Assembly (NCBI GenBank): GCA_964006375.1
Contig: OZ023264.1
Span: forward strand, 176,238,010 to 176,302,009
From: Tillus elongatus
Lineage: Eukaryota > Arthropoda > Insecta > Coleoptera > Cleridae
Direction: 5' to 3'
DNA length: 64,000 bases
Position 1 is the first letter of the stretch; each line of letters starts with the position of its first letter. The notes beneath the pieces were generated by a model. That model did not search any database. It saw only the letters and a list, made by a program, of their open reading frames with translations, and was not told the origin of the DNA. The translations under genes and the position numbers were made by a program. Below, piece after piece: positions 1 to 64,000 of this stretch.

Positions 1-1270
1 AATCCCAAAGACATGCGTTGAAACGACTTAGTGGTTAAAGTCCAATGCCTGACAGACAGAGTAGTTAACTGCCACCCGTAGATTAATTCATACAGCAGGT
101 ATGAACCGTACGTCAACGGTAACCAAACTAAATATATACCAGGCAGAAAACATATTACCCCAACCAATGGGCCGCAATTATGGAAAATGACAGACGACAT
201 GAAATTAAAAGTTTGCCACGTAATTGTTATTTAACTGGGGGATTTAATCGATTATTAAAATACACTATATTTGTACCTTTATTAACGGCCTCAAACACAG
301 TTTTAGCGCAGCATAGATATATAATGCTGACGCATAATATAGCAGAAATTTAAACAAAACAAGCCAAGTCTCTATAAAAATGATTCTCAAATAGCTTCTT
401 TTATCTTTAAACTTAAACATAAGTCGCTAAAAAATACATTGGAATTAGACAATCTGATCAGATAACGTTAAAGTGGAATCAGAGATTTTAAAAAAATGTA
501 AAAAAAGTTAAAAGAGGAATTCAGTCAACGGTGAGATTTGAACCCGCGTCCCTTCGCTCATCAGACAGCGATACTAACCATTACACCACGTGTCGCTTTT
601 GGCAAACTGCAATGGTCTTAAGTTATTTATATGTAATATATAGCAGAAATTTAAACAAAATCAAGCCAAGACTCTATAAAAATGATTCAAAAATAGTTTA
701 TTTTATTTTTAAGCTTAAACATAAGACATCATATAAGACTGAAACAGTCGTGGAATATGTTTCAATTGTAATTCTGCTAATTATGTGATTGATTAATTCA
801 CTATACTTTGAATATAATATCCCGGGCATGAAGCCGATCTAAAGTATCACGCAAATAAAACGTTACTTGAGGTGTGTCTAGATGGCACAAGGGGCTCCTA
901 AGGAGAAGGTTACGCGATCGAATCTAGCTCAAAGAATGTATGTTTTTTTATGTTTTATTGTGACATTTGGAGAAACAATAGTGTACAGATTTCATACGTT
1001 TTGGACAAGATATCATTTTTGTTTAAAACGCCTAAATAAGTTTGTCATCTTTGAGTCTGAAATTATAATTTTGTTATTGTTAATATTGAAAAAACGCTTT
1101 TGATTATGTTAACTAAAACAAAATCATACTGGCGATTAATAGGGAAAAATAACTGCTACGTTTGTAATTTGGCAGATACTTTACTTTTCTAAATATGAAT
1201 TAAGTTTCCTTCTGGAAATCTTCTGTATAACTTTAATAAAATTTGTAATACAAGTTTCTTTCAAAGAGAC
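1..1270 (+). repeat. Dispersed long repeat, copy 1 (family A)
   Basis: The stretch aligns by eye with the reverse complement of 24590-25850. Shared stretches run from the phrase gtccaatgcctgaca through gccgatctaaa to gataatagtaaggaaaaata-like sequence near 1150. It carries no convincing long reading frame, so the short ORFs inside it are not called as genes. Copy 1 differs from copy 2 by a partial internal duplication (about 340-410 and 640-740) that brackets a tRNA-like insert at 523-604. A tRNA-like block also occurs at about 870-935. It may be a non-autonomous transposon or an old segmental repeat; its left end lies outside the window. Confidence 0.75.
523..604 (-). repeat. tRNA-derived SINE head or tRNA pseudogene
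   Basis: On the minus strand the block reads like a tRNA. It has an A-box-like TGGTGTAATGG and a B-box GGTTCAAATCT, spaced as in a tRNA. The flanking family-A sequence is duplicated on both sides of it. The acceptor stem is not convincing enough to call a working tRNA gene. Confidence 0.55.
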
Positions 1271-1962
1271 TTACACCATCTTTTGTCTGTATGTGTATGT
1301 AAGCTCCCCCCACACAAGTCGAAGACTCTGGGTACGGAGTTTATCTACTGTAGTGTTATTATTATTATTATCTACAGATATAGCAAAATTTAGTTCTTTC
1401 GCTTCATAGAAAATTGAGTTTTTGGCATTTTCGTCAAAAGAAGTTAGAACGCAAGATTTTTTTTGATAATAGAGGGATATCGATGGTAACACTTTCGAAC
1501 GAACTCTTCAAATGTGCGTATACTGGGACCTCTAAAATTGATCGTCACGGTCTGTGTAACTTTAAAATATTGACTTTACTACTAATATGCTGTATAATAA
1601 TTATGTACAATTCTTATGAAAATTTGCTAGCATAACGCACTTGCTGCGTCCCGAATTTTATTTGAATGATGAGGTATGGGAGAATGTCGCCTGATTGTTC
1701 TTTAAACGAAATAAAATAAAATGTGTGCACTAAGAATTTTTAGTTTGCCTGAAATTATTCGTCATATACTACTACTGCCACTACTATTACCTAGCACGCC
1801 ATTGCCATTAAGGAATAGGCACACCACAGAGCCTATACTATTTCCTAATAATAATACCCTGATTAAATTTTGCTATATCTATAGATAGTGTAAGTCTCTT
1901 TAAAAGAAACTTGTATTACAAATGCCATTAAAATTATACAAAAGATTCCCAGAATGAAACTT
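1202..1962. mobile_element. Inverted-repeat (MITE-like) element, about 760 bp
   Basis: The ends are inverted copies of each other over about 75 bp. The left end reads aagtttccttctggaaatc and the right end is its near complement, finishing in cagaatgaaactt. Both arms contain the block gtaatacaagtttctt. A palindrome-ended motif of the hairpin repeat family lies inside at 1631-1655. No coding region is recognised and no clear TSD was found. Confidence 0.6.
1631..1655 (+). repeat. Hairpin terminus of the TA-repeat family
   Basis: The motif taacgcacttgctgcgtcc folds into a perfect 5-bp stem (ACGCA/TGCGT) with a 5-nt loop. It recurs at 3891-3914, 33506-33528, 34556-34580 (reverse), 41796-41812 (reverse), 42265-42290 (reverse) and 43398-43420, always next to similar AT-rich sequence, so it marks one end of a dispersed element. 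Confidence 0.6.
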
Positions 1963-2277
1963 AAAAGTCAGATAACTAAAAACAGCTAAAGTCAATAACA
2001 CAAATTCTTACGTCAATTTTTCTCAACCAACTTCCTCAACAGAAGCCATAGACAATTGACATTTGGGTCTGAAACATAGGATAAGACCTTTCTCTATGGT
2101 AAAAATTATTGTTAATGTTGTATTTTAGTAGATCCAAATGTGCCCCAAAAGCGCATATTTCAGTTTCACGTGGCCATCCTGTATAGTGCCAGAGTACCAG
2201 ATGGAGTTTCGAGTACGGTTTCCATCAAGTCATCAAATGACATCATCGCCAAATCTAAATAACAAATTTTGTTTTCC

Positions 2278-2279
<2 letters not shown>
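1963..2279. other. Intergenic, nothing recognised
   Basis: The stretch is AT-rich with only short reading frames. No homology or repeat structure could be seen. Confidence 0.5.

Positions 2280-2371
<92 letters not shown>
2280..2371. repeat. (TA)n microsatellite, about 92 bp
   Basis: Pure TA dinucleotide run. The sequence just to its right (2372-2425) is the minus-strand head of the TA-repeat family, with reverse-complement cattagtgaattttt-like sequence. Confidence 0.95.
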
Positions 2372-2373
<2 letters not shown>

Positions 2374-2425
2374 ATATATAATTTAAAAGTCGCTACCTCC
2401 CCGTTAGTGAATTTTTTCTACGAAA

Positions 2426-3093
2426 CTTAACGGTCAGTGGTACCAATGTTATTATGTAGTATGACTCTAGGGTAATTCCTGACGCTACATTTGTCTAATT
2501 TAACGAGTGGTAGTATACTTAAACCACTTGAAGCAACCTTTGATTCGGTGGTTTCATGGCAATACCACTAGAGACAAAAGGGTTGAACCACTTTTATGTC
2601 ATTTACCCAGATATTCCACCATTGACCTTACAGACTCCTGCTTAGAACTATTCCAGTTCCTCTGCGTCTTTTAGTTTGTGTTCATTCAATTTTCTTCCTG
2701 TATTTCCTGTATTTTTTGTTTATATTATTATTATTATTATTTTATTATTATTTATTATTATTATTTACACATTTGATAATACAGTTATACAATGTGTAAG
2801 TACAAATATGTTAAAAATTTGTGGTATATACTACACAATTTTGATTGTTTTCGCCAGATGAAGACACCGAACGGACATATTCACATAATAAATTTGACAC
2901 TTCCAAAAAATCATCTATAACTTTCTTCCCCTCTGCTCCGTCTGATATTTTCGATTAAATCGATTACTTTGTGTGGTGACAACCAACTTTTCTGTTTATC
3001 CAGCATTAACACTTTGCTTAAATATTTTTCTTCAACTTTAAAATACACATATTATAAACATGTTTTAGTTTAATATAAATTTAATATATCTTT
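2426..3093. other. Intergenic, AT-rich with short ATT runs
   Basis: A TTA/ATT simple repeat lies at about 2723-2765. No gene or complete mobile element is recognised. Confidence 0.5.
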
Positions 3094-3108
3094 AAGCTTG
3101 CTTTTTAG

Positions 3109-3289
3109 ACGCCCTCATGGCGCAGGTGGCTAGGTGCCAGCCTGCTAAGCGAGAGGTCCAGGGTTCGATTCCCGGGCGAGCCAAGTTGACTCTGTCTGGA
3201 AAATTTAAAAAAATATAGAATGATGGGAAAGAATGTGCTAATGGCCTGAGATGCCGCAGCCAATAATATTAAATAAAAAATAAATAAAT
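3109..3289 (+). mobile_element. tRNA-derived SINE with 15-bp TSD
   Basis: The 181-bp unit starts with a tRNA-like head: A-box-like TGGCGCAGGTGG, then B-box GGTTCGATTCC. A body follows, ending in an AAATAAATAAATAA tail. It is flanked by a perfect direct repeat, aagcttgctttttag, at 3094-3108 and 3290-3304. The TSD is the mark of target-primed reverse transcription by a LINE, so the insertion is well supported. Confidence 0.92.
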
Positions 3290-3304
3290 AAGCTTGCTTT
3301 TTAG

Positions 3305-3914
3305 TAAATTTTTATTTCAAAAAATTCATTAGTAGAGAGGTATTGATGGTGAGACTTTGCAAAAAAAATTCAATTGAGCGCGAACTAGGACCCCTAGAAC
3401 ACATATCCGGGGTCAGTTTCAATTTTTTATATGTTTATATATAGTTATCCATCCGATAACTCAAAAAATAATTAATCGATTTCGACGAAACTCGACAAGT
3501 GCGTTTCTTTTATTAATGGCTTCGACGAGTTCGTTAGCCAGGAAAATCGGACAGGGTTTTCTGGAAAAAGTATGGTTTTTCTTTCGAAAAAAAATTTTTC
3601 TCCGAAAATTACAAAGCTGTTTTAATGAAATTTATTAGATATGTTGCCTTGAGAAAGGCCTTATTATGTACCAAAATGTAACTTTTTAAGCTTATTGAAA
3701 ATTGAATTATTCAAATTTAGAATTTTTTTACGAAAAAAATTTTTTCTTTGAATATTACAAAGTTATTTTAATGAAATTTGGTGGATATCTTGCCTTAGGA
3801 AAGACTTTACTACATATTAAAATTACACTTTCTAAGTTTATAGAAAATTGAGTTATTCAAGTTTGAAGCATTTCATAAAAATGTACTACCATAACGCACT
3901 TGCTGCGTCCCGAA
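3305..3914 (+). repeat. TA-repeat family, near-complete copy with short TA tract
   Basis: The head has a foldable aaattttt...aaaaaattcatt followed by the conserved block gcgcgaactaggacccc. The centre has only a short tatatata tract at about 3430, where other copies have a long (TA)n. The tail is the ACGCA/TGCGT hairpin at 3891-3914. There is no open frame. Terminal hairpins plus a central microsatellite are reminiscent of Helentron-associated (DINE-1-like) elements; that is an inference. Confidence 0.55.
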
Positions 3915-4079
3915 CTTTTTCCCATTAGACTATACCTTTCCGCCCTTACCAGATGGGTATAATAATCAACAACAAAGGCACAATTAAGAGCATTGTAGTT
4001 TTTAGTTAAGCTAATTTTTATAACAAATTGGGAAAAAATAACCTACAACAGGTAAGGTCTGTTGTTTTTATTGTAGACT

Positions 4080-6815
4080 ATTAATTACTTCCACATCGTC
4101 ACAACGTGTGGAAGTAGCGCATCGGCGACAAAAATTTGGAATTTTTTTCTTCTCTTAGACGTCGTAAAAATTATCAAAACATATAGAAAACATGATTTGG
4201 GAACGAAAATTTTTTTGTCTGTCGGCCTGTATGTCTGTTTGTAGCCACGATAACTTTAGAACGAATCGAGATGTGGTCTTCAAATTTGGTATACAGTTAG
4301 CACTCGACCAACGAACTGTTTGGATTGTTTTTGAGTAAAATCGCTTTAGGGGATGGGGGATGATTGGGGGTTTTAAGGGTTTAAGGGTTTTAAGGTTTAT
4401 TTATTAGAAAACTTTTAATTTCATCAAACATCTGGTATTCTGTGCTGAAACCAGATTAGGAGTTGAATGTGTGGGGGTGGAATATCGGTGAGGAATATTT
4501 CGATATTTTTTTGCTAAGACGTAGTATGTCTCAAAACATATAGAAAACTTGATTTTGTAACGAAATTTTTTTGTCTGTTGGCCTGTACCTCTGTCTGTTA
4601 ATAGGCGCAATAACTTTCAAACGAATTGAGATATCATCCTCAAATTTGGTATCCTGTTAGCATCCGATAAAGGAACGCTTCGAATTGTTTTCGGGTAAGA
4701 TCGCTTCAGGGTGGTAGGGGATAAATAAGGAATGATTTGGTGAAAATTGACATTTTTTCAATAAAACTCAGGTAATATAACGTTTCAAAAGTTTATGGGT
4801 ACAGGAGTACAAATATTTTCTTTGTGGTCAAGTCATGGGCCTTAAATTCATTCCATGAGAATGTCTTTCTGAAGGGAATAAATTATCACAGCTATGTGGA
4901 AGTAATGATTCAATTTACAGCACTTTTTACTTTCACATCGTCACGTGTGGAAAATCGTATCGGCGACCAAAATTTCAAACATTTTTTTTTCGCTCAAACG
5001 TCGTAAAAAGTGTCAAAACATATAGAAAACATGATTGGGGAACAAAAATGTTTTTGTCTGCCGGTCTCTATGTCCGTCTGTTTGTAGCCACGATAACTTT
5101 GGAAAGAATTGAGATATCGTCTTCAAATTTGGTATACATCCATCTATCTATCTGATTGTTTTTGGGTAAAATCGCTTTAACAGATAGGGGATGAATGGGG
5201 GGTAAGTTGCTGAAAATTGATATTTTTAGTTAAAACTCGAGTGTATTAGTCGAGTTTTAGGGTTTATTTATTAAAAAACTTTAATTTCATCAAACATCTG
5301 CTATTCTGTGCTGAAATTAAATTAGGGGTTGAATGTGTGGGGGTGGAATATTGTTGACAAAAATTTCAAATTTTTGTTGATAAAATGGCGTAAAAAGTCT
5401 CAAAACATATAGAAAATTTGATTCCGGAACGAAAATTTTTTTGTCTGTCGGTCGGTCAAAGTATGTCGGCATGTACGTCTGTCTGTTACTAGACGCAATA
5501 ACTTTCAAACGAATTGAGATATCATCTTCAAATTTGGTATCCCGCAGTGGCGGCTCGTGGCCTTGGGAGTGGGTGAAGTAGAATGGGCGCGACCCAGGGG
5601 TCCAGGGAGGCTAATCCCCCCCCCTCGCCGTAGAAGATTTTTTTTTCAATTTTCAAGGTCACGCGTTCTCCTGGCACTTCAGTATTTAAATGAAAAATCT
5701 ATTTGTACAAAATATAGACTTTCACAAGGAATAATTTTCGGAATAGTGACCAGGAGTATTCGATGAGAGGACACTGTACACATACTGTACACCCACGCAT
5801 ACGGTAATATATTACCTATGAAAATCTGTCTATAGAGGAAACAGCTACAAGCATACTTTTTTTTCAAATTCAAGGCCTTTCTCATTTTTTTACAACTTGA
5901 AATTTTATATATGATATTTTATTATTTTCAAATTATTCTTTTAGAGGTGATAATAAACAAATCAATTTCACTTACCAAAAAGAAACATTAAAAATGCAGC
6001 TTTTCAAAGTCTGTAAATGTGACACACACCAGATTATTTAACGGCACCATAGTAAAAATAAAAATACGCCTCTGACGATCCGACTCAATCTAAACAAACG
6101 ACAGAAACAAGGATTTGAAGCAGGCTCAGAAGGCTGCATCACTTTTGTGGCCCAACCTACCAGTGCGCGTGCCGTTTCTATGGTAACCGTCCCAAAACAG
6201 ACGCAGCATTTGTATGCGAACAAATCTGGCTCAGTCAGTCCGCAGCCGCTTGAAGCACTACAGTTCCGCAATACGTAAGCGATGCGCGTTGCGGCATGTA
6301 TACATTCAATTCGGTGATCAGAGACGGGCTTGCAAATTATATCGTACCATAAGTTACTAAAAAAATACATTATAAACTGCGGCGCGACATAACAAGACAT
6401 TTTGATGTGGTTGTACCAAATGAATTTAAGAGAATGAAAAAAATATGGTGGCCTTTGAATAAAAAAGTTTAGTTTAACCGAAAAATATAGGTGAAGCAGC
6501 GCTTCACCTGCGTCCTCTGACAAGCGGCCACTGGTATCCAGTTAGCACCCGAAAAAGGAACGCTTCGAAGTGTTTTTGTGTAAGATCGCTTCAGGCGGTA
6601 GGGGCAAAATAAGAGGTGATATGGTGAAAATTGACATTTTTTCAATAAAATTCGAGTAACATAATGTTTCAAAAGTTTATGGGTACAGGAATCAAAATAT
6701 TTTCTTTGTGGTGAAGCCCTGGGCCCTAAATTAATTCCATGAGAATGTCTTTCTGAAGAGAATAAATTATCGCAGCAATGTGGAAGTTATGATTCAATTT
6801 GCAGCACTATTTCTT
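4080..6815. repeat. Tandem duplication, two units of about 840-890 bp
   Basis: Unit 1 (about 4080-4925) and unit 2 (about 4925-6815) share landmarks in the same order: cacatcgtcac...gtgtggaa, catatagaaaa, tttttttgtctg, ttcaaatttggtat, ctattctgtgctgaaa and gagaatgtctttctgaag. Each unit itself contains two related halves. Unit 2 is interrupted by the hAT-like element at 5545-6533. No coding sequence is recognised. Confidence 0.8.
5545..6533. mobile_element. hAT-like non-autonomous transposon, 989 bp
   Basis: The ends are CAGTGGCGGCTCGTGG on the left and its imperfect inverse GCGGCCACTG on the right. The flanking 8-mers are gtatcccg (5537-5544) and gtatccag (6534-6541), which match at 7 of 8 bases and fit the 8-bp TSD of hAT elements. 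The empty site is still visible in the neighbouring tandem unit at about 4640. A gtgaagc...gcttcac palindrome lies just inside the right end. The minus ORF at 6038-6523 has no recognisable transposase features. Confidence 0.8.
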
Positions 6816-7930
6816 TGTAAATACGATCCTGCTGAGACGTGACATTTGAAGCGATGAGGAATGCCTCGCAGCAAAGTTTTTGTATTTAGAAATTAACGTA
6901 TATAACTGTGATGAAGGTTTCTTTGTCATTTTGCCAAGGGTGCAAAATGAGATGGCAGTGACGTAAAGTTGAAATTGTAGATAAACTCCTGCCGCGAAGG
7001 GTGCTTCAAGCTACAATGATACTAACTTTTGTCCATTACACACTAAGAGAGCAGACCGGTATAAATTGTGCCGCCCCACCTTTCAGTTTACGGCCCTTCA
7101 GCGTTGCCAGAGTAAGTTTTCAAATTGTACTGAAATGTCAGTGTAAATGTACTAAATTTGATTTTTTTGTACTAAAACATGAAAAGCGTTTATTGCTTTA
7201 ATAATTTTCATTTGTAACTTGAAAGGCGCAAAAATTTTTGGTGAATTTGCAGTTTAACTCACGGACGATTTGAAAAATATCGACTGCTGATAGATAAAGT
7301 TTGGAGTCTTAAATGCGCGCTGACACAAATGTTACCTTTTGTTCTCACTTATTTTCCGAGTTGTTACCAGTACGCATTTAAAGTTGTTTACACATTACAA
7401 AGTTTTTTAACAATTTCCTAGTACCATCCTGTCACGTGTCGTCTCATTCCCTCCTAAACATTACATTTGGCATAAGGTGTCCATTGTGTTTGGAAATCCC
7501 TAGAATATTCTGGAATCAGAATATGGGAAATTGTCGTTATAACTGACAGTTTACACATCGCTTTCAGTACGGCGCTAGTACCAGTACGCTTTGGACGCTT
7601 TCTCATACATTCCTGTATTACGAACATTTTTTCTGAAATTGTGTGCTGTTTACCTTGTTCTGTTGATGACCAGTGGTATTATAGTGGCTTATAAGCTGCA
7701 TGTGTGGCCCCTTTTCTTGGTCGGTGACACGTTATTTGGTTCCTATCTTGTTTTTGTGGCGAGGAAATTGCCATGTCGATGCCGTCAAATTACAAGGTCA
7801 GGTCAGGTTGCCTACACAAGGGCCGGACCTACATCATTTTCCTGAGATGTTAAGGTAAGTTTGTGTAAATTTGTTGTTCTTTTGTGTAAATTTCGATCGT
7901 TTCGCTGTATTTGCTATGGGATGTTCGGTG

Positions 7931-8515
7931 ATGCATCGCTAGAGCGGCATTGCCGGACGGTGTTTATTGCTCTAGGGGCCTGCCTGTACTGACCTTCCTG
8001 ACCTGCCCTGTAGGTCGGGTCAGGTCAGGCAGGCCCCTACAGCAATAAGGATGCTTAAGTAGACGGGTCCCGTCCATGCATCGCTAGAGCGCCATTGCCG
8101 GACGGTGTTTATTGCTCTAGGGGCCTGCCTGTACTGACCTTCCTGACCTGCCCTGTAGGTCGGGTCAGGTCAGGCAGGCCCCTACAGCAATAAGGATGCT
8201 TAAGTAGACGGGTCCCGTCCATGCATCGCTAGAGCGGCATTGCCGGACGGTGTTTATTGCTCTAGGGGCCTGCCAGTACTGACCTTCCTGACCTGCCCTG
8301 TAGGTCAGGTCAGGCAGGCCCCTACAGCAATAAGCACCGTCCGGAAATGCCGCTCTCGTGATGCATGGACCGGACCCGTCTGCTTAAGCATCACCGACCT
8401 GGCCTGCCCTGCCCTGTAGGTCAGGAAGGTCAGGTCAGGCAGGCCCCTACAGCAATAAGCACTATCCGGCAATGCCGCTCTCGCGATGCATGAAATGACG
8501 GGACCCGCCTACTTA
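7931..8515. repeat. GC-rich 145-bp tandem repeat with foldback units
   Basis: The phrase atgcatcgctagagc begins at 7931, 8076 and 8221, an exact 145-bp period. Each unit contains an inverted pair, ttattgctctaggggcctgc and its near complement, with gacctgacctg runs between. From about 8330 the array continues as an inverted, diverged copy. The GC content contrasts sharply with the AT-rich surroundings. Confidence 0.9.
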
Positions 8516-8619
8516 AGGGTCGCCCTTTTCTCGGAGGAGGGGGGTTTGGGGTGTGTTTCCGGGTGCTTCGCTGTAGGGGTTTTCCTTCCCCCCTCGCGTG
8601 CGTACAACCACCCCCGTTG

Positions 8620-8900
8620 CATAAACCACAAGAAAAATTTCTTGTTCATACCCCCTAAGGAGGTTACGGCACCTGGCGTGAATAGGAGTGATGTGCAGGG
8701 TAGGCAGGGTTTAGGGGGGATATGGCGTCACAATGTGAAAAAGACAGCTTTCTAGCCGCTTCCTTCCCATTTTCTGCTCATATTTCCTCCTTACTTTCTA
8801 CCCCGCCCAGCACCCCTCTTCACTCCTGGTCCCGTAACTTCCTTGGGGGGTGAAAACAAGAAATTTTTCTTGTGGGTTGTGCGTCCAGGGGGGGTCCTAG
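8620..8900. repeat. Foldback element, about 280 bp (family B)
   Basis: The left arm, cacaagaaaaatttcttgtt followed by an accccctaaggaggttacgg-like phrase, is mirrored by ccgtaacttccttgggggg...aagaaatttttcttgtgg on the right. Related copies occur at about 41885-42150, 42360-42445 and 42620-42930, where they sit next to the ACGCA/TGCGT hairpin family. Confidence 0.75.
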
Positions 8901-9389
8901 GCACGTTTCTGAAGAGAAAAATGTAAAAATCATCCATGAGTTAAACTGCAAATTTACCAAAATTTTAGCTGTAAAATATAGTGTTGTAACAGAACATAGG
9001 GATTTCTTCCCGGAACTCGTATATCGTAAAGACGTTCAATAATCACACGCCCACATAAGATACTACATTAATCAGTTCCACATGCTCCACCCTCCACAGA
9101 CAGATATAGAACCAAACGCAGAGGAAGGCAAGAGGCAAACAAATAACCAGCTTTAGGACAGACAGGCACAGCATAGATCTGTGCTGTGAAACAAGTCTGC
9201 ACAGATATTTCCTACATGATATTTATCTAATAATGCTTGCGAAGGTTATGAGTTATGCGACTTACATACCTATTGAAATGATTCTAACAAAAATGTACTA
9301 GAAATGGTGTAATTGTATTTTTGTATAAAAAGAGTGAAAATGTACTAAATTAGTACAATTGTACTAGCTCTGGCAACGCTGCGGCCCTT

Positions 9390-10152
9390 CCAAACAATAT
9401 GACACAAATCCATTTGGACGTATTAGAGAATGTGGAGTGTTTATCTCATCAGTGTCTTATCTATTCTGTATGGAGTCGTAAGAAACTTCCGCGGGCGTCA
9501 TGAATATTCATCTGAATAATTATAACACTGTTGTTTGAATATTGCATTATTTGCGGTCGTAATTATAAAACAGTTTATTGGCTTTATAGTCGACGTAAAA
9601 TTACAAATTTATCTCTTTATCAACACTAAAATAATACATTGTGTGGCACAGTCTGCTGTTTTAACTATAATTTAAAAGCACTTTGTGCAAATTTATGCAA
9701 CGTTTTAATAATTAAAACGTAATAGTTGTCTCTTCACAAACATTAAATTTAATTATTTAGCGAGAAGTTGATATAATCAAAACCATAATACAATAATTAT
9801 GTTGCCTTCATATCTCCAGCAATCAATTTGACTAGTTTAAACTTGTTCTTCCTTCAATTTGAAGGAAAATACAGTTCACATTGAAGAACAAGACAAAGGT
9901 GAAGGTCGCATGCACAAACAACGTCTTAAAAAATTGCATTATAAAAGCCTGTTTTGATAGTCAAAGAACAAAGTTATTTACATGATGTCAAAATAATAAA
10001 ATGGAAAGTATTTAAGATTGTCATCCATCCTTTTTTTCCGGACACTGTCCTTCTTTAATAAAGGGTGCAGGGAGGATTTTTTTAATGTCTCCGGGGTTTT
10101 TGAGAGTTTTGTGTTTTATGTTATTCACAAAATAATTTAAGGGTCTGATTGA
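9390..10152. other. Intergenic, nothing recognised
   Basis: AT-rich sequence with no long frame and no clear repeat partner in the window. A weak inverted pair (tgaaggaa/ttccttca) lies at about 9848-9866. Confidence 0.5.
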
Positions 10153-10156
10153 ATAT

Positions 10157-10595
10157 TGGCAGATTTGTCTATGAGAATTAAGTTTATGGACTTTCTTACA
10201 TCTATGGTCAGTTGTATTGTGTTGGTAACAGCAAACACTCTCGAATGATATTTCTAGAAGGCACCAGAAGTGACAGGTGTAGAAAAGTGTAGAAGGTCTA
10301 GAGTCTCTATGGAGAGTATAAATAGACGAATGGTACATAGACTGAGTTAGTTCAGTATTGAGTTAGTGTAGTGTAAAAGAAATGATCATAGAGTATTAAG
10401 CCTGTCAGCAGTTGGTGTTTAAGAAGCGATCATAGAAGGCGAATAGTGGAATATAGTTCTATGGACATTTAATAATAAGGAAGGTAAATATTTAAGTTGA
10501 TACTGGTGTTGGACAATAGTTGGTAATAATAAATTAGTAGCTTGGAAAGCTGCGTTTGGTTAGTCAACAAATCCAGAAACCCGTAGAACGTAACA
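10157..10595 (+). repeat. 5' LTR of the Gypsy element
   Basis: It starts TGGCAGATTTGTC and ends GAACGTAACA. It contains a TATA-like gagtataaatagac at about 10314, the likely promoter. The interior begins with TGGTGTCATAACTGGGAT at about 10598, a TGG-starting candidate primer-binding site. Confidence 0.9.
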
Positions 10596-10764
10596 ACTGG
10601 TGTCATAACTGGGATTTTCAAGCTGCTAGCGGAAATATTTTCCAGAATACTCGTTGAACAACGTGAAATTTTCTAGAATATCTGGAAGATCAGTGTCAGC
10701 AGTAAGTCGTAACTGTGTGTGTTCTTGAAACAGAATAAACTCTGTAGCAGTTTTAAGTACGCCT

Positions 10765-11822
10765 ATGCCTAAGACACGTAGCGCAACAGCCCGAATGGAC
10801 GCCCAGATATTGGAATTGATTAAAGAAATGAAAGAAGTAGTTAGAAAAAGAGACGAAGAGGCTAAAGAAGAAATGAGAAAAAGGGATGAAGAGGCCGGAA
10901 AAAGAGACAAAGGAGCCAAAAAAGAAAAGAGAAAAAGAGACGAAGAGACAAGAGAGGAACTGAGAAAAAGGGACGAAGAAGCCATAGAAGAAATGAGAAC
11001 AAGAGATGAAGAGGTCAGAAAAAGAGACGAAGAAGCCAAAGAAGAAATTAGAAAAAGAGACTAAAGGAGAGGAACTGAGAAAAAAGGACGCAGAAGCAAA
11101 GGAAGAAATGAGAAGAAGAGGTGAAGAAACAGAGAAAATTCTACAAGAACAGGCCAGAAGAATTGAGAATATTATTTTGTGTCGCCGAACGTATGAAGCA
11201 AGTAAAAGACGACATATTCGAACAAGTAGAAAGCAGAGTAAGGGGTATCAGCGACGATGTGCATGACGAGCTGACGGAAGTACAACAGAAAGTGCATTCA
11301 CTAGAAAAGAAGTGTGAAACCCTAGCCAAAGGAAGCACCAGGCTTGAAGATAGCCCGGTTGTAAGAATTAAAGTCCCCATATTTGATGGCTCAGTCCCGT
11401 GGGGTATTTATCTACGCCAATTTGAAGCCGCTGCTACAGCAAATGATTGGGGCGAGAGAGATAAAGCGACCTTGCTAATTGTAGCTTTTAGAGGAGATGC
11501 CCTAGATGTGCTCCAAGGTATTCCCAGGGAAGAACAGCTGAGTTTTGACAGCATTAGATATCAATTAGAGATGAGGTTTGGCAACCAGCATTTACAACAG
11601 TTATATCGTTGTCAGAAATCGGGCGAAAGTCTCCAACATCTTCATGTCGACGTTGCCAGACTGACGCGATTAGCCTGCTCCATAGCTCCGATGGAGTTTC
11701 TAAACCAGCTGTCGGTGCAAACCTTCATTGACGCCATCAGGGATACCGACACGCAGCAGGCGCTGAGGATGGCGAGACACAAAAAACTTGAACTGTGTTT
11801 TGGCACTTTTCTTGGAGTTTGA
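10765..11822 (+). pseudogene. gag: Gypsy gag, frameshifted
   Basis: The frame opens at ATG 10765 and runs about 100 codons of highly charged coiled-coil repeats (a KRDEEA-type heptad-like unit) before a stop at 11062-11064. The homologous frame continues one register over to 11822, through a gag core with the phrase VPIFDGS and a helical region. In a working element this protein forms the cytoplasmic particle and binds RNA. The break at about 11062 and a second near 11800, just before the zinc knuckle, show it is dead. The minus-strand serine/leucine-rich frame over the same bases is a mirror of the charged repeat. Confidence 0.8.
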
Positions 11823-12396
11823 AGCGGTAAAGCAAGCGTCGGAAAGTCATGTGAAAGTTCGCAGCCTCCAAGTCCAAGAAGAAAATAAAACAGATTCATC
11901 CAGGGTCGTGCAGCTACTAGAGAAAATAGCAGAACAAATAAGGCTGACGTCTCATGGACACCCAATAAGAGCTCACCGTGCAAATGCCTTGCGCTGCTGG
12001 AACTGCGGCAAGGTGGGACATATAAGGGGCGAATGTTGTGCTCTAAGATCACGCATAAGGGAGAAGGTGAAGCTAAGGCCGTTAACCATTTCTCAGGTTA
12101 GCGATTCTGGCAGCGCTCTCATCGTAGACGGATACGTAAGCGGTAATAAGACTCAAATGGTCGTCGACACAGGCGCACCTAGGACGATCATTCGCCGCGA
12201 CATGGTTCCAAGATGGCGAGTAGGAGAGCCAGACAGAGCGTACAGTGTAAATGCAGCCGGTGGTGATCGCATCCAAGTATTTGGCGAAACTGACGTCGAG
12301 CTGCAAATTGGAATATGGAAGGCAAAGCAGAGAGCCATAGTCGCCGCCATATCAGACCCGATTTTAATTGGCTTGGACATACTTCAAGATCAGTGA
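11788..12396 (+). pseudogene. Gypsy nucleocapsid zinc knuckle and aspartic protease
   Basis: The frame joins gag after a one-base shift at about 11800. A CCHC zinc knuckle (CWNCGKVGHIRGEC) lies at about 11994-12035. A retropepsin follows, with the active-site motif VVDTGAP at about 12160-12180 and the flap-region and ILIGLDIL end near 12360-12390. Zinc knuckles bind genomic RNA and retropepsin cuts the polyprotein. No reverse transcriptase follows, although it should; the protein stops at TGA 12394-12396. Confidence 0.85.
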
Positions 12397-12474
12397 GATA
12401 AACTTGATCTTGGCACTAACATTCTGACTATCAGCGATGAAGAAATAATAACGTCGCCTGGCAGTAACCTGGTA

Positions 12475-13140
12475 GTGCGAAAAATCACCATACTGCAAAA
12501 TAGCAACGTCTGTCGTGAAAGTGCCATTCCAGTGAAGACAGCTGTGAGAGGAAGAGACGACCCAGTTACTCAGCCAGAAGCAAGCGGGGAAGAAATTATG
12601 AGAGAAGTACAAGATGAAGGGTGTAAAGACAATGTAAATGTGAAGCCAACCCAGAAAAAGGTCAGTGAACACATTTGTTGGAACAGAGTCGATGTCGACA
12701 GGATGAATAGGGCCCTTCGAGATATTTGTGCAAGTAGAAACACCAGAACAAGAGCACCTACACGGAAGAACCAGTACCACGTAAGAACTTCGCTTGAAGA
12801 AAGCTCCGACATATTGACGAGAAGGAAAACCATCCATTCTGCTGTCGGAATACATATACGAATAGAAAGTGACCACATGAAGACCCGTTATGACGTGCGA
12901 GCTAATTCAGCTGGTTTTAAAGAAGTAGATCGTGTGTGGTTCTACAATCTAGTACAACGCAAGGGACGGTCACCCAAACTACAGAAATTATGGGAAGGTC
13001 CTTATAAGGTGGTCAAAAGGTTCAATGACGTTTTCTATCGAATTCAGAGGAGCCCGAAGAACAAGATGAAGGTGGTCCATATGCACAGACTTACGTCATT
13101 CCAAGAAGTGTCAGAATACGACCGGGATGATCGAATATAA
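12475..13140 (+). pseudogene. Gypsy integrase C-terminal remnant (GPY/F module)
   Basis: The last third of this frame (about 12850-13110) has the integrase tail: SDHMKTRYDVRAN, then VWFYN, then the GPY module WEGPYKVVKR and VVHMHRL. This module helps Ty3/Gypsy integrases bind DNA. The first two thirds do not look like integrase or reverse transcriptase and probably represent junction or diverged sequence. The frame ends at the polypurine tract before the 3' LTR. Confidence 0.75.
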
Positions 13141-13151
13141 GAGGGGAGCAG
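13141..13151 (+). promoter_or_regulatory. Polypurine tract of the Gypsy element
   Basis: gaggggagcag immediately precedes the TGTCAC start of the 3' LTR, the expected place for the plus-strand primer. Confidence 0.8.
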
Positions 13152-13595
13152 TGTCACATTTGTCTATGAGAATTAAGTGTGTCGACTTTGTTATATATAT
13201 ATGGTCAGTTGTAGTGTGTTGGTAACAGCGAACACTCTGGAATGATATTTCTAGAAGGGGCCAAAAGTGACAGGTGTAGAAAAGTGTAGAAGGTCTATAA
13301 TCTCCATGGAGAGTATAAATAGACGAACGGTACATAGACTGAGTTAGTTCAGTATTGAGTTAGTGTGGTGTAAAATAAGTGTTCATAGAGTATTAAGCGA
13401 GTTAGCAGTAAGTGGTGGTGTATAAGAAGCGATCATAGAAGGCGAATTGTGGAATATAATTCTATGGACATTTAATAATAGAGAGAATTATTTTAGTTGA
13501 TACTGGTGTTGGACAATAGTTGGTAATAATAAATTAGTAGTTTGGAAAGCTATGTTTTGTTAGTCAACAAATCCAGAAACCCGTAGAACGTAACA
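13152..13595 (+). repeat. 3' LTR of the Gypsy element
   Basis: It is colinear with the 5' LTR from TGTCACATTTGTC to GAACGTAACA. Substitutions and small indels separate the two LTRs. Confidence 0.9.
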
Positions 13596-13599
13596 ATAT

Positions 13600-14273
13600 A
13601 TTATCGTGGTTAAATGGTATAAAAATGGAAAGAAATATTATGCAATGGAGTCCTGGTGTCGCGGTGGTGAAATTTTTGTATATAAACTACTTAACACTTG
13701 CAGCGTCGCTCCAAATAATTTTGCCCTTTTAAATTTGATGTAACAATCAATTTCCGCTATCAAATTGAAGTCAGTTAAAAGCGTTTGGAAGCACGATCCT
13801 TTCACTATTATTCCTATGTTCTGTAAAACATCAGGTAATCCACATAAATTTTATACTGGGTAAGTATACTTGAGGATCGTTTCACTAACCAAGTTAGCGT
13901 CATCAGAGGATAAACAATTCTAATTTTTTTTTAAACTAACATCACCTTATATACCAGATCTTAGGTAAAGAAACGGAACCGAGAGAAAAACTAGTCGCGG
14001 GCAATTTCTGCAGTGTATTGTATTTTTATCGCCGGACGAGGTCTTTGAACTGTCTTTATTAACATATCTAAAAGGTGTCGATCTCTAATAATTTTGGGAA
14101 GGTTCAACGACAACTAAATTAGCATAGTTTCGTTTGGAGGAAATATCTGTATTCTTATGTTATCTCTAGGACGTGTTGAAACGTGGAAATTTACTTTACA
14201 AAGCAATCGATCACGTGACTAGTAATCGGGGGTGGAGAAACGTTCATACATGTTTTGTTGTAACTGTATTTCG

Positions 14274-14275
<2 letters not shown>
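13600..14275. other. Intergenic with one hairpin-family fragment
   Basis: About 13872-13925 matches one arm of the large hairpin at 48034-48230 (gatcgtttcactaaccaagt, then gtcatcagaggat). Nothing else is recognised. Confidence 0.55.

Positions 14276-14357
<82 letters not shown>
14276..14357. repeat. (TA)n microsatellite, about 82 bp
   Basis: Pure TA run directly abutting the truncated end of the Penelope-like GIY-YIG fragment. Confidence 0.95.
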
Positions 14358-14360
<3 letters not shown>

Positions 14361-15004
14361 TTCAAACGCGTTTAGCTGTCCTGGTTGTCTAACATTTTTT
14401 ATTAATTTTATATTATCTTCATTAACGTGATGATTATTATCCCAAATATTTCGGGCGACGGATGATCTGTCTATAGTGCAGTATCGTAATTGGGCTAAGT
14501 GTTCTTTAAATCTAATTCCAATCGATCTTGTATGTCCGACGTACTTAAGATTACAATCTTTACAACTTATTTCATAAGTTTCCCACATTTTGGCCGTGCT
14601 ATCCTTGTCTTTTGCGTTACCTAGCAAGTTTTTTAAGATATTTTTGTCGAATATGTTAGCTGCAAGTTGCCTTTTTAAAAAATGCTGTCTAGACCCCTCG
14701 TGATTCGAGGTTCGGTTTGTTCAAAAAATTTATTGTTGAATTGGAAAATATTTTGTTTGATACAAAGGTTTGTTAAAGTTAAATATTCTTTACAGACGTC
14801 TTCATTTATGTTATTCATTTCTAACAACTGCTCTAAATACGTTAACGTTTGCTCCGTGGGAACGCTAGGAAACAATTTGTTTTGATACAGAGGTTCAGAA
14901 TTACGTACTGAATGCAAAAACACCAAATCCTTACATATTAGGAGGGCGGAAGTGCCGCCATTTTGAGAAAAATCGTTTCGGTCTATATCTCCGTAAACAT
15001 GCAC
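14358..15004 (-). pseudogene. Penelope-like retroelement fragment (RT piece plus GIY-YIG)
   Basis: Two frames on the minus strand belong together. The upstream frame (14675-15004) has an RT fingers/palm piece containing FPSVPTEQTL and a QNIFQFNNKFFEQTE stretch, as in Penelope-like RTs. The downstream frame (14358-14627) has a GIY-YIG nuclease piece with YEISCKDCNLKYVGHT and a later FKEHLAQL. The catalytic RT palm between them is deleted. The reading stops at the (TA)n array. Penelope-like elements use RT for copying and the GIY-YIG nuclease for target cutting; this copy is dead. Confidence 0.8.
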
Positions 15005-15878
15005 TTTAGGCCAAAAATTGTAATGACCTTTATTGTAGGTAATTGTTAATTAATAATATATAATTTTTGTTGAATTTTTTTTATCACTCACCATTTAGAA
15101 CTTATACGACTATTATGAATCATTTATTGACTTTTTTACCTATATCTTTGTTAATAATTGTTTAAACGATAAAATGCTTATAACTTAACTTTTCAATCAA
15201 TTTCCTACAACTTTTATTTAAAACTTTTTTTTCTCAAATCAATATTTTCAGTTATAACGCGTTAAATGTTGCACTTTTCAATAGACAAATTTCCTACAAC
15301 TTTTACTTAAAAAAAATTTATCTCCAATTAATAACTTCAAAGTTATTACGCGTTAAATGTTGCACTAATAAATTATTTGCCTTCTTACCTGAAAAAAAAC
15401 AGCAAGTACCTGATGAAATTTTTATTATTATTTATATTTTATACAATAAATAGTACTCTACTTCGAAATGCCCTTCGATCAAATAATCAATTATATACTG
15501 ATGGCATAAAGTAATAAACGACAAAGAAAACGGGAAAGTAATTTAATAAGACAAGTGCTGGTCCAAGTCACAATTTTGATAGGTTTTTCTAAATAGAGTA
15601 ATCAAAACTTATAAAGATGACATTGACTACTAAAATTTTGACATATCAAATAGTTCATTTTGCTTCCTTAATAAATCTCTTTATCGTCAACAACCCCATT
15701 CTGCGCATTTACTTCCAATGCTCAAAAACCATTTAGTAATACTTTCTGCATTGAATCATTCTTTTTTGTGCTTGTTATTTGAGAAAACCCAAATGCCAAT
15801 TTAGAGAAAATGTTAAGTATACATTAACCGATGCAGACCTTTCAGGTCAATTCGAGAACCTTCTATAAGAAGGGTCTG

Positions 15879-15956
<78 letters not shown>

Positions 15957-16400
15957 AGATGTTGGATGACTCAGTTTTCATGCCCAGACTGGCGTCATCC
16001 GTCTAGGCACAGGCTTTTTGAAATTAACGCGTTATAACTTTGAAAATATTGATTTGAGAAAAAAGTTTTCAGTAAAAGTTGTAGGAAATTTGTCGATTGA
16101 AAAGTTAAGTTATAAGCAATTTATTGTTTAAATCATTATTAACGAAGATATAGGTGAAAAAGTCAATAAATGAATCCTGATAGTCGTATAAGTTGTAAAC
16201 GGTGAGTGATACAAAAAAAAAAGATTGAACAAAAAAGATGAGAAATGCAATTATCTACAATAAAGGTCATTACCATTTTTGGCGTAAAGTTCACGGTTAT
16301 GGAGATATAGGCCGAAACGGTTTTTTTCAAAATGGCGGCACTTCCGCCCTCCTAATTTGTAAGGATTTTGTGTTTTGACATTTAGTACGCAATTCTGAAC
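14890..16400. repeat. Inverted repeat pair around a (TA)n array
   Basis: The segment 14890-15260 reappears in reverse complement at about 16025-16395. Shared blocks include aaaatggcggcacttccgcc, ggagatatag and gcgttaaatgttgcac-like sequence. The arms are about 370 bp and diverged. The spacer holds the (TA)n array at 15883-15954. It may be two copies of one element inserted head to head. Confidence 0.7.
15883..15954. repeat. (TA)n microsatellite, about 72 bp
   Basis: Pure TA run in the spacer of the inverted repeat. Confidence 0.95.
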
Positions 16401-16875
16401 CTATTTATCAAAAGAAAATAACTCCTGTAGTTTAGTGCATTGTGGACAAGAGTAATGGGCTCCTCTATTGCCTGTACTAGTATTAGATCTAACAGAAATG
16501 CTAACGTGTGCTTGACACTTGTTTAAATATTTTAAAATGACATATTACACGCCTGTTCATTAAAAATGGATCTGTCATAGATTCAGCAATAGTTTAGACA
16601 GGACATATGTTTTCTAACAGGTACAAGCTTAAGAGTGACTAGACTGCCGTTAACATAACACTTTGTATAGTAATCAGTGTTTCGCAACTAATGGTGTATA
16701 TTTTTGTTAAAAGGATGTAAATGTATTCTGGTAAATGTTTTGAGAGATATTCTATTATTTCATAACACCCCTCTAAAACGTTACGGAGCAGCGTTGACGA
16801 AATGTACAATTACTTGCTTCATAAATTTCAGCCATCGCCTCAATTACATCTGAATTGTGTGGTATTATTTTGCAG

Positions 16876-17006
16876 ATACGCCTGTGGTATCGCTCAAGAT
16901 GGGCTCCACATTAAACCCCGAGGACATCAAAGAAGGAGACGATGTATATTTCGAGTGCAATATTCGGGCCAACCCCAAAGCTTATAAACTTTCCTGGTTT
17001 CACAAT
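16876..17006 (+). CDS. Exon of a sidestep-like immunoglobulin-domain gene
   Basis: The exon is bounded by a polypyrimidine-AG acceptor (tattattttgcag) and a strong donor (gtaagt). It enters in phase 1 (last two bases of a codon) and leaves in phase 0. It encodes 43 residues: TPVVSLKMGSTLNP, then IKEGDDVYFECNIRANP with the first Ig cysteine, then KLSWFHN with the core tryptophan. This is the first half of an Ig-like C2 domain and strongly resembles the exon-split Ig domain of insect Sidestep (Side) family neuronal cell-surface proteins, which guide motor axons. The reading joins in frame to 21491-21650 across a 4.5-kb intron full of mobile elements. Confidence 0.85.
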
Positions 17007-17368
17007 GTAAGTATTTAAGGAAACAACTCCGCAAAGAAGTTTTCCTCTATTGGTTAAACTTCGGAGCGTGGCATTGTATTACTTGTTGAATGGCTTTTTA
17101 TACTAATCTATACAAACATCCGCTTCAAGGTCGCGCTGTATTTTATTTGTGAAGGTAGGAAATTGTTATCGATTTTATAGCAAATTTGAATAAATCGCTG
17201 AATAACCTGTGCTGTAAAAGGGAGTTTTCCTTCTTTTAGAACATTAAATATTGTATTTCTTTTTATATGGTTACCTTTAAATGAACTTTTACATTTTAAC
17301 AAAAATTAATCTTGGTTTACAAAGAGTTTGTGTTCATACTAAACCTTACGGACAGTAGGAAAATAACA

Positions 17369-17370
<2 letters not shown>

Positions 17371-17443
<73 letters not shown>
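17371..17443. repeat. (TA)n microsatellite, about 73 bp
   Basis: Pure TA run inside the Ig-gene intron. Confidence 0.95.
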
Positions 17444-17447
<4 letters not shown>

Positions 17448-17639
17448 GTTAAATAAATATCTGGCTAAACTTGAGGGTCTTATTCTTACTCAATTTTAAG
17501 AGCACAATTTTATATAAACACTAGTCCTAAGCGGCTTTGTTTTTTTGCTCAGGTTAACTGTTTTCCATAAAATTGAAAAAATAAGGAATTTTGTACATTT
17601 ATGTCTACAATGTTTGGAAAGTAACAAGTAGTAGTAGTT

Positions 17640-19745
17640 AGTCCCTTGTGGGTCTGGGTACTAACTAAAAGAATACGCCCAAGGTAACTCCTCCCTCTCG
17701 TAAGAGGCAACTAACCGGAGTAGGTAGGTGGTAGTGGACTTTTCCTTTACGTGATGGTAAAGGATTCTTTTCATGCCCGAGGAGGTACCACCCCTTAAAT
17801 CTAGGGGGTGAAGTCCCAACAGACGTTTCCGGTTCTGGTGTATGAGTTGGTTTCTTTTTTAAACGAAAATAATTATGGCTCCTCCTTGTACAAAAGATTC
17901 TGAAGATAAAATACCCCTCATCCTGATATCCGGGAGAGGGGTGCCAGCATCAAGATTTAACATATGCTTCTCGAATATATGTGGCCTAAATTCCAACTCC
18001 GTCCACCATTTTCTCCGGGCTAATAGGCTCCAACTCCTATTCCTCACCGAAACTCAAATCAGTGCCAAAACAGCCACTAATCACCTTAATGTCCCAGGGT
18101 ATGAGCTCCTTATTTCCTTTATATTGCATAGAGGTGTGTGCGCATACGTCCGTAGCAATCCCTCCTGCTCCAGACTCCCCAATTTGAAAGCTGGAAGAAA
18201 AGACATACTTTGGATGAAACTCTCTTACAGGACTGCAATTAAATTCATATGTTTCATTTACCGGTCACCTTCTGAAAACAACTTTGTCCAGCTTTTCGAC
18301 TACCTTTCTGAAAAAACAGACCATCTGATTTCTGAATATCCTCCCTCCGAGGTCACTATTCTTGGTGACTTCAATGTTCGTAATAAGGAATGGCTAGGAT
18401 CTTCAAAAACCGATCCACAAGGGAGAGCAGCGGGGGCCTTTGCAGTCAGCAATTTTTTAGCCAATATGTTTTAGCAACCTACTTACTTTCCTCGCATCCC
18501 AACACACAGCTCAAATCCCTTGGATCTCCTTCTTACTACGAAACCTGAATGGTATAAGACATCAGTCACCGCCCCCCTTCGTCGCTCAGACCACGGCATG
18601 GTCACTGCTTCCTGCGCAATGCAACCCAAGGTCACACAGTCATCACACCCACGTATCGCTTGGCACTACAACTCTGCGAACTGCGATGCAATGTGGGATT
18701 ACCGTTCCTCATTTTCATGGGCGTCTGTCTGCCTCTCTCATCCTGACCTCTCCGATATCACACAAAACGTCACCGAAATCATCCAAGCTGGCATGGAATT
18801 ATTTATTCCACGTACACAGAAAACCTCTTCAGGAACTCAAAAGCCCTGGTTCTCTAAATCCTGTGACAAGGCCAGACTTGAAAAGGTCAAAGCTCACAAA
18901 ACGCTACACAATCCCAGTCAAGAAAACCGTCAAGAAACAGCTATGTTCGCATTCTTTCTTAGGCAAAAAACTCGTTTAATAACCACATCAAAAACAAAGT
19001 CCTCTTAAGCTCCAACGGCAGCAAACCCTTTTGGACTCTTGCTAAATCTATTGGGAATAATTTCTGCAAGAGCCGTTTCCCACCTCTTGTTACAGGGGAC
19101 GAAATTGTTTCTACTGCCCAGGGCATGGCTGCACTTTTTGCCTCGTTGTTCGCCGGCACTTCCACTCTCAAACTACCTACAAATGTTCAACCAACAACAG
19201 CCCCCAATGTCGCGCATAAAATTACGGATATCATTTTCAAAACTAAAAAGGTACGAAAGATACTCTCTTCTATTAATGCCAGGAAAGCCTCTGGCCTAGA
19301 CGAGATCCCAGCAATTGTTCTCAAAGAATGCGCACCAGAACTTGCTTCTGTCCTGACTCGTCTGTTTCAGACATCTTACACAGTCTAATCCACGACAGGC
19401 AGTATGGATTCCGTCAGCGGAGATCAACTGCCGACCTCCTTTCCTTTGTCATCCAATCTTGGAACAAGTCTATGGAACTACACGGTAAATCCCAGATTGT
19501 CGCTCTAGACATATCCAAAGCATTCGACCAGGTTTGGCATGCAGCGCTGCTTAATGAACTTCCTTCATATGGCCTACCACCAAAATTCTGTACCTGAACA
19601 GCATATTTCCTCTCCAACCGGAGCATTTCTGTTGTCGTTGAAGGCCATGCCTCTAAACTGTATTCAATTAATGCAGCAGTCCCTCAAGGTTCAGCTTTAG
19701 CCCCTACTTTGTTTCTTCTCCACATCAATGACCTCTTCTCTAAGA
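17640..19745 (+). pseudogene. Jockey/CR1-like LINE, copy 1 (dead)
   Basis: The copy starts with a likely 5' leader (about 17640-17874) and ATG 17875. It has an endonuclease domain with a GDFN motif near 18370, stopped by TAG at about 18472 where the sister copy has a CAG-containing codon. The frame resumes at 18520 with the SDHG motif and again with the ASGLDEIP phrase near 19270. RT sequence between about 19380 and 19390 is deleted, then RQYGFRQRRS and the motif-A phrase VALDISKAFDQVW follow. It ends at about 19745, before the YADD motif. Several frameshifts show it is inactive. It is a close relative of the copies at 22545-24390 and 29215-32138. Confidence 0.88.
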
Positions 19746-19828
19746 GACCCGCCATTCTGCACAAATGCGTCATACGCAAGCATGCGATGTTCAGCTGTCC
19801 ACTGCTCCATAGCTACCGAATACCGAAA

Positions 19829-20738
19829 TAGGGACACGAATGATACATCGATACTATCACAGTATCGATACTTTTGCAGCGATACCTAGTACTTTTGGCA
19901 TCGATACTTTCTTAGCGATATTTTATTAGTATTGATACCGTGTATATGCCTTCTTACGCTTCAGAGAGAGTTACCTCCCTACTTATGTCTATGTTTTCTG
20001 CCCTGTCACTGTCACTTTGATATTTTCCAATAATATTATTATTATTTTCGTCCGTTTGTTGTCAATTTTCATTTGTAGTCGTCAGTTGTCGATGTTTTGG
20101 GTATTTTCTTTCCATTTCGTTGACAGTTTTTAGCTAATGGACCTGTCTTTCGGGGCCATATAGTAATCATCACAGACACATACACACACTTTTCATTTTT
20201 CAATTTCCCGCCATTTTTTGTCGTCTGCTCTCTTACGTTTTCCTTGTAGAAACAAGAGGCCCTTAAAAAGTTTTGGTGTAGGAAAACTTATAAGCTATAT
20301 TTTTACATTTTCTCTGGATTTGTATGGTCAATCATTTGCATACTCTAACATGTAATTGGTTTTCGAGCTTTCAGACTGCTTTGCCCTTATGCAAATAAAT
20401 ACTGGCAGAACCTGAAAATGTGTGACAATTTGACAAACGGAAGTCCAAAAGTTCAATTATAAATTAACGTTTTTCATTTAGTTTGTAGTAATGTGGTTCT
20501 GTTTTATTTTATTTATACTAAAATATAGATTATTCTAGTCCTCATCTATTTCATTTTAAAACGTAAAATAAGCCATATTTTACATAACCTAACCAACACC
20601 AGCAAGAAATGTCATTTGTCATTTATTAGTATCGGGTATCGATGGTTTCATTTCGATATTTACTAGGTATCGATACGAGTTTTAGAGATGTCTGGTAGTA
20701 TCGAGTATCGATATTTTATGATCGATATTGTGTCCCTA
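19829..20738. mobile_element. hAT-like MITE rich in TATCGATA
   Basis: Inverted ends TAGGGACAC...GTGTCCCTA are flanked by 8-mers taccgaaa (19821-19828) and tactgaaa (20739-20746), one mismatch. Both flanks inside the ends carry repeated TATCGATA or near-matches (about 19855, 19880 and 20636-20720). There is no coding frame. The 8-bp duplication suggests hAT transposase mobilised it. Confidence 0.78.
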
Positions 20739-21490
20739 TACTGAAATGGTATCGAATAGCGAAATCAATGCTCGGTAATTCGGCTTCCTACGCCTCTTAC
20801 CGGCAGAGTAATGACCGTCCCAAAAACATCAGATTCCCGTCGGTACATAAAAGCTTTCTATGTGGATGTAAACATTAAAATTTTTGATTTGATAAATGTC
20901 CAAATAACAATGTCGAAACTTTTCGAAACTTTTACTCACAAATTTTATTCCAAATTTCAATTAACAAGACTTATAATATTTGGTTATACCCCTACTAGAT
21001 CCATGTTATTATATTATATTATTCCACCTTCATATTGGATTTTTTTCATCATTTGTAGAAACTTGGTAGAAAAAAAGAAAAGGTAAAAAGCATAATATCT
21101 TAATTACAGTGACACATTTCCTCACTGATAAATAGTTAGTTTGGAAAATAAAATTTTGTTTTCCTCTAAACCTTTTTTTCCCTGGTTAGGTAGACATCAT
21201 TTTAATGTTGCCTCAAATAATAGCTACAGAAGAGTTTCACGATTTTCCGTTAGTTTCTGGGGACTTGCTATTCATTCTAATTAATTTTAATCTTGTCTAA
21301 AATAATATCTACGGAAGAGTTTCACGATTTTCCGTTAATTTCTGGAGACCTGTTATTCATTCTAATTAACAAAATATTAAGGAAAATATCCAGGGCTTAC
21401 AGTGCATTTTTTATCCTTTTGTATAATACCTTACAATGTAATTAGAAAATTGCGCCTTCTAGAATCTCAATGTGATTTTCCGTTTTCCAG

Positions 21491-21650
21491 GGTGTGGAGA
21501 TCTTCCAGAACGTGAACGCCGGTGTGATAATGAGCGACCAAAGTCTAGTCCTGCAGAGTGTAACGCGCACCACTGCAGGGGATTACACCTGCATGGCTAC
21601 TAACGCCGAGGGCAAAGGGGCCAGTAATCCGGTTAAGCTTCAAGTCAGAT
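21491..21650 (+). CDS. Second exon of the sidestep-like Ig gene
   Basis: Acceptor ttttccag, donor gtgagt; phase 0 in, phase 1 out, matching the incoming phase of the previous Ig exon in such genes. The 53 residues begin GVEIFQNVNAGVI, carry SDQSLVLQSV, and contain the DYTCMATN motif with the second Ig cysteine, ending VKLQVR. With 16876-17006 this completes one C2-type Ig domain. The next exon is not found in the window, and neither are upstream exons, so the gene's other exons lie beyond the visible introns. Confidence 0.87.
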
Positions 21651-21768
21651 GTGAGTAGACATAACATAAATATTGAGCTTTATTGCTTATGTAGCCACTA
21701 GCCGGAAACCTGACCTGCCTGGGAAACTACCATTCTGAACCTCCTCTCTACTTTAAACTGATTAACTC

Positions 21769-21805
<37 letters not shown>

Positions 21806-22544
21806 CGCAGTGATAATATTCTAACAAGCTAAGTATGCAATTAGCTTAAATTACTTAATTTTTATACACGAATTTACTTAAGAAATAAATTATATTATCA
21901 GGAAACTCTTCTAATTCCATTTGAATGTTACCCTTTAATTAAGCCAATCGTGTTTGAGAACTTTATCATAAAAGCCAAATACAACCGAAGACCTGAAAGC
22001 TTCTTATGTGATATATTCAGGAACAGAGTGTAAAGCATCAAACCAAAGCTTATGGAAGGATCATGCTTAAACTGGGCGTTGCTATATCCATTTCAAGTTA
22101 TTGGTTTACCAATTCAAATTTAGAATATTTGTTAGTTCCTTAAGAAATATTAGTTTAGGTAAGGTAAAATACCTAGGATTTAACCAGAAGCTTGTGACAC
22201 TTTTCTTTGTAATTCATGGAAACCTTGCTCGGCTTTTTCACGTCACAATTTAATAGGAAAAAGGAGATAGCATAAGAATAAGTCACCACACACTGATCTC
22301 TATGGAGATTATTTGCTGCTAGGTTGTCAGTCATGGCCTGCGTGGTAGCACTGTCAGGTAACAAGTGACAAATGAATGTCTAATAGCTGAATTCCAAGAT
22401 GTTTATAATTAAGAAATTAAAGATTATTAAATGTACCAAATGTATTAGGGTAGCAACAATTCTGGTAATTTGAAATTAAATAAGCTGCTAAATTCTACAG
22501 GTAACAAAATAATTGACTTATTTAATATCCCACAATCAAAAACT
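21651..22544 (+). other. Intron sequence downstream of the Ig exon
   Basis: AT-rich, with an ATT simple repeat at about 21766-21806. No further exon or named repeat was recognised. Confidence 0.5.
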
Positions 22545-24396
22545 AAGTTCTCTTAAGCTCCAAGGGCAGCAAACCCTTCTGGACCCTTGCTAAATCTATT
22601 GTGAATAATTTTCGCAAGAGCACATTCCCACCTCATGTCTCAGGGGATTAAATTGTTTCTACCGCCCTGGGCAAGGCTAAACTTTTTGCCTCGTTGTTCG
22701 CCGGCAATTCTACTCTCAACCCACCTCCAAATGTCACCACCAACAATCTCCAATGTCGCGCATTAAATGACGGATATCCTTTTCAAAACTAAAAAGGTAC
22801 GCAAGGTGCTCTCTTCTCTTAATACCAGGAAAGCATCTGGCCTTGACGAGATCCCAGAAATTGTTCTCAAAAAATGCCCACCAGAACTTGCTCCTGTCAT
22901 GACTCGTCTCTTTCAGACATCTTACAATAGAGGCATATTCCCTAGTAACTGGAAAACTGTTTGAGATCAACCTGTCCCCAAGAAAGGATCCAAAGCTCTT
23001 TCTAGCAACTACAGGCCTATTTCTCTCCTTTCAGTCGTCTCTAAAGTGATGGAAAAGTATATAAACACCGAATTACTAAAATTTCTTGAAAAACACAGTC
23101 TAATTCACGACAGTATGGATTCTGTCAGCACAGATCAACTGCCGACCTCCTTTCCTCTGTCACCCATTTTTGGAACAAGTCTTTGGAATTACACGGTGAA
23201 TCCCAGATTGTCGCTCTAGGCATATCCAAAGCATTCGACCAGGTCTGGCACGAAGCGCTGCTTAATAAACTTCCGGCCTATGGCCTACCACCAAAACTCT
23301 GTACCTAGACAGCAAACTTCCTCTCCAACCGGAACATTACTGTTGTTGTGGATGACCATTCCTCTAAACTATATCCAATTAATGCAGGAGTTCCTCAACG
23401 TTCAGCTTTAGCCCCTACTTTGTTTCTTCTCCACATCAATACCCCCTCCCCCTCTAGCACATCCAACCCAGTTCACAATTACGCGGGCGACAACACCCTC
23501 CACTCAAATATACAATATTCTAAGCCTGTCTCTTTGGCTCAATTAGATGAGGATCGCAGACTCATGGAGGGTTCTGTCTCCGTGGTTCTCCAAAAAATAT
23601 TAGGCTGGAAAAGTGGAAATCTTGTACAATTCAACCTTACCAAATCTCAGTCTTGCTTTCTTTCTCATAAAAGATACACCAACCCTAGACCCATCACAAT
23701 GAACAACCAAGTTATTCAAAGTAATGAGTCATCTTTACTTGTTGGCATTTCTGTGGATCGAAATCTCAATTGGCACCAACATGTCACATCAATTGCAGAA
23801 GCGGCTACTAAGAAATTAGGTTTCCTCTTCCGGGCTCGCAAATACTTTTCACCAGCTAATCTCTATTCCCTATATACTTCACAAATATGGCCGAACCTCG
23901 AACACTGCTCCCACATATGGGGCTCTGCTGCCGCTTCTACACTCGCTATCCTGGACTTCATTCAGAAGAGCTATATGTCTCATTGGTGACCCTACCGTCA
24001 CCCAAAGGCTGCCATCCCTTGCCCACCGACGTGCCGTTGGTGACCTCTCTCGCTTTTATAGATATCTGCATGGTCACTGCTCAGAGGAGCTTTCTTCGAT
24101 AGTTCCTCCACCTGCTTCACCCAACAGATCTATCAGAGGAATAGAGCGAATGCACCCTTTTACTGCCCAGGTCACCAAAAATAGAACATCTTGTTATGCC
24201 CGCTCTTTTGTCCCGAGGACTTGCAAGTTGTGGAATTCCTTGCCGGCGTATGTTTTTCTTCTCCGAACCTCCAAACCTTCAAGTCCAGAATTAACAAGTT
24301 GCCTCTTTCCTCCTTGTCGACACCCACGGTACGATAGTATTTAGGCTGTAAACCCTCGTGGTGTGTTGTTAAATTAAATAAAAAACAAATTGTCAA
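22545..24396 (+). pseudogene. Jockey/CR1-like LINE, copy 3 (5'-truncated, dead)
   Basis: The copy begins inside the linker upstream of RT and runs to the 3' end. Recognisable parts are ASGLDEIP (about 22840), the palm region with a degraded GVPQ block near 23390, a changed YADD (YAGD) near 23480, and the C-terminal SLVGISVDRNLNWHQH-like region near 23740. Multiple stops and frameshifts break it, for example TGA at 22962 and TAG near 23308. The end has the LINE 3' motif taaaccctcgtggtgtgttg shared with the minus-strand copy. Confidence 0.85.
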
Positions 24397-24589
24397 AATG
24401 TTTTACTTCCAGTGGCCACTAACAAAGTTTACAGTAAATATACAGGTGGCAAATAATACAGTAAGAAATAAAAGAAGCTACTATTTTAACAAAAATAGTT
24501 ATTTGTTAAGTTGTCTTGAGAGATGGTACTATTAATTTAAAATTATTAGGTAGAAAGAAGTAGGTTACAAGCGTTAATGTATGACTGTA

Positions 24590-25850
24590 GATAACTTTTG
24601 TAACCATATACATTAGACCGTGCGCCGAATCCGTTAGTTATGGTTTATGGCTGAGTTGTTTATATTAATGCCCCAATGTATAATCAAAGTTTTCGACCTC
24701 GAGCGCCGAACGCAACCTTATTAAACATACGAGAAACCGCAGAATTTTCGTGTTGTCGTGAATTTTTGACGATTTTAGCCCGGAAGGACCAGTTTTTCAA
24801 TAATAAGCTATTCAATACGTTTTCAAAGTCGACTAAAGTTGGTCCAACATCATAAACAAATGAAGAAAAGATCGAAACTACGAGATTTAACGCACGGTAC
24901 CCCCATTTAAGAAACAGGGTTACTGGATTATCGATTTAGAAAGGTAAAGTATCTTCCAAATTATAAACGTAGCAGTTATTTTTCCTTATTAATCGCCAAT
25001 ATGATTTCGTTTTAGGCAACCTAATTAAACCGGTTTTATTAATATCAACAATAACATAATTATAATTTCAGACTCAAAGGTGACAAACTTATTTAGGCGT
25101 TTTAAACAAAAATGTTATCTTGTTCAAAACGTATGAAATATGTGCACTATCGTTTCTCCAAAAGTCAAAATAAAACATAAAAAAACATACATTAGTCGAG
25201 CTGGATTCTATTGCGTAACCTTGTGCTTAGGAGGCAAGCGCCGTACCCCCTGCACCATCTAGGCACACGTCAACTAACGTTTTATTTGCGTAATAATTTA
25301 GATCGGCTTCATGCCCGGGAGATTATATTCAAAGTACATAGAACTAATTAATTACAGAATTAGTAAAATTACCATTGAAACACATCCCACGACTGTTTCG
25401 GTCTTATATGACGTCTTATGTTTAAGTTTAAAGACAAAAGAAACTATTTTAGAATCATTTTTATAGAGACATGGCTTGATTTTGTTTAAATTTCTGCTAT
25501 ACCATGCGACAGCAGAATATATCTATGCTGCGCTAAAACTGTGTTTGGGGCCGTTAATAAAGCTACAAATATAGTGTATTTCAATAACTGATTGAATCCC
25601 TCAGTTAAATAACAATCAATTGGCAAATATTTAATTTATGTCGTCTGTCATTTTCCATAACTAAGGCCGAGATTTCACGATTGTTGGTTCGGTTGGTATG
25701 TTTTCTGCCTGGTATGTATTTAGTTTGGTTACCGTTGATGTATGGTTTATACCTGTTGTATGAATTAATCTACGCGTGGCAGTTAAATAATGTGTATGTC
25801 AGGCATTGGACTTTAACCAGCAAGTCTTCTACTTGATTTATGCATTAAAA
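24590..25850 (-). repeat. Dispersed long repeat, copy 2 (family A, inverted)
   Basis: Reverse complement of 1-1270 with many substitutions. The tRNA-like block here (about 25195-25280, minus strand) is fuller than in copy 1, with an A-box-like gatggtgcagggg. Copy 2 lacks the internal duplication and the 523-604 insert, so it represents the pre-insertion state. Confidence 0.78.
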
Positions 25851-25902
25851 ACATTTTATTTCAAGACTTGTGTTAAATTTGTTCTAACATTGTATATTCA
25901 AA

Positions 25903-26941
25903 ATGGTTCGCTTTACTGTGGTAGAGAAAAGTGATATGTATGAAGCATACTTCCAAAGTTTTAGGAATTCGACCCGTGCTTTCCAGTTATACCAAGAAAA
26001 ATATCCAGAACGTGTGCAGCCAAGTCGGCATATCTTCACCAGAGCAGCAAGAGTGATGTATGAAACTGGTACTTTGATGAGAAAGCGTGGGAACCCAGTA
26101 CTAACAAAATCAATGCTCTAGTTCAAGTCAATATAAATTCCAACTTATCCACAACACATATTGCGAGAGAATGTGGACTAAGCCAGCAGCTAGTGTCAAA
26201 GATTCTGAAAAAACACAAATACCATCCTTATAAATACACCATAGTGCATGCACTATATGAGCCAGATCACGACCGACGGTTGCAGTTTTGCCAATGGTTT
26301 GCTACACAATGCTTTCACAGCTAGCATATTGTGGTCGGATGAGAGTACATTTACAAACAACGGTTTGTTTACTAGACAGAATCGTCGCTACTGGAGTACA
26401 TAGAATCCTCATATTTTATATGAGTCGCGACGTAAAAATATGGTGAGTGTAAACGTTTGGTGTGGACTTATAGAGGATACAGTTATAAGACCATTTTTCA
26501 TAAGCAATTGGCTGAATGGCGACGGATACCTTCATCTGTTAACTAATGACCTTATGGATTTTTTTATTACCTCCCTGTGCAACAGAAAGCCAACATATGG
26601 TTTCAGCAAGACGGTTCACCTGCACATTATTGCCGAGCAGTAAAAGATTATCTAGACCAGACGTTATCTAGACCAGACGTAGATGGATAGGCAATAATGA
26701 ACCCGCTCGCATGCCGACAAGATCCCCAGATCTAACCCAAATGGACTATTTCTTCTGGGGATATGTCAAAAATTTAGTTTACCTTGAGCATTTTGACAAC
26801 GAAGAAGAGTTAAAGAATATTATAATAGATAAAATTTGCTCCATACCTCCTGCTATGATAAGATCAGCAACACAAGGTATGCGCCAGAGGGTTCGTCAAT
26901 GCATAAATAACAATGGAAGATATCTTGAACATCTTCATTAA
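25903..26941 (+). pseudogene. Tc1/mariner-type transposase, dead copy
   Basis: The start is ATG 25903 with an N-terminal helix-turn-helix region. The homologous frame continues through IARECGLSQQLVSKILKKH (about 26160-26215), SDESTFTNN (about 26340), VNVWCGLI (about 26450) and SPDLTQMDYFFWGYVKNLVY (about 26715-26780), ending at TAA 26939-26941. Stops at 26119, near 26322 and near 26401, plus frameshifts and a duplicated tctagaccagacgt at about 26650-26680, kill it. It is the same superfamily as the transposase at 49330-58735 but a separate lineage. Terminal inverted repeats were not located. Confidence 0.8.
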
Positions 26942-27577
26942 CATTACACACATTTATTATTCAGTAGTAAGTATTTGTTATGTATTGTTAGTTTGCTTAT
27001 TCACTAGTTGTAAGTTTCGTTAGTATCTATGGTTAACATGATTCTATTGTGTTACTTAAAATCTTCTGTGCTGACATTTTGAGAAATAGCGAATGTTGAT
27101 AATAAAATGACACATAGCTACTTGATATTTGCGACCATAATTAGTTTTTTATTTATTTGTACAATGTTTATGAAGAAAAATATGACGTGTGTTATACCAT
27201 TCGAAAGGCGAATTTTTTTGCCATCTGATCAATTTAAAATCCAATATGGCGGACATAAGAGACAAAAAGTTGGCTATCGCTGCGCAAAGATTAGAGCAGA
27301 TACGTCAATTTTGATGCCGTCGGTTGATGGCTCATATCAAATTATGCTCACATAGCAAAAATTAGGAGCCCATTTTTGATAATAAGGGATTTATTGTAAA
27401 ATTTTGAAAATTCAGTTTTTCAGTTTTTTCAGGATATTTCTGGAACTAATCAATATATTCAAAATATGTTTTCAGATATTGGATTAGCTAATATTTGCGC
27501 AACTTTTTGGTAATTCAACAAACTCTGTATCTCTTACCGTTACTGAAATGACAATAGTGAGCAATTAATTAGTTGAA

Positions 27578-27581
<4 letters not shown>
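26942..27581. other. Intergenic, nothing recognised
   Basis: AT-rich; the plus frame at 27107-27355 has no recognisable domain and no support as a gene. Confidence 0.5.

Positions 27582-27663
<82 letters not shown>
27582..27663. repeat. (TA)n microsatellite, about 82 bp
   Basis: TA run with one aa interruption at about 27619, followed by tatgtatgtatg. Confidence 0.95.
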
Positions 27664-28880
<1,217 letters not shown>

Positions 28881-28894
28881 AGACACGAAGCAAC

Positions 28895-29130
28895 GTGCCG
28901 CCACCTAGTTGCGGAACCCGGTAGTATGTTGTCAGGCCAACTCCAAATAACACAAAGTGTTCAAAAATAGAGACTATTTGAGCGAAACCGGTCTACGGTT
29001 CTAATTGTTGTGAGAATGCATCTAGCCTTATATACAACAGGGTCGCCGTCTCTATGCGGAACTAGGTAGTATGTTGTCACGACAGCTCCAAATAACACAA
29101 AATGTTATAAATAGAGACTGCGTACAACCA
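28895..29130. repeat. Two tandem units of a short repeat (gtagtatgttgtc family)
   Basis: The phrase ggtagtatgttgtca, then tccaaataacacaaa-like sequence, occurs at about 28920 and 29066, 146 bp apart. A third related phrase lies at about 32309, on the other side of the LINE insertion, so the LINE may have inserted into the array. Confidence 0.7.
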
Positions 29131-29214
29131 ACTAATAACTTTGTAAATTGTTATCCCTGGTCGTTTTCTTCGCTAATTTAATAGGGACAATGTATGTATG
29201 GCTAGATGTATTCT

Positions 29215-32138
29215 CTTTTTTTTTTTTTTTTTTTAATTTTAACAACACACCACGAGGGCTTAAAGCCTAAATACTATCGTACTGTGGGTGTTGACAAGGA
29301 GGAAAGAGGCAACTTGTTAATTCTGGACTTGAAGGTTTGGAGGTTCGGAGCAGAAGGAAAAACATGTGCCGGCAAGAAATTCCACAACTTGGAAGTCCTC
29401 GGGACAAAAGAGCGGGCATAACAAGATGTTCTATGTCTGGTGACCTGGACAGTAAAAGGGTGCATTCGCTCTGTTCCCCTGGTAGATCTGTTGGGGGCAG
29501 CAGGTGGGGGAACTATGGAGGAAAGCTCCTCTGAGCAGTGCCCGTGCAGATATCTATAAAAGAGAGAGAGGTCACCAACAGGACGTCGGTGGGCAAGGGA
29601 TGGCAGCCTTTGGGTGAGGGTAGGGTCACCGATGAGACGTATAGCTCTCTTTTGAATGGAGTCCAGGATAGCGAGTGTAGAAGCGGCAGCTGCACCCCAG
29701 ATGTGGGAGCAGTATTCGAGGTTTGGCCTTATTTGTGAAGTATATAAGGTATAGAGATTAGCTGGTGAAAAGTATTTGCGAGCCCGGAATAGGAAACCTA
29801 ATTTCTTAGCAGCCGCTTCTGCAATTGATGTGACATGTTGGTGCCAGTTAAGATTTCGATCCACAGAAATGCCAACAAGAGAAAAGGACTCATTACTTTG
29901 AATAACTTGGTTGTTCATTGTAATGGGTCTAGGGCTGGTGTATCTCTTATGAGAAAGAAAGCAAGACTGAGATTTGGTGGGGTTGAATTGTACAAGATTT
30001 CTACTTCCCCAGTCTAATATTTTTTGGAGATCCACGGAGACAGAATCCTCCATGAGTCTGCGATCCTCATCTAATTGGGCTAAAGAGACAGGCTTAGAAT
30101 ATTGTATATTTGAGTGGAGGGTGCTGTCGTCCGCGTAACTGTGAACTGGGTTGGATGTGCTAGAGAGGAGGTCATTGATATGGAGAAGAAACAAAGTAAG
30201 GGCTAAAGCTGAACCTTGAGGAACTCCTGCATTAATTGGATACAGTTTAGAGGATTGGCCATCCACAACAACAGAAATGTTCCTGTTGGAGAGGAAATTT
30301 GCTGTCCAGATACAAAGTTTTGGTGGTAGGCCATAGGCCGGAAGTTTATTAAGCAGCGCTGCGTGCCAGACCTGGTCGAATGCTTTGGATATGTCTAGAG
30401 CAACAATCTGAGATTCACCGTGTAGTTCCATAGACTTGTTCCAAGAATGGGTGACAAAGGAAAGGAGGTCGGCAGTCGATCTGCGCTGACGGAATCCATA
30501 CTGCCTGTCGTGGATTAGACTGTGTTTTTCAAGAAATTTCAGTAATTCGGTGTTTATATACTTTTCCATCACTTTAGAGACGACTGAAAGGAGAGAAATA
30601 GGCCTGTAGTTGCCTGGAAGCGCTTTGGATCCTTTCTTGGGGATGGGTTGTACTCGAGCAGTTTTCCAGTTACTAGGGAATATGCCTTTATTGTAAGATA
30701 TCTGAAACAGACGAGTCAGAACAGGAGCAAGTTCTGGTGCGCTGATCTCGTCAAGGCCAGAGGCTTTCCTGGTATTAAGTGAAGAGAGCATCTTTCGTGC
30801 CTTTTTAGTTTTGAAAATGATATCCGTCATTTTATGTGCGACATTGGGGACTGTTGGTGGTTGAACATTTGGAGGTGGGTTGAGAGTAGAATTGCTGGCG
30901 AACAACGAAGCAAAAAGTTCAGCCTTGCCCAGGGCGGTAGAAACAATTTCATCCCCTGAGACAAGAGGTGGGAACGTGCTTTTGCAGAAATTATTCCCAA
31001 TAGATTTAGCAAGAGTCCAGAAGGGTTTGCTGCCGTTGGAGCTTGAGAGGACTTTGTTTTTGATGTGGTTATTAAACGAGTTTTTTGCCTCAGAAAGAAT
31101 GCGGACATAGCGGTCTCTTGCGTCGTTAAATGCTTGACGATTTTCTTGACTGGGATTGTGAAGAAGTGTTTTGTGAGCTTTGATCTTTTCAAGTCTGGCC
31201 TTGTCACAGGATTTAGAGAACCAGGGCTTTTGAGTGGCTGAAGAGGTTTTCTGTGTACGTGGAATAAATAATTCCATGCCAGCTTGGATAATTTCGGAGA
31301 CGTTTTGTGAGATATCAGAGGGGTCAGGATGAGAGAAGCAGACAGACGCCCATCGAAATGAGGAAAAGTAATCCCGCATTTCGTCCCAGTTTGCGGAGTT
31401 GTAGTGCCAAACGATACGTGGGTGTGATGACTGTGTGACCTCGGGTTGCATTGCGCAGGAAGCAGTGACCATGCCGTGGTCTGAGCGACCAAGAGTGGCG
31501 GTGACTGATATGTTATAGCACTCAGGTTTTGTAGTAAGAAGGAGATCCAAGGGATTTGAGCTGTGTGTTGGGATACGAGGAAAGTAAGTAGGTTGCTGAA
31601 CCATATTGGCTAAAGAATTGCTGATTGCAAAGGCCTCCGCTGCTCTCCCTTGTGGATCGGTTTTTGAAGATCCTAGCCATTCCTTATTATGGACATTGAA
31701 GTCACCAAGAATAGTGACCTCGGAGGAAGGATATTCAGAAATCAGATAGTCGGTTTTTTCAGAAAGGTAGTCAAAGAGCTGGACAAAGTTGTTGTCAGAA
31801 GGTGACCGGTAAATGCAACAGATGAATTTAGTTGCAGCCCTGAGAGAGAGTTTTATCCATAGTATGTCTTTTCTTCCAGCTTCTAAATTGGGGAGTCTGG
31901 TGCAGGGTAGATTGCTGCGGACGTATGCGCACACGCCTCCATGCAATCTAAAGGAAGTAAGGAGCTCATACCCCGGGAAATTAAGGTGATTAGTGGCTGT
32001 TTTGGCACTGATTTGGGTTTCGGTGAGGAAGAGGAGTTGGGGCCTGTTAGCCTGGAGGAAATGGTGGACGGAGTTCAGGTTAGAATTTAGGCCACATATA
32101 TTCGAAAAGGATATGTTAAATTGCGATGTTGGCGCCCC
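29215..32138 (-). mobile_element. Jockey/CR1-like LINE, copy 2 (best preserved)
   Basis: Minus-strand non-LTR retrotransposon. It ends in a poly(A) tail read as a T-run at about 29217-29235. The 5' end is truncated near 32138, where similarity to copy 1 stops; copy 1 has about 60 more bases to its ATG. There is no second ORF, as the first (gag-like) ORF of Jockey/CR1 elements is absent. It carries one long frame encoding endonuclease and RT. Confidence 0.9.
29274..32133 (-). CDS. LINE ORF2: endonuclease and reverse transcriptase, start truncated
   Basis: A single open frame of about 953 codons. In order it shows an APE-type endonuclease (ILGDFNVHNKEW near 31700, SDHGMV near 31480), the RT palm motifs NYRPISLLS (about 30590), RQYGFRQRRST (about 30490), ALDISKAFDQVW (about 30390), GVPQGSAL (about 30210) and YADD (about 30130), then the thumb and C-terminal region. 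The protein would nick DNA and prime reverse transcription there. The frame has no ATG at its open end because the 5' end is lost; the first Met-like codon is TTG at 31946. Compared with copies 1 and 3 it lacks about 8 codons in-frame after GLDEI, near 30740, which could damage the fingers region. Confidence 0.9.
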
Positions 32139-32340
32139 CTGTACACCCCATAATTAGAATCGCAGACCGGTTTCGCTCCAATTAGAGCACAGCAGTGCGG
32201 TATAGCAAATACAGCGAGAACACACCTATAAAGTAACACGGCTATGTGAGCCCACCTCCTAGAACATTGAGGGAGGTACGACAGTGTCGCCATCTCGGTG
32301 CGAAACCAGGTAGTATGTTGTTTGGAGTTGTCGTGACAAA
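32139..32340. repeat. Flank of the LINE insertion, gtagtatgttgt repeat remnant
   Basis: Contains a third diverged unit of the repeat at 28895-29130 (about 32300-32340). The short minus frame here is not a gene. Confidence 0.5.
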
Positions 32341-33505
32341 ATAACTTTAAAGTCTGCGTGTTGCCTGAATTTAATTTGGTTTATTTTTTTTATTTTTTTT
32401 GTCTTTGATTCAATTTTAACCTTATCTGATCAAATTATCTAATCCCAATAATTTTATAGCAGCGTTTTGTTGAAAAAAATCACTAACGAGGGGATAATGA
32501 CTTTTCAGACTTTAAATTCAATTTTAATAGTTAACGCAGACGTAGATGTTTTTTCTGTGACTTCAGAAATGTTTGTTTTCTTTCTTGTAACCGGTTTCGC
32601 TTTTTACAGCATCGCCAGACAAAGGGTTTGTGAAGCCACAAAAAAGCATATATTTATGTATTGAGATCAGATTTTGAATATTTTGAAATTTATTCAATTT
32701 ATTTTTGTAGCGTATTTTCTTGTACAAAATGTTGTTTTAATGTCGAATTTTCTATAAATAAATTTAATTAATTTTCTTTGAAAAAAAAAATTTGTTACGA
32801 ATTTTGGTGTGAGTATTCAACGAAGTTTTGATGGAACTTTTTTTTAAGAAATTCGTCGAAAATAATGTCAATGAGTTTTCGTGCAACCATTTTTTTTTTA
32901 TTTTCAATTAGAATTACAGATTAGGCATATAATTTGAATTTTATGCATTCTTTTAGAAATTTTTTGTGTAGAAAATATTTAATTCGCTTCCGCAGAAATT
33001 TGTTTGTCTTGCAGCAGGGGATGAAGAATTCTAGAATTATCCATCCTCTGACGCTGCTAAATTGGTTAGCGAAACGATCGTCAGGCTTTTTAAAATGTGT
33101 TGTGGTGATTTAGGTTCTGCAAATGTGCTTATCACTGCTCATAACAGGTCCAATCTTCACTTGGTAAAAAAAATGTTTTCTGATTTTCGTTAGAAAAAAT
33201 GTTTTTTAATTTTTATGCAATTTTTTTTGTAAGCTTCGTCAAAAAGGTTTTTGTGAATAATTATGTCTTGGCAGGTGGGTATATAGCCTAAAAAGTTTTG
33301 TTTTTTAGGAATATGGGACCAGTTTTTTAGAGAATATTTTAAGTTTATTTTCGGAAAATTTTTGTACATTTTCAAACGAGTTATTTTGATGAAATATGGT
33401 ACATTGTTTGAAATATATAGGATAGTGGTAACCAAATTTGATGGCTGTTTTCTTTAAAAGAAGACATATTTGCGATTAGAAATATTTTGATGAAAATTCA
33501 CCACC
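32341..33505. other. AT-rich intergenic with repeat fragments
   Basis: About 32480-32520 matches the head of the TA-repeat family (tcactaacgagggg). About 33030-33160 matches one arm of the large hairpin at 48034-48230 (gcgaaacgatcgtcagg, aaaatgtgttgtggtgattt). No gene seen. Confidence 0.55.
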
Positions 33506-33611
33506 TAACGCACTTGCTGCGTCCAGACTTCTTAGTGAATTTTCTTTAAAAAAATTCACCAATGAGGAGAAAAATTTCTACAAATAAGCGCTTCAGTTTC
33601 AGACTTTATAT

Positions 33612-33697
<86 letters not shown>

Positions 33698-33700
33698 GAT
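33506..33700 (+). repeat. Junction of two TA-family copies
   Basis: A hairpin terminus (cctaacgcacttgctgcgtcc, 33505-33525) is followed within 10 bp by the foldable head agtgaattttc...aaaattcacc and then by the (TA)n array. The tail of one copy thus meets the head of the next. Confidence 0.6.
33615..33696. repeat. (TA)n microsatellite, about 82 bp
   Basis: Pure TA run directly after a TA-family head. Confidence 0.95.
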
Positions 33701-34190
33701 ATTTACGGAAATCGGGAACAATAACTATCTTTGTTATTATTTGAGCTACGAAGTCGGTTAAAAGGGCAAAGTTGATCAACTGGACACCCCGCTTTTGAAT
33801 ATGTCACCAATATCTAGATTGCAGAACAACTGTCAAATCTGTTGACCTAACCTCTTTTTTTTTTTAATGGAACGATATGAGTATTTTGCGTTCAATCGAC
33901 TCAGGGCAAGCCATTCTATACGTGCACATAATAGTCTTTCCAACCCAGTACAATATTCCGAAGATAACTTGATCCCAAACGTTGCCAATTGTAGGTGTTT
34001 ACGGAAATCGGGAACAATAGCTATCTTCGTTATTATTTTAAAATTTTGACAGTTGTTGTGCAATCTAGATATCCGTGACACATTCAGAAGCGGCGTGTCA
34101 ACTTTTCCCATTTAACCGACTTCGTAGCTCAAATAATAACGAAGATAGCTATTGTTCCGGATTTTCGTAAAAGACCTAACCATTTTTTTT
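33700..34190. repeat. Inverted repeat flanking an AT-rich core
   Basis: tacggaaatcgggaacaata followed by cttcgttattatttgagctacgaag-like sequence appears at about 33702-33756, about 33999-34040, and in reverse complement at about 34118-34175. cattcagaagcggcgtgtc at about 34082 and the inverse gacaccccgcttttgaat at about 33782 form the arms. No coding sequence recognised. Confidence 0.6.
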
Positions 34191-34218
34191 GGAGCCTGAA
34201 GATTTGTATAGAATTTGA

Positions 34219-34520
34219 CTAATTGCCCCACAAATGAGTGCCATACGATAGGTGGCCGTGAAATAGCAAGAAATAGGCTGCCATAAGTGAACATCTGTCA
34301 ACCAAATTCCTCAACCTCCTGATCAGAAAAATTGAGATTGACAACTTACTCTTCAACAGAGAAAATTGAGCATCCCACTTAAGAGCTCCATCTATAGTAA
34401 TGCCAAGAAGGTTATCATCATTTTTCGCTGACACTTTCAGAGTTGTGGAAAATATTACCGTAACAGTTTTTTCTGTGTTTAATTTTAAGTTGGTCTGTGT
34501 GAACCACAGTTCTGCCTACT
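34219..34520 (-). pseudogene. LINE reverse transcriptase C-terminal fragment
   Basis: The frame from 34434 down reads LLGITIDGALKWD, then FLIRRLRNLVD and HLSYGTHLWGN. This is the conserved stretch after the RT palm in Jockey-type LINEs, distinct from the LINE copies elsewhere in the window. Only about 100 codons survive. The right boundary adjoins the hairpin terminus at 34556-34580. Confidence 0.75.
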
Positions 34521-34580
34521 TCCCAGTAGAGATCATTTCAACGTTCAGAAATTCGTGACGCAGCAAGTGCGTTATGGTAG

Positions 34581-35790
34581 CGAATTTTTATTAAATGCTT
34601 CTAATTTTAGTAGCTTAATTTGCTATTAACCTATAAGGTGCGTTGGCCAGGAAAACCGTTTTTACGGGAACATTTTAAGTTTATCTTTGAAAAATGTTTG
34701 TACATTTTCAAACAATAGAGTTATTTTCATGATATATGGTACATTGTTTCTACTATATAGGTCATACTGGTAACCAAATTTGATGCCTGCTTCCTTTAAA
34801 AAAACATATTTGCTATCTAAAACATTTTAATGAAAATTCACACCATAACGTACTTGCTGCTTGCAGACTTTTTTAAATTTTAAATATCATTGTATTGTTT
34901 TCAGCATATACACACTTAGCAGTTGTCGAAATAACATGTTTGAAAGTTACAGTCCCTGGTAAATTAACATAATACAGCAATTTCATTTCGGTGTTGAGTT
35001 GCTTCATCACCACGAAACGCTGCGTACAGAATGACTCCAAGCCTCTTGACCGAATCTATAAATCCTTTCCGATTCTAGCGCCTAATAACTGACGCAGTTT
35101 AAAATCTGTAACCCTACAAGTGAACATTCAACTATAATAAATAAGGATCATAACAATAGAACTGGAAGGAAACCGCTTACACGCTAGAAATTGGCTGGAA
35201 GGCGTAGCTCCAGTTTCGGATTGTAGATTGATTTCCACAAAAGCAAGAGACGTTGTTCAGTTTGCATGCATCCTGAGGCACTGTAAACTACTTCAGTTTC
35301 CACAGATAAACAATGCACACATAATTCAACATGCAGATTCAATGTAGCTTTGATATATCGAATAGATAACTTATTCTGCGAGGAAGTCATAAAATATTAA
35401 GAGTTGCTCTGAAAGAACAAACTTTTATGTCGTGAGCATAGGTAAGTTAAAATTACAATGATATGCAAATACTTGGTTTATCATTCGATGTCACGGGTAT
35501 TCACAGATGTTGCAAGCAAACTTTACAACATCGTGATCATCACAATTCAAAAGCAATGTCACGTTGTCGCCCCAACCATGATTTTGTCTCTTCAGCAGTT
35601 ATTTTCATTTAATCGTAGCTTCTGCAGCTTTTCAATTGATTCAAGTTTTCCAGAAACTTCTCTTTTCATATCCTTTTTCCCACTTTAATTTTTCAAATAT
35701 GTGTTTTTGAAATATTCTTGTCAGCAAGTTATATCTCGGAATATTTACAACAAATTTTGCCTTCCTCATCTCTGTGACAGTCAGTAATTA
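34581..35790. other. AT-rich intergenic, weak repeat fragments
   Basis: Fragments of the TA-family tail recur at about 34590-34870, ending in a degenerate hairpin (ataacgtacttgctgc). 35000-35790 shows no recognisable gene. Confidence 0.5.
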
Positions 35791-36566
35791 TCGTTACGGG
35801 TACTAAATTGATTACCTTTCAACCAAAATGCACAGTAAAGATCGGAAATAACATTTATAAGACCAGCCCAACAACCTCAGAAACCCAACAACTGTGCAGA
35901 GTACCTAAATTAGAATCCCCGATTCAAAAAGATACACAAATTCCCGGAAAAGTACCCGAATTTAAATTAGAAACTGTACAGTTACACAATATCGGTCAAA
36001 TCCAAAACCAACTTCAAACACTCAAATACCAGGGCCGATCAATATACATATCCATCACCTGAGTATATGGACTACATTAGAAGATGTAGCTGTCATAGTT
36101 GCCATCATAACAACAGCAACGAGAATGGGGTTGACGAAGTGGAAGAAAACCAAGAAGGAAGATAGAAGAACCAGCGATACCGGATTTCCCTTGAAAATCC
36201 AGAACGAACCACAACTTTGCGGGAGGAGATAAATGGACCACCAACAAAGGCGCATTATGATACAACGTTGCAGTCCCAGCATCTAGACATCGAAGTCAGC
36301 AAGATCAAAAGGCACCCTGGGAAACTGCGCAGTAAAGTGTGGGAAGCTGTGTCGACATAATAGAAGTCACCTCTAAGAACGATAGTGCTACACCCTAGGT
36401 GACACGTTATAAATAGACCACTTGCCTTCAGCGAGGCGCTCATTCCTGTTTCTTGCTTTAGACTCCGCACTTCGTGTGCCCACGTTACTATATTACACTT
36501 ATGCTAGTTATATATCTGAATATTTACAACAAATTTTGCCTTCCTCATCTCTGTGACAGACAGTAA
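35737..36566 (+). pseudogene. Errantivirus env tail plus LTR fragment, flanked by direct repeats
   Basis: About 35795-36170 encodes the C-terminal part of an insect errantivirus-type envelope protein. It is recognised because the same protein is read on the minus strand at about 38480-38850 (shared phrases TSETQQLC, VPEFKLE-like, NQLQTLKYQ). A polypurine stretch near 36222 leads into an LTR fragment (about 36232-36506) with a TATA-like cgttataaatagac. Bases 35737-35790 and 36513-36566 are near-identical direct repeats (tttgccttcctcatctctgt) bounding the piece. It is old and broken; stops interrupt the env frame near 36060. Confidence 0.7.
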
Positions 36567-36599
36567 TTATTGTTCTTTCGCCTCTTCTTACCACCTTTC

Positions 36600-36730
36600 C
36601 ATGGGATATCATGCCTTTGCCATTTTAGTGAATTTTCCTAGAAAAAATTCACTAATGGGGGTATCGCAACTTAGCTATACGGTTAAGACGTTTGAATTTT
36701 TAAAACAAGTGTAAATTTCTTATCATTCCG
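36600..36730. repeat. TA-family head joined to an errantivirus LTR end
   Basis: agtgaattttcctagaaaaa-type hairpin plus ttcactaatggggg at about 36627-36662, then a roughly 40-bp piece (acggttaagacgtttgaat) matching the extreme end of the errantivirus LTR at 40518-40560. Confidence 0.6.
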
Positions 36731-36789
36731 CAATCCGCTAGACTGTTTTTCTTAAGTCACAGTTCGTGTGGCGGCAACGATGCAATTCG

Positions 36790-37900
36790 GACAGAGTTTA
36801 TCTAATCGACTGGAACTCATAACTCGTCGTTGTCATCGTTCCCGTATTAGCTAGTAAATGCTCAAATAGGTTTTCGTGTCTCCAGGTAGACAGCTCAGTA
36901 TATAGTTGTTAATTTCCCAGACGGATGCATTCGTGTGGCACAATATGGCACGATCGGCAGCATTAAGTTCAAAATGTCTGCCAAACACGGTCTTCAGCAA
37001 CCACAGTCTCGTGGAAATGACAATTCGTTGCGAAATTTTGACTACGTCGGTGGGAACATGTTGATCCGTCGTACTGACAGTTATATGTGTTAGCCGTCCG
37101 GCTCCCAGGCGAACTAGCCAATCAGCAAATGCCGATTCATCTGTTCCGGCACCGACCTTTTCGCTCAACTTGAAGTGGCTCATTTGTCTCCACAAACTGC
37201 CGGCGCTCAAGGTGGCACCAACTATTTCCGTACGATGTGCTCTCGAGCATCTGTTTGCATGAGATCTTTCAACTGCTTTCCTGTGGGCCGTCAATGCCTC
37301 GTCCCATATCAATAGTGCAGCATCTTTGATCAACAGGGCGTGCGCAGACTCCACGTGAAACCCAGCCCTAGAAGTTTCAGTGATGTTCAGTGGCAGTCTG
37401 AACGCACTGTCTGCCGTCTTGCCACCCAAAAGCAACGATGCTGCGATTCCGGTCCAGGCCACAGCAACGCAACCTTTTCCGTATCGGCGACGAAGATCCT
37501 TGATGATAGTGTTGAACAGGAACGTCTTGCCAGTTCCACCAGGAACATCAACGTAGAAAATATTTCTTGTCGTAAGCGTGGTATCTTCCAATGCTTCTAT
37601 AACATGGTCATATATGGTCTTTTGACCTACGTTGACAACGCCGCATCGCCTTGGAAATTGTTGAAAGGTCCTATGCTCTCGTCGTTATCTGACGGATCGT
37701 CCCCGACGAATTCAACATTGACGGACAGAAGGCCAAACTCCTCCAAGGTGTGGTTTCCGTTTCTGGCCAGTATCGTGGAAATGTGATGCAGTGAATTGGC
37801 CTCGGCTGCCTGGTCCGAGAAACCACGCAGTACGAAGTCACCAATTAAGTGTGAACGATGAACGAGCCACATGTTGCGAATAATATGAGCGATGTAAGTT
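36790..37900 (-). pseudogene. Helitron Pif1-like helicase fragment
   Basis: The minus frame 36851-37591 shows a Walker A motif (GGTGKTFLFN), AWTGIAAS, a Walker B-type IWDEA and the later AGRLTHITVS-like and NINNYIL-like blocks typical of the Pif1 helicase half of Helitron Rep/Hel proteins. A second frame upstream (37627-37872) holds the preceding segment. A stop or frameshift near 37600 separates them. The Rep nuclease and the helicase C-terminal motifs are absent, so this is a broken rolling-circle transposon. Base composition is GC-richer than the surroundings. A host Pif1 gene is less likely because of the break and the mobile-element neighbours. Confidence 0.82.
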
Positions 37901-38049
37901 GGAAAACCAACATTAAAGCTTTGTCAGTGTCAAGAAGATTTCGAGCAATATTTCATGTTTGTATTATATTCGAGTCCAAATTGCATCAATTGCAGGCACA
38001 AGTTTAATACTTCTTGTAAGATGCATTATAGAAGTTATACACAAATAAA

Positions 38050-38400
38050 CTAAACTAACTGATTAACACAATTAATACTTAAGATAAAAAATACATGTAT
38101 AAAATAATGACAAATACAAATATCAGCATAAGTGTGATATAGTAACCTGAGCACACAAAGTGCAGAGTCTAAAGCAAGAAACAGGAATGAACGCCTCGCT
38201 GAAGGCAAGTCTTCTATTTATAACGTGTCACCTAGTGTGTAACACTATTGTTCTTAGATGTGACTTCTATTATGTCGACACAGCTTCCCACACTTTACTG
38301 CGCAGTTTCCCAAGGGACTTTTGATCTTGCTGACTTCGATGTCTACATACTGGGACTGCAACTTTGTATCATAATGCGTTGTTTGTTGATGGTCATTTAT
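38050..38400 (-). repeat. 3' LTR of the errantivirus-type element
   Basis: Matches the 40518-40907 LTR through atttataacgtgtcaccta and the gcgcagtttcccaag region. The end nearest 38050 has drifted beyond confident alignment. The element-internal side begins after the purine-rich cgggaggagat (minus strand). Confidence 0.75.
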
Positions 38401-39720
38401 CTCCTCCCGCCTTAGAAGTTTGTTCTGGATTTTCAAGGTATCGCTGGTTCTTGTATCTTCTTTCTTCAACCCCATTGTCGTTGCTGTTGTTATGACAACT
38501 ACATATATTATAATATAGTCCATATACTCAGGTGACGGATAGGTATATTGATCGGTCCTGGTATTTGAGTGTTTGAAGTTGGTTTTGGATTTGATCGATA
38601 TTGTGTAACTGTACAGTTTTTAATTTAAATTCGGGTACTCTTTCGGAAATTTATGTATCTTTTTGGTTTGGGGATTCTAGTTTAGGTAGGCTGCACAGTT
38701 GCTGGGTTTCTGACGTTGTTGAGCTGGTCTTATAAATTTTATTTCCGATCTTTAATTTGCAGTTTGGTTGAAGGGTAACCAGTTTATTACCCTTAATTAT
38801 ATTGGTATACTCTTGTTTCTCTAATGTTACTCTAGCGCCTGTTTCTCCTGCTGTTCCATATTACGAGACGGTGGTTTTACTAATTTTGACTACTTCTTGT
38901 TTACAGTTGTTTATAGGTTTTTGAAATTTGATTAACTTGATTTCACATGGAGTGTGATTGTTAAGTGCAGTTGAATTATCATCTTTGCAGAAATACAATT
39001 GGTTCTTTAAATTTTGACATTCTTCATTGCAGTACGCATATTGTTTGCTACTTAGGATCAGATATTTTGTTCTGGGAATTATCATGGTGAATGTGTATAA
39101 ATTTTTAGGAATTGATAAAGTGTATAGTAGATAGCAAGTATAATTTGCTTCATCTACTAGCAGTATATCTACTTGAAATATAATTTTTAAGTCAATTTGG
39201 ACAGTTTTAATTTAAGATTTTTCCACATAGATTTAGATCAGTGGTTGTTATCAATCTTAAATTAATTACGTGATTTTGTATCTTATTGGGTTCATTTAGC
39301 ATAAATTTGGGTTTCAATATAGATGTGTGAAATATTCCTATTTTTTAACAGGTGATCACATGTTCGGTTGTTAAAACTAGTTCCTGAACATCATTTAGCA
39401 AATACCCTATCTGCGTTAATAGCTCTAAGTGCTTTATTCTGTGATAATGTGTCAACTGTTCGCTCCTGAGACCGTCAATTGTACTTTATAGTTCGTATAT
39501 TCTTTTTACTATTGTGTCCCGATCATGACTCAATTTGGTTATAGTTTGATGGAATTCCGATATTGCCTCTAGCGTTAAAGAAGTTTGACATTTCATTAAG
39601 TCGTGCACTTTATTTTGATCTTTTGTTAACACCTTTAACGCCTGATATATACGTTCTCCGTCTTGTAAATGGAGATTACCGGTGATTGATTTAAAAATTG
39701 AACCTAATCCGTTTATCACA
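38400..39720 (-). pseudogene. env: Errantivirus envelope gene, broken
   Basis: The N-terminal piece at 39486-39719 reads INGLGSIFKSITGNL, matching the conserved stretch of the F-like fusion glycoproteins of insect errantiviruses. It is followed by a heptad-like helical segment. Further down, 38861-39085 has a cysteine-rich ectodomain piece, and about 38480-38850 has the membrane-proximal part; a hydrophobic segment (YIIIYVVVITTATT) near 38480-38520 fits the membrane anchor. Stops and frameshifts separate the pieces, so it is not functional. In intact relatives this protein mediates membrane fusion. Confidence 0.72.
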
Positions 39721-39873
39721 CCACGTTTCTTTCTATTATTGTCGATATTTATATTTGGAAAAATGCTCTAAAATATATCGTCTATGCTACTTCCTGCTGT
39801 AAGGAGATGAGTAACTGTTCTATATGTCGACAACGGTTTGAAAATGCAAATGCATCTTACCCGTTATTTTGTT

Positions 39874-40299
39874 TCAATGTAAGCATTTCTGCGAGAAGAC
39901 TTTGTCATCTCTTGGATCCGTAAAATTCTGCATAATTGTATTCCTAAGGTCTAGCCGCGAGTTTATTCTCTTGGTGTTTATTATGAGACGTGCTTGCCCG
40001 TTAATTTTTGTCTGTATCAAATTTAACATAAAATGGTTCATATAAAGATTTTCATTAGCTGTATAAAACTGGTTCATAACCAGGTGACAAGATTTTAAGA
40101 AATTTCCTACGTTAGCTGGTTGATGATCGAATTCAGCAATTGCCTTAAGAAAAAATTCTTTAAATTGGTCTGCGATGTTGCTACTATGACTACTTTCACT
40201 TACAAGGTTTTCTATTACAATATTATCGCTGATACTGATTGATCTAAGTCTATATTCTAAGTTTACTAAACTTTGTGATTCGTCTTTTGAATCAGACAT
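39874..40299 (-). pseudogene. gag: Errantivirus-type gag N-terminal portion
   Basis: A 141-codon frame on the minus strand, starting at ATG 40299, 5' end of the internal region just after the LTR and primer site. It contains FDHQPANVGNFLKSC, then LIQTKINGQARLI, and ends with LDLRNTIMQNFTDPRD. This is the helical core of gypsy-group gag. It breaks off before any zinc knuckle. Confidence 0.75.
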
Positions 40300-40506
40300 A
40301 CACTATATACCAATATAACACATATAAAATAATGCAGGAAAAATGGAATAGTAGCAAACAACTTACATTAATATAACCACCTCTACAAACTTTTTGCAGC
40401 TCGGACACGGCTTTTACTTTTACTTGGGTCTGCTTGCCTCGAATCGGTTATTAGGCGTCGATACGCTTAAAAATCAACATTCTTTTGACTTTTTAACCGA
40501 TACAAA

Positions 40507-40517
40507 CGACTGCGCCA
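40507..40517 (-). promoter_or_regulatory. Errantivirus primer-binding site
   Basis: TGGCGCAGTCG on the minus strand directly after the LTR end, complementary in style to the 3' end of a tRNA-Ser. Confidence 0.7.
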
Positions 40518-40907
40518 CTTAACTTTACGGTTAAGACGTTTGGATTTTTAAAACAATTTATTTACTGATCAACACAATCAACACTTAAGATAAAAGGAAC
40601 ATATATAAAATAATGACAAATACAAATATTAGCATTAGTGTGATATAGTAACGTGGGCACACGAAGTGCGGAGTCTAAAGCAAGAAACAGGAATGAACGC
40701 CTCGCTGAAGGCAAGTCGTCTATTTATAACGTGTCACCTAGGGTGTAGCACTATTGTTCTTAGAGATGACTTCTATTATGTCGACACAGCTTTCCACACT
40801 TTACTGCGCAGTTTCCCAAGGTGCCTTTTGATCCTGCTGACTTGGATGTCTGCAGACTGAGACTGCATCGTTGTATCATAATGGGTCTTTGTTGGTGGTC
40901 CATTAAT
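40518..40907 (-). repeat. 5' LTR of the errantivirus-type element
   Basis: Minus strand from ATTAATGGACC to a CGTAAAGTTAA end, with a TATA-like cgttataaatagac and a cluster of promoter-like sequence after it. The element is inserted in, or flanked by, a TA-family head beginning at about 40910. Confidence 0.8.
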
Positions 40908-40909
40908 CT

Positions 40910-41066
40910 CGCGACTTTTGAATTTTGATTGAAAAAATTCAAACGAGCGTGAAATAGGACACATATCCGCTCTGACTTTCATTTTGTATAAGAAAACCTA
41001 CGGAATATTACAGACAAAGAGTAGCTTTGAAATTTGAAATAAATTATTTGCTATGATTAAAGATAA

Positions 41067-41148
<82 letters not shown>

Positions 41149-41345
41149 CCGACCGATAACTCAAAAACTAATGGACCCATCTTAATACAATTTGCAGAGT
41201 ACCTTCCTTTTGCAAGTGGCTTGGATAAGTTTGTTATCCAGGAAAATCGGCTCAGGTTTTCCAGGAAAATTTGATGTGTTTTCTTTCGCAAAAAAATTAT
41301 ATCTTCAGAAATAACAAAGTAAGGGCAACCAAATTTGGTACGCGT
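40910..41345 (+). repeat. TA-repeat family copy with expanded (TA)n
   Basis: Head gaaaaaattcaaacgagcg, long (TA)n, then ccgataactcaaaaacta and ccaggaaaatcgg, colinear with 3330-3620, where the TA tract is short. This shows the array is an internal, length-variable part of the family. Confidence 0.75.
41070..41147. repeat. (TA)n microsatellite, about 78 bp
   Basis: Central TA run of the TA-family copy 40910-41345. Confidence 0.95.
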
Positions 41346-41790
41346 GTTTGTATTATAAAGAGTGAACTCTGTAACAAAATTTAGTTATGGGCAGTTAAAG
41401 CAACAATTTTGGAGTTTTCCTCAAAACGTCAAACTCGCAATATTAAACGTCAAAATTGGCAATGTTTAGGCAAAGAATGTGAAACAAATACCGTTTGTGA
41501 AAAGAAAATGTTGCAAGAAGAGTGTTCTGCGAACCCTTAAGTTTCAGATTCAACCGTCATTGCCCTTCATTTTACTAAAGTATTTACAGAATATCCATTT
41601 CAAATAGACCCTTTCCCTGATGCTTTAGCTGTCAGTTTAGTTAAGTTTGGTGGCTTTTTGGATATTTATTTGTAGGTTTAGTGAAGTTTATGGTTTAACG
41701 GTCTATAATTTTTTTAGCTAATTATCGTAGAACAAATTTGTTAATGCATTTTTCCATTTTTTATCGAAATATGATGCGTTTATAAGAAAA
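41346..41790. other. AT-rich intergenic, nothing recognised
   Basis: No gene or repeat structure could be supported. Confidence 0.45.
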
Positions 41791-43430
41791 AAATCTGGAC
41801 GCAGTAAGTGCGTTTTGGTAGCGAATTTTCGGTAAATTTGCAGATTAGCTCCCGAACACTTTTCAAAAAACTGTTTACAGAAACCTGCCTAGGCCCCCCC
41901 CCTGGATCCACAAAACCCAAGAAAAATGTCTTATTCATACCCCCCAAAGAAGTTACGGGACCAGGAGTGAATAGGGGTGCTGGGCGGGGTGGGTAGTAAA
42001 AAGGAAATATGAGCAGAAAATGCGAATAAAACGGGCTTGAAAGTTGTCTTTTTTACATCTTGAAGCCCTATCCCCATTAAACCCTGCCTACCCCGCACAG
42101 AACCCCTATTCCCCCAAAACATTTCTTGTTTACACTCCCCAATGAAGTTACGGGACCAGGAGTGAGTAGGGGTGTATATTTTTTTTAGCTAATTTTCGTA
42201 GAACAAATTCGTTAATGCATTTTTGAATTTTTCATCGAAATATGATGCGTTTGTAAGAAAAAGATCTAGACGCAGTAAGTGCGTTTTGGTAGCGAATTTT
42301 CGGTAAATTTGCAGTTTAGTTCCCAAACGCTTTTCAAAACACTGTTTTCAGAAACCTGCCTCCCCCCCCCTGGATCCACAAACCCCAAGAAAAATTTCTT
42401 GTTCACACTCCCCAAGGAAGTTACGGGACCAGGAGTGAGTAGGGGTACATATTTTTTTTTGTAGAACAATTTCGTTAACGCATTTTTGCATTTTTTATCG
42501 AAATATGATGCGTTTGTAAGAAAAAAATCTGGATGCCGTAAGTGCATTTTGGTAGCGATTTTCGGTAAATTTGCAGTTTAGCTCCCGAACGTTTTTCAAA
42601 AAACTGTTTTCAGAAACCTGCCCCATCCCCCCTGTCCCCCCCCCTGGATCCACAAACCCCAAGAAAAATTTCTTGTTCACACCCCCCAAGGAAGTTACGG
42701 AACCAGGAGTGAGTAGGGGTGCTGAGCGGGGTAGGTAGTAAAAAGGAAATATCAGTAGAAAATTCGTATAAAGCGGGCTTGAAAGCTGTCTTTTTCACAT
42801 CTTGAAGCCATATCCCCCTTAAACCCTGCCTACACCGCACACCACCCCTATTAACTCCCAGTCCCATAACTTCCTTGGGGGGTGTGAACAATAAATTTTT
42901 CTTGTGGTTTGTGCATCGAGGTGGGGTCCTAGTAATGTTTCTGAAAACAATTTGTTGAAAAGCGTTCGAGAGCTAATCTGCAAATTTACCGAATTTTTAT
43001 TAAATCCTTCAAATTTCAATAACTCAATTTGCTATTAACGTAAGCTTTGTTGGATAGAAAACCAACATTTACGTTTATTTTTGGAAAATGTTTGTATATT
43101 TTCAAACCATAAGTAATTTTGATAAAATATAGTACATTGTTTCTACCACATAGGCTATACCGGTAATCAGATTGATGCCTGCTCGCATTTGCTATTAAAA
43201 ACATTTTAATGGAAATTCACTTCCATAACACATTTGCTGCATTTAGACCTTTGAAAAATGTTTATATATTTTCAAACAATATATTTATTTCAATGAAATA
43301 TGGTACATTGTCTACTATATAGGCAACCAATTTTGATGCCTGCTTTCATCAAAGAAAGACATTTGCTATTAAAAATATTTTAAAGAAAATTCGCTACCAT
43401 AACGCACTTGCTGCGTCCCGAGATTTTTAT
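41790..43430. repeat. Cluster of nested hairpin-family and foldback-family copies
   Basis: A unit that starts with gacgcagtaagtgcgttttg and continues tcggtaaatttgcag, then ccccctggatccacaaa and gttacgggaccaggagtgag, begins at about 41796, 42267 and 42532. Inverted arms of the foldback family (as at 8620-8900) close at about 42900-42980. Plus-orientation hairpin termini follow at about 43220 and 43398-43420. All short frames here are repeat artefacts. Confidence 0.75.
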
Positions 43431-44400
43431 AGAATAGGACAATTATCAACTAAACTTACATGGATCAATGGTTTTCTAACAGTCCGTTACATGACACCCT
43501 ATCACAAAATGAATTGGGTGATGTAGACAAGTTATTATATATACGAGGAACGTAACTCGTGGGCTTCAGATGCCAAAGGTTATAGGTTCGATTCCCAGTA
43601 GAAACGTCATCTTTTCGTTGCATACTTGCAAATAAACATCAACCAAATTTGTGGCATTAAAAAAAAATTAATTTAGTGGTGCTCTATTTGAGCAAGTTAA
43701 ATATCTGGAAGTTTCTACCTATGGAGGGGACCCAAAGCCGTCGATTCTGTGTACTATACAATATTAGGCACATGACAAATATCTTTCATTTTTACAGAAA
43801 AGAGGAGGTTTGGTAAAATTTCCAGATCAAAGTTGAGATTCCTTAGCCTCTTTGCAAAAAAGCAAGAGTCAAAGATCCAGACGATTGATTTCGATTTAGT
43901 ATCACTATCTTGGTTCTAGAAAATAAGTTTTATACGATTAAAATAACTTTTGACGAAACAGTTCTGTTAAGGCTTCAAATTACAGGCATTTGTTAGCTTT
44001 CGCTTTAGCCGTTTGCTATGTATTCGACAAAAAATGGCATTCATTGCGTATTAACAAGCTCAGAGTACACACTCGCAATAACAGTGATCTAATCTGGGAA
44101 AACGAAAGGTATGGCGTGGCTGCTGTTATCTCTGAAATTCAATATAAATTGTCGTATCAATATTGATACGTTCTCTCTGCGTTATGATGGAACTGTTTGT
44201 TTTCAGAAAAATCGAATCATTAATCTTTCACGGCGCTCCCGGATCGTTTGTTTGCACAAGATATCACAGCTACATCAGATTTGCATGCGAAATTATATAG
44301 AGACTTTGCTTATTTACAACAAAAAGTAAGGTTTACTTTACACAGACCGTCCTATATGTAAATTACCTAATACAAAGTGTTTAATAGGGCACATGTAATA
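43431..44400. other. AT-rich intergenic with a tRNA-like block
   Basis: About 43553-43612 has a good B-box (GGTTCGATTCC) and a weak A-box, possibly a SINE head. The 72-codon frame at 44111-44329 has no recognisable features. Confidence 0.45.
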
Positions 44401-44439
44401 TGGAATGCACCGCGAGGTTTTTTTTCTCATAGCGGAGGT

Positions 44440-46060
44440 GAATGCTTTTTACTCAGACCGGTGGCTGGCGCTTGCGCGATCTGACACCAACCGGTACTGT
44501 GGTGACTCTTCTTCCCTCCAGGTCGGGACTACCCACTAAACACCCCCTTCAAACCCAGAGACGTGGCGGAAACCACTCACTGGCATTGCTTCACCATGTC
44601 CCTAACTCTTGTTTTCAAAACATCTACATCCTGTCTTCATCCTTCTTTGACTTCATTATTTCTACAATCCCTCTCCCCACAGTATTCCATACCCTTTCAC
44701 TTCCCAGCATATGCTCCACCACATTATCTGCTGTTAAATCGCTGCCAATCTCATTATACATTTGTTCTCTAATTTGCGACCATCTTGTGCACTCAAAAAC
44801 CATGTGTTCTGGTGTATCTCTATCACCACAATACGTACAGTCCTATTTGTCGACTATTTTCATTTTACTCAGGTAAGACCTGAAACGCCCATGACCTGAC
44901 AGAAAATGGGTAAAATAGTAACCCACCTCCCCCATGCGGTCTCGATATCCATGTCTGTATGTGTGGGATGAGCCTTTTTGTCCACTGGGATGTTGACATT
45001 TCCTTTTCCCATTCTCGCTGCCACTCCAGCATTGTTTCGGTTCTTGCCTTCTTTTTTTCTTCTCTTCTATTTTCGTGTATTTCGTAAGTTACCTCTCTTT
45101 CCAATAAGTGTATAGGGATTATTCCCGCAATCGCCTGTATTGCTTTAGTTGCCACTGTTCTATATGCGCTTGCTATTCTGAAGGCTACCTTCCTCTGTGC
45201 CCCCTAATCTTTTTTCTATACTTTGTCTTTGACAGCACGGGCTTCCATGCTGGTGCACCGTACAGTATGACTGAGTTTACCACACTTCTCAGCACTCTCC
45301 TTCTTCCTGGTTTTGGTCCACCGATATTTGGCATCAGACGCCCTAGCTTTGCAACCATCATGTCTGCTTTTGCCACTACTCTTTCTATGTGCACCCCCAT
45401 GTTCATGTTATGTCCTATTTGTATACGGAGGTAATTCAGGCTTGTCTGCGACTGAATTTCTGCATTCCCCACCATGACGGTTATTGTTCTCAGTGTTCTT
45501 AGGCCCACTAGCACTATACTTTCAGTTTTGTGGGGCGCGAGTTGTAGACCACTTTTTGCCATCCAGTTTTTCACCCTTGCCACTGACCAGTTGATAATTT
45601 CTTCTATGTCAGCCTTATTTCCACCGCTTACAACCAGCGCCAAATCATCTGCATACCCTATAATAGCCGTGTTGTTTACGGACTTCAGTCCTTATCGTAA
45701 TACAAGTTCCACAGTGTTGGTCCCAGGACCCACCCCTGAGGTACGCCACATGTAACCTGCATCCGATATTTCTGTCCAATCAGTAGCTGTCTGTTTTCCA
45801 GGTAACCACATACTATTTTCAGCATATATGGTTCAACCTGCCTCTTTCTTAGCACTTCGTATATGCCTCTCCACGGTGCTGTATTGAACGCGTTTTTTAC
45901 GTCCAATATTACCATGGCCACAAACCTGTTTTATTGCCTTCTTTCCTTGCCACGTCATGTACCTTCTCTACAGCATCCATCGTCGAGCGCCCCTTACGGA
46001 AGCCAAATTGATTGTCTGCTAACCCTCCTCTTCTCTCTCACCGCGAAGTCGAACTCTTAA
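44440..46060 (-). pseudogene. R1-like LINE, 3' half (dead)
   Basis: Minus strand. From right to left: QFGFRKGRSTMDAV-type RT motif (about 45960-46015), MVILDVKNAFNTAPW (about 45885-45921), GVPQGWVLGPTLWN (about 45700-45745), then the GLQLAPHKTE thumb region (about 45530). The C-terminal domain has TSQWTKRLIP and a CCHC zinc knuckle CTYCGD...EHMVFEC near 44795-44845. Frameshifts near 45905, 45680 and 45170 and substitutions disable it. R1-clade elements copy by target-primed reverse transcription, often with site preference; the insertion point here is not resolved. Confidence 0.85.
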
Positions 46061-46420
46061 TCTTCTCAGTGTACATCTTTTTCAATATGTATATTGGCAG
46101 GTGGACGAGGTAACAATTATCTGACAAAATTCTCCCTTATTTTGATGATTTTTGTGTTTGTGAATTTCATGAGATATGACGCGTAAATGAACTAGAGGGT
46201 TGGAATGTTGCCTCTACGTTCCTTGGGTGTGACAGATGTTCTGTGCCCTTATATACTATGCTTTCATTTCATGGACTCTCTATTGTATGTCATCTTACTC
46301 TATGGCATAAATAAAACTTGTACTCCAACAACAGTAGAGAAGAATATCATATATCGGTCATACAACTACTGAAAAAATGAGTTTTGTTGACAGTCATTTT
46401 TCTTAAAAAAATTCACTAAT
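46061..46420. other. Intergenic, nothing recognised
   Basis: No coding or repeat feature could be supported. Confidence 0.45.
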
Positions 46421-46544
46421 GAGGAGATCTCGACTTTTGAATTTTGAAAAAATTTCTTCAAATGAGCGCGAACTAGGTCCCCTAGAACACATACCCGGGG
46501 TCAGTTTCAATTTTTATATTTGTATATATATATATATATATATA

Positions 46545-46639
<95 letters not shown>

Positions 46640-46640
46640 G
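46420..46640 (+). repeat. TA-repeat family copy, head plus (TA)n
   Basis: Head aaattcactaatgaggag, then gcgcgaactaggtcccc and cggggtcagtttcaat, running into the TA array at 46522-46637. Confidence 0.75.
46522..46637. repeat. (TA)n microsatellite, about 116 bp
   Basis: TA run with a single TTAA interruption near 46548. Confidence 0.95.
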
Positions 46641-46976
46641 TTAAAAAAGAAAAAACAAGATGTAAATGAATATAAATTATTGTGAGTTAGTTTGTATGAT
46701 GTAAAATGTATGTACAAAGTGAAACTAGGATCCAGGACAGAATAGACTGCAAATATGATTGAATTTAGTGCGGATGAATAACAATAGTGTGACGAGCTTT
46801 AAGAAAGCCATAAAAATGTGAATGGGTGAACAGAACAGACTGCACGGATAGTTTTTAGGAGGTTTAATGTGTTACTGTTTATTAGAACTAAGTTTATTAA
46901 TTTGTCATAACCTAAAGATAGAACAGATGTTTACTATCAGATGTCAAAATGACAATGCAAATGTCTAATATAGATT

Positions 46977-47340
46977 TGTTTTTTTTTGTGTTTTGTTTCT
47001 TTTAACGTCGGCCTATTTCCGCAAATATGGCCAATCACCGACGCCAGAAAGCAGTTTCACCTCACTATCCTCGAAAATTTGCCGAACCCCTGCCTTTCTG
47101 TAAGGAGGGTAGGGATCTTTAACGTGCCCAACATAGCATGGACACGGGACCGACGGCTTTACGCATCCTCCGAAGGGCGGAACGTGCAGACATTCAACTT
47201 GCTCAAATACAATGCCAGAACCTCGGTTGATGTTAATTTTACAGTTTGTACTGAAAAAGTGAAAGGAGTACCCCGGGATCGAACCCAGTACCCTTCGGTT
47301 CAGAGGCACACGTTCTTACCCCTGAACCACCGAGGTTCTA
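46977..47340 (-). mobile_element. tRNA-derived SINE, 364 bp, perfect 13-bp TSD
   Basis: On the minus strand the tRNA-like head has A-box TGGTTCAGGGG and B-box GGTTCGATCCC (about 47265-47335). The central part carries the phrase gatctttaacgtgccc (plus-strand sense), which resembles a conserved SINE central domain seen in other invertebrates. The A-rich tail is the T-run at 46978-46988. Direct repeats tctaatatagatt at 46964-46976 and 47341-47353 bound it exactly. The 119-codon plus frame over it is not a gene. Confidence 0.9.
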
Positions 47341-47353
47341 TCTAATATAGATT

Positions 47354-48030
47354 AAATGAAGGCCAATGAATTATTAACAACAATAAATTATGTATCCGGG
47401 GGGACAGTGAACAAGGCATTGTTAAGAAAAAACATGTTACATTTGAAGGTGGCGAATTCGACAAAAATTGAGTTGGTGACGGTTGTCGAGAAAAAAAAAC
47501 AGTAGGGACTTTTTCAAAATTTTTGAAACAGAAAGAAGCTATACACATGTCAAATAATTTGAACATTGCAAATATAAGTGTTTGGTGTTTTATGAAGATA
47601 AATGGAAGGAAGTTTTAAAAGAAAACATAAGAATGTTAACAGTATGTATTCGAGAGTTTGTAAAGTTTAAAGCAAATAAAATGGGGAATATTTATGAAGT
47701 TACGAAAAAGTAAATAAGTTATTTAAACAGTTTTGAACAAGAAGTGAAAATTGATAGGAACATTTTCAAGTTTTGTTAGTTAAAGTCAGTGTCAAACGGT
47801 GTTTGGTACAGTTTTGAAACTTAGGTCCTAGGTCTATAAAGGTTTTTCATGGTGCAACAGTTGAAACAAAAGGTTTCTAATCACAAGGATTAAGGAGCCT
47901 TATAGAAGCAGAAAACAATTAAAAAGGTCAATGGTAAAGCAGATTAAGGAGGGAAAGAACTTGGAATTAACTTGGAGTAGCAGTCATTTAAATGTAAGTA
48001 CTAAGTGAAGATTCGAACCTATGATGAGCA
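47354..48030. other. AT-rich intergenic, nothing recognised
   Basis: No gene or repeat partner recognised. Confidence 0.45.
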
Positions 48031-48033
48031 CTG

Positions 48034-48230
48034 ACAAGTACACTTGGAGAACCCAAATCACCACAACACATTTTAAAAGACCTGATGATTGTTTCACTAA
48101 CCAAGTTAGAGTCATCAGGGGATGAAAAATTCTTTTTTTCATCCTCTGATGACGCTACCTTGGTTAGTGAAACGATCGTCAAGTCTTTTAAAATGTGTTG
48201 TGGTGATTTGGGTTCTCCAAGTGTACTTGT
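48034..48230. repeat. Large near-perfect hairpin, 197 bp
   Basis: The left arm starts acaagtacacttggagaacc and the right arm ends ggttctccaagtgtacttgt. Arms of about 92 bp pair with few mismatches around a loop near 48132. Single-arm relatives lie at about 13872-13925 and 33030-33160, so it is a mobile foldback family. Confidence 0.85.
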
Positions 48231-48419
48231 AAATGTAAGTAGTTAATAATGATATGAAATTATATTCGGATACAAAGACTGCAGTTAGTAAGACATATTT
48301 GTCGATTGATTTGTTTTGAAAATGTGTATAAAAATATTTGGGTAAATTAAAGTTATTATACTTAATATCAATAAAAGTTCAAGTTTTGTCTTATTTTAAA
48401 ATCTCTTGCTTTATTTTGG

Positions 48420-48421
<2 letters not shown>

Positions 48422-48512
<91 letters not shown>
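48422..48512. repeat. (TA)n microsatellite, about 91 bp
   Basis: Pure TA run, 250 bp left of the array that hosts the mariner transposon. Confidence 0.95.
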
Positions 48513-48515
<3 letters not shown>

Positions 48516-48758
48516 GAAAATCACTAATTTAAAAAGGGTCAGAATCAGCAAAATTTTAAAAATATTGCAAAATTGTAAATTGAAAGAAAAGAGTAGTGTT
48601 TTGAAATTCTTTATAGATTTGAAGTTATAATAAAGGAAAACAATATAATAGGACTTGAACTTACTTGCTAATAAGCTCCCTGTTTTTTGAGAGTCATTTA
48701 CAGATACATATTTCATAGCGGGATATTTACTTTACCAACATTTTCTGTGTATATACAG

Positions 48759-48871
<113 letters not shown>

Positions 48872-49329
48872 AAGTGACGACTTTCAAAGCGGAACATAGG
48901 CGAATAACATGGGAAATCAAATGTTTGCAAAATTAAAAGTGTGAGCAGCCATGACATGCCAAATTCGAATAATTTTGTAACTGTCAAATCAGACATTTAT
49001 GATTATCAATACACATTTTCCTGAAAAGTTTGACAATGAATAATAATAATAATAATGGCCATAGTAATGAGGAACAATTGTTTATTGTAAAAACATATTA
49101 CAGTGCTGGTAATTAGCGAAAAGTTTGAGATTTGTCCTCAGTTAAGTACGATGATCTGATAATAGGGCATAATGCTGATTGCACATTATTAAAAAATTAC
49201 GAAAATCCTCGTTTACCATGATTTTGTTTTAACATAAGACACTTTAAAGGAATAGCAATTATAACAGTAGTGCCTGCAGTTCCGGAACAATAATAAAATT
49301 AACTATTAACAAAAATAAGTAACAATAAT

Positions 49330-50207
49330 TTAACTGAAACAATTGCAACAAATATTCAATTCACCATTTTGATATAAACAATATCGCAACCTATTATAAA
49401 ATGCCTTTCGAACTTTTGCGAGTTGTTGGTTATTAACGCGTGCACATTCAGCAAAGATAGCCTTCCTCAAAGAATTAATATTTGGGTGACGATTTTTATA
49501 GGTTTTGTTTTTAAGGTGACCCCACAAGAAGAAGTCACAAGGTGCCAAATCGGGAGATCTAGCCGGCCACTTAATATTACCACCGCGACCAATCCAATGA
49601 TTAGGAAAAAAATTATCTAAACAGGTTCTTACGTCTACACCAAAATGAGCTAGACCCCCATCCTGCTGAGGCCAGACTTCCCGATTTTCATTTGCAACTT
49701 CGTCTAATGCAGAACATACCTTATCTACCAAAAGTTTCAAATAATTTTCTAAATTTAAATTGGCAATTAATTCACACGGTCCAATGATATGATTATTAAA
49801 AATGCCTGCCCAAATATTAATTTTCTGAAGGTATTGGGATCTCGTCGAAAGTTGTAACCTTGGGTTTTGTTGCGCCCAGTATCTTGTATTCTGTACGTTA
49901 GGTTCATTATTAAGCGTAAACGTGCACTCGTTAGTAAAGCAAATCGTTGAAAGGAAATGGCGATCCAGATTGGCGCGTTCAATAACATCTTCACAAAATA
50001 CACGCCTGCTCTCTTCATCTATTGCGAACAACTGTTGATGGCACTGCGGCTTGTACGGGTGGTAGTTGTGTTTTTTAAGGATTTTCCGCACACGCTCCCG
50101 AGAAACACCCCATTCTTTTACTGCAACTCTAGTACTTGTAGTGGGATTGACATTTAATAACGCTAGCACCCTTTCCTCTAGTTCTGCATTAAGTTGTCTT
50201 CTAACGC
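49330..50207 (-). CDS. Tc1/mariner-type transposase, exon 2 (catalytic)
   Basis: About 292 residues after splicing from a minus-strand acceptor AAACAG at 50208. A helix-turn-helix region (VSRERVRKILKKHNYHPYK) is followed by the DDE-type catalytic domain. The first acidic position reads CFTNECTF where relatives have SDE, so the first catalytic aspartate appears to be asparagine. The second is in WPQQDGG and the third in SPDLAPCDFFLWG, 41 residues apart by my count. The frame is open to the stop at 49330. The upstream TTG (50229) lies in the intron and is not a start. If the D-to-N change is real, the enzyme is probably inactive. Confidence 0.82.
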
Positions 50208-50251
50208 CTGTTTCATTATAAAAGTACAATAATATTGCAATAATACAAATT

Positions 50252-50257
50252 CAGCTG
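50252..50257. other. Target-site duplication, left copy (CAGCTG)
   Basis: Identical to 58507-58512 and immediately outside the AG...CT termini. Confidence 0.9.
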
Positions 50258-51290
50258 AGTAGATAGTGCCCCACCTGGGCTCACCCCCTCCACTTTTTAC
50301 TGCGCATGCGCGAGTCATCATGCGCATGCGCTGACCTGCGCAGACCTGTGACAGTTGACAGCTGACCTGTCAGATTTGACAGGTGTCAAATGTCACTGAC
50401 CTGACAGCTGTCAACGTCAGCTGTCACCTGACCTGACATGTGTCAACGTCAAATGTCACCTGACCTGTCAGATGACGTCACAAGCATTCCAAGATGGCTG
50501 ACCTGTCATAGACAGTCGCAAGCCGGGTTCTCTCTATGGAACTAACCTGAGATGACGTCACAAGCATTCCAAGATGGCTGACCTGTAAGAGACATCTGCA
50601 ACTCCGGGGTTCTCTCTCTATGGAACTAACCTGAGATGACGTCACAAGCATTCCAAGATGTCTGACCTGTGTGTCCATAGATATCTACAAGTCAGGTTAG
50701 CTCTCCATGTGTGTTTGTCCGATTGTTTATTAAGGTTATGTATTTGTTTATTAAGGTTATGTTCGCTCACGTGTCATCTGTTTGTTTATTAAGGTTATGT
50801 TTGTATTTGTTTATTAAGGTTATGTCATGTGTGTGTGTGTTGATTACCATGCATCTGTTTGTTTATTAAGGTTATGTATTTTGTTTATTAAGGTTAGGTG
50901 TTCGTAAACACAGCTGTTTGGTTTGTTTATTGTGTTGTTGTTGTTAAGGTGTATTGAAGTTTGTTAGGGTATTTCGTTTTTGGCGGGAAATTTGAATTTG
51001 TTTGAAAATTTGTCTGTTGTGTCCAGAGATCTTACTCCTCAAGCTAGAGAACATTCTATTTGTAAAGTTGTAGAGTGTAGAGAATATTCTCTAGCTCGAG
51101 GGGAGACATCTGTTGGACACAGTCATTCGGTTTAGTCACACACATACATATATGAGGAAGATATATTGAGCGGGTAATTTGAAATTTTGAATTTAATTTG
51201 AAATATGATTTTTGAAAGAAAAGCATTCGCCAGAAATTAGATTTGAACCCCCAACCATACAACTTACTAAGATATGCAAACGCCCCTAAA
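50258..51290. repeat. Left terminal inverted repeat
   Basis: Near-identical to the right end for about 540 bp, then partly aligned to about 51290. It contains, in order: two GCGCATGCGC palindromes (about 50303-50335), a block of CTGACAGGTC-type palindromes, three units of about 82 bp each starting gatgacgtcacaag (50471, 50551, 50635), and six ttattaaggttatg units (50730-50905). A segment at about 51220-51295 is a tRNA-like remnant shared with the right end. Confidence 0.88.
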
Positions 51291-52093
51291 CCGATCATGC
51301 TATTCAGACATACGATGAAAGTTTGTTATCAGTGGGTATATATATAAAACAGAAACCTGTTACATAAAACGAGTTTATGAGGCTGCTGAGTTTGTGTGTG
51401 TAGGTAGGGGTGGTATCTCTATTACATTCCAATTGAATAATAGGAACTGTAATGTTAAAAACAATTGTTTATTTATAGTAAAAAGAAATTTAAAACACGT
51501 ACCAATTTACCTATCTAATATCATTTAATAACAAAAACGTTTCAAGTAAACTATATCAATAAGAAAAACGTATTTACATCTAGATATGTTAATGAGTTTA
51601 TTTTAATAGCCTAATAAAACTCGGGGACTTGGTTTTATTGCCGGCGTGTTTGTTTATGTTAGTGTGTTTGTATTTTGAATGAATGAATCTAAATTTATAT
51701 AGGGAGTGATCAAAAACACACAAGTAACAAAACTCAATTTAAAACAACTAAATTAAACTTTGATATACGAGGATTGTTTGATAAGTATTGTTTGTATGTA
51801 AACATAAATAATATAATAGTATACTTACATACAGCAAGAGACGTCATACTTGTTTCACGACTTAGCACACACTAACGTATGTTGAGGTCTTGAATGGGGC
51901 CCCGTTATAGAAATAACACAGTTGTTTAATGACATCCACTTGAACCAAACAAAACATATAGACGCTGTTGTTGATTGTTAACACACACACAAGCACTCTA
52001 TGACTAGAGAGTTATAGATGTACAACGGTCGTCGTACACAAGCCAGTCTTGTGTTTGATTCCGCAAAAACAAGAAACATTTTAGTTCCATACT
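51291..52093 (+). promoter_or_regulatory. Leader upstream of the zinc-finger gene
   Basis: No frame. About 51815-51870 (acatacagcaagagacgtcat) is shared, inverted, with about 57205-57255 and 57695-57715 in the right arm, so it is part of a repeated regulatory segment rather than unique sequence. Confidence 0.5.
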
Positions 52094-52909
52094 ATGGCGT
52101 TCTCAATTGTTGGAGAGTCGACTACAAGAAACAGTCGTTTTAATATTATACAGAACATGGTGCATTTCAAGTTGAATCCACTCAATAGCAGTGGCGTCAA
52201 TAATCCTGAACAATGGCTTAAGAACGGTATGCAGGAAATTTATAATCGAGTTATTAGAGACTTGAACACCGACACCAAAGTAAGCTTTACATTCTCCGGC
52301 TTGGATAGAGACTATCATATGCCGTTTAGGAAGCTGTCGTTGCTGACGTTTGAAGAAGTGTGGTCTGAGCTGTACAAGATGTATCAGAGCAATAAGGGGG
52401 CCATTGAAGGTGATGCCTTTACTATAACAGCTACAAGTCTAGGATCATCACAGCACCAGCAAGCAACCACTTCACAAGGTTCTGGTTTGTCGACGCAGCA
52501 GCAGCACCAACAGCAGTTTAATGAAATCAATCTACAAGAGAGTGAAGAAGAACATACAGCCGCGAGACCAACAACAACAACACAACCACTAACACAGGAT
52601 GACAAGCAAGAACTGAATGATGATGGTCTCCGTTGCTGTGTCATTTGTTTTAAACGCTGTCCACCAACAGAGAGAAGCTGTTGTGACAAATGTTTCATTA
52701 AAAATGGTCAAAACTTGGGAAAATGGCTACCATACAACGCACACTCATGGGAAAGTTATGAAAATTTCGTAAAATGGCAATACACGTACGACAGGAGGAA
52801 GGTTACATGTTTACACTGTAATAAACAAATGTTGAGAACGTCCATTTATAGACACAAACAAATATGTCTAAAGAGAGCTGACGTCGATCCTAGGCCTGTA
52901 AACGAGTAA
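52094..52909 (+). CDS. Zinc-finger protein with Polinton polymerase-leader-like domain
   Basis: 271 residues from ATG 52094. Residues about 25-115 (HFKLNP, then PEQWLKNGMQEIYNRV, then MPFRKLSLLTFEEVW and YQSN) resemble the N-terminal segment that precedes DNA polymerase B in arthropod Polinton-like proteins; this is pattern recognition, not a search. Residues 115-170 are Gln/Thr-rich linker. Residues 181-200 form a cysteine cluster (CCVICFKRC...CCDKC) and C239, C242, H254 and C258 a C2HC finger. No polymerase follows. It may bind DNA at the repeats. A poly(A) signal aataaa lies 46 bp after the stop. Not a known named family to me. Confidence 0.75.
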   Translation: MAFSIVGESTTRNSRFNIIQNMVHFKLNPLNSSGVNNPEQWLKNGMQEIYNRVIRDLNTDTKVSFTFSGLDRDYHMPFRKLSLLTFEEVWSELYKMYQSNKGAIEGDAFTITATSLGSSQHQQATTSQGSGLSTQQQHQQQFNEINLQESEEEHTAARPTTTTQPLTQDDKQELNDDGLRCCVICFKRCPPTERSCCDKCFIKNGQNLGKWLPYNAHSWESYENFVKWQYTYDRRKVTCLHCNKQMLRTSIYRHKQICLKRADVDPRPVNE

Positions 52910-52949
52910 AAAGTATGTCGCTCTGTACACATGTCCATAACAGAATACA

Positions 52950-52962
52950 TAACACAATAAAA
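52950..52962 (+). terminator. Poly(A) signal of the zinc-finger gene
   Basis: acaataaaacag about 45 bp downstream of the stop. Confidence 0.6.
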
Positions 52963-52984
52963 CAGAGAACAAACAACATGGTTA

Positions 52985-53255
52985 TGACTCATATCTTGTA
53001 GAATGACATCATACCATTATTCGTGTTTGAGCTTGTCTGTGTATCTGTTTAATATACGCAAGTGAGAGGCCCTCTTAGGGTAAATAACCTGTCTGTTGAT
53101 GACCTTGATCTGATAAACCTGTTTGACGTTGTCTTTACAGTTATGATCTAAGGGGTTAGTTCTGTTAGGTGGTATCCAGCCATCAGTTGTGTTTGAGCTT
53201 GTCTAGAAACTAGTTTTGTTGGTGTACGTTGAACAAGGTGTAACTAAAAACTAAT
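52985..53255 (+). promoter_or_regulatory. Shared promoter-like module upstream of the second gene
   Basis: Contains tgtttgagcttgtct twice (about 53028 and 53190), gaggccctctta and ttaaataacctgtc-like blocks. The reverse complement of the same order of blocks lies at about 56985-57150, upstream of the minus-strand KilA-N gene. Confidence 0.65.
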
Positions 53256-54224
53256 ATGGTGCAGAATACGCGAAAACGAAAATCTCTCAACACAGAAAAT
53301 ACAGGTAGAGGTGCTGGTGGAGGTAAAAAGCTTAAAGTGTTACAAGATGTCTTGCTGGCTAACGCAGTTGAAAGTATTATAACAAAAGAAGAACCAAAGA
53401 CGTGGGATAATATCATAGGTGAGCTGTACACAAGCTATCCAACAACAACAAACACAAGTGAACCGAATAATCTCTCTGATATTAGTATGAATGCTGCAGA
53501 TCCTACAAACATACAAACAGTCGAATATCAGCCTACACACGATGAGCTATTCAATGAGAAGTTGGTGCAGATCAATCAGAAAAGTATGGAGAAAAAACTA
53601 AAAACACAAGACTGTGAGCTCGTTGGTCAGACAACGTTTGCGCTGTTGGCAAACGGTGAGAAAATACTTACGATCGGAGCTGACCCCATGCTTAACTTTA
53701 TGCCTCTGGTTAAGGTTTCACAGAAAAATTGTAATATACCTGTGTTTTTCGACATGTGGACATTTGAAGAATTTTTAAACGTGTTACCCACCATAATTTT
53801 CAACCTGGAAAACCAATCACAAGGTACAGACAAAAACACCGATTCGTATACACTTACTAAATACTTGGTTCAAACACAACGAAAATCAGTGTTTTTTAAG
53901 TTTAGGTTGTGCAGTGATGAATATGTCACTAATTTCAACCTAAGCTTGGAATCATTGAAAATACTAGAAGATGTTGGCTCTGTGGTCAAAGACTTATTAT
54001 TGGAATTACGTTTTAGGAGTTTCTTTGACCTAAACATGTTTATGGCTGACATTAGATCGGAACTGTCCAAGTTCAGAGACAGGGCAGTTATACCTTGTGC
54101 CTTCTTCATTGCCCGCTTAAAATACTCTGAGAATCTGTGTATAGTGTGTGAATTTATTACTAAATATCAACTTGTACTGAAAGATATGCTAACATGTAAC
54201 AGATTTACCTATAACACTAGTTGA
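53256..54224 (+). CDS. Unknown 322-residue basic-tailed protein
   Basis: I do not recognise this with confidence. The N-terminus has a nuclear-localisation-like TRKRKS...GGGKKLK (residues 5-27), then a low-complexity linker to about residue 100. The core (about 120-250) alternates predicted strands and helices: ALLANGEKILTIGADP, MPLVKVS, FFDMWTFEEFLNVLP, then SVFFKFRLCSDEY. It is faintly like PC4/p15-type single-strand-DNA-binding folds found in some arthropod Polinton-associated proteins, but this is weak. A hydrophobic, cysteine-bearing C-terminus follows. aataaa overlaps the stop region. Intact, so probably useful to the element. Confidence 0.7.
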   Translation: MVQNTRKRKSLNTENTGRGAGGGKKLKVLQDVLLANAVESIITKEEPKTWDNIIGELYTSYPTTTNTSEPNNLSDISMNAADPTNIQTVEYQPTHDELFNEKLVQINQKSMEKKLKTQDCELVGQTTFALLANGEKILTIGADPMLNFMPLVKVSQKNCNIPVFFDMWTFEEFLNVLPTIIFNLENQSQGTDKNTDSYTLTKYLVQTQRKSVFFKFRLCSDEYVTNFNLSLESLKILEDVGSVVKDLLLELRFRSFFDLNMFMADIRSELSKFRDRAVIPCAFFIARLKYSENLCIVCEFITKYQLVLKDMLTCNRFTYNTS

Positions 54225-54235
54225 TAATAAAATAT
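54225..54235 (+). terminator. Poly(A) signal of the second gene
   Basis: gataataaaat directly after the stop at 54222-54224. A minus-strand signal (tttatt, about 54346) for the opposing integrase tail lies 110 bp downstream. Confidence 0.6.
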
Positions 54236-54366
54236 ATGTGTAAAAATCTCTGTGTTTTATTAGCTGTATTTTCTGACAATCATTCTGTTGGCGTGAATGC
54301 ATAAAGGAAGATTTGAAATAAAAAAATACTTTTAACATGTTTCCTTTATTCATAACATAATACAAG

Positions 54367-54495
54367 TTATTTAATGTCTTTAGTGTTGACCCAGGAATTA
54401 TGAGTACGATCAAAACCAAGCCATTTCACGTAAGACTTGGGGCCTTTTTTTCTCAACACTCGTTCGATTAAATACAGGTCAGAAGATAACTGTCA
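54367..54495 (-). pseudogene. Chromodomain tail of a Polinton-type integrase
   Basis: About 42 codons on the minus strand, too short for usual ORF lists. They read LYLIERVLRKKG, then YVKWLGFD and HNSWVNTKD, stopping at TAA 54367-54369. This is the chromodomain that ends Polinton and related retroviral-type integrases, where it guides the enzyme to chromatin. Upstream (rightward) the frame meets a stop and then the minisatellite, so the catalytic core is gone. A poly(A) signal lies about 20 bp past the stop, as in the ancestor gene. Confidence 0.8.
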
Positions 54496-54950
54496 TACAG
54501 GTGTCTAACACAGGTGTCTAACACAGCTGTCTAACACAGCTGTCTAACACAGCTGTCTAACACAGCTGTCTAACACAGCTGTCTAACACAGCTGTCTAAC
54601 AGACAGCTGTCTAACAGACAGCTGTCTAACAGACAGCTGTCTAACAGACAGCTGTCTAACACACAGCTGTCTAACAGACAGCTGTCTAACACACAGCTGT
54701 CTAACACACAGCTGTCTAACACACAGCTGTCTAACAGACAGCTGTCTAACAGACAGCTGTCTAACAGACAGCTGTCTAACAGACAGCTGTCTAACACACA
54801 GCTGTCTAGCAGACAGCTGTCTAACACACAGCTGTCTAACACACAGCTGTCTAACAGACAGCTGTCTAACAGACAGCTGTCTAACACACAGCTGTCTAAC
54901 AGACAGCTGTCTAACAGACAGCTGTCTAACACAGCTGTCTAACAAGACAG
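54496..54950. repeat. 15-bp minisatellite (acagctgtctaacag)
   Basis: About 30 units of acagctgtctaaca(g/c), beginning with 13-bp versions (54500-54600), then regular 15-bp units with g/c variants. Each unit holds CAGCTG. The long LDSC- and VRQL-type minus frames here are artefacts of the repeat. Confidence 0.95.
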
Positions 54951-55036
54951 CCGGACATCGTGATAAATAAGAAGGCATGTACCGTGACAGAGTCAGTATA
55001 TGTTAAACCACCACACAACCTGTATCGCTCAAACAA

Positions 55037-56203
55037 ATGATTAGACCGACTGGTAACACCAAAAACAGTTGTAGCACAATGGAAGTGTTGGGTAAGGAAG
55101 AGCAAAAAGTTAAGAAAAGGATTTTACAACTTGCTGACAATATTCGAAAAAAACATTTAATGCTTAAACTTAACAGAGCTGAGAATGATGATGCTCTGCA
55201 ACGTTTATATAAACCACTTGTTGACCCCCTAAGTGAAATATCTAAAAACACAGCAGCACTGCAGCAGCAGCAGCCACCGCAACCACTAAAGGCTGAACAA
55301 ATCAAAGACGAAGTCGATATACCAGAAACGAAACCCCAAGTACAGTTCCTGAAAGACGATGAAGTTTTTGAAGCTGAACCAAGGGAAGAGGCTGAGGCGG
55401 CAAGTTCCGATGAGGATATCCCAACATTTGAAGAGCTTGAGGCAGACCTACAAACTGTCACAACCAACCCTGCATATCAAGAATTTTTGGAGCAATATCC
55501 TGACCGAGTTCGATATTATGTAGACAAGTATTTTACTGAACCACCAAGGCTCGGTACCATTGATCAAACGTATGGTGCCCGCTACGCTAAAGATACCGGT
55601 AGCTGGAGTCTTGGTAACAAACACTTAGACTTTACTGATGCTGAGATTCAACTGGGCCAAAGGAGATACCCGCAAACACAAGGTTTGCTAGAATTGTTAT
55701 TTATGAAAAGACCCCGGGGGTATACTTATGACGATCTTCAACACTATAGAGATATTCTAGAAGCAACTAGTGTTTATAAAATGAACTATGATCCTAACGC
55801 ACGAACCAAGGGTTGTTCCTCTGAAAAGTATCTGACTCTAATAAAACCAGTGATAAATCCACGAGGTCGTAGATCCTCAACACCTCAAGGTTTTGGTTAC
55901 ACCTACGAGGAAGACGATGACGACAGCACCGACAGACATCTTAACAAAAAACAAAAGACTGAACTTAAAACTCAGAGTGATAAGAGCAGCGATAGCAACG
56001 GCATGAGCCCAAACAACATCAGCACCAACAACTATATGATACAAAATAACAAACAAATAGCCTATGTGTATTGGAATGACATAAACGAGTTGGTTGACAG
56101 ACTTAGACTTTTAGTGGCTTCCCAAGTTGCAGGTAATAATGCTCATAACAACGAAATTCAGTCAATCTTGGAAGAACTAAAAGAAGCTAGTGTTATCACC
56201 TAG
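55037..56203 (+). CDS. Unknown 388-residue protein with DUF8207-like core
   Basis: From ATG 55037. Residues 16-55 form a Lys-rich coiled-coil-like helix, 74-90 are Gln/Pro-rich, and 85-145 are acidic. The core (about 144-275) has QYPDRVRYYVDKYF, GARYAKDTGSWSLGN, QTQGLLELLFMKRP, and YRDILEATSVYKMNYDPNAR. I associate this pattern with a domain of unknown function (I believe DUF8207) recurring in arthropod Polinton-like and repeat-linked proteins. A low-complexity acidic/Ser/Asn linker (about 285-335) precedes a C-terminal helix. No function can be assigned; the order suggests an element-encoded structural or replication accessory. aataaa follows at about 56333. Confidence 0.72.
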   Translation: MIRPTGNTKNSCSTMEVLGKEEQKVKKRILQLADNIRKKHLMLKLNRAENDDALQRLYKPLVDPLSEISKNTAALQQQQPPQPLKAEQIKDEVDIPETKPQVQFLKDDEVFEAEPREEAEAASSDEDIPTFEELEADLQTVTTNPAYQEFLEQYPDRVRYYVDKYFTEPPRLGTIDQTYGARYAKDTGSWSLGNKHLDFTDAEIQLGQRRYPQTQGLLELLFMKRPRGYTYDDLQHYRDILEATSVYKMNYDPNARTKGCSSEKYLTLIKPVINPRGRRSSTPQGFGYTYEEDDDDSTDRHLNKKQKTELKTQSDKSSDSNGMSPNNISTNNYMIQNNKQIAYVYWNDINELVDRLRLLVASQVAGNNAHNNEIQSILEELKEASVIT

Positions 56204-56332
56204 TAAGCCCACAGCCATGAAGAGACACCAACGACAACAACAACAACAGCACCAACACAACACTGAACCATCTAATGTTAATAATTCTATAAATGTATTC
56301 CAACAAAGAGTTTACATACTTGTACTTAGAAT

Positions 56333-56343
56333 CAAATAAAAGT
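56333..56343 (+). terminator. Convergent poly(A) region
   Basis: aaataaaagtc on the plus strand for the 388-residue gene, and tttattttg (about 56365, minus strand) for the opposing KilA-N gene. Confidence 0.6.
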
Positions 56344-56445
56344 CTTTGTTAAAATTACTGTGTTTTTATTTTGTAATACAATTAAAAAGTATGTCTTAAA
56401 GCAATAATATCCTGAACAAACTTATCTTGTGGTACATCTGCTATG

Positions 56446-56500
56446 TCTGTATTCTAGACAAGCTCAAACACGAATAATGGGGTGATTGAACAGATATGTT
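56446..56500. promoter_or_regulatory. Extra copy of the shared module overlapping the KilA-N stop
   Basis: tctgtattctagacaagctc followed by aaacacgaataatgggg nearly repeats about 57003-57050. The KilA-N stop codon lies in it, so the last codons of that gene come from duplicated regulatory sequence. Confidence 0.6.
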
Positions 56501-56832
56501 GGTGTTACTTGAGCTGTTGCTTCCGTTTTAAGGGGGCTAGTAGTCCGGCTCCCTGGCGATAACTCTAAGTGGGCTCCCTCGGTTGAAACACTTGTCATGT
56601 TGTTATGCTGAAACCCCAACTGTTCCTTCAGACGATTGTTGTAATAGGCAATCAACTCTTTGGTTTTCTTATTTTCCATCCAATGAGACATTTTTTTATT
56701 GCTAATCTTACACAGTTTAGTTGCATTAAAATAGCCAGTGTTTTTATCAATAATAAGTTGAAAGTCTCCAAATAGACCATACCAGAAGTTGTCTTTAATT
56801 TGTTGGTAACACACATCACTTAATGTAGCCAT
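56464..56832 (-). CDS. KilA-N domain protein, 122 residues
   Basis: Start chosen at ATG 56832 (context tcaaaATGGct); the longer frame to 56886 opens only at TTG. Residues 14-68 match a KilA-N domain: FWYGLFGDFQLI, NTGYFNATKLC, then the helix SHWMENKKTKELIAYYNNRL. KilA-N is a DNA-binding domain found in phages, baculoviruses, poxviruses and other large DNA viruses and, less often, in mobile elements. The C-terminal tail is short and Ser/Thr-rich. It is transcribed toward the 388-residue gene and shares its upstream module with the second gene. It is the element's only gene of clearly viral-type family; it may regulate or attach the element. Confidence 0.85.
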   Translation of the reverse strand: MATLSDVCYQQIKDNFWYGLFGDFQLIIDKNTGYFNATKLCKISNKKMSHWMENKKTKELIAYYNNRLKEQLGFQHNNMTSVSTEGAHLELSPGSRTTSPLKTEATAQVTPTYLFNHPIIRV

Positions 56833-56984
56833 TTTGAAACAGATTTGGGTTAGAACAAACTGCAGTAAGTCTTTTCTCAACAACAACTGACTTGTGAATA
56901 TGTTTAAGAGTGTCTGTGTGTAACCTATTTATACATATTACCCACAGTAACCGTTTTAAACTGTATTTGTTTTTACATGGATGA

Positions 56985-57160
56985 TGTCATACTTCTAATG
57001 ACTGTATTCTAGACAAGCTCAAACACGAATAATGTGGGGTTATTGAACAGATATAACACAAGGTCATCAACTGACAGGTTATTTACCTTTAAGAGGGCCT
57101 CTCTTGTGTATATTAAACAGATACACAGACAAGCTCAAACAGGATCAAGGTTAACAACTG
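56985..57160 (-). promoter_or_regulatory. Shared promoter-like module upstream of KilA-N
   Basis: Inverse of the 52985-53255 module: gatgtcatac, ctagacaagctcaaacacg, gacaggttatttac, gagggcctctc and acagacaagctcaaac in order. Confidence 0.65.
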
Positions 57161-57174
57161 TAAAACGTTGTTTA

Positions 57175-57845
57175 TCCTTCAAGAGACAGAGACACTTGTT
57201 CAGTATGTGTTAAGTCGTGAAACAAGGATGACGTCTCTTGCTGTATGTAAGTACACTCTTATTATTATGTGTGTTTGCATTCAAATAACAAATACAAACA
57301 TAACCTTACTAAACAATCAGATGATTGGTAATCAACATGTATACAAACACCTAACCTCATATGTCAACAACAACTGGCTTTGTTTTATATATACAACAGC
57401 GAACAAACTTTTAACGTGTGTGTCTGTGGAGCTATTGGTTTAGGGACAGTGTATATATGTAAAGCAAACAACGGCTGATTCGAGGTTCGGGGGTTCAAAT
57501 CTAAGTTCAGGCGAATGCTTTTCTTTCAAATACACATGCATCTGTCAGTTTAAGCAAAGACTTTGAACTGTCATGACGTGTTTGTTAAACAGCATGTATA
57601 AGCTTCAACAATGGCAATCAGTTGTCTGTCTGTCTGTATCCTCAACACAGAAGACACCTGTTCAGTAGTGTGTGTATTAAGCTGTGAAAGAAGGCTGACG
57701 TCTCTTGTTGTATGTAAGTACACTCTTGTATTATCATGTCTGTTTGCATTCAAATAACAAATACAAACATAACCTTAACAAACAATCATATGACTGGTAA
57801 TCAACACGTGTGTGAACATAACCTTAATAAACAAATACAGACAGC

Positions 57846-57876
<31 letters not shown>

Positions 57877-58506
57877 ACATAACCTTAATCAACAAATACA
57901 AACATAACCTTAATAAACAATCAAAATGGCTTGGTAATCAGTCTGTATACGAACACCTAACCTTAATAAACAAAATACATAACCTTAATAAACAAACAGA
58001 TGCATGGTAATCAACACACATGACATAACCTTAATAAACAATCAGACAAACACACATGGAGAGCTAACCTGACTTGTAGATATCTATGGACACACAGGTC
58101 AGACATCTTGGAATGCTTGTGACGTCATCTCAGGTTAGTTCCATAGAGAGAGAACCCCGGAGTTGCAGCTGTCTCTTACAGGTCAGCCATCTTGGAATGC
58201 TTGTGACGTCATCTCAGGTTAGTTCCATAGAGAGAACCCGGCTTGCGACTGTCTATGACAGGTCAGCCATCTTGGAATGCTTGTGACGTCATCTGACAGG
58301 TCAGGTGACATTTGACGTTGACACATGTCAGGTCAGGTGACAGCTGACGTTGACAGCTGTCAGGTCAGTGACATTTGACACCTGTCAAATCTGACAGGTC
58401 AGCTGTCAACTGTCACAGGTCTGCGCAGGTCAGCGCATGCGCATGATGACTCGCGCATGCGCAGTAAAAAGTGGAGGGGGTGAGCCCAGGTGGGGCACTA
58501 TCTACT
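57175..58506. repeat. Right terminal inverted repeat and internal duplication
   Basis: 57205-57360 and about 57655-57800 are a tandem duplicate (tgacgtctcttg...tgtaagtacactc). Eight or so cataaccttaataaac units follow (57770-58050), more than on the left, with a GT-dinucleotide run near 57845-57872. 57970-58506 is the near-perfect inverse of 50258-50790. The first observed substitution is about 360 bp in (tcagctg versus catctgc types). Confidence 0.85.
57462..57530 (+). other. tRNA-like block in the right arm
   Basis: ggttcgggggttcaaatcta contains a B-box, and ttggtttaggg resembles an A-box. A diverged inverse copy is at about 51225-51295. No cloverleaf stem closes well, so it is not called a tRNA. 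Confidence 0.35.
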
Positions 58507-58512
58507 CAGCTG
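58507..58512. other. Target-site duplication, right copy (CAGCTG)
   Basis: Matches 50252-50257 exactly; it is a palindrome, so orientation is not informative. Confidence 0.9.
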
Positions 58513-58521
58513 TAAGCTTAC

Positions 58522-58735
58522 CATCCCTATTTTCTACTGCTACACCTGCAGTTTCTTCAAATTTTCCTAAAATACGTTGGATTGTGCTCACGGATGGAAT
58601 GGGTCGATCATGGTACTTAACTGAGAACAAATCTCGAACTCTTAGCAAACTGCCAGCACTGTAATATGTTTTTACAATAAACACTCGTTCCTCACTACTA
58701 TAGCAATTATTATTATTCATTTTAAAGCTTCTCAT
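58522..58735 (-). CDS. Tc1/mariner-type transposase, exon 1
   Basis: ATG 58735, 71 codons plus one base. Asn run (MNNNN), then a helix-turn-helix start EERVFIVKTYYSAG, VRDLFSVKYHDR, and VSTIQRILGKFEETAG. The donor GTAAGC follows. The end of exon 1 and the start of exon 2 give a continuous family-like sequence. Confidence 0.75.
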
Positions 58736-59062
58736 TAAAATATGTATTGGTAATCAAAAATGTTCGATTTGACAGTAACAAATTTATTCGAACTTAGCAT
58801 GTCAAAAATGTTTGATTTAACAGTAACAAAATTATTCGAATTTAGCATGTCATGGCTGCTCATTTTGAAAATATTTAAATTTTCATCTCATGATAAAAAG
58901 AGCTTTTAATTAGTAGGTATTTGGTATTAGCAGGCTCAGAAAATTAATTCTCTTTTGATAGACACCACTACCGTTCTTGTAGTTAAAAGAGGTGAGCAGC
59001 AAACTGCAAATATGTGATTTCCCATGTTATTCGCCTATGTTCCGCTTTGAAAGTTGTCACTC

Positions 59063-59064
<2 letters not shown>

Positions 59065-59151
<87 letters not shown>
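59065..59151. repeat. (TA)n array, right flank of the mariner insertion
   Basis: Continuation of the array at 48763-48869. Confidence 0.95.
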
Positions 59152-59154
<3 letters not shown>

Positions 59155-59360
59155 GATACATATGTGTGTTTGCCGATATAAGTGGTGGCTTAAAAAGACA
59201 TTGAGTACACTAAGGTTTACTTTGTACACATTTTCAACAAAAAGAAAATTACATTCAACACGTATACATATTTAACAGCACATTTCATAAGAGAAATTTA
59301 CAGGTAAATAAAAAATCTTAAAAGCTAATAATAATAATAAAATACCAATAAAACCTAGAT

Positions 59361-59364
<4 letters not shown>

Positions 59365-59452
<88 letters not shown>
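59365..59452. repeat. (TA)n microsatellite, about 88 bp
   Basis: Pure TA run 210 bp right of the mariner flank; AT-rich between them. Confidence 0.95.
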
Positions 59453-59455
<3 letters not shown>

Positions 59456-60740
59456 GTGTGTGTGTTATGATACATTGAGGGCATAGATTAGGCCGCGAAT
59501 TATTTCTGTAAGCATTTTGCGTTATCTGGCATCTGCTTTGCATTAATTGAATTTGTATATACTTAACGTTTGGTAATAAACTACCATAAGAGCCTTTGTG
59601 CTTCTTATGAATATTGTATTTACATTGTTTTAAGATTCTGTATAAAAAATGTACTTTTATAACCTAGTTAACGAAACATCAATTATTCATGTATTCTACT
59701 TACACATCAACAAATTCACTTACAGTTACGCTTAAACAGTGATTGACAAAAATTGTTACCTGGTTTATTTCATTTCATGTGGTGCTTGTTTATAGTGACA
59801 AAATGTTAAATAGAGGTAATTATCTAAAGTCTACAAACTATTTTGTTATGAAACAAAACATGCGGATTGCTTTCGACCTTGCCAAATGCTGAATGTTTTT
59901 TAACTTTTTGAACTAATGTGTGGTGATTATGTTATAATGACATACCCTCATGTAATATTTTAATTAATCACTGCCATTTTGAATCAAGTACGTTAAGTAA
60001 GAAATCACAACATGCGACTAATAAGTAAGTAGAGATATATTAATTGTTACTGAATTTCTTACTTCGGGAAACCGTTATATGGTAGATATACATAGATGTA
60101 GAGACTTGTTTTCTGGCTTCACAATTAATTATTTTTTTTTGGTTCTCTATAAAAGGCCAAAAGCAATTACATAAGAGCCAATAAGCAATCGAAAAGCCAC
60201 TACATTTATATTTATTTTAAGACCGTCTTCCAATTTTTTCGAGTAAAACATTGGATGTGTTTGGATAAAGCTACAGAAAATGTTCTATCTTTGCTTTTAA
60301 ATTGAAATAATAAACACAAAAAAGCATCTTGAAATAGTTTAGTATACCTTATTTTCTAGACTATTTATTTTACACTAAAAATAATGTAATTACAACCAGC
60401 TTTTTGAACATTATCGTGCCTACACCATCGTTATAGATAAACCAACTTACCGCCATTTTTGAGCACTTGATTTTGACAAAAAATAAAAGCTAACTTTCTA
60501 ACTCGAAATTTGGTAAATTAACAACGATAGGAAAAAACATTTTTGAAAAAAATGGTCGACATTTGAAAATGATTGGATTTATCAGAAAGTCGCGAAAAAG
60601 GTTGTTTTATGTTCTTCAAAGTTCATCACAAAATATATGCTATATAAAGATTTTCTATACCATTTTTTTCAAAACTTTTAGAAGAAGCTATGCATCATTT
60701 TAAAGTAATCCGACCCGGTTGGTTTTTAGTTAATTTTTAT
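59453..60740. other. AT-rich intergenic, nothing recognised
   Basis: About 1.3 kb with no long frame on either strand, no exon-like block and no repeat partner in the window. Confidence 0.5.
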
Positions 60741-60744
60741 TTTT

Positions 60745-60989
<245 letters not shown>

Positions 60990-60990
<1 letters not shown>

Positions 60991-62425
60991 AGTTACGGCC
61001 AAAAGACTTGAGGGCTATACTTTAAAGAAAGTCACTCTGTACTAAATACTCTATATATTTCGCCTGTTTTCCAGGCATCCTCAGGAGCACTGAAATAATG
61101 AATAAAGTTAACATAACACCTAAATTATGTAACAAGGAACACTTACAGCACTGTAGCTAATTGAAAAAGCAAACCAGAAGCATTAAAACCAAGAACTTCT
61201 TCCATAAACACATGCAAAAAGCAGGAAGTGCCAACATCCTTTAAAAACACACGCAACTTTATGCGCACATTTGTACGTTAAAAACATTCAAAGCCAGTCA
61301 TGAAGAAGCATAAAAAAGAGTTAACAAGTTTAAAATGTCAAAAAGGCTTTGAAAAATTCACGTGTAAAAATTTGGACATCTAACCCCATTTTTATCAAGT
61401 TAGACACCGACCATAGACATCAGTGACAGCTGCAAACAAGAGACAGTCATTGATCATAGACTATTGCTATTCTATTGCTAATACATTTCTTATAAGTTAC
61501 TTTCTCATTCTAGATCATAGAACCGGCCAACATAGAGGCGCCATCAGACTTATCAAATAGTAATACATAACTGTATATGTTACTTAATTTTTGAATATCC
61601 GATTTTGAGTTCATAGTGTCATTTTCAAGAATATGACACATTTCCAGAAGGGAACTTTTTTTATTTGTTTCTCTATCCAAAATTCTAACATTATCAAAAT
61701 CTATGTTATGACCTAAAGTTGACCCACGATGTGCCAAAGCACATCTATCAGGTCTGAGTCTGGAATCACTCCTATGTTGACTAATCCTTTATACACCGGA
61801 ACTTGTCCTTGTTGTTAGTGAAAAAGTTGTCAGTCCACTGATGTAAAGTAACACTGTATATTCGACATTTAACCTCGGTTCAGAGGTGTCCCCCCCACCA
61901 TGTGCGGGTGGAGAAAGCCAATCAGGTGCTCGGCGAGGTGCAGGTTCAGATGGGACGCTGAAAAGTAGTTTCATCATGTAGCCTCTCTTATAGCCATTTT
62001 TTACGATCAGATCAGCAAAACTACACAAAGCCCCACGCTGAAAGGAGGGGTGAGCAATATCCAAAATCCGCCTCTTTATGCCCAATATAACATTCAATTT
62101 CATCTTCTCATCATGGTATGATGCACAGTTAATGTATCTTCCTAAACTGGAAGGCTTGCTATACCAATCTAACTTGATTGTATTATCAATACTTCTGTAT
62201 ACTCTAGTATCAAGAAAGGAAACACTTCTATTCATCTCTCTCTCAACGGTAAATTTAATGTGTTCATCAAAACCATTAAAAATATTTAACACTTCCTCCA
62301 CTGTATTATTAGGAATAGCAAGGATCAAATCATCCATGTATTGGTAGATAAAAGGCAATCTAAACGACAGACGTGGTATTGCAAACTTCAACAAGGATGA
62401 CATAACTATATTTGCCAACACAGGG
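60990..62425 (-). pseudogene. Penelope-like retroelement, 3' half with inverted junction
   Basis: Minus strand. 61789-62421 encodes the RT palm and thumb: LANIVMSSLL, YQYMDDLILAIP with the YMDD catalytic box, FLDTRVYRS, and DWYSKPSSLGRYINCASYH. The RNA-binding or GIY-YIG domain should follow, but the frame runs into unrelated sequence near 61950; 61510-61737 holds only the extreme C-terminus (AHRGSTLGHNIDF, DRETNKKSSLLE). The nuclease core is deleted. About 60990-61100 contains the usual downstream phrase of such elements. Dead copy. Confidence 0.82.
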
Positions 62426-62426
62426 C

Positions 62427-62679
62427 TGAAGTTTGCAATACCACGTCTGTCGTTTATATTGCCTTTTATCTACCAATACATGGATAATTTGATCCTTGCT
62501 ATTCCTAATAATACGGAGGAGGAAGTGTTAATAATTTTTAATGGTTTTGATGAACACATTAAATTTACCGTTGAGAGAGAGACGAATAGAAGTGTTCCCT
62601 TTCTTGATACTAGAGTATACAGAAGTATTAATAATACAATCAAGTTAGATTGGTATAGCAAGCCTTCCAGTTCCGGAAG

Positions 62680-62690
<11 letters not shown>
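62427..62690 (+). pseudogene. Inverted RT fragment of the Penelope-like element
   Basis: Plus-strand frame 62459-62680 repeats the YQYMD...LILAIPNN to DWYSKPSS-GRY segment of the minus copy with about 20 changes. YMDD has become YMDN, removing a catalytic acid. It ends in the (TA)n array. Confidence 0.85.

Positions 62691-62748
<58 letters not shown>
62684..62748. repeat. (TA)n microsatellite, about 65 bp
   Basis: TA run between the inverted RT fragment and a minus-strand TA-family head at 62749-62880 (gagcgcgatttaggtccc in reverse complement). Confidence 0.95.
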
Positions 62749-62751
<3 letters not shown>

Positions 62752-62890
62752 ATATAACAATTTTGACGGACCTTGGTTCTGGGTTCTAGGGACCTAAATC
62801 GCGCTCATCTGGAGACATGTTTTTAAGTGCTTTTCATCGTGACCTCTCTATTAGCGAGTTTTTTTTAAATGAAAATTCGATAAAATTAGA
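62749..62890 (-). repeat. TA-repeat family head, minus strand
   Basis: Reverse complement reads aaaactcgctaatagagagg, then gagcgcgatttaggtccc and a tatatgtttata run into the TA array. Confidence 0.7.
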
Positions 62891-63013
62891 CCAAAATATC
62901 AGTTTAGTACGTCTAGCCTCTCTTTTAATTTTTTTATTATTATTATTTTAATAAAGAAACATTTTAAATAAGCCCGAGCAGCTTTTGTTCATTTTTATTA
63001 TTTTTATTTTCAG

Positions 63014-64000
63014 AGATGAAAATGCAACTGGTGACTGTTACTTTTCTATTTATTTTAAAGACTGCCTTGTGTCAAAACTGTGAACTGTCTGAGACGCCTA
63101 CAGCCTACTTTACCGCTCAGACATATGTCTGCCGAAACATTTTTGAAACTTTTCCATCCATGTTTTACCAAGAAGCCGGCCTAAGCTGTGTTGATTGTGA
63201 AATAAAAATATTTTCTCAAGAAACTCTACCATTCGAAAACCAATTAACATCTATTGACGTCTCTAATAGTGGCATTGAATTTATAAGTGAAAACGCTTTT
63301 TCGAAATTGAAAAATCTTCGATACCTTGACTTGCAAAACAATAATATAGCATACATATCTGAAGATGCTTTTGTTGGTTTGAAACATATACGCAGAATTA
63401 ACTTAAGCCAGAACAGGCTACTTATATTAAACACGACTTTCCTTGATAACATGGAAGTTAATTTATTCAATGTCAGTAGCAACAAGTTAAAAGAAGTTCC
63501 AAGTCACGCTTTCAAAGGAGTTCAGTTTCTTTATAATTTAGACTTGTCTAAAAATATGATCAACAAAATTCACTATGAATCTTTCGAATCAGCACAAAAT
63601 CTGCAAGTCTTGGATCTCCACAACAATCTGCTGTGTCACATACCACTTGGTGTTTTTAGATCGTTACGAGATTTAAGAATTTTGAATTTAGCTGGAAATA
63701 AATTAACAAAGTTTTCGATTGGTGTGTTTTCTGGACTTACTAATCTCAACTTTCTCAATGTTTCTAATAATGGAATGACTTTATTTGAAGGAGAAATGCT
63801 ATTACCTATACCTCAACTGAACACGCTGGATATAAGCAAGAATAAAATCTATTATTTCGATGCACATTCTATTCGTTTAAATGTACCAAGTTTGAGGTCC
63901 TTGGTCATGGGAGATAACCTGTTCTCTTGTACAGTGCTTATAAATATTGTACAGTTCTTTAAAAAACAAGGTGTTGATGTTTCTGCGCTTGATGGAAGGT
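63014..64000 (+). CDS. Secreted or membrane leucine-rich-repeat protein, 5' part
   Basis: Acceptor-like tatttttattttcag precedes agATGAAAATG, so the coding start at 63016 opens an exon after a probable 5'UTR intron. The frame is open for 328 codons to the window end. Residues 1-20 are a signal peptide (MKMQLVTVTFLFILKTALCQ). A Cys cluster (about 22-62) caps the N-terminus. At least nine LRR units follow, for example LRYLDLQNNNIAYI, LYNLDLSKNMINKI, LQVLDLHNNLLCHI, LRILNLAGNKL. A NLFSCTVL segment near the window end looks like a C-terminal LRR cap. Such extracellular LRR proteins serve adhesion or immune recognition; the partner is unknown and the 3' end is outside the window. Confidence 0.9.

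What the first reader, a model, noticed from the sequence alone, without database searches (positions are those of the whole stretch)
50258..58506. An 8.2-kb Polinton-like element that has shed its replication and packaging genes
Seen: exact inverted ends starting AG, a 6-bp duplication CAGCTG, about 1-kb inverted repeats identical over the first about 350 bp, and four open genes with poly(A) signals. Known: Polintons/Mavericks have AG...CT ends, 6-bp TSDs and 15-20 kb with polymerase B, integrase, ATPase, protease and capsid genes. Inference: this is a compact non-autonomous Polinton that mobilised recently using enzymes from a complete relative, yet keeps a private gene set, which suggests those genes pay for themselves (regulation, replication help, or interference with the helper). 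This is the best candidate for an undescribed system in the window.
Basis: partly seen in the sequence, partly recalled or inferred. Interest (0 to 1): 0.92.

Follow-up and report, generated by a model that had tools for sequence, protein, structure and literature searches.

The report
Chimeric non-autonomous Polinton short form
An 8.2-kb virus-like jumping element, one of at least eleven copies of the same short form, was stitched together from two larger relatives and has no integrase, polymerase or capsid genes of its own, so it probably moves with proteins made by other elements in the same genome.

Summary
The element is real and exactly bounded (50258-58506), and it is not a one-off. Of 1989 candidate places for its terminal repeat in the genome (1.72 Gb, unnamed), 40 were scored; I sort them into 33 elements. 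Class I (8; 17.4 kb in the 5 with both ends seen) carries integrase, double-jelly-roll capsid, A32 ATPase, PLA2-like protein, DUF8207, p1 and p2, but no polymerase B. Class II (14, nine judged by one arm; ~9 kb in the two complete undeleted copies) carries a divergent capsid set, a palindrome array and a second DUF8207. Class III (11, window included) is a chimera: the p1-p2 end of class I, broken inside integrase, joined to the array half of class II. All 11 show the same breakpoint, so the short form itself multiplied. p1 and p2 are not private; KilA-N is truncated. New: p1 is a stand-alone polymerase-B N-terminal domain (43% identity to one polymerase ORF), while the scored polymerase genes lie at least 105 kb from the scored terminal repeats. 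Best reading: a satellite-like Polinton moved in trans, in a family whose integrase, capsid and polymerase sit on different elements. Polymerase supply and p1's role are inferred.

The parts
50252..50257 (.). left copy of the target-site duplication CAGCTG (palindromic)
   Evidence: 6-bp length fixed by other copies
58507..58512 (.). right copy of the target-site duplication CAGCTG
50258..50912 (+). left terminal inverted repeat (337 bp exact, 655 bp at 92.6%)
   Evidence: 40 near-identical places scored in the genome
57866..58506 (-). right terminal inverted repeat
50378..50444 (.). three GACANNTGTC dyads of the left repeat (50378, 50403, 50435); mirror at 58320, 58352, 58377
   Evidence: they lie in a 32-bp tandem repeat, so are not independent
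52094..52909 (+). p1, 271 aa: residues 1-118 resemble the N-terminal domain of polymerase B; the tail has conserved CxxC-type (zinc-finger-like, by eye) motifs
53256..54224 (+). p2, 322 aa, no relative found outside this genome
   Evidence: present in class I
54367..54489 (-). remnant of the integrase gene (last 40 codons)
54489..54494 (.). chimera breakpoint: class I integrase to class II array; same in 11 elements
54497..54951 (.). array of ~31 15-bp units with core ACAGCTGT
   Evidence: absent from 10 class I pieces
55037..56203 (+). p3, 388 aa, DUF8207 (PF26634) protein, class II type
56464..56832 (-). p4, truncated KilA-N gene (122 codons)
56443..56497 (+). 57-bp copy of 56998-57054 sitting at the KilA-N deletion
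49330..50229 (-). target gene, downstream part (Tc1/IS630-like, weak Pfam match); the element lies in what looks like a short intron of it
58505..58735 (-). target gene, upstream part (DUF4817)

Best explanation
The window holds one copy of a non-autonomous, chimeric short form (class III) of a Polinton/adintovirus-like family. It arose once, when the p1-p2 end of a 17.4-kb class I element became joined, inside the integrase gene, to the array-DUF8207-KilA side of a class II element. It then multiplied as an 8-kb unit. Because its ends are the same as those of class I, class I integrase can insert it in trans, making 6-bp duplications. It encodes no integrase, capsid, ATPase or polymerase. Replication is most likely done in trans by protein-primed polymerase B made by other elements of the genome. 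p1, which carries the polymerase's N-terminal domain next to a cysteine-rich tail, most likely tethers or competes for that machinery at the GACANNTGTC dyads of the terminal repeats, which the internal array multiplies. Shown: chimera, shared breakpoint, shared ends, 6-bp duplications, gene content, recent spread, p1-polymerase similarity, polymerase ORFs elsewhere. Inferred: trans-integration, trans-replication, p1 and array roles.
For: Shared ends: 40 of 40 scored places (of 1989 candidates) match the 490-bp repeat at a rounded 100%. Window 50258-54489 equals class I at 98.5, 98.7, 99.6, 99.7 and 99.8% in five copies; window 54952-56497 equals class II L043 and L045 at 99.4%. Same breakpoint letters in window plus 10 other elements. 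A sister at C3:62551420-62559681 (8262 bp, duplication CCTGTA) has the same KilA-N deletion and is 99.8% identical over 3184 bp. Duplications in 12 elements with both ends seen: exact 6-bp in 9 (window palindromic; C8 by its outer ends only), 2 in TA repeats (uninformative), 1 with 5 of 6. Integrase: rve 3.7e-11, intact in 6 class I copies. Recency: class I pieces 7 and 10 mismatches in 7.6-7.7 kb. Polymerase: 77 places scored of 809, 67 with open frames of 1000 aa or more (counted by hand). p1 1-118 against one polymerase ORF: 43%, E 1.5e-28 for that single comparison, while the other proteins compared gave E 0.006 or worse.
Against: No transposition or particle was observed. The 40 scored places are the best of a much larger first look, so class proportions are not a census. 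No class I copy has been tied to a polymerase element, and the ends of polymerase elements were not read. Only one polymerase N-terminus was read, and ~450 bp between it and the Pfam match were not. The C8 copy has a 200-N gap and a composite structure. p2 has no known relative. dN/dS for p3 is significant only in pairs that include L047.
Confidence: 0.8

Rival explanations
1. A random internal deletion of the 17.4-kb element, with no life of its own.
For: One end is class I sequence and the integrase is cut. L033 and L046 show that deletions and rearrangements occur in the family.
Against: Eleven elements at different places share the breakpoint. The other half is class II, not class I: its DUF8207 is only 40% identical to that of class I and points the other way relative to p1. 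The array is absent from 10 class I pieces.
Confidence: 0.05
2. Passenger genes: the short form spreads only because of its ends; p1, p2, p3 and the array do nothing for it, and look intact only because copies are young.
For: p1 and p2 are almost invariant between copies (1 synonymous and 1 amino-acid codon change over 10 p1 copies; 1 amino-acid change over 8 p2 copies), so selection cannot be tested. KilA-N is already broken. Window against class II p3: 2 synonymous and 2 amino-acid changes, no signal.
Against: p3 of L047 against three other copies: dN/dS 0.20-0.23, P 1e-4 to 2e-5 under a simple neutral count, though that selection may date from larger elements. p1, p2 and p3 are kept open in the short forms read, except p3 in C8, which has an internal deletion.
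Confidence: 0.4
3. A split (multipartite) Polinton genome: class II (capsid set, ~9.05 kb) and class III (p1, p2, ~8.2 kb) are complementary segments sharing ends, array and DUF8207B, together about the size of class I.
For: Complete class II copies are 9064 and 9034 bp, class III copies 7851-8274 bp; their sum is close to 17.4 kb. Shared array and DUF8207B; complementary genes. Both forms are frequent among the scored places.
Against: Neither carries integrase, so class I is still needed and the pair is not self-sufficient. The size match may be chance. No sign of co-packaging.
Confidence: 0.12
4. A different superfamily with 6-bp duplications (for example IS3EU/GingerRoot).
For: IS3EU and GingerRoot also make 6-bp duplications (PMC10045372, passages).
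Against: Their ends are described there as TA..TA or occasionally TG..CA; here AG..CT. The same-end relatives carry DJR capsid, A32 ATPase and rve integrase.
Confidence: 0.01

Closest known systems
Polinton/Maverick elements
   Same: 6-bp duplications, long inverted repeats starting AG (vertebrate Mavericks: (AG)3 or (AGT)2, PMC8097293, passages), rve integrase, A32-type ATPase and DJR capsid in class I
   Different: The window element has none of these genes, and its 17.4-kb relative has no polymerase B; gene sets are divided between elements with common ends
Adintoviruses (animal Polinton viruses)
   Same: Integrase with a weak C-terminal chromodomain match and DJR capsid in class I; p1 resembles the N-terminus of a polymerase ORF whose following stretch looks OTU-like (by eye)
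   Different: Defined by a PolB with N-terminal OTU-like domain (PMC11071296, passages), which these elements lack
Maverick remnants with DUF8207 genes in Hymenoptera and bracoviruses
   Same: DUF8207 protein; the best structural-library match to p3 is a Cotesia sesamiae bracovirus protein; DUF8207 fused to an A32 ATPase in Trichogramma. PMC2646287 (section 15) describes bracovirus genes derived from Mavericks
   Different: That paper's array lacks terminal repeats; ours has intact ends and recent copies
Non-autonomous DNA transposons and defective or satellite viruses
   Same: Shared ends, missing enzymes, presumed mobilisation by a helper
   Different: Keeps three long open genes, is a two-parent chimera, and the presumed helpers are at least two different element types

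Membership tests
Polinton/Maverick | 6-bp target-site duplication | tested here: met
   exact in 9 of 12 elements with both ends seen (window palindromic, C8 by outer ends), 2 in TA repeats, 1 with 5 of 6
Polinton/Maverick | long inverted repeats with AG..CT ends | tested here: met
Polinton/Maverick | own protein-primed polymerase B | tested here: not met
   none in the window element nor among ORFs of 110 aa or more of the class I copy at C5; 77 scored polymerase places lie 105.8 kb or more from the 40 scored ends
Polinton/Maverick | rve integrase | tested here: not met
   window keeps only the last 40 codons; class I meets it
Polinton/Maverick | capsid and packaging genes | tested here: not met
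   absent in the window element; class I has DJR capsid 6.5e-58 and Pox_A32 2.9e-08
Non-autonomous derivative of a Polinton-type family | same ends as, and sequence derived from, elements with integrase and capsid genes | tested here: met
Non-autonomous derivative of a Polinton-type family | actual mobilisation by the relative's integrase | not testable with these tools
   inferred from shared ends and duplications
Adintovirus | PolB with N-terminal OTU-like domain | tested here: not met
   as above; definition from PMC11071296 passages
Adintovirus | integrase with C-terminal chromodomain | tested here: inconclusive
   class I: rve over cut-off, Chromo E 0.0051, 17.1 bits against a cut-off of 25.1; window: remnant only
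DUF8207 family (p3) | conserved core and C-terminal motif | tested here: met
   140 proteins at E <= 0.001, best 2.1e-53; the 120 listed carry PF26634; alignment. The Pfam copy gave no match

The most novel reading that the evidence does not exclude
A Polinton-type virus whose genome has become distributed over several separately inserted elements with common ends: polymerase B on one kind, integrase and one capsid set on a second, an alternative capsid set on a third, and p1, p2 and DUF8207 on a fourth. p1, a polymerase N-terminal domain cut loose from its polymerase, would be the adapter that lets polymerase-less elements use polymerase made by others. This would be a multipartite or satellite network of Polintons inside one animal genome.
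Probability: 0.2. Interest if true: 0.9.

Novelty: new variant of a known kind. Interest (0 to 1): 0.74.

Why it matters
Polintons are usually treated as self-synthesising elements that carry their own polymerase and integrase. Here is a young, multi-copy family in which neither the short form nor the 17.4-kb form has a polymerase, while a detached polymerase N-terminal domain is kept as a separate gene. That makes division of labour, cheating and trans-replication among integrated DNA viruses directly testable in one genome, with dated copies, a defined breakpoint and a candidate adapter protein. It also warns annotators that Polinton-type elements can escape searches based on polymerase or integrase.

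Tried and rejected

Not found in print: searches (listings only, apart from the papers named in the Full report section) showed no report of chimeric or divided Polintons of this kind; the library holds no subscription papers, and PMC1450207 and PMC8502044 are not held.
Full report
WHAT WAS CLAIMED AND WHAT IS THERE. The window holds an element of 8249 bp, 50258-58506, with inverted ends starting AG and a CAGCTG duplication. The ends are exact for 337 bp and 92.6% alike over 655 bp. It lies in what looks like a short intron (GTAAGC...AAACAG) of a DUF4817/Tc1-like gene on the minus strand (the intron is an inference from splice-like motifs). Inside are p1 (271 aa), p2 (322 aa), p3 (388 aa, DUF8207 family; 140 proteins at E <= 0.001, mostly unnamed contigs and hymenopteran genomes) and a short KilA-N ORF. 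An array of ~31 units of 15 bp lies between p2 and p3.

IT BELONGS TO A LARGE YOUNG FAMILY. The 490-bp left end was searched in the window's own genome (1.72 Gb, 30 contigs): 1989 candidates in the first look, 40 scored, all 40 full length at a rounded 100%. I sorted the 40 places by reading their flanks and inner stretches. They make 33 elements: 8 class I (5 with both ends seen, 2 by the metalloprotease arm only, 1 by the p1 arm and an intact integrase), 11 class III, and 14 class II or class-II-like (5 read inside, one of them rearranged; 9 by the arm only, of which three, L014, L018 and L030, have a p3 gene about 6 kb inside). The 40 are the best-scoring places, so these proportions are not a census.

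CLASS I. Five elements measure 17360-17394 bp. The copy at C5, read as two separate stretches, encodes a matrixin/hemopexin protein, several unknown proteins, a DJR capsid protein (6.5e-58), a 259-aa candidate minor capsid protein (named by position only; 52% identical to its class II counterpart), a PLA2-like protein (1.7e-12), a Pox_A32 ATPase (2.9e-08), DUF8207, an rve integrase (3.7e-11; Chromo match below its cut-off), p2 and p1. No ORF of 110 aa or more resembles polymerase B, and the ORFs leave no room for one. In the other four, the same genes were found with no stops, with occasional alignment breaks that suggest small indels (MCP in L040, the 221-aa gene in L035). Copies differ by 7 and 10 mismatches in 7.6-7.7 kb.

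CLASS II. L043 (9064 bp, duplication GACACC) and L045 (9034 bp, flanks TCAGAA/TAAGAA) carry a capsid protein only 39% identical to class I, a candidate minor capsid protein, a core protein without the PLA2 domain, an ATPase (78%; broken into three pieces in L045), the array and a DUF8207 gene that is 99.5% identical to the window's p3. L043 and L045 differ by 4 mismatches and 40 gap columns in 9069. L044 and L033 also carry a 310-codon KilA-N/DUF3627 gene.

CLASS III, THE WINDOW'S FORM. Window 50258-54489 is class I sequence (98.5-99.8% in five copies). It includes p1, p2 and the last 40 codons of integrase; at 54489/54494 it jumps to the array of class II. The breakpoint has no more than a base of homology. 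The same breakpoint letters were seen in 10 other elements; DUF8207 directly after the array was seen in 9 of the 11 (two pieces ended inside the array). Measured lengths: window 8249, C3:62551420 8262, C1:220816501 7851, C8 8274 (the last inside a composite with a 200-N assembly gap). C3:62551420 is a sister with another duplication (CCTGTA) and the same KilA-N deletion. In the window that deletion carries a 57-bp copy of nearby sequence. So the short form was made once as a chimera and then copied and inserted repeatedly.

DUPLICATIONS. Both flanks were seen for 12 elements: CAGCTG, CCTGTA, GGTAGG, GAGGTT, ACTGTC, GATATG, CATGAA and GACACC exact; C8 ATATAC by its outer ends; two in TA repeats; one with 5 of 6.

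p1 AND THE MISSING POLYMERASE. A search for polymerase B (PF03175) in the genome gave 809 candidates; 77 places were scored, 67 in open frames of 1000 aa or more (my count). Eleven pairs of places lie within 20 kb, nine of them inverted (7.7-16.1 kb apart). The nearest scored polymerase is 105.8 kb from a scored end and 32 kb from a scored p3 gene. I read 1 kb at the start of one polymerase ORF (C5:117389950-117390950; same frame as the Pfam match, about 450 bp between not read). p1 residues 1-118 align to its N-terminus at 43% identity, E 1.5e-28. p1 is thus a polymerase N-terminal domain without a polymerase, followed by a cysteine-rich tail conserved in two proteins of other data sets (53 and 45%). 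The predicted fold of the domain is a beta-alpha sandwich of common type.

ARRAY AND ENDS. The dyad GACANNTGTC occurs three times in each terminal repeat and 14 times in the array, nowhere else in the element, and once in the other 55.75 kb of the window. In four class I pieces it occurs only in the terminal repeats. In 2000 shuffles of the repeat none had three, but the three sit in a 32-bp tandem repeat and are not independent. The array therefore multiplies a motif of the ends; it is absent from ten class I pieces and ranges from about 29 to 68 units by simple pattern counts. TGCGCATGCGC (2) and TGACGTCA (3) are also enriched in the repeat; reading them as NRF1- and CREB-like promoter sites is recalled, not tested.

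SELECTION. p3: L047 against window 15 synonymous and 13 amino-acid changes (dN/dS 0.23), against L043 and L045 17 and 13 (0.20); window against L043 or L045 2 and 2, no signal. p1, p2 and integrase vary too little to test.

MECHANISM. Shown: shared ends, chimera, one breakpoint, duplications, recency, missing enzymes. Inferred: class I integrase inserts class III in trans; polymerase from other elements replicates it; p1 and the array recruit or compete for that machinery. Retroviral-type integrases need matching ends (established knowledge), which fits the first step.

LITERATURE. Passages read: PMC11071296, PMC10045372, PMC2836005, PMC2646287 (section 15 in full), PMC8097293, PMC11071308, PMC6035795, PMC8504770. 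Other papers were seen only in listings. PMC11071296 reports virus genomes that unite adenovirus-type virion genes with a lack of recognisable PolB and integrase; a family that keeps integrase but not polymerase, with divided short forms, did not appear in my searches.

VERDICT. A new variant of a known kind: a trans-mobilised, chimeric Polinton short form within a polymerase-less family.

Noticed in passing
L031:1446-3119: Class I elements carry a matrix-metalloprotease-like gene (Peptidase_M10 1.2e-26 plus Hemopexin), apparently captured from an animal host.
   Followed up: partly
L032:326-1132: A parvovirus-type PLA2 domain (PF08398, 1.7e-12) is fused to a core-like protein in class I; the class II counterpart lacks the PLA2 part.
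   Followed up: partly
G000 C5:117391400/117403353 and 8 other inverted pairs: Polymerase-B genes occur in inverted pairs 7.7-16.1 kb apart, as if they lay inside long terminal repeats of another element type.
   Followed up: no
L034 and L038 (C8:60694585-60706355): Composite: a class III copy followed by a second, truncated class I/III arm, with ATATAC at both outer ends; a 200-N gap makes the assembly uncertain.
   Followed up: partly
L046 (C2:7398546-7408446): Rearranged element that mixes a class II arm, capsid pieces, integrase residues 155-321, p2 and p1.
   Followed up: no
52998-53107 and 56974-57144: Promoter-like blocks upstream of p2 and of KilA-N are inverted copies of each other and recur in class I (L031:3420-3609).
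   Followed up: partly
57489-57530 and 51211-51252: Mirrored 42-bp block with a tRNA B-box-like GGTTCAAATC (by eye); ARAGORN finds no tRNA.
   Followed up: partly
29274-31946 (-), 36851-37591 (-), 61789-62421 (-): Other mobile-element ORFs in the window: an 890-aa LINE-like protein, a PIF1-helicase-like ORF and a reverse-transcriptase-like ORF (by eye).
   Followed up: no
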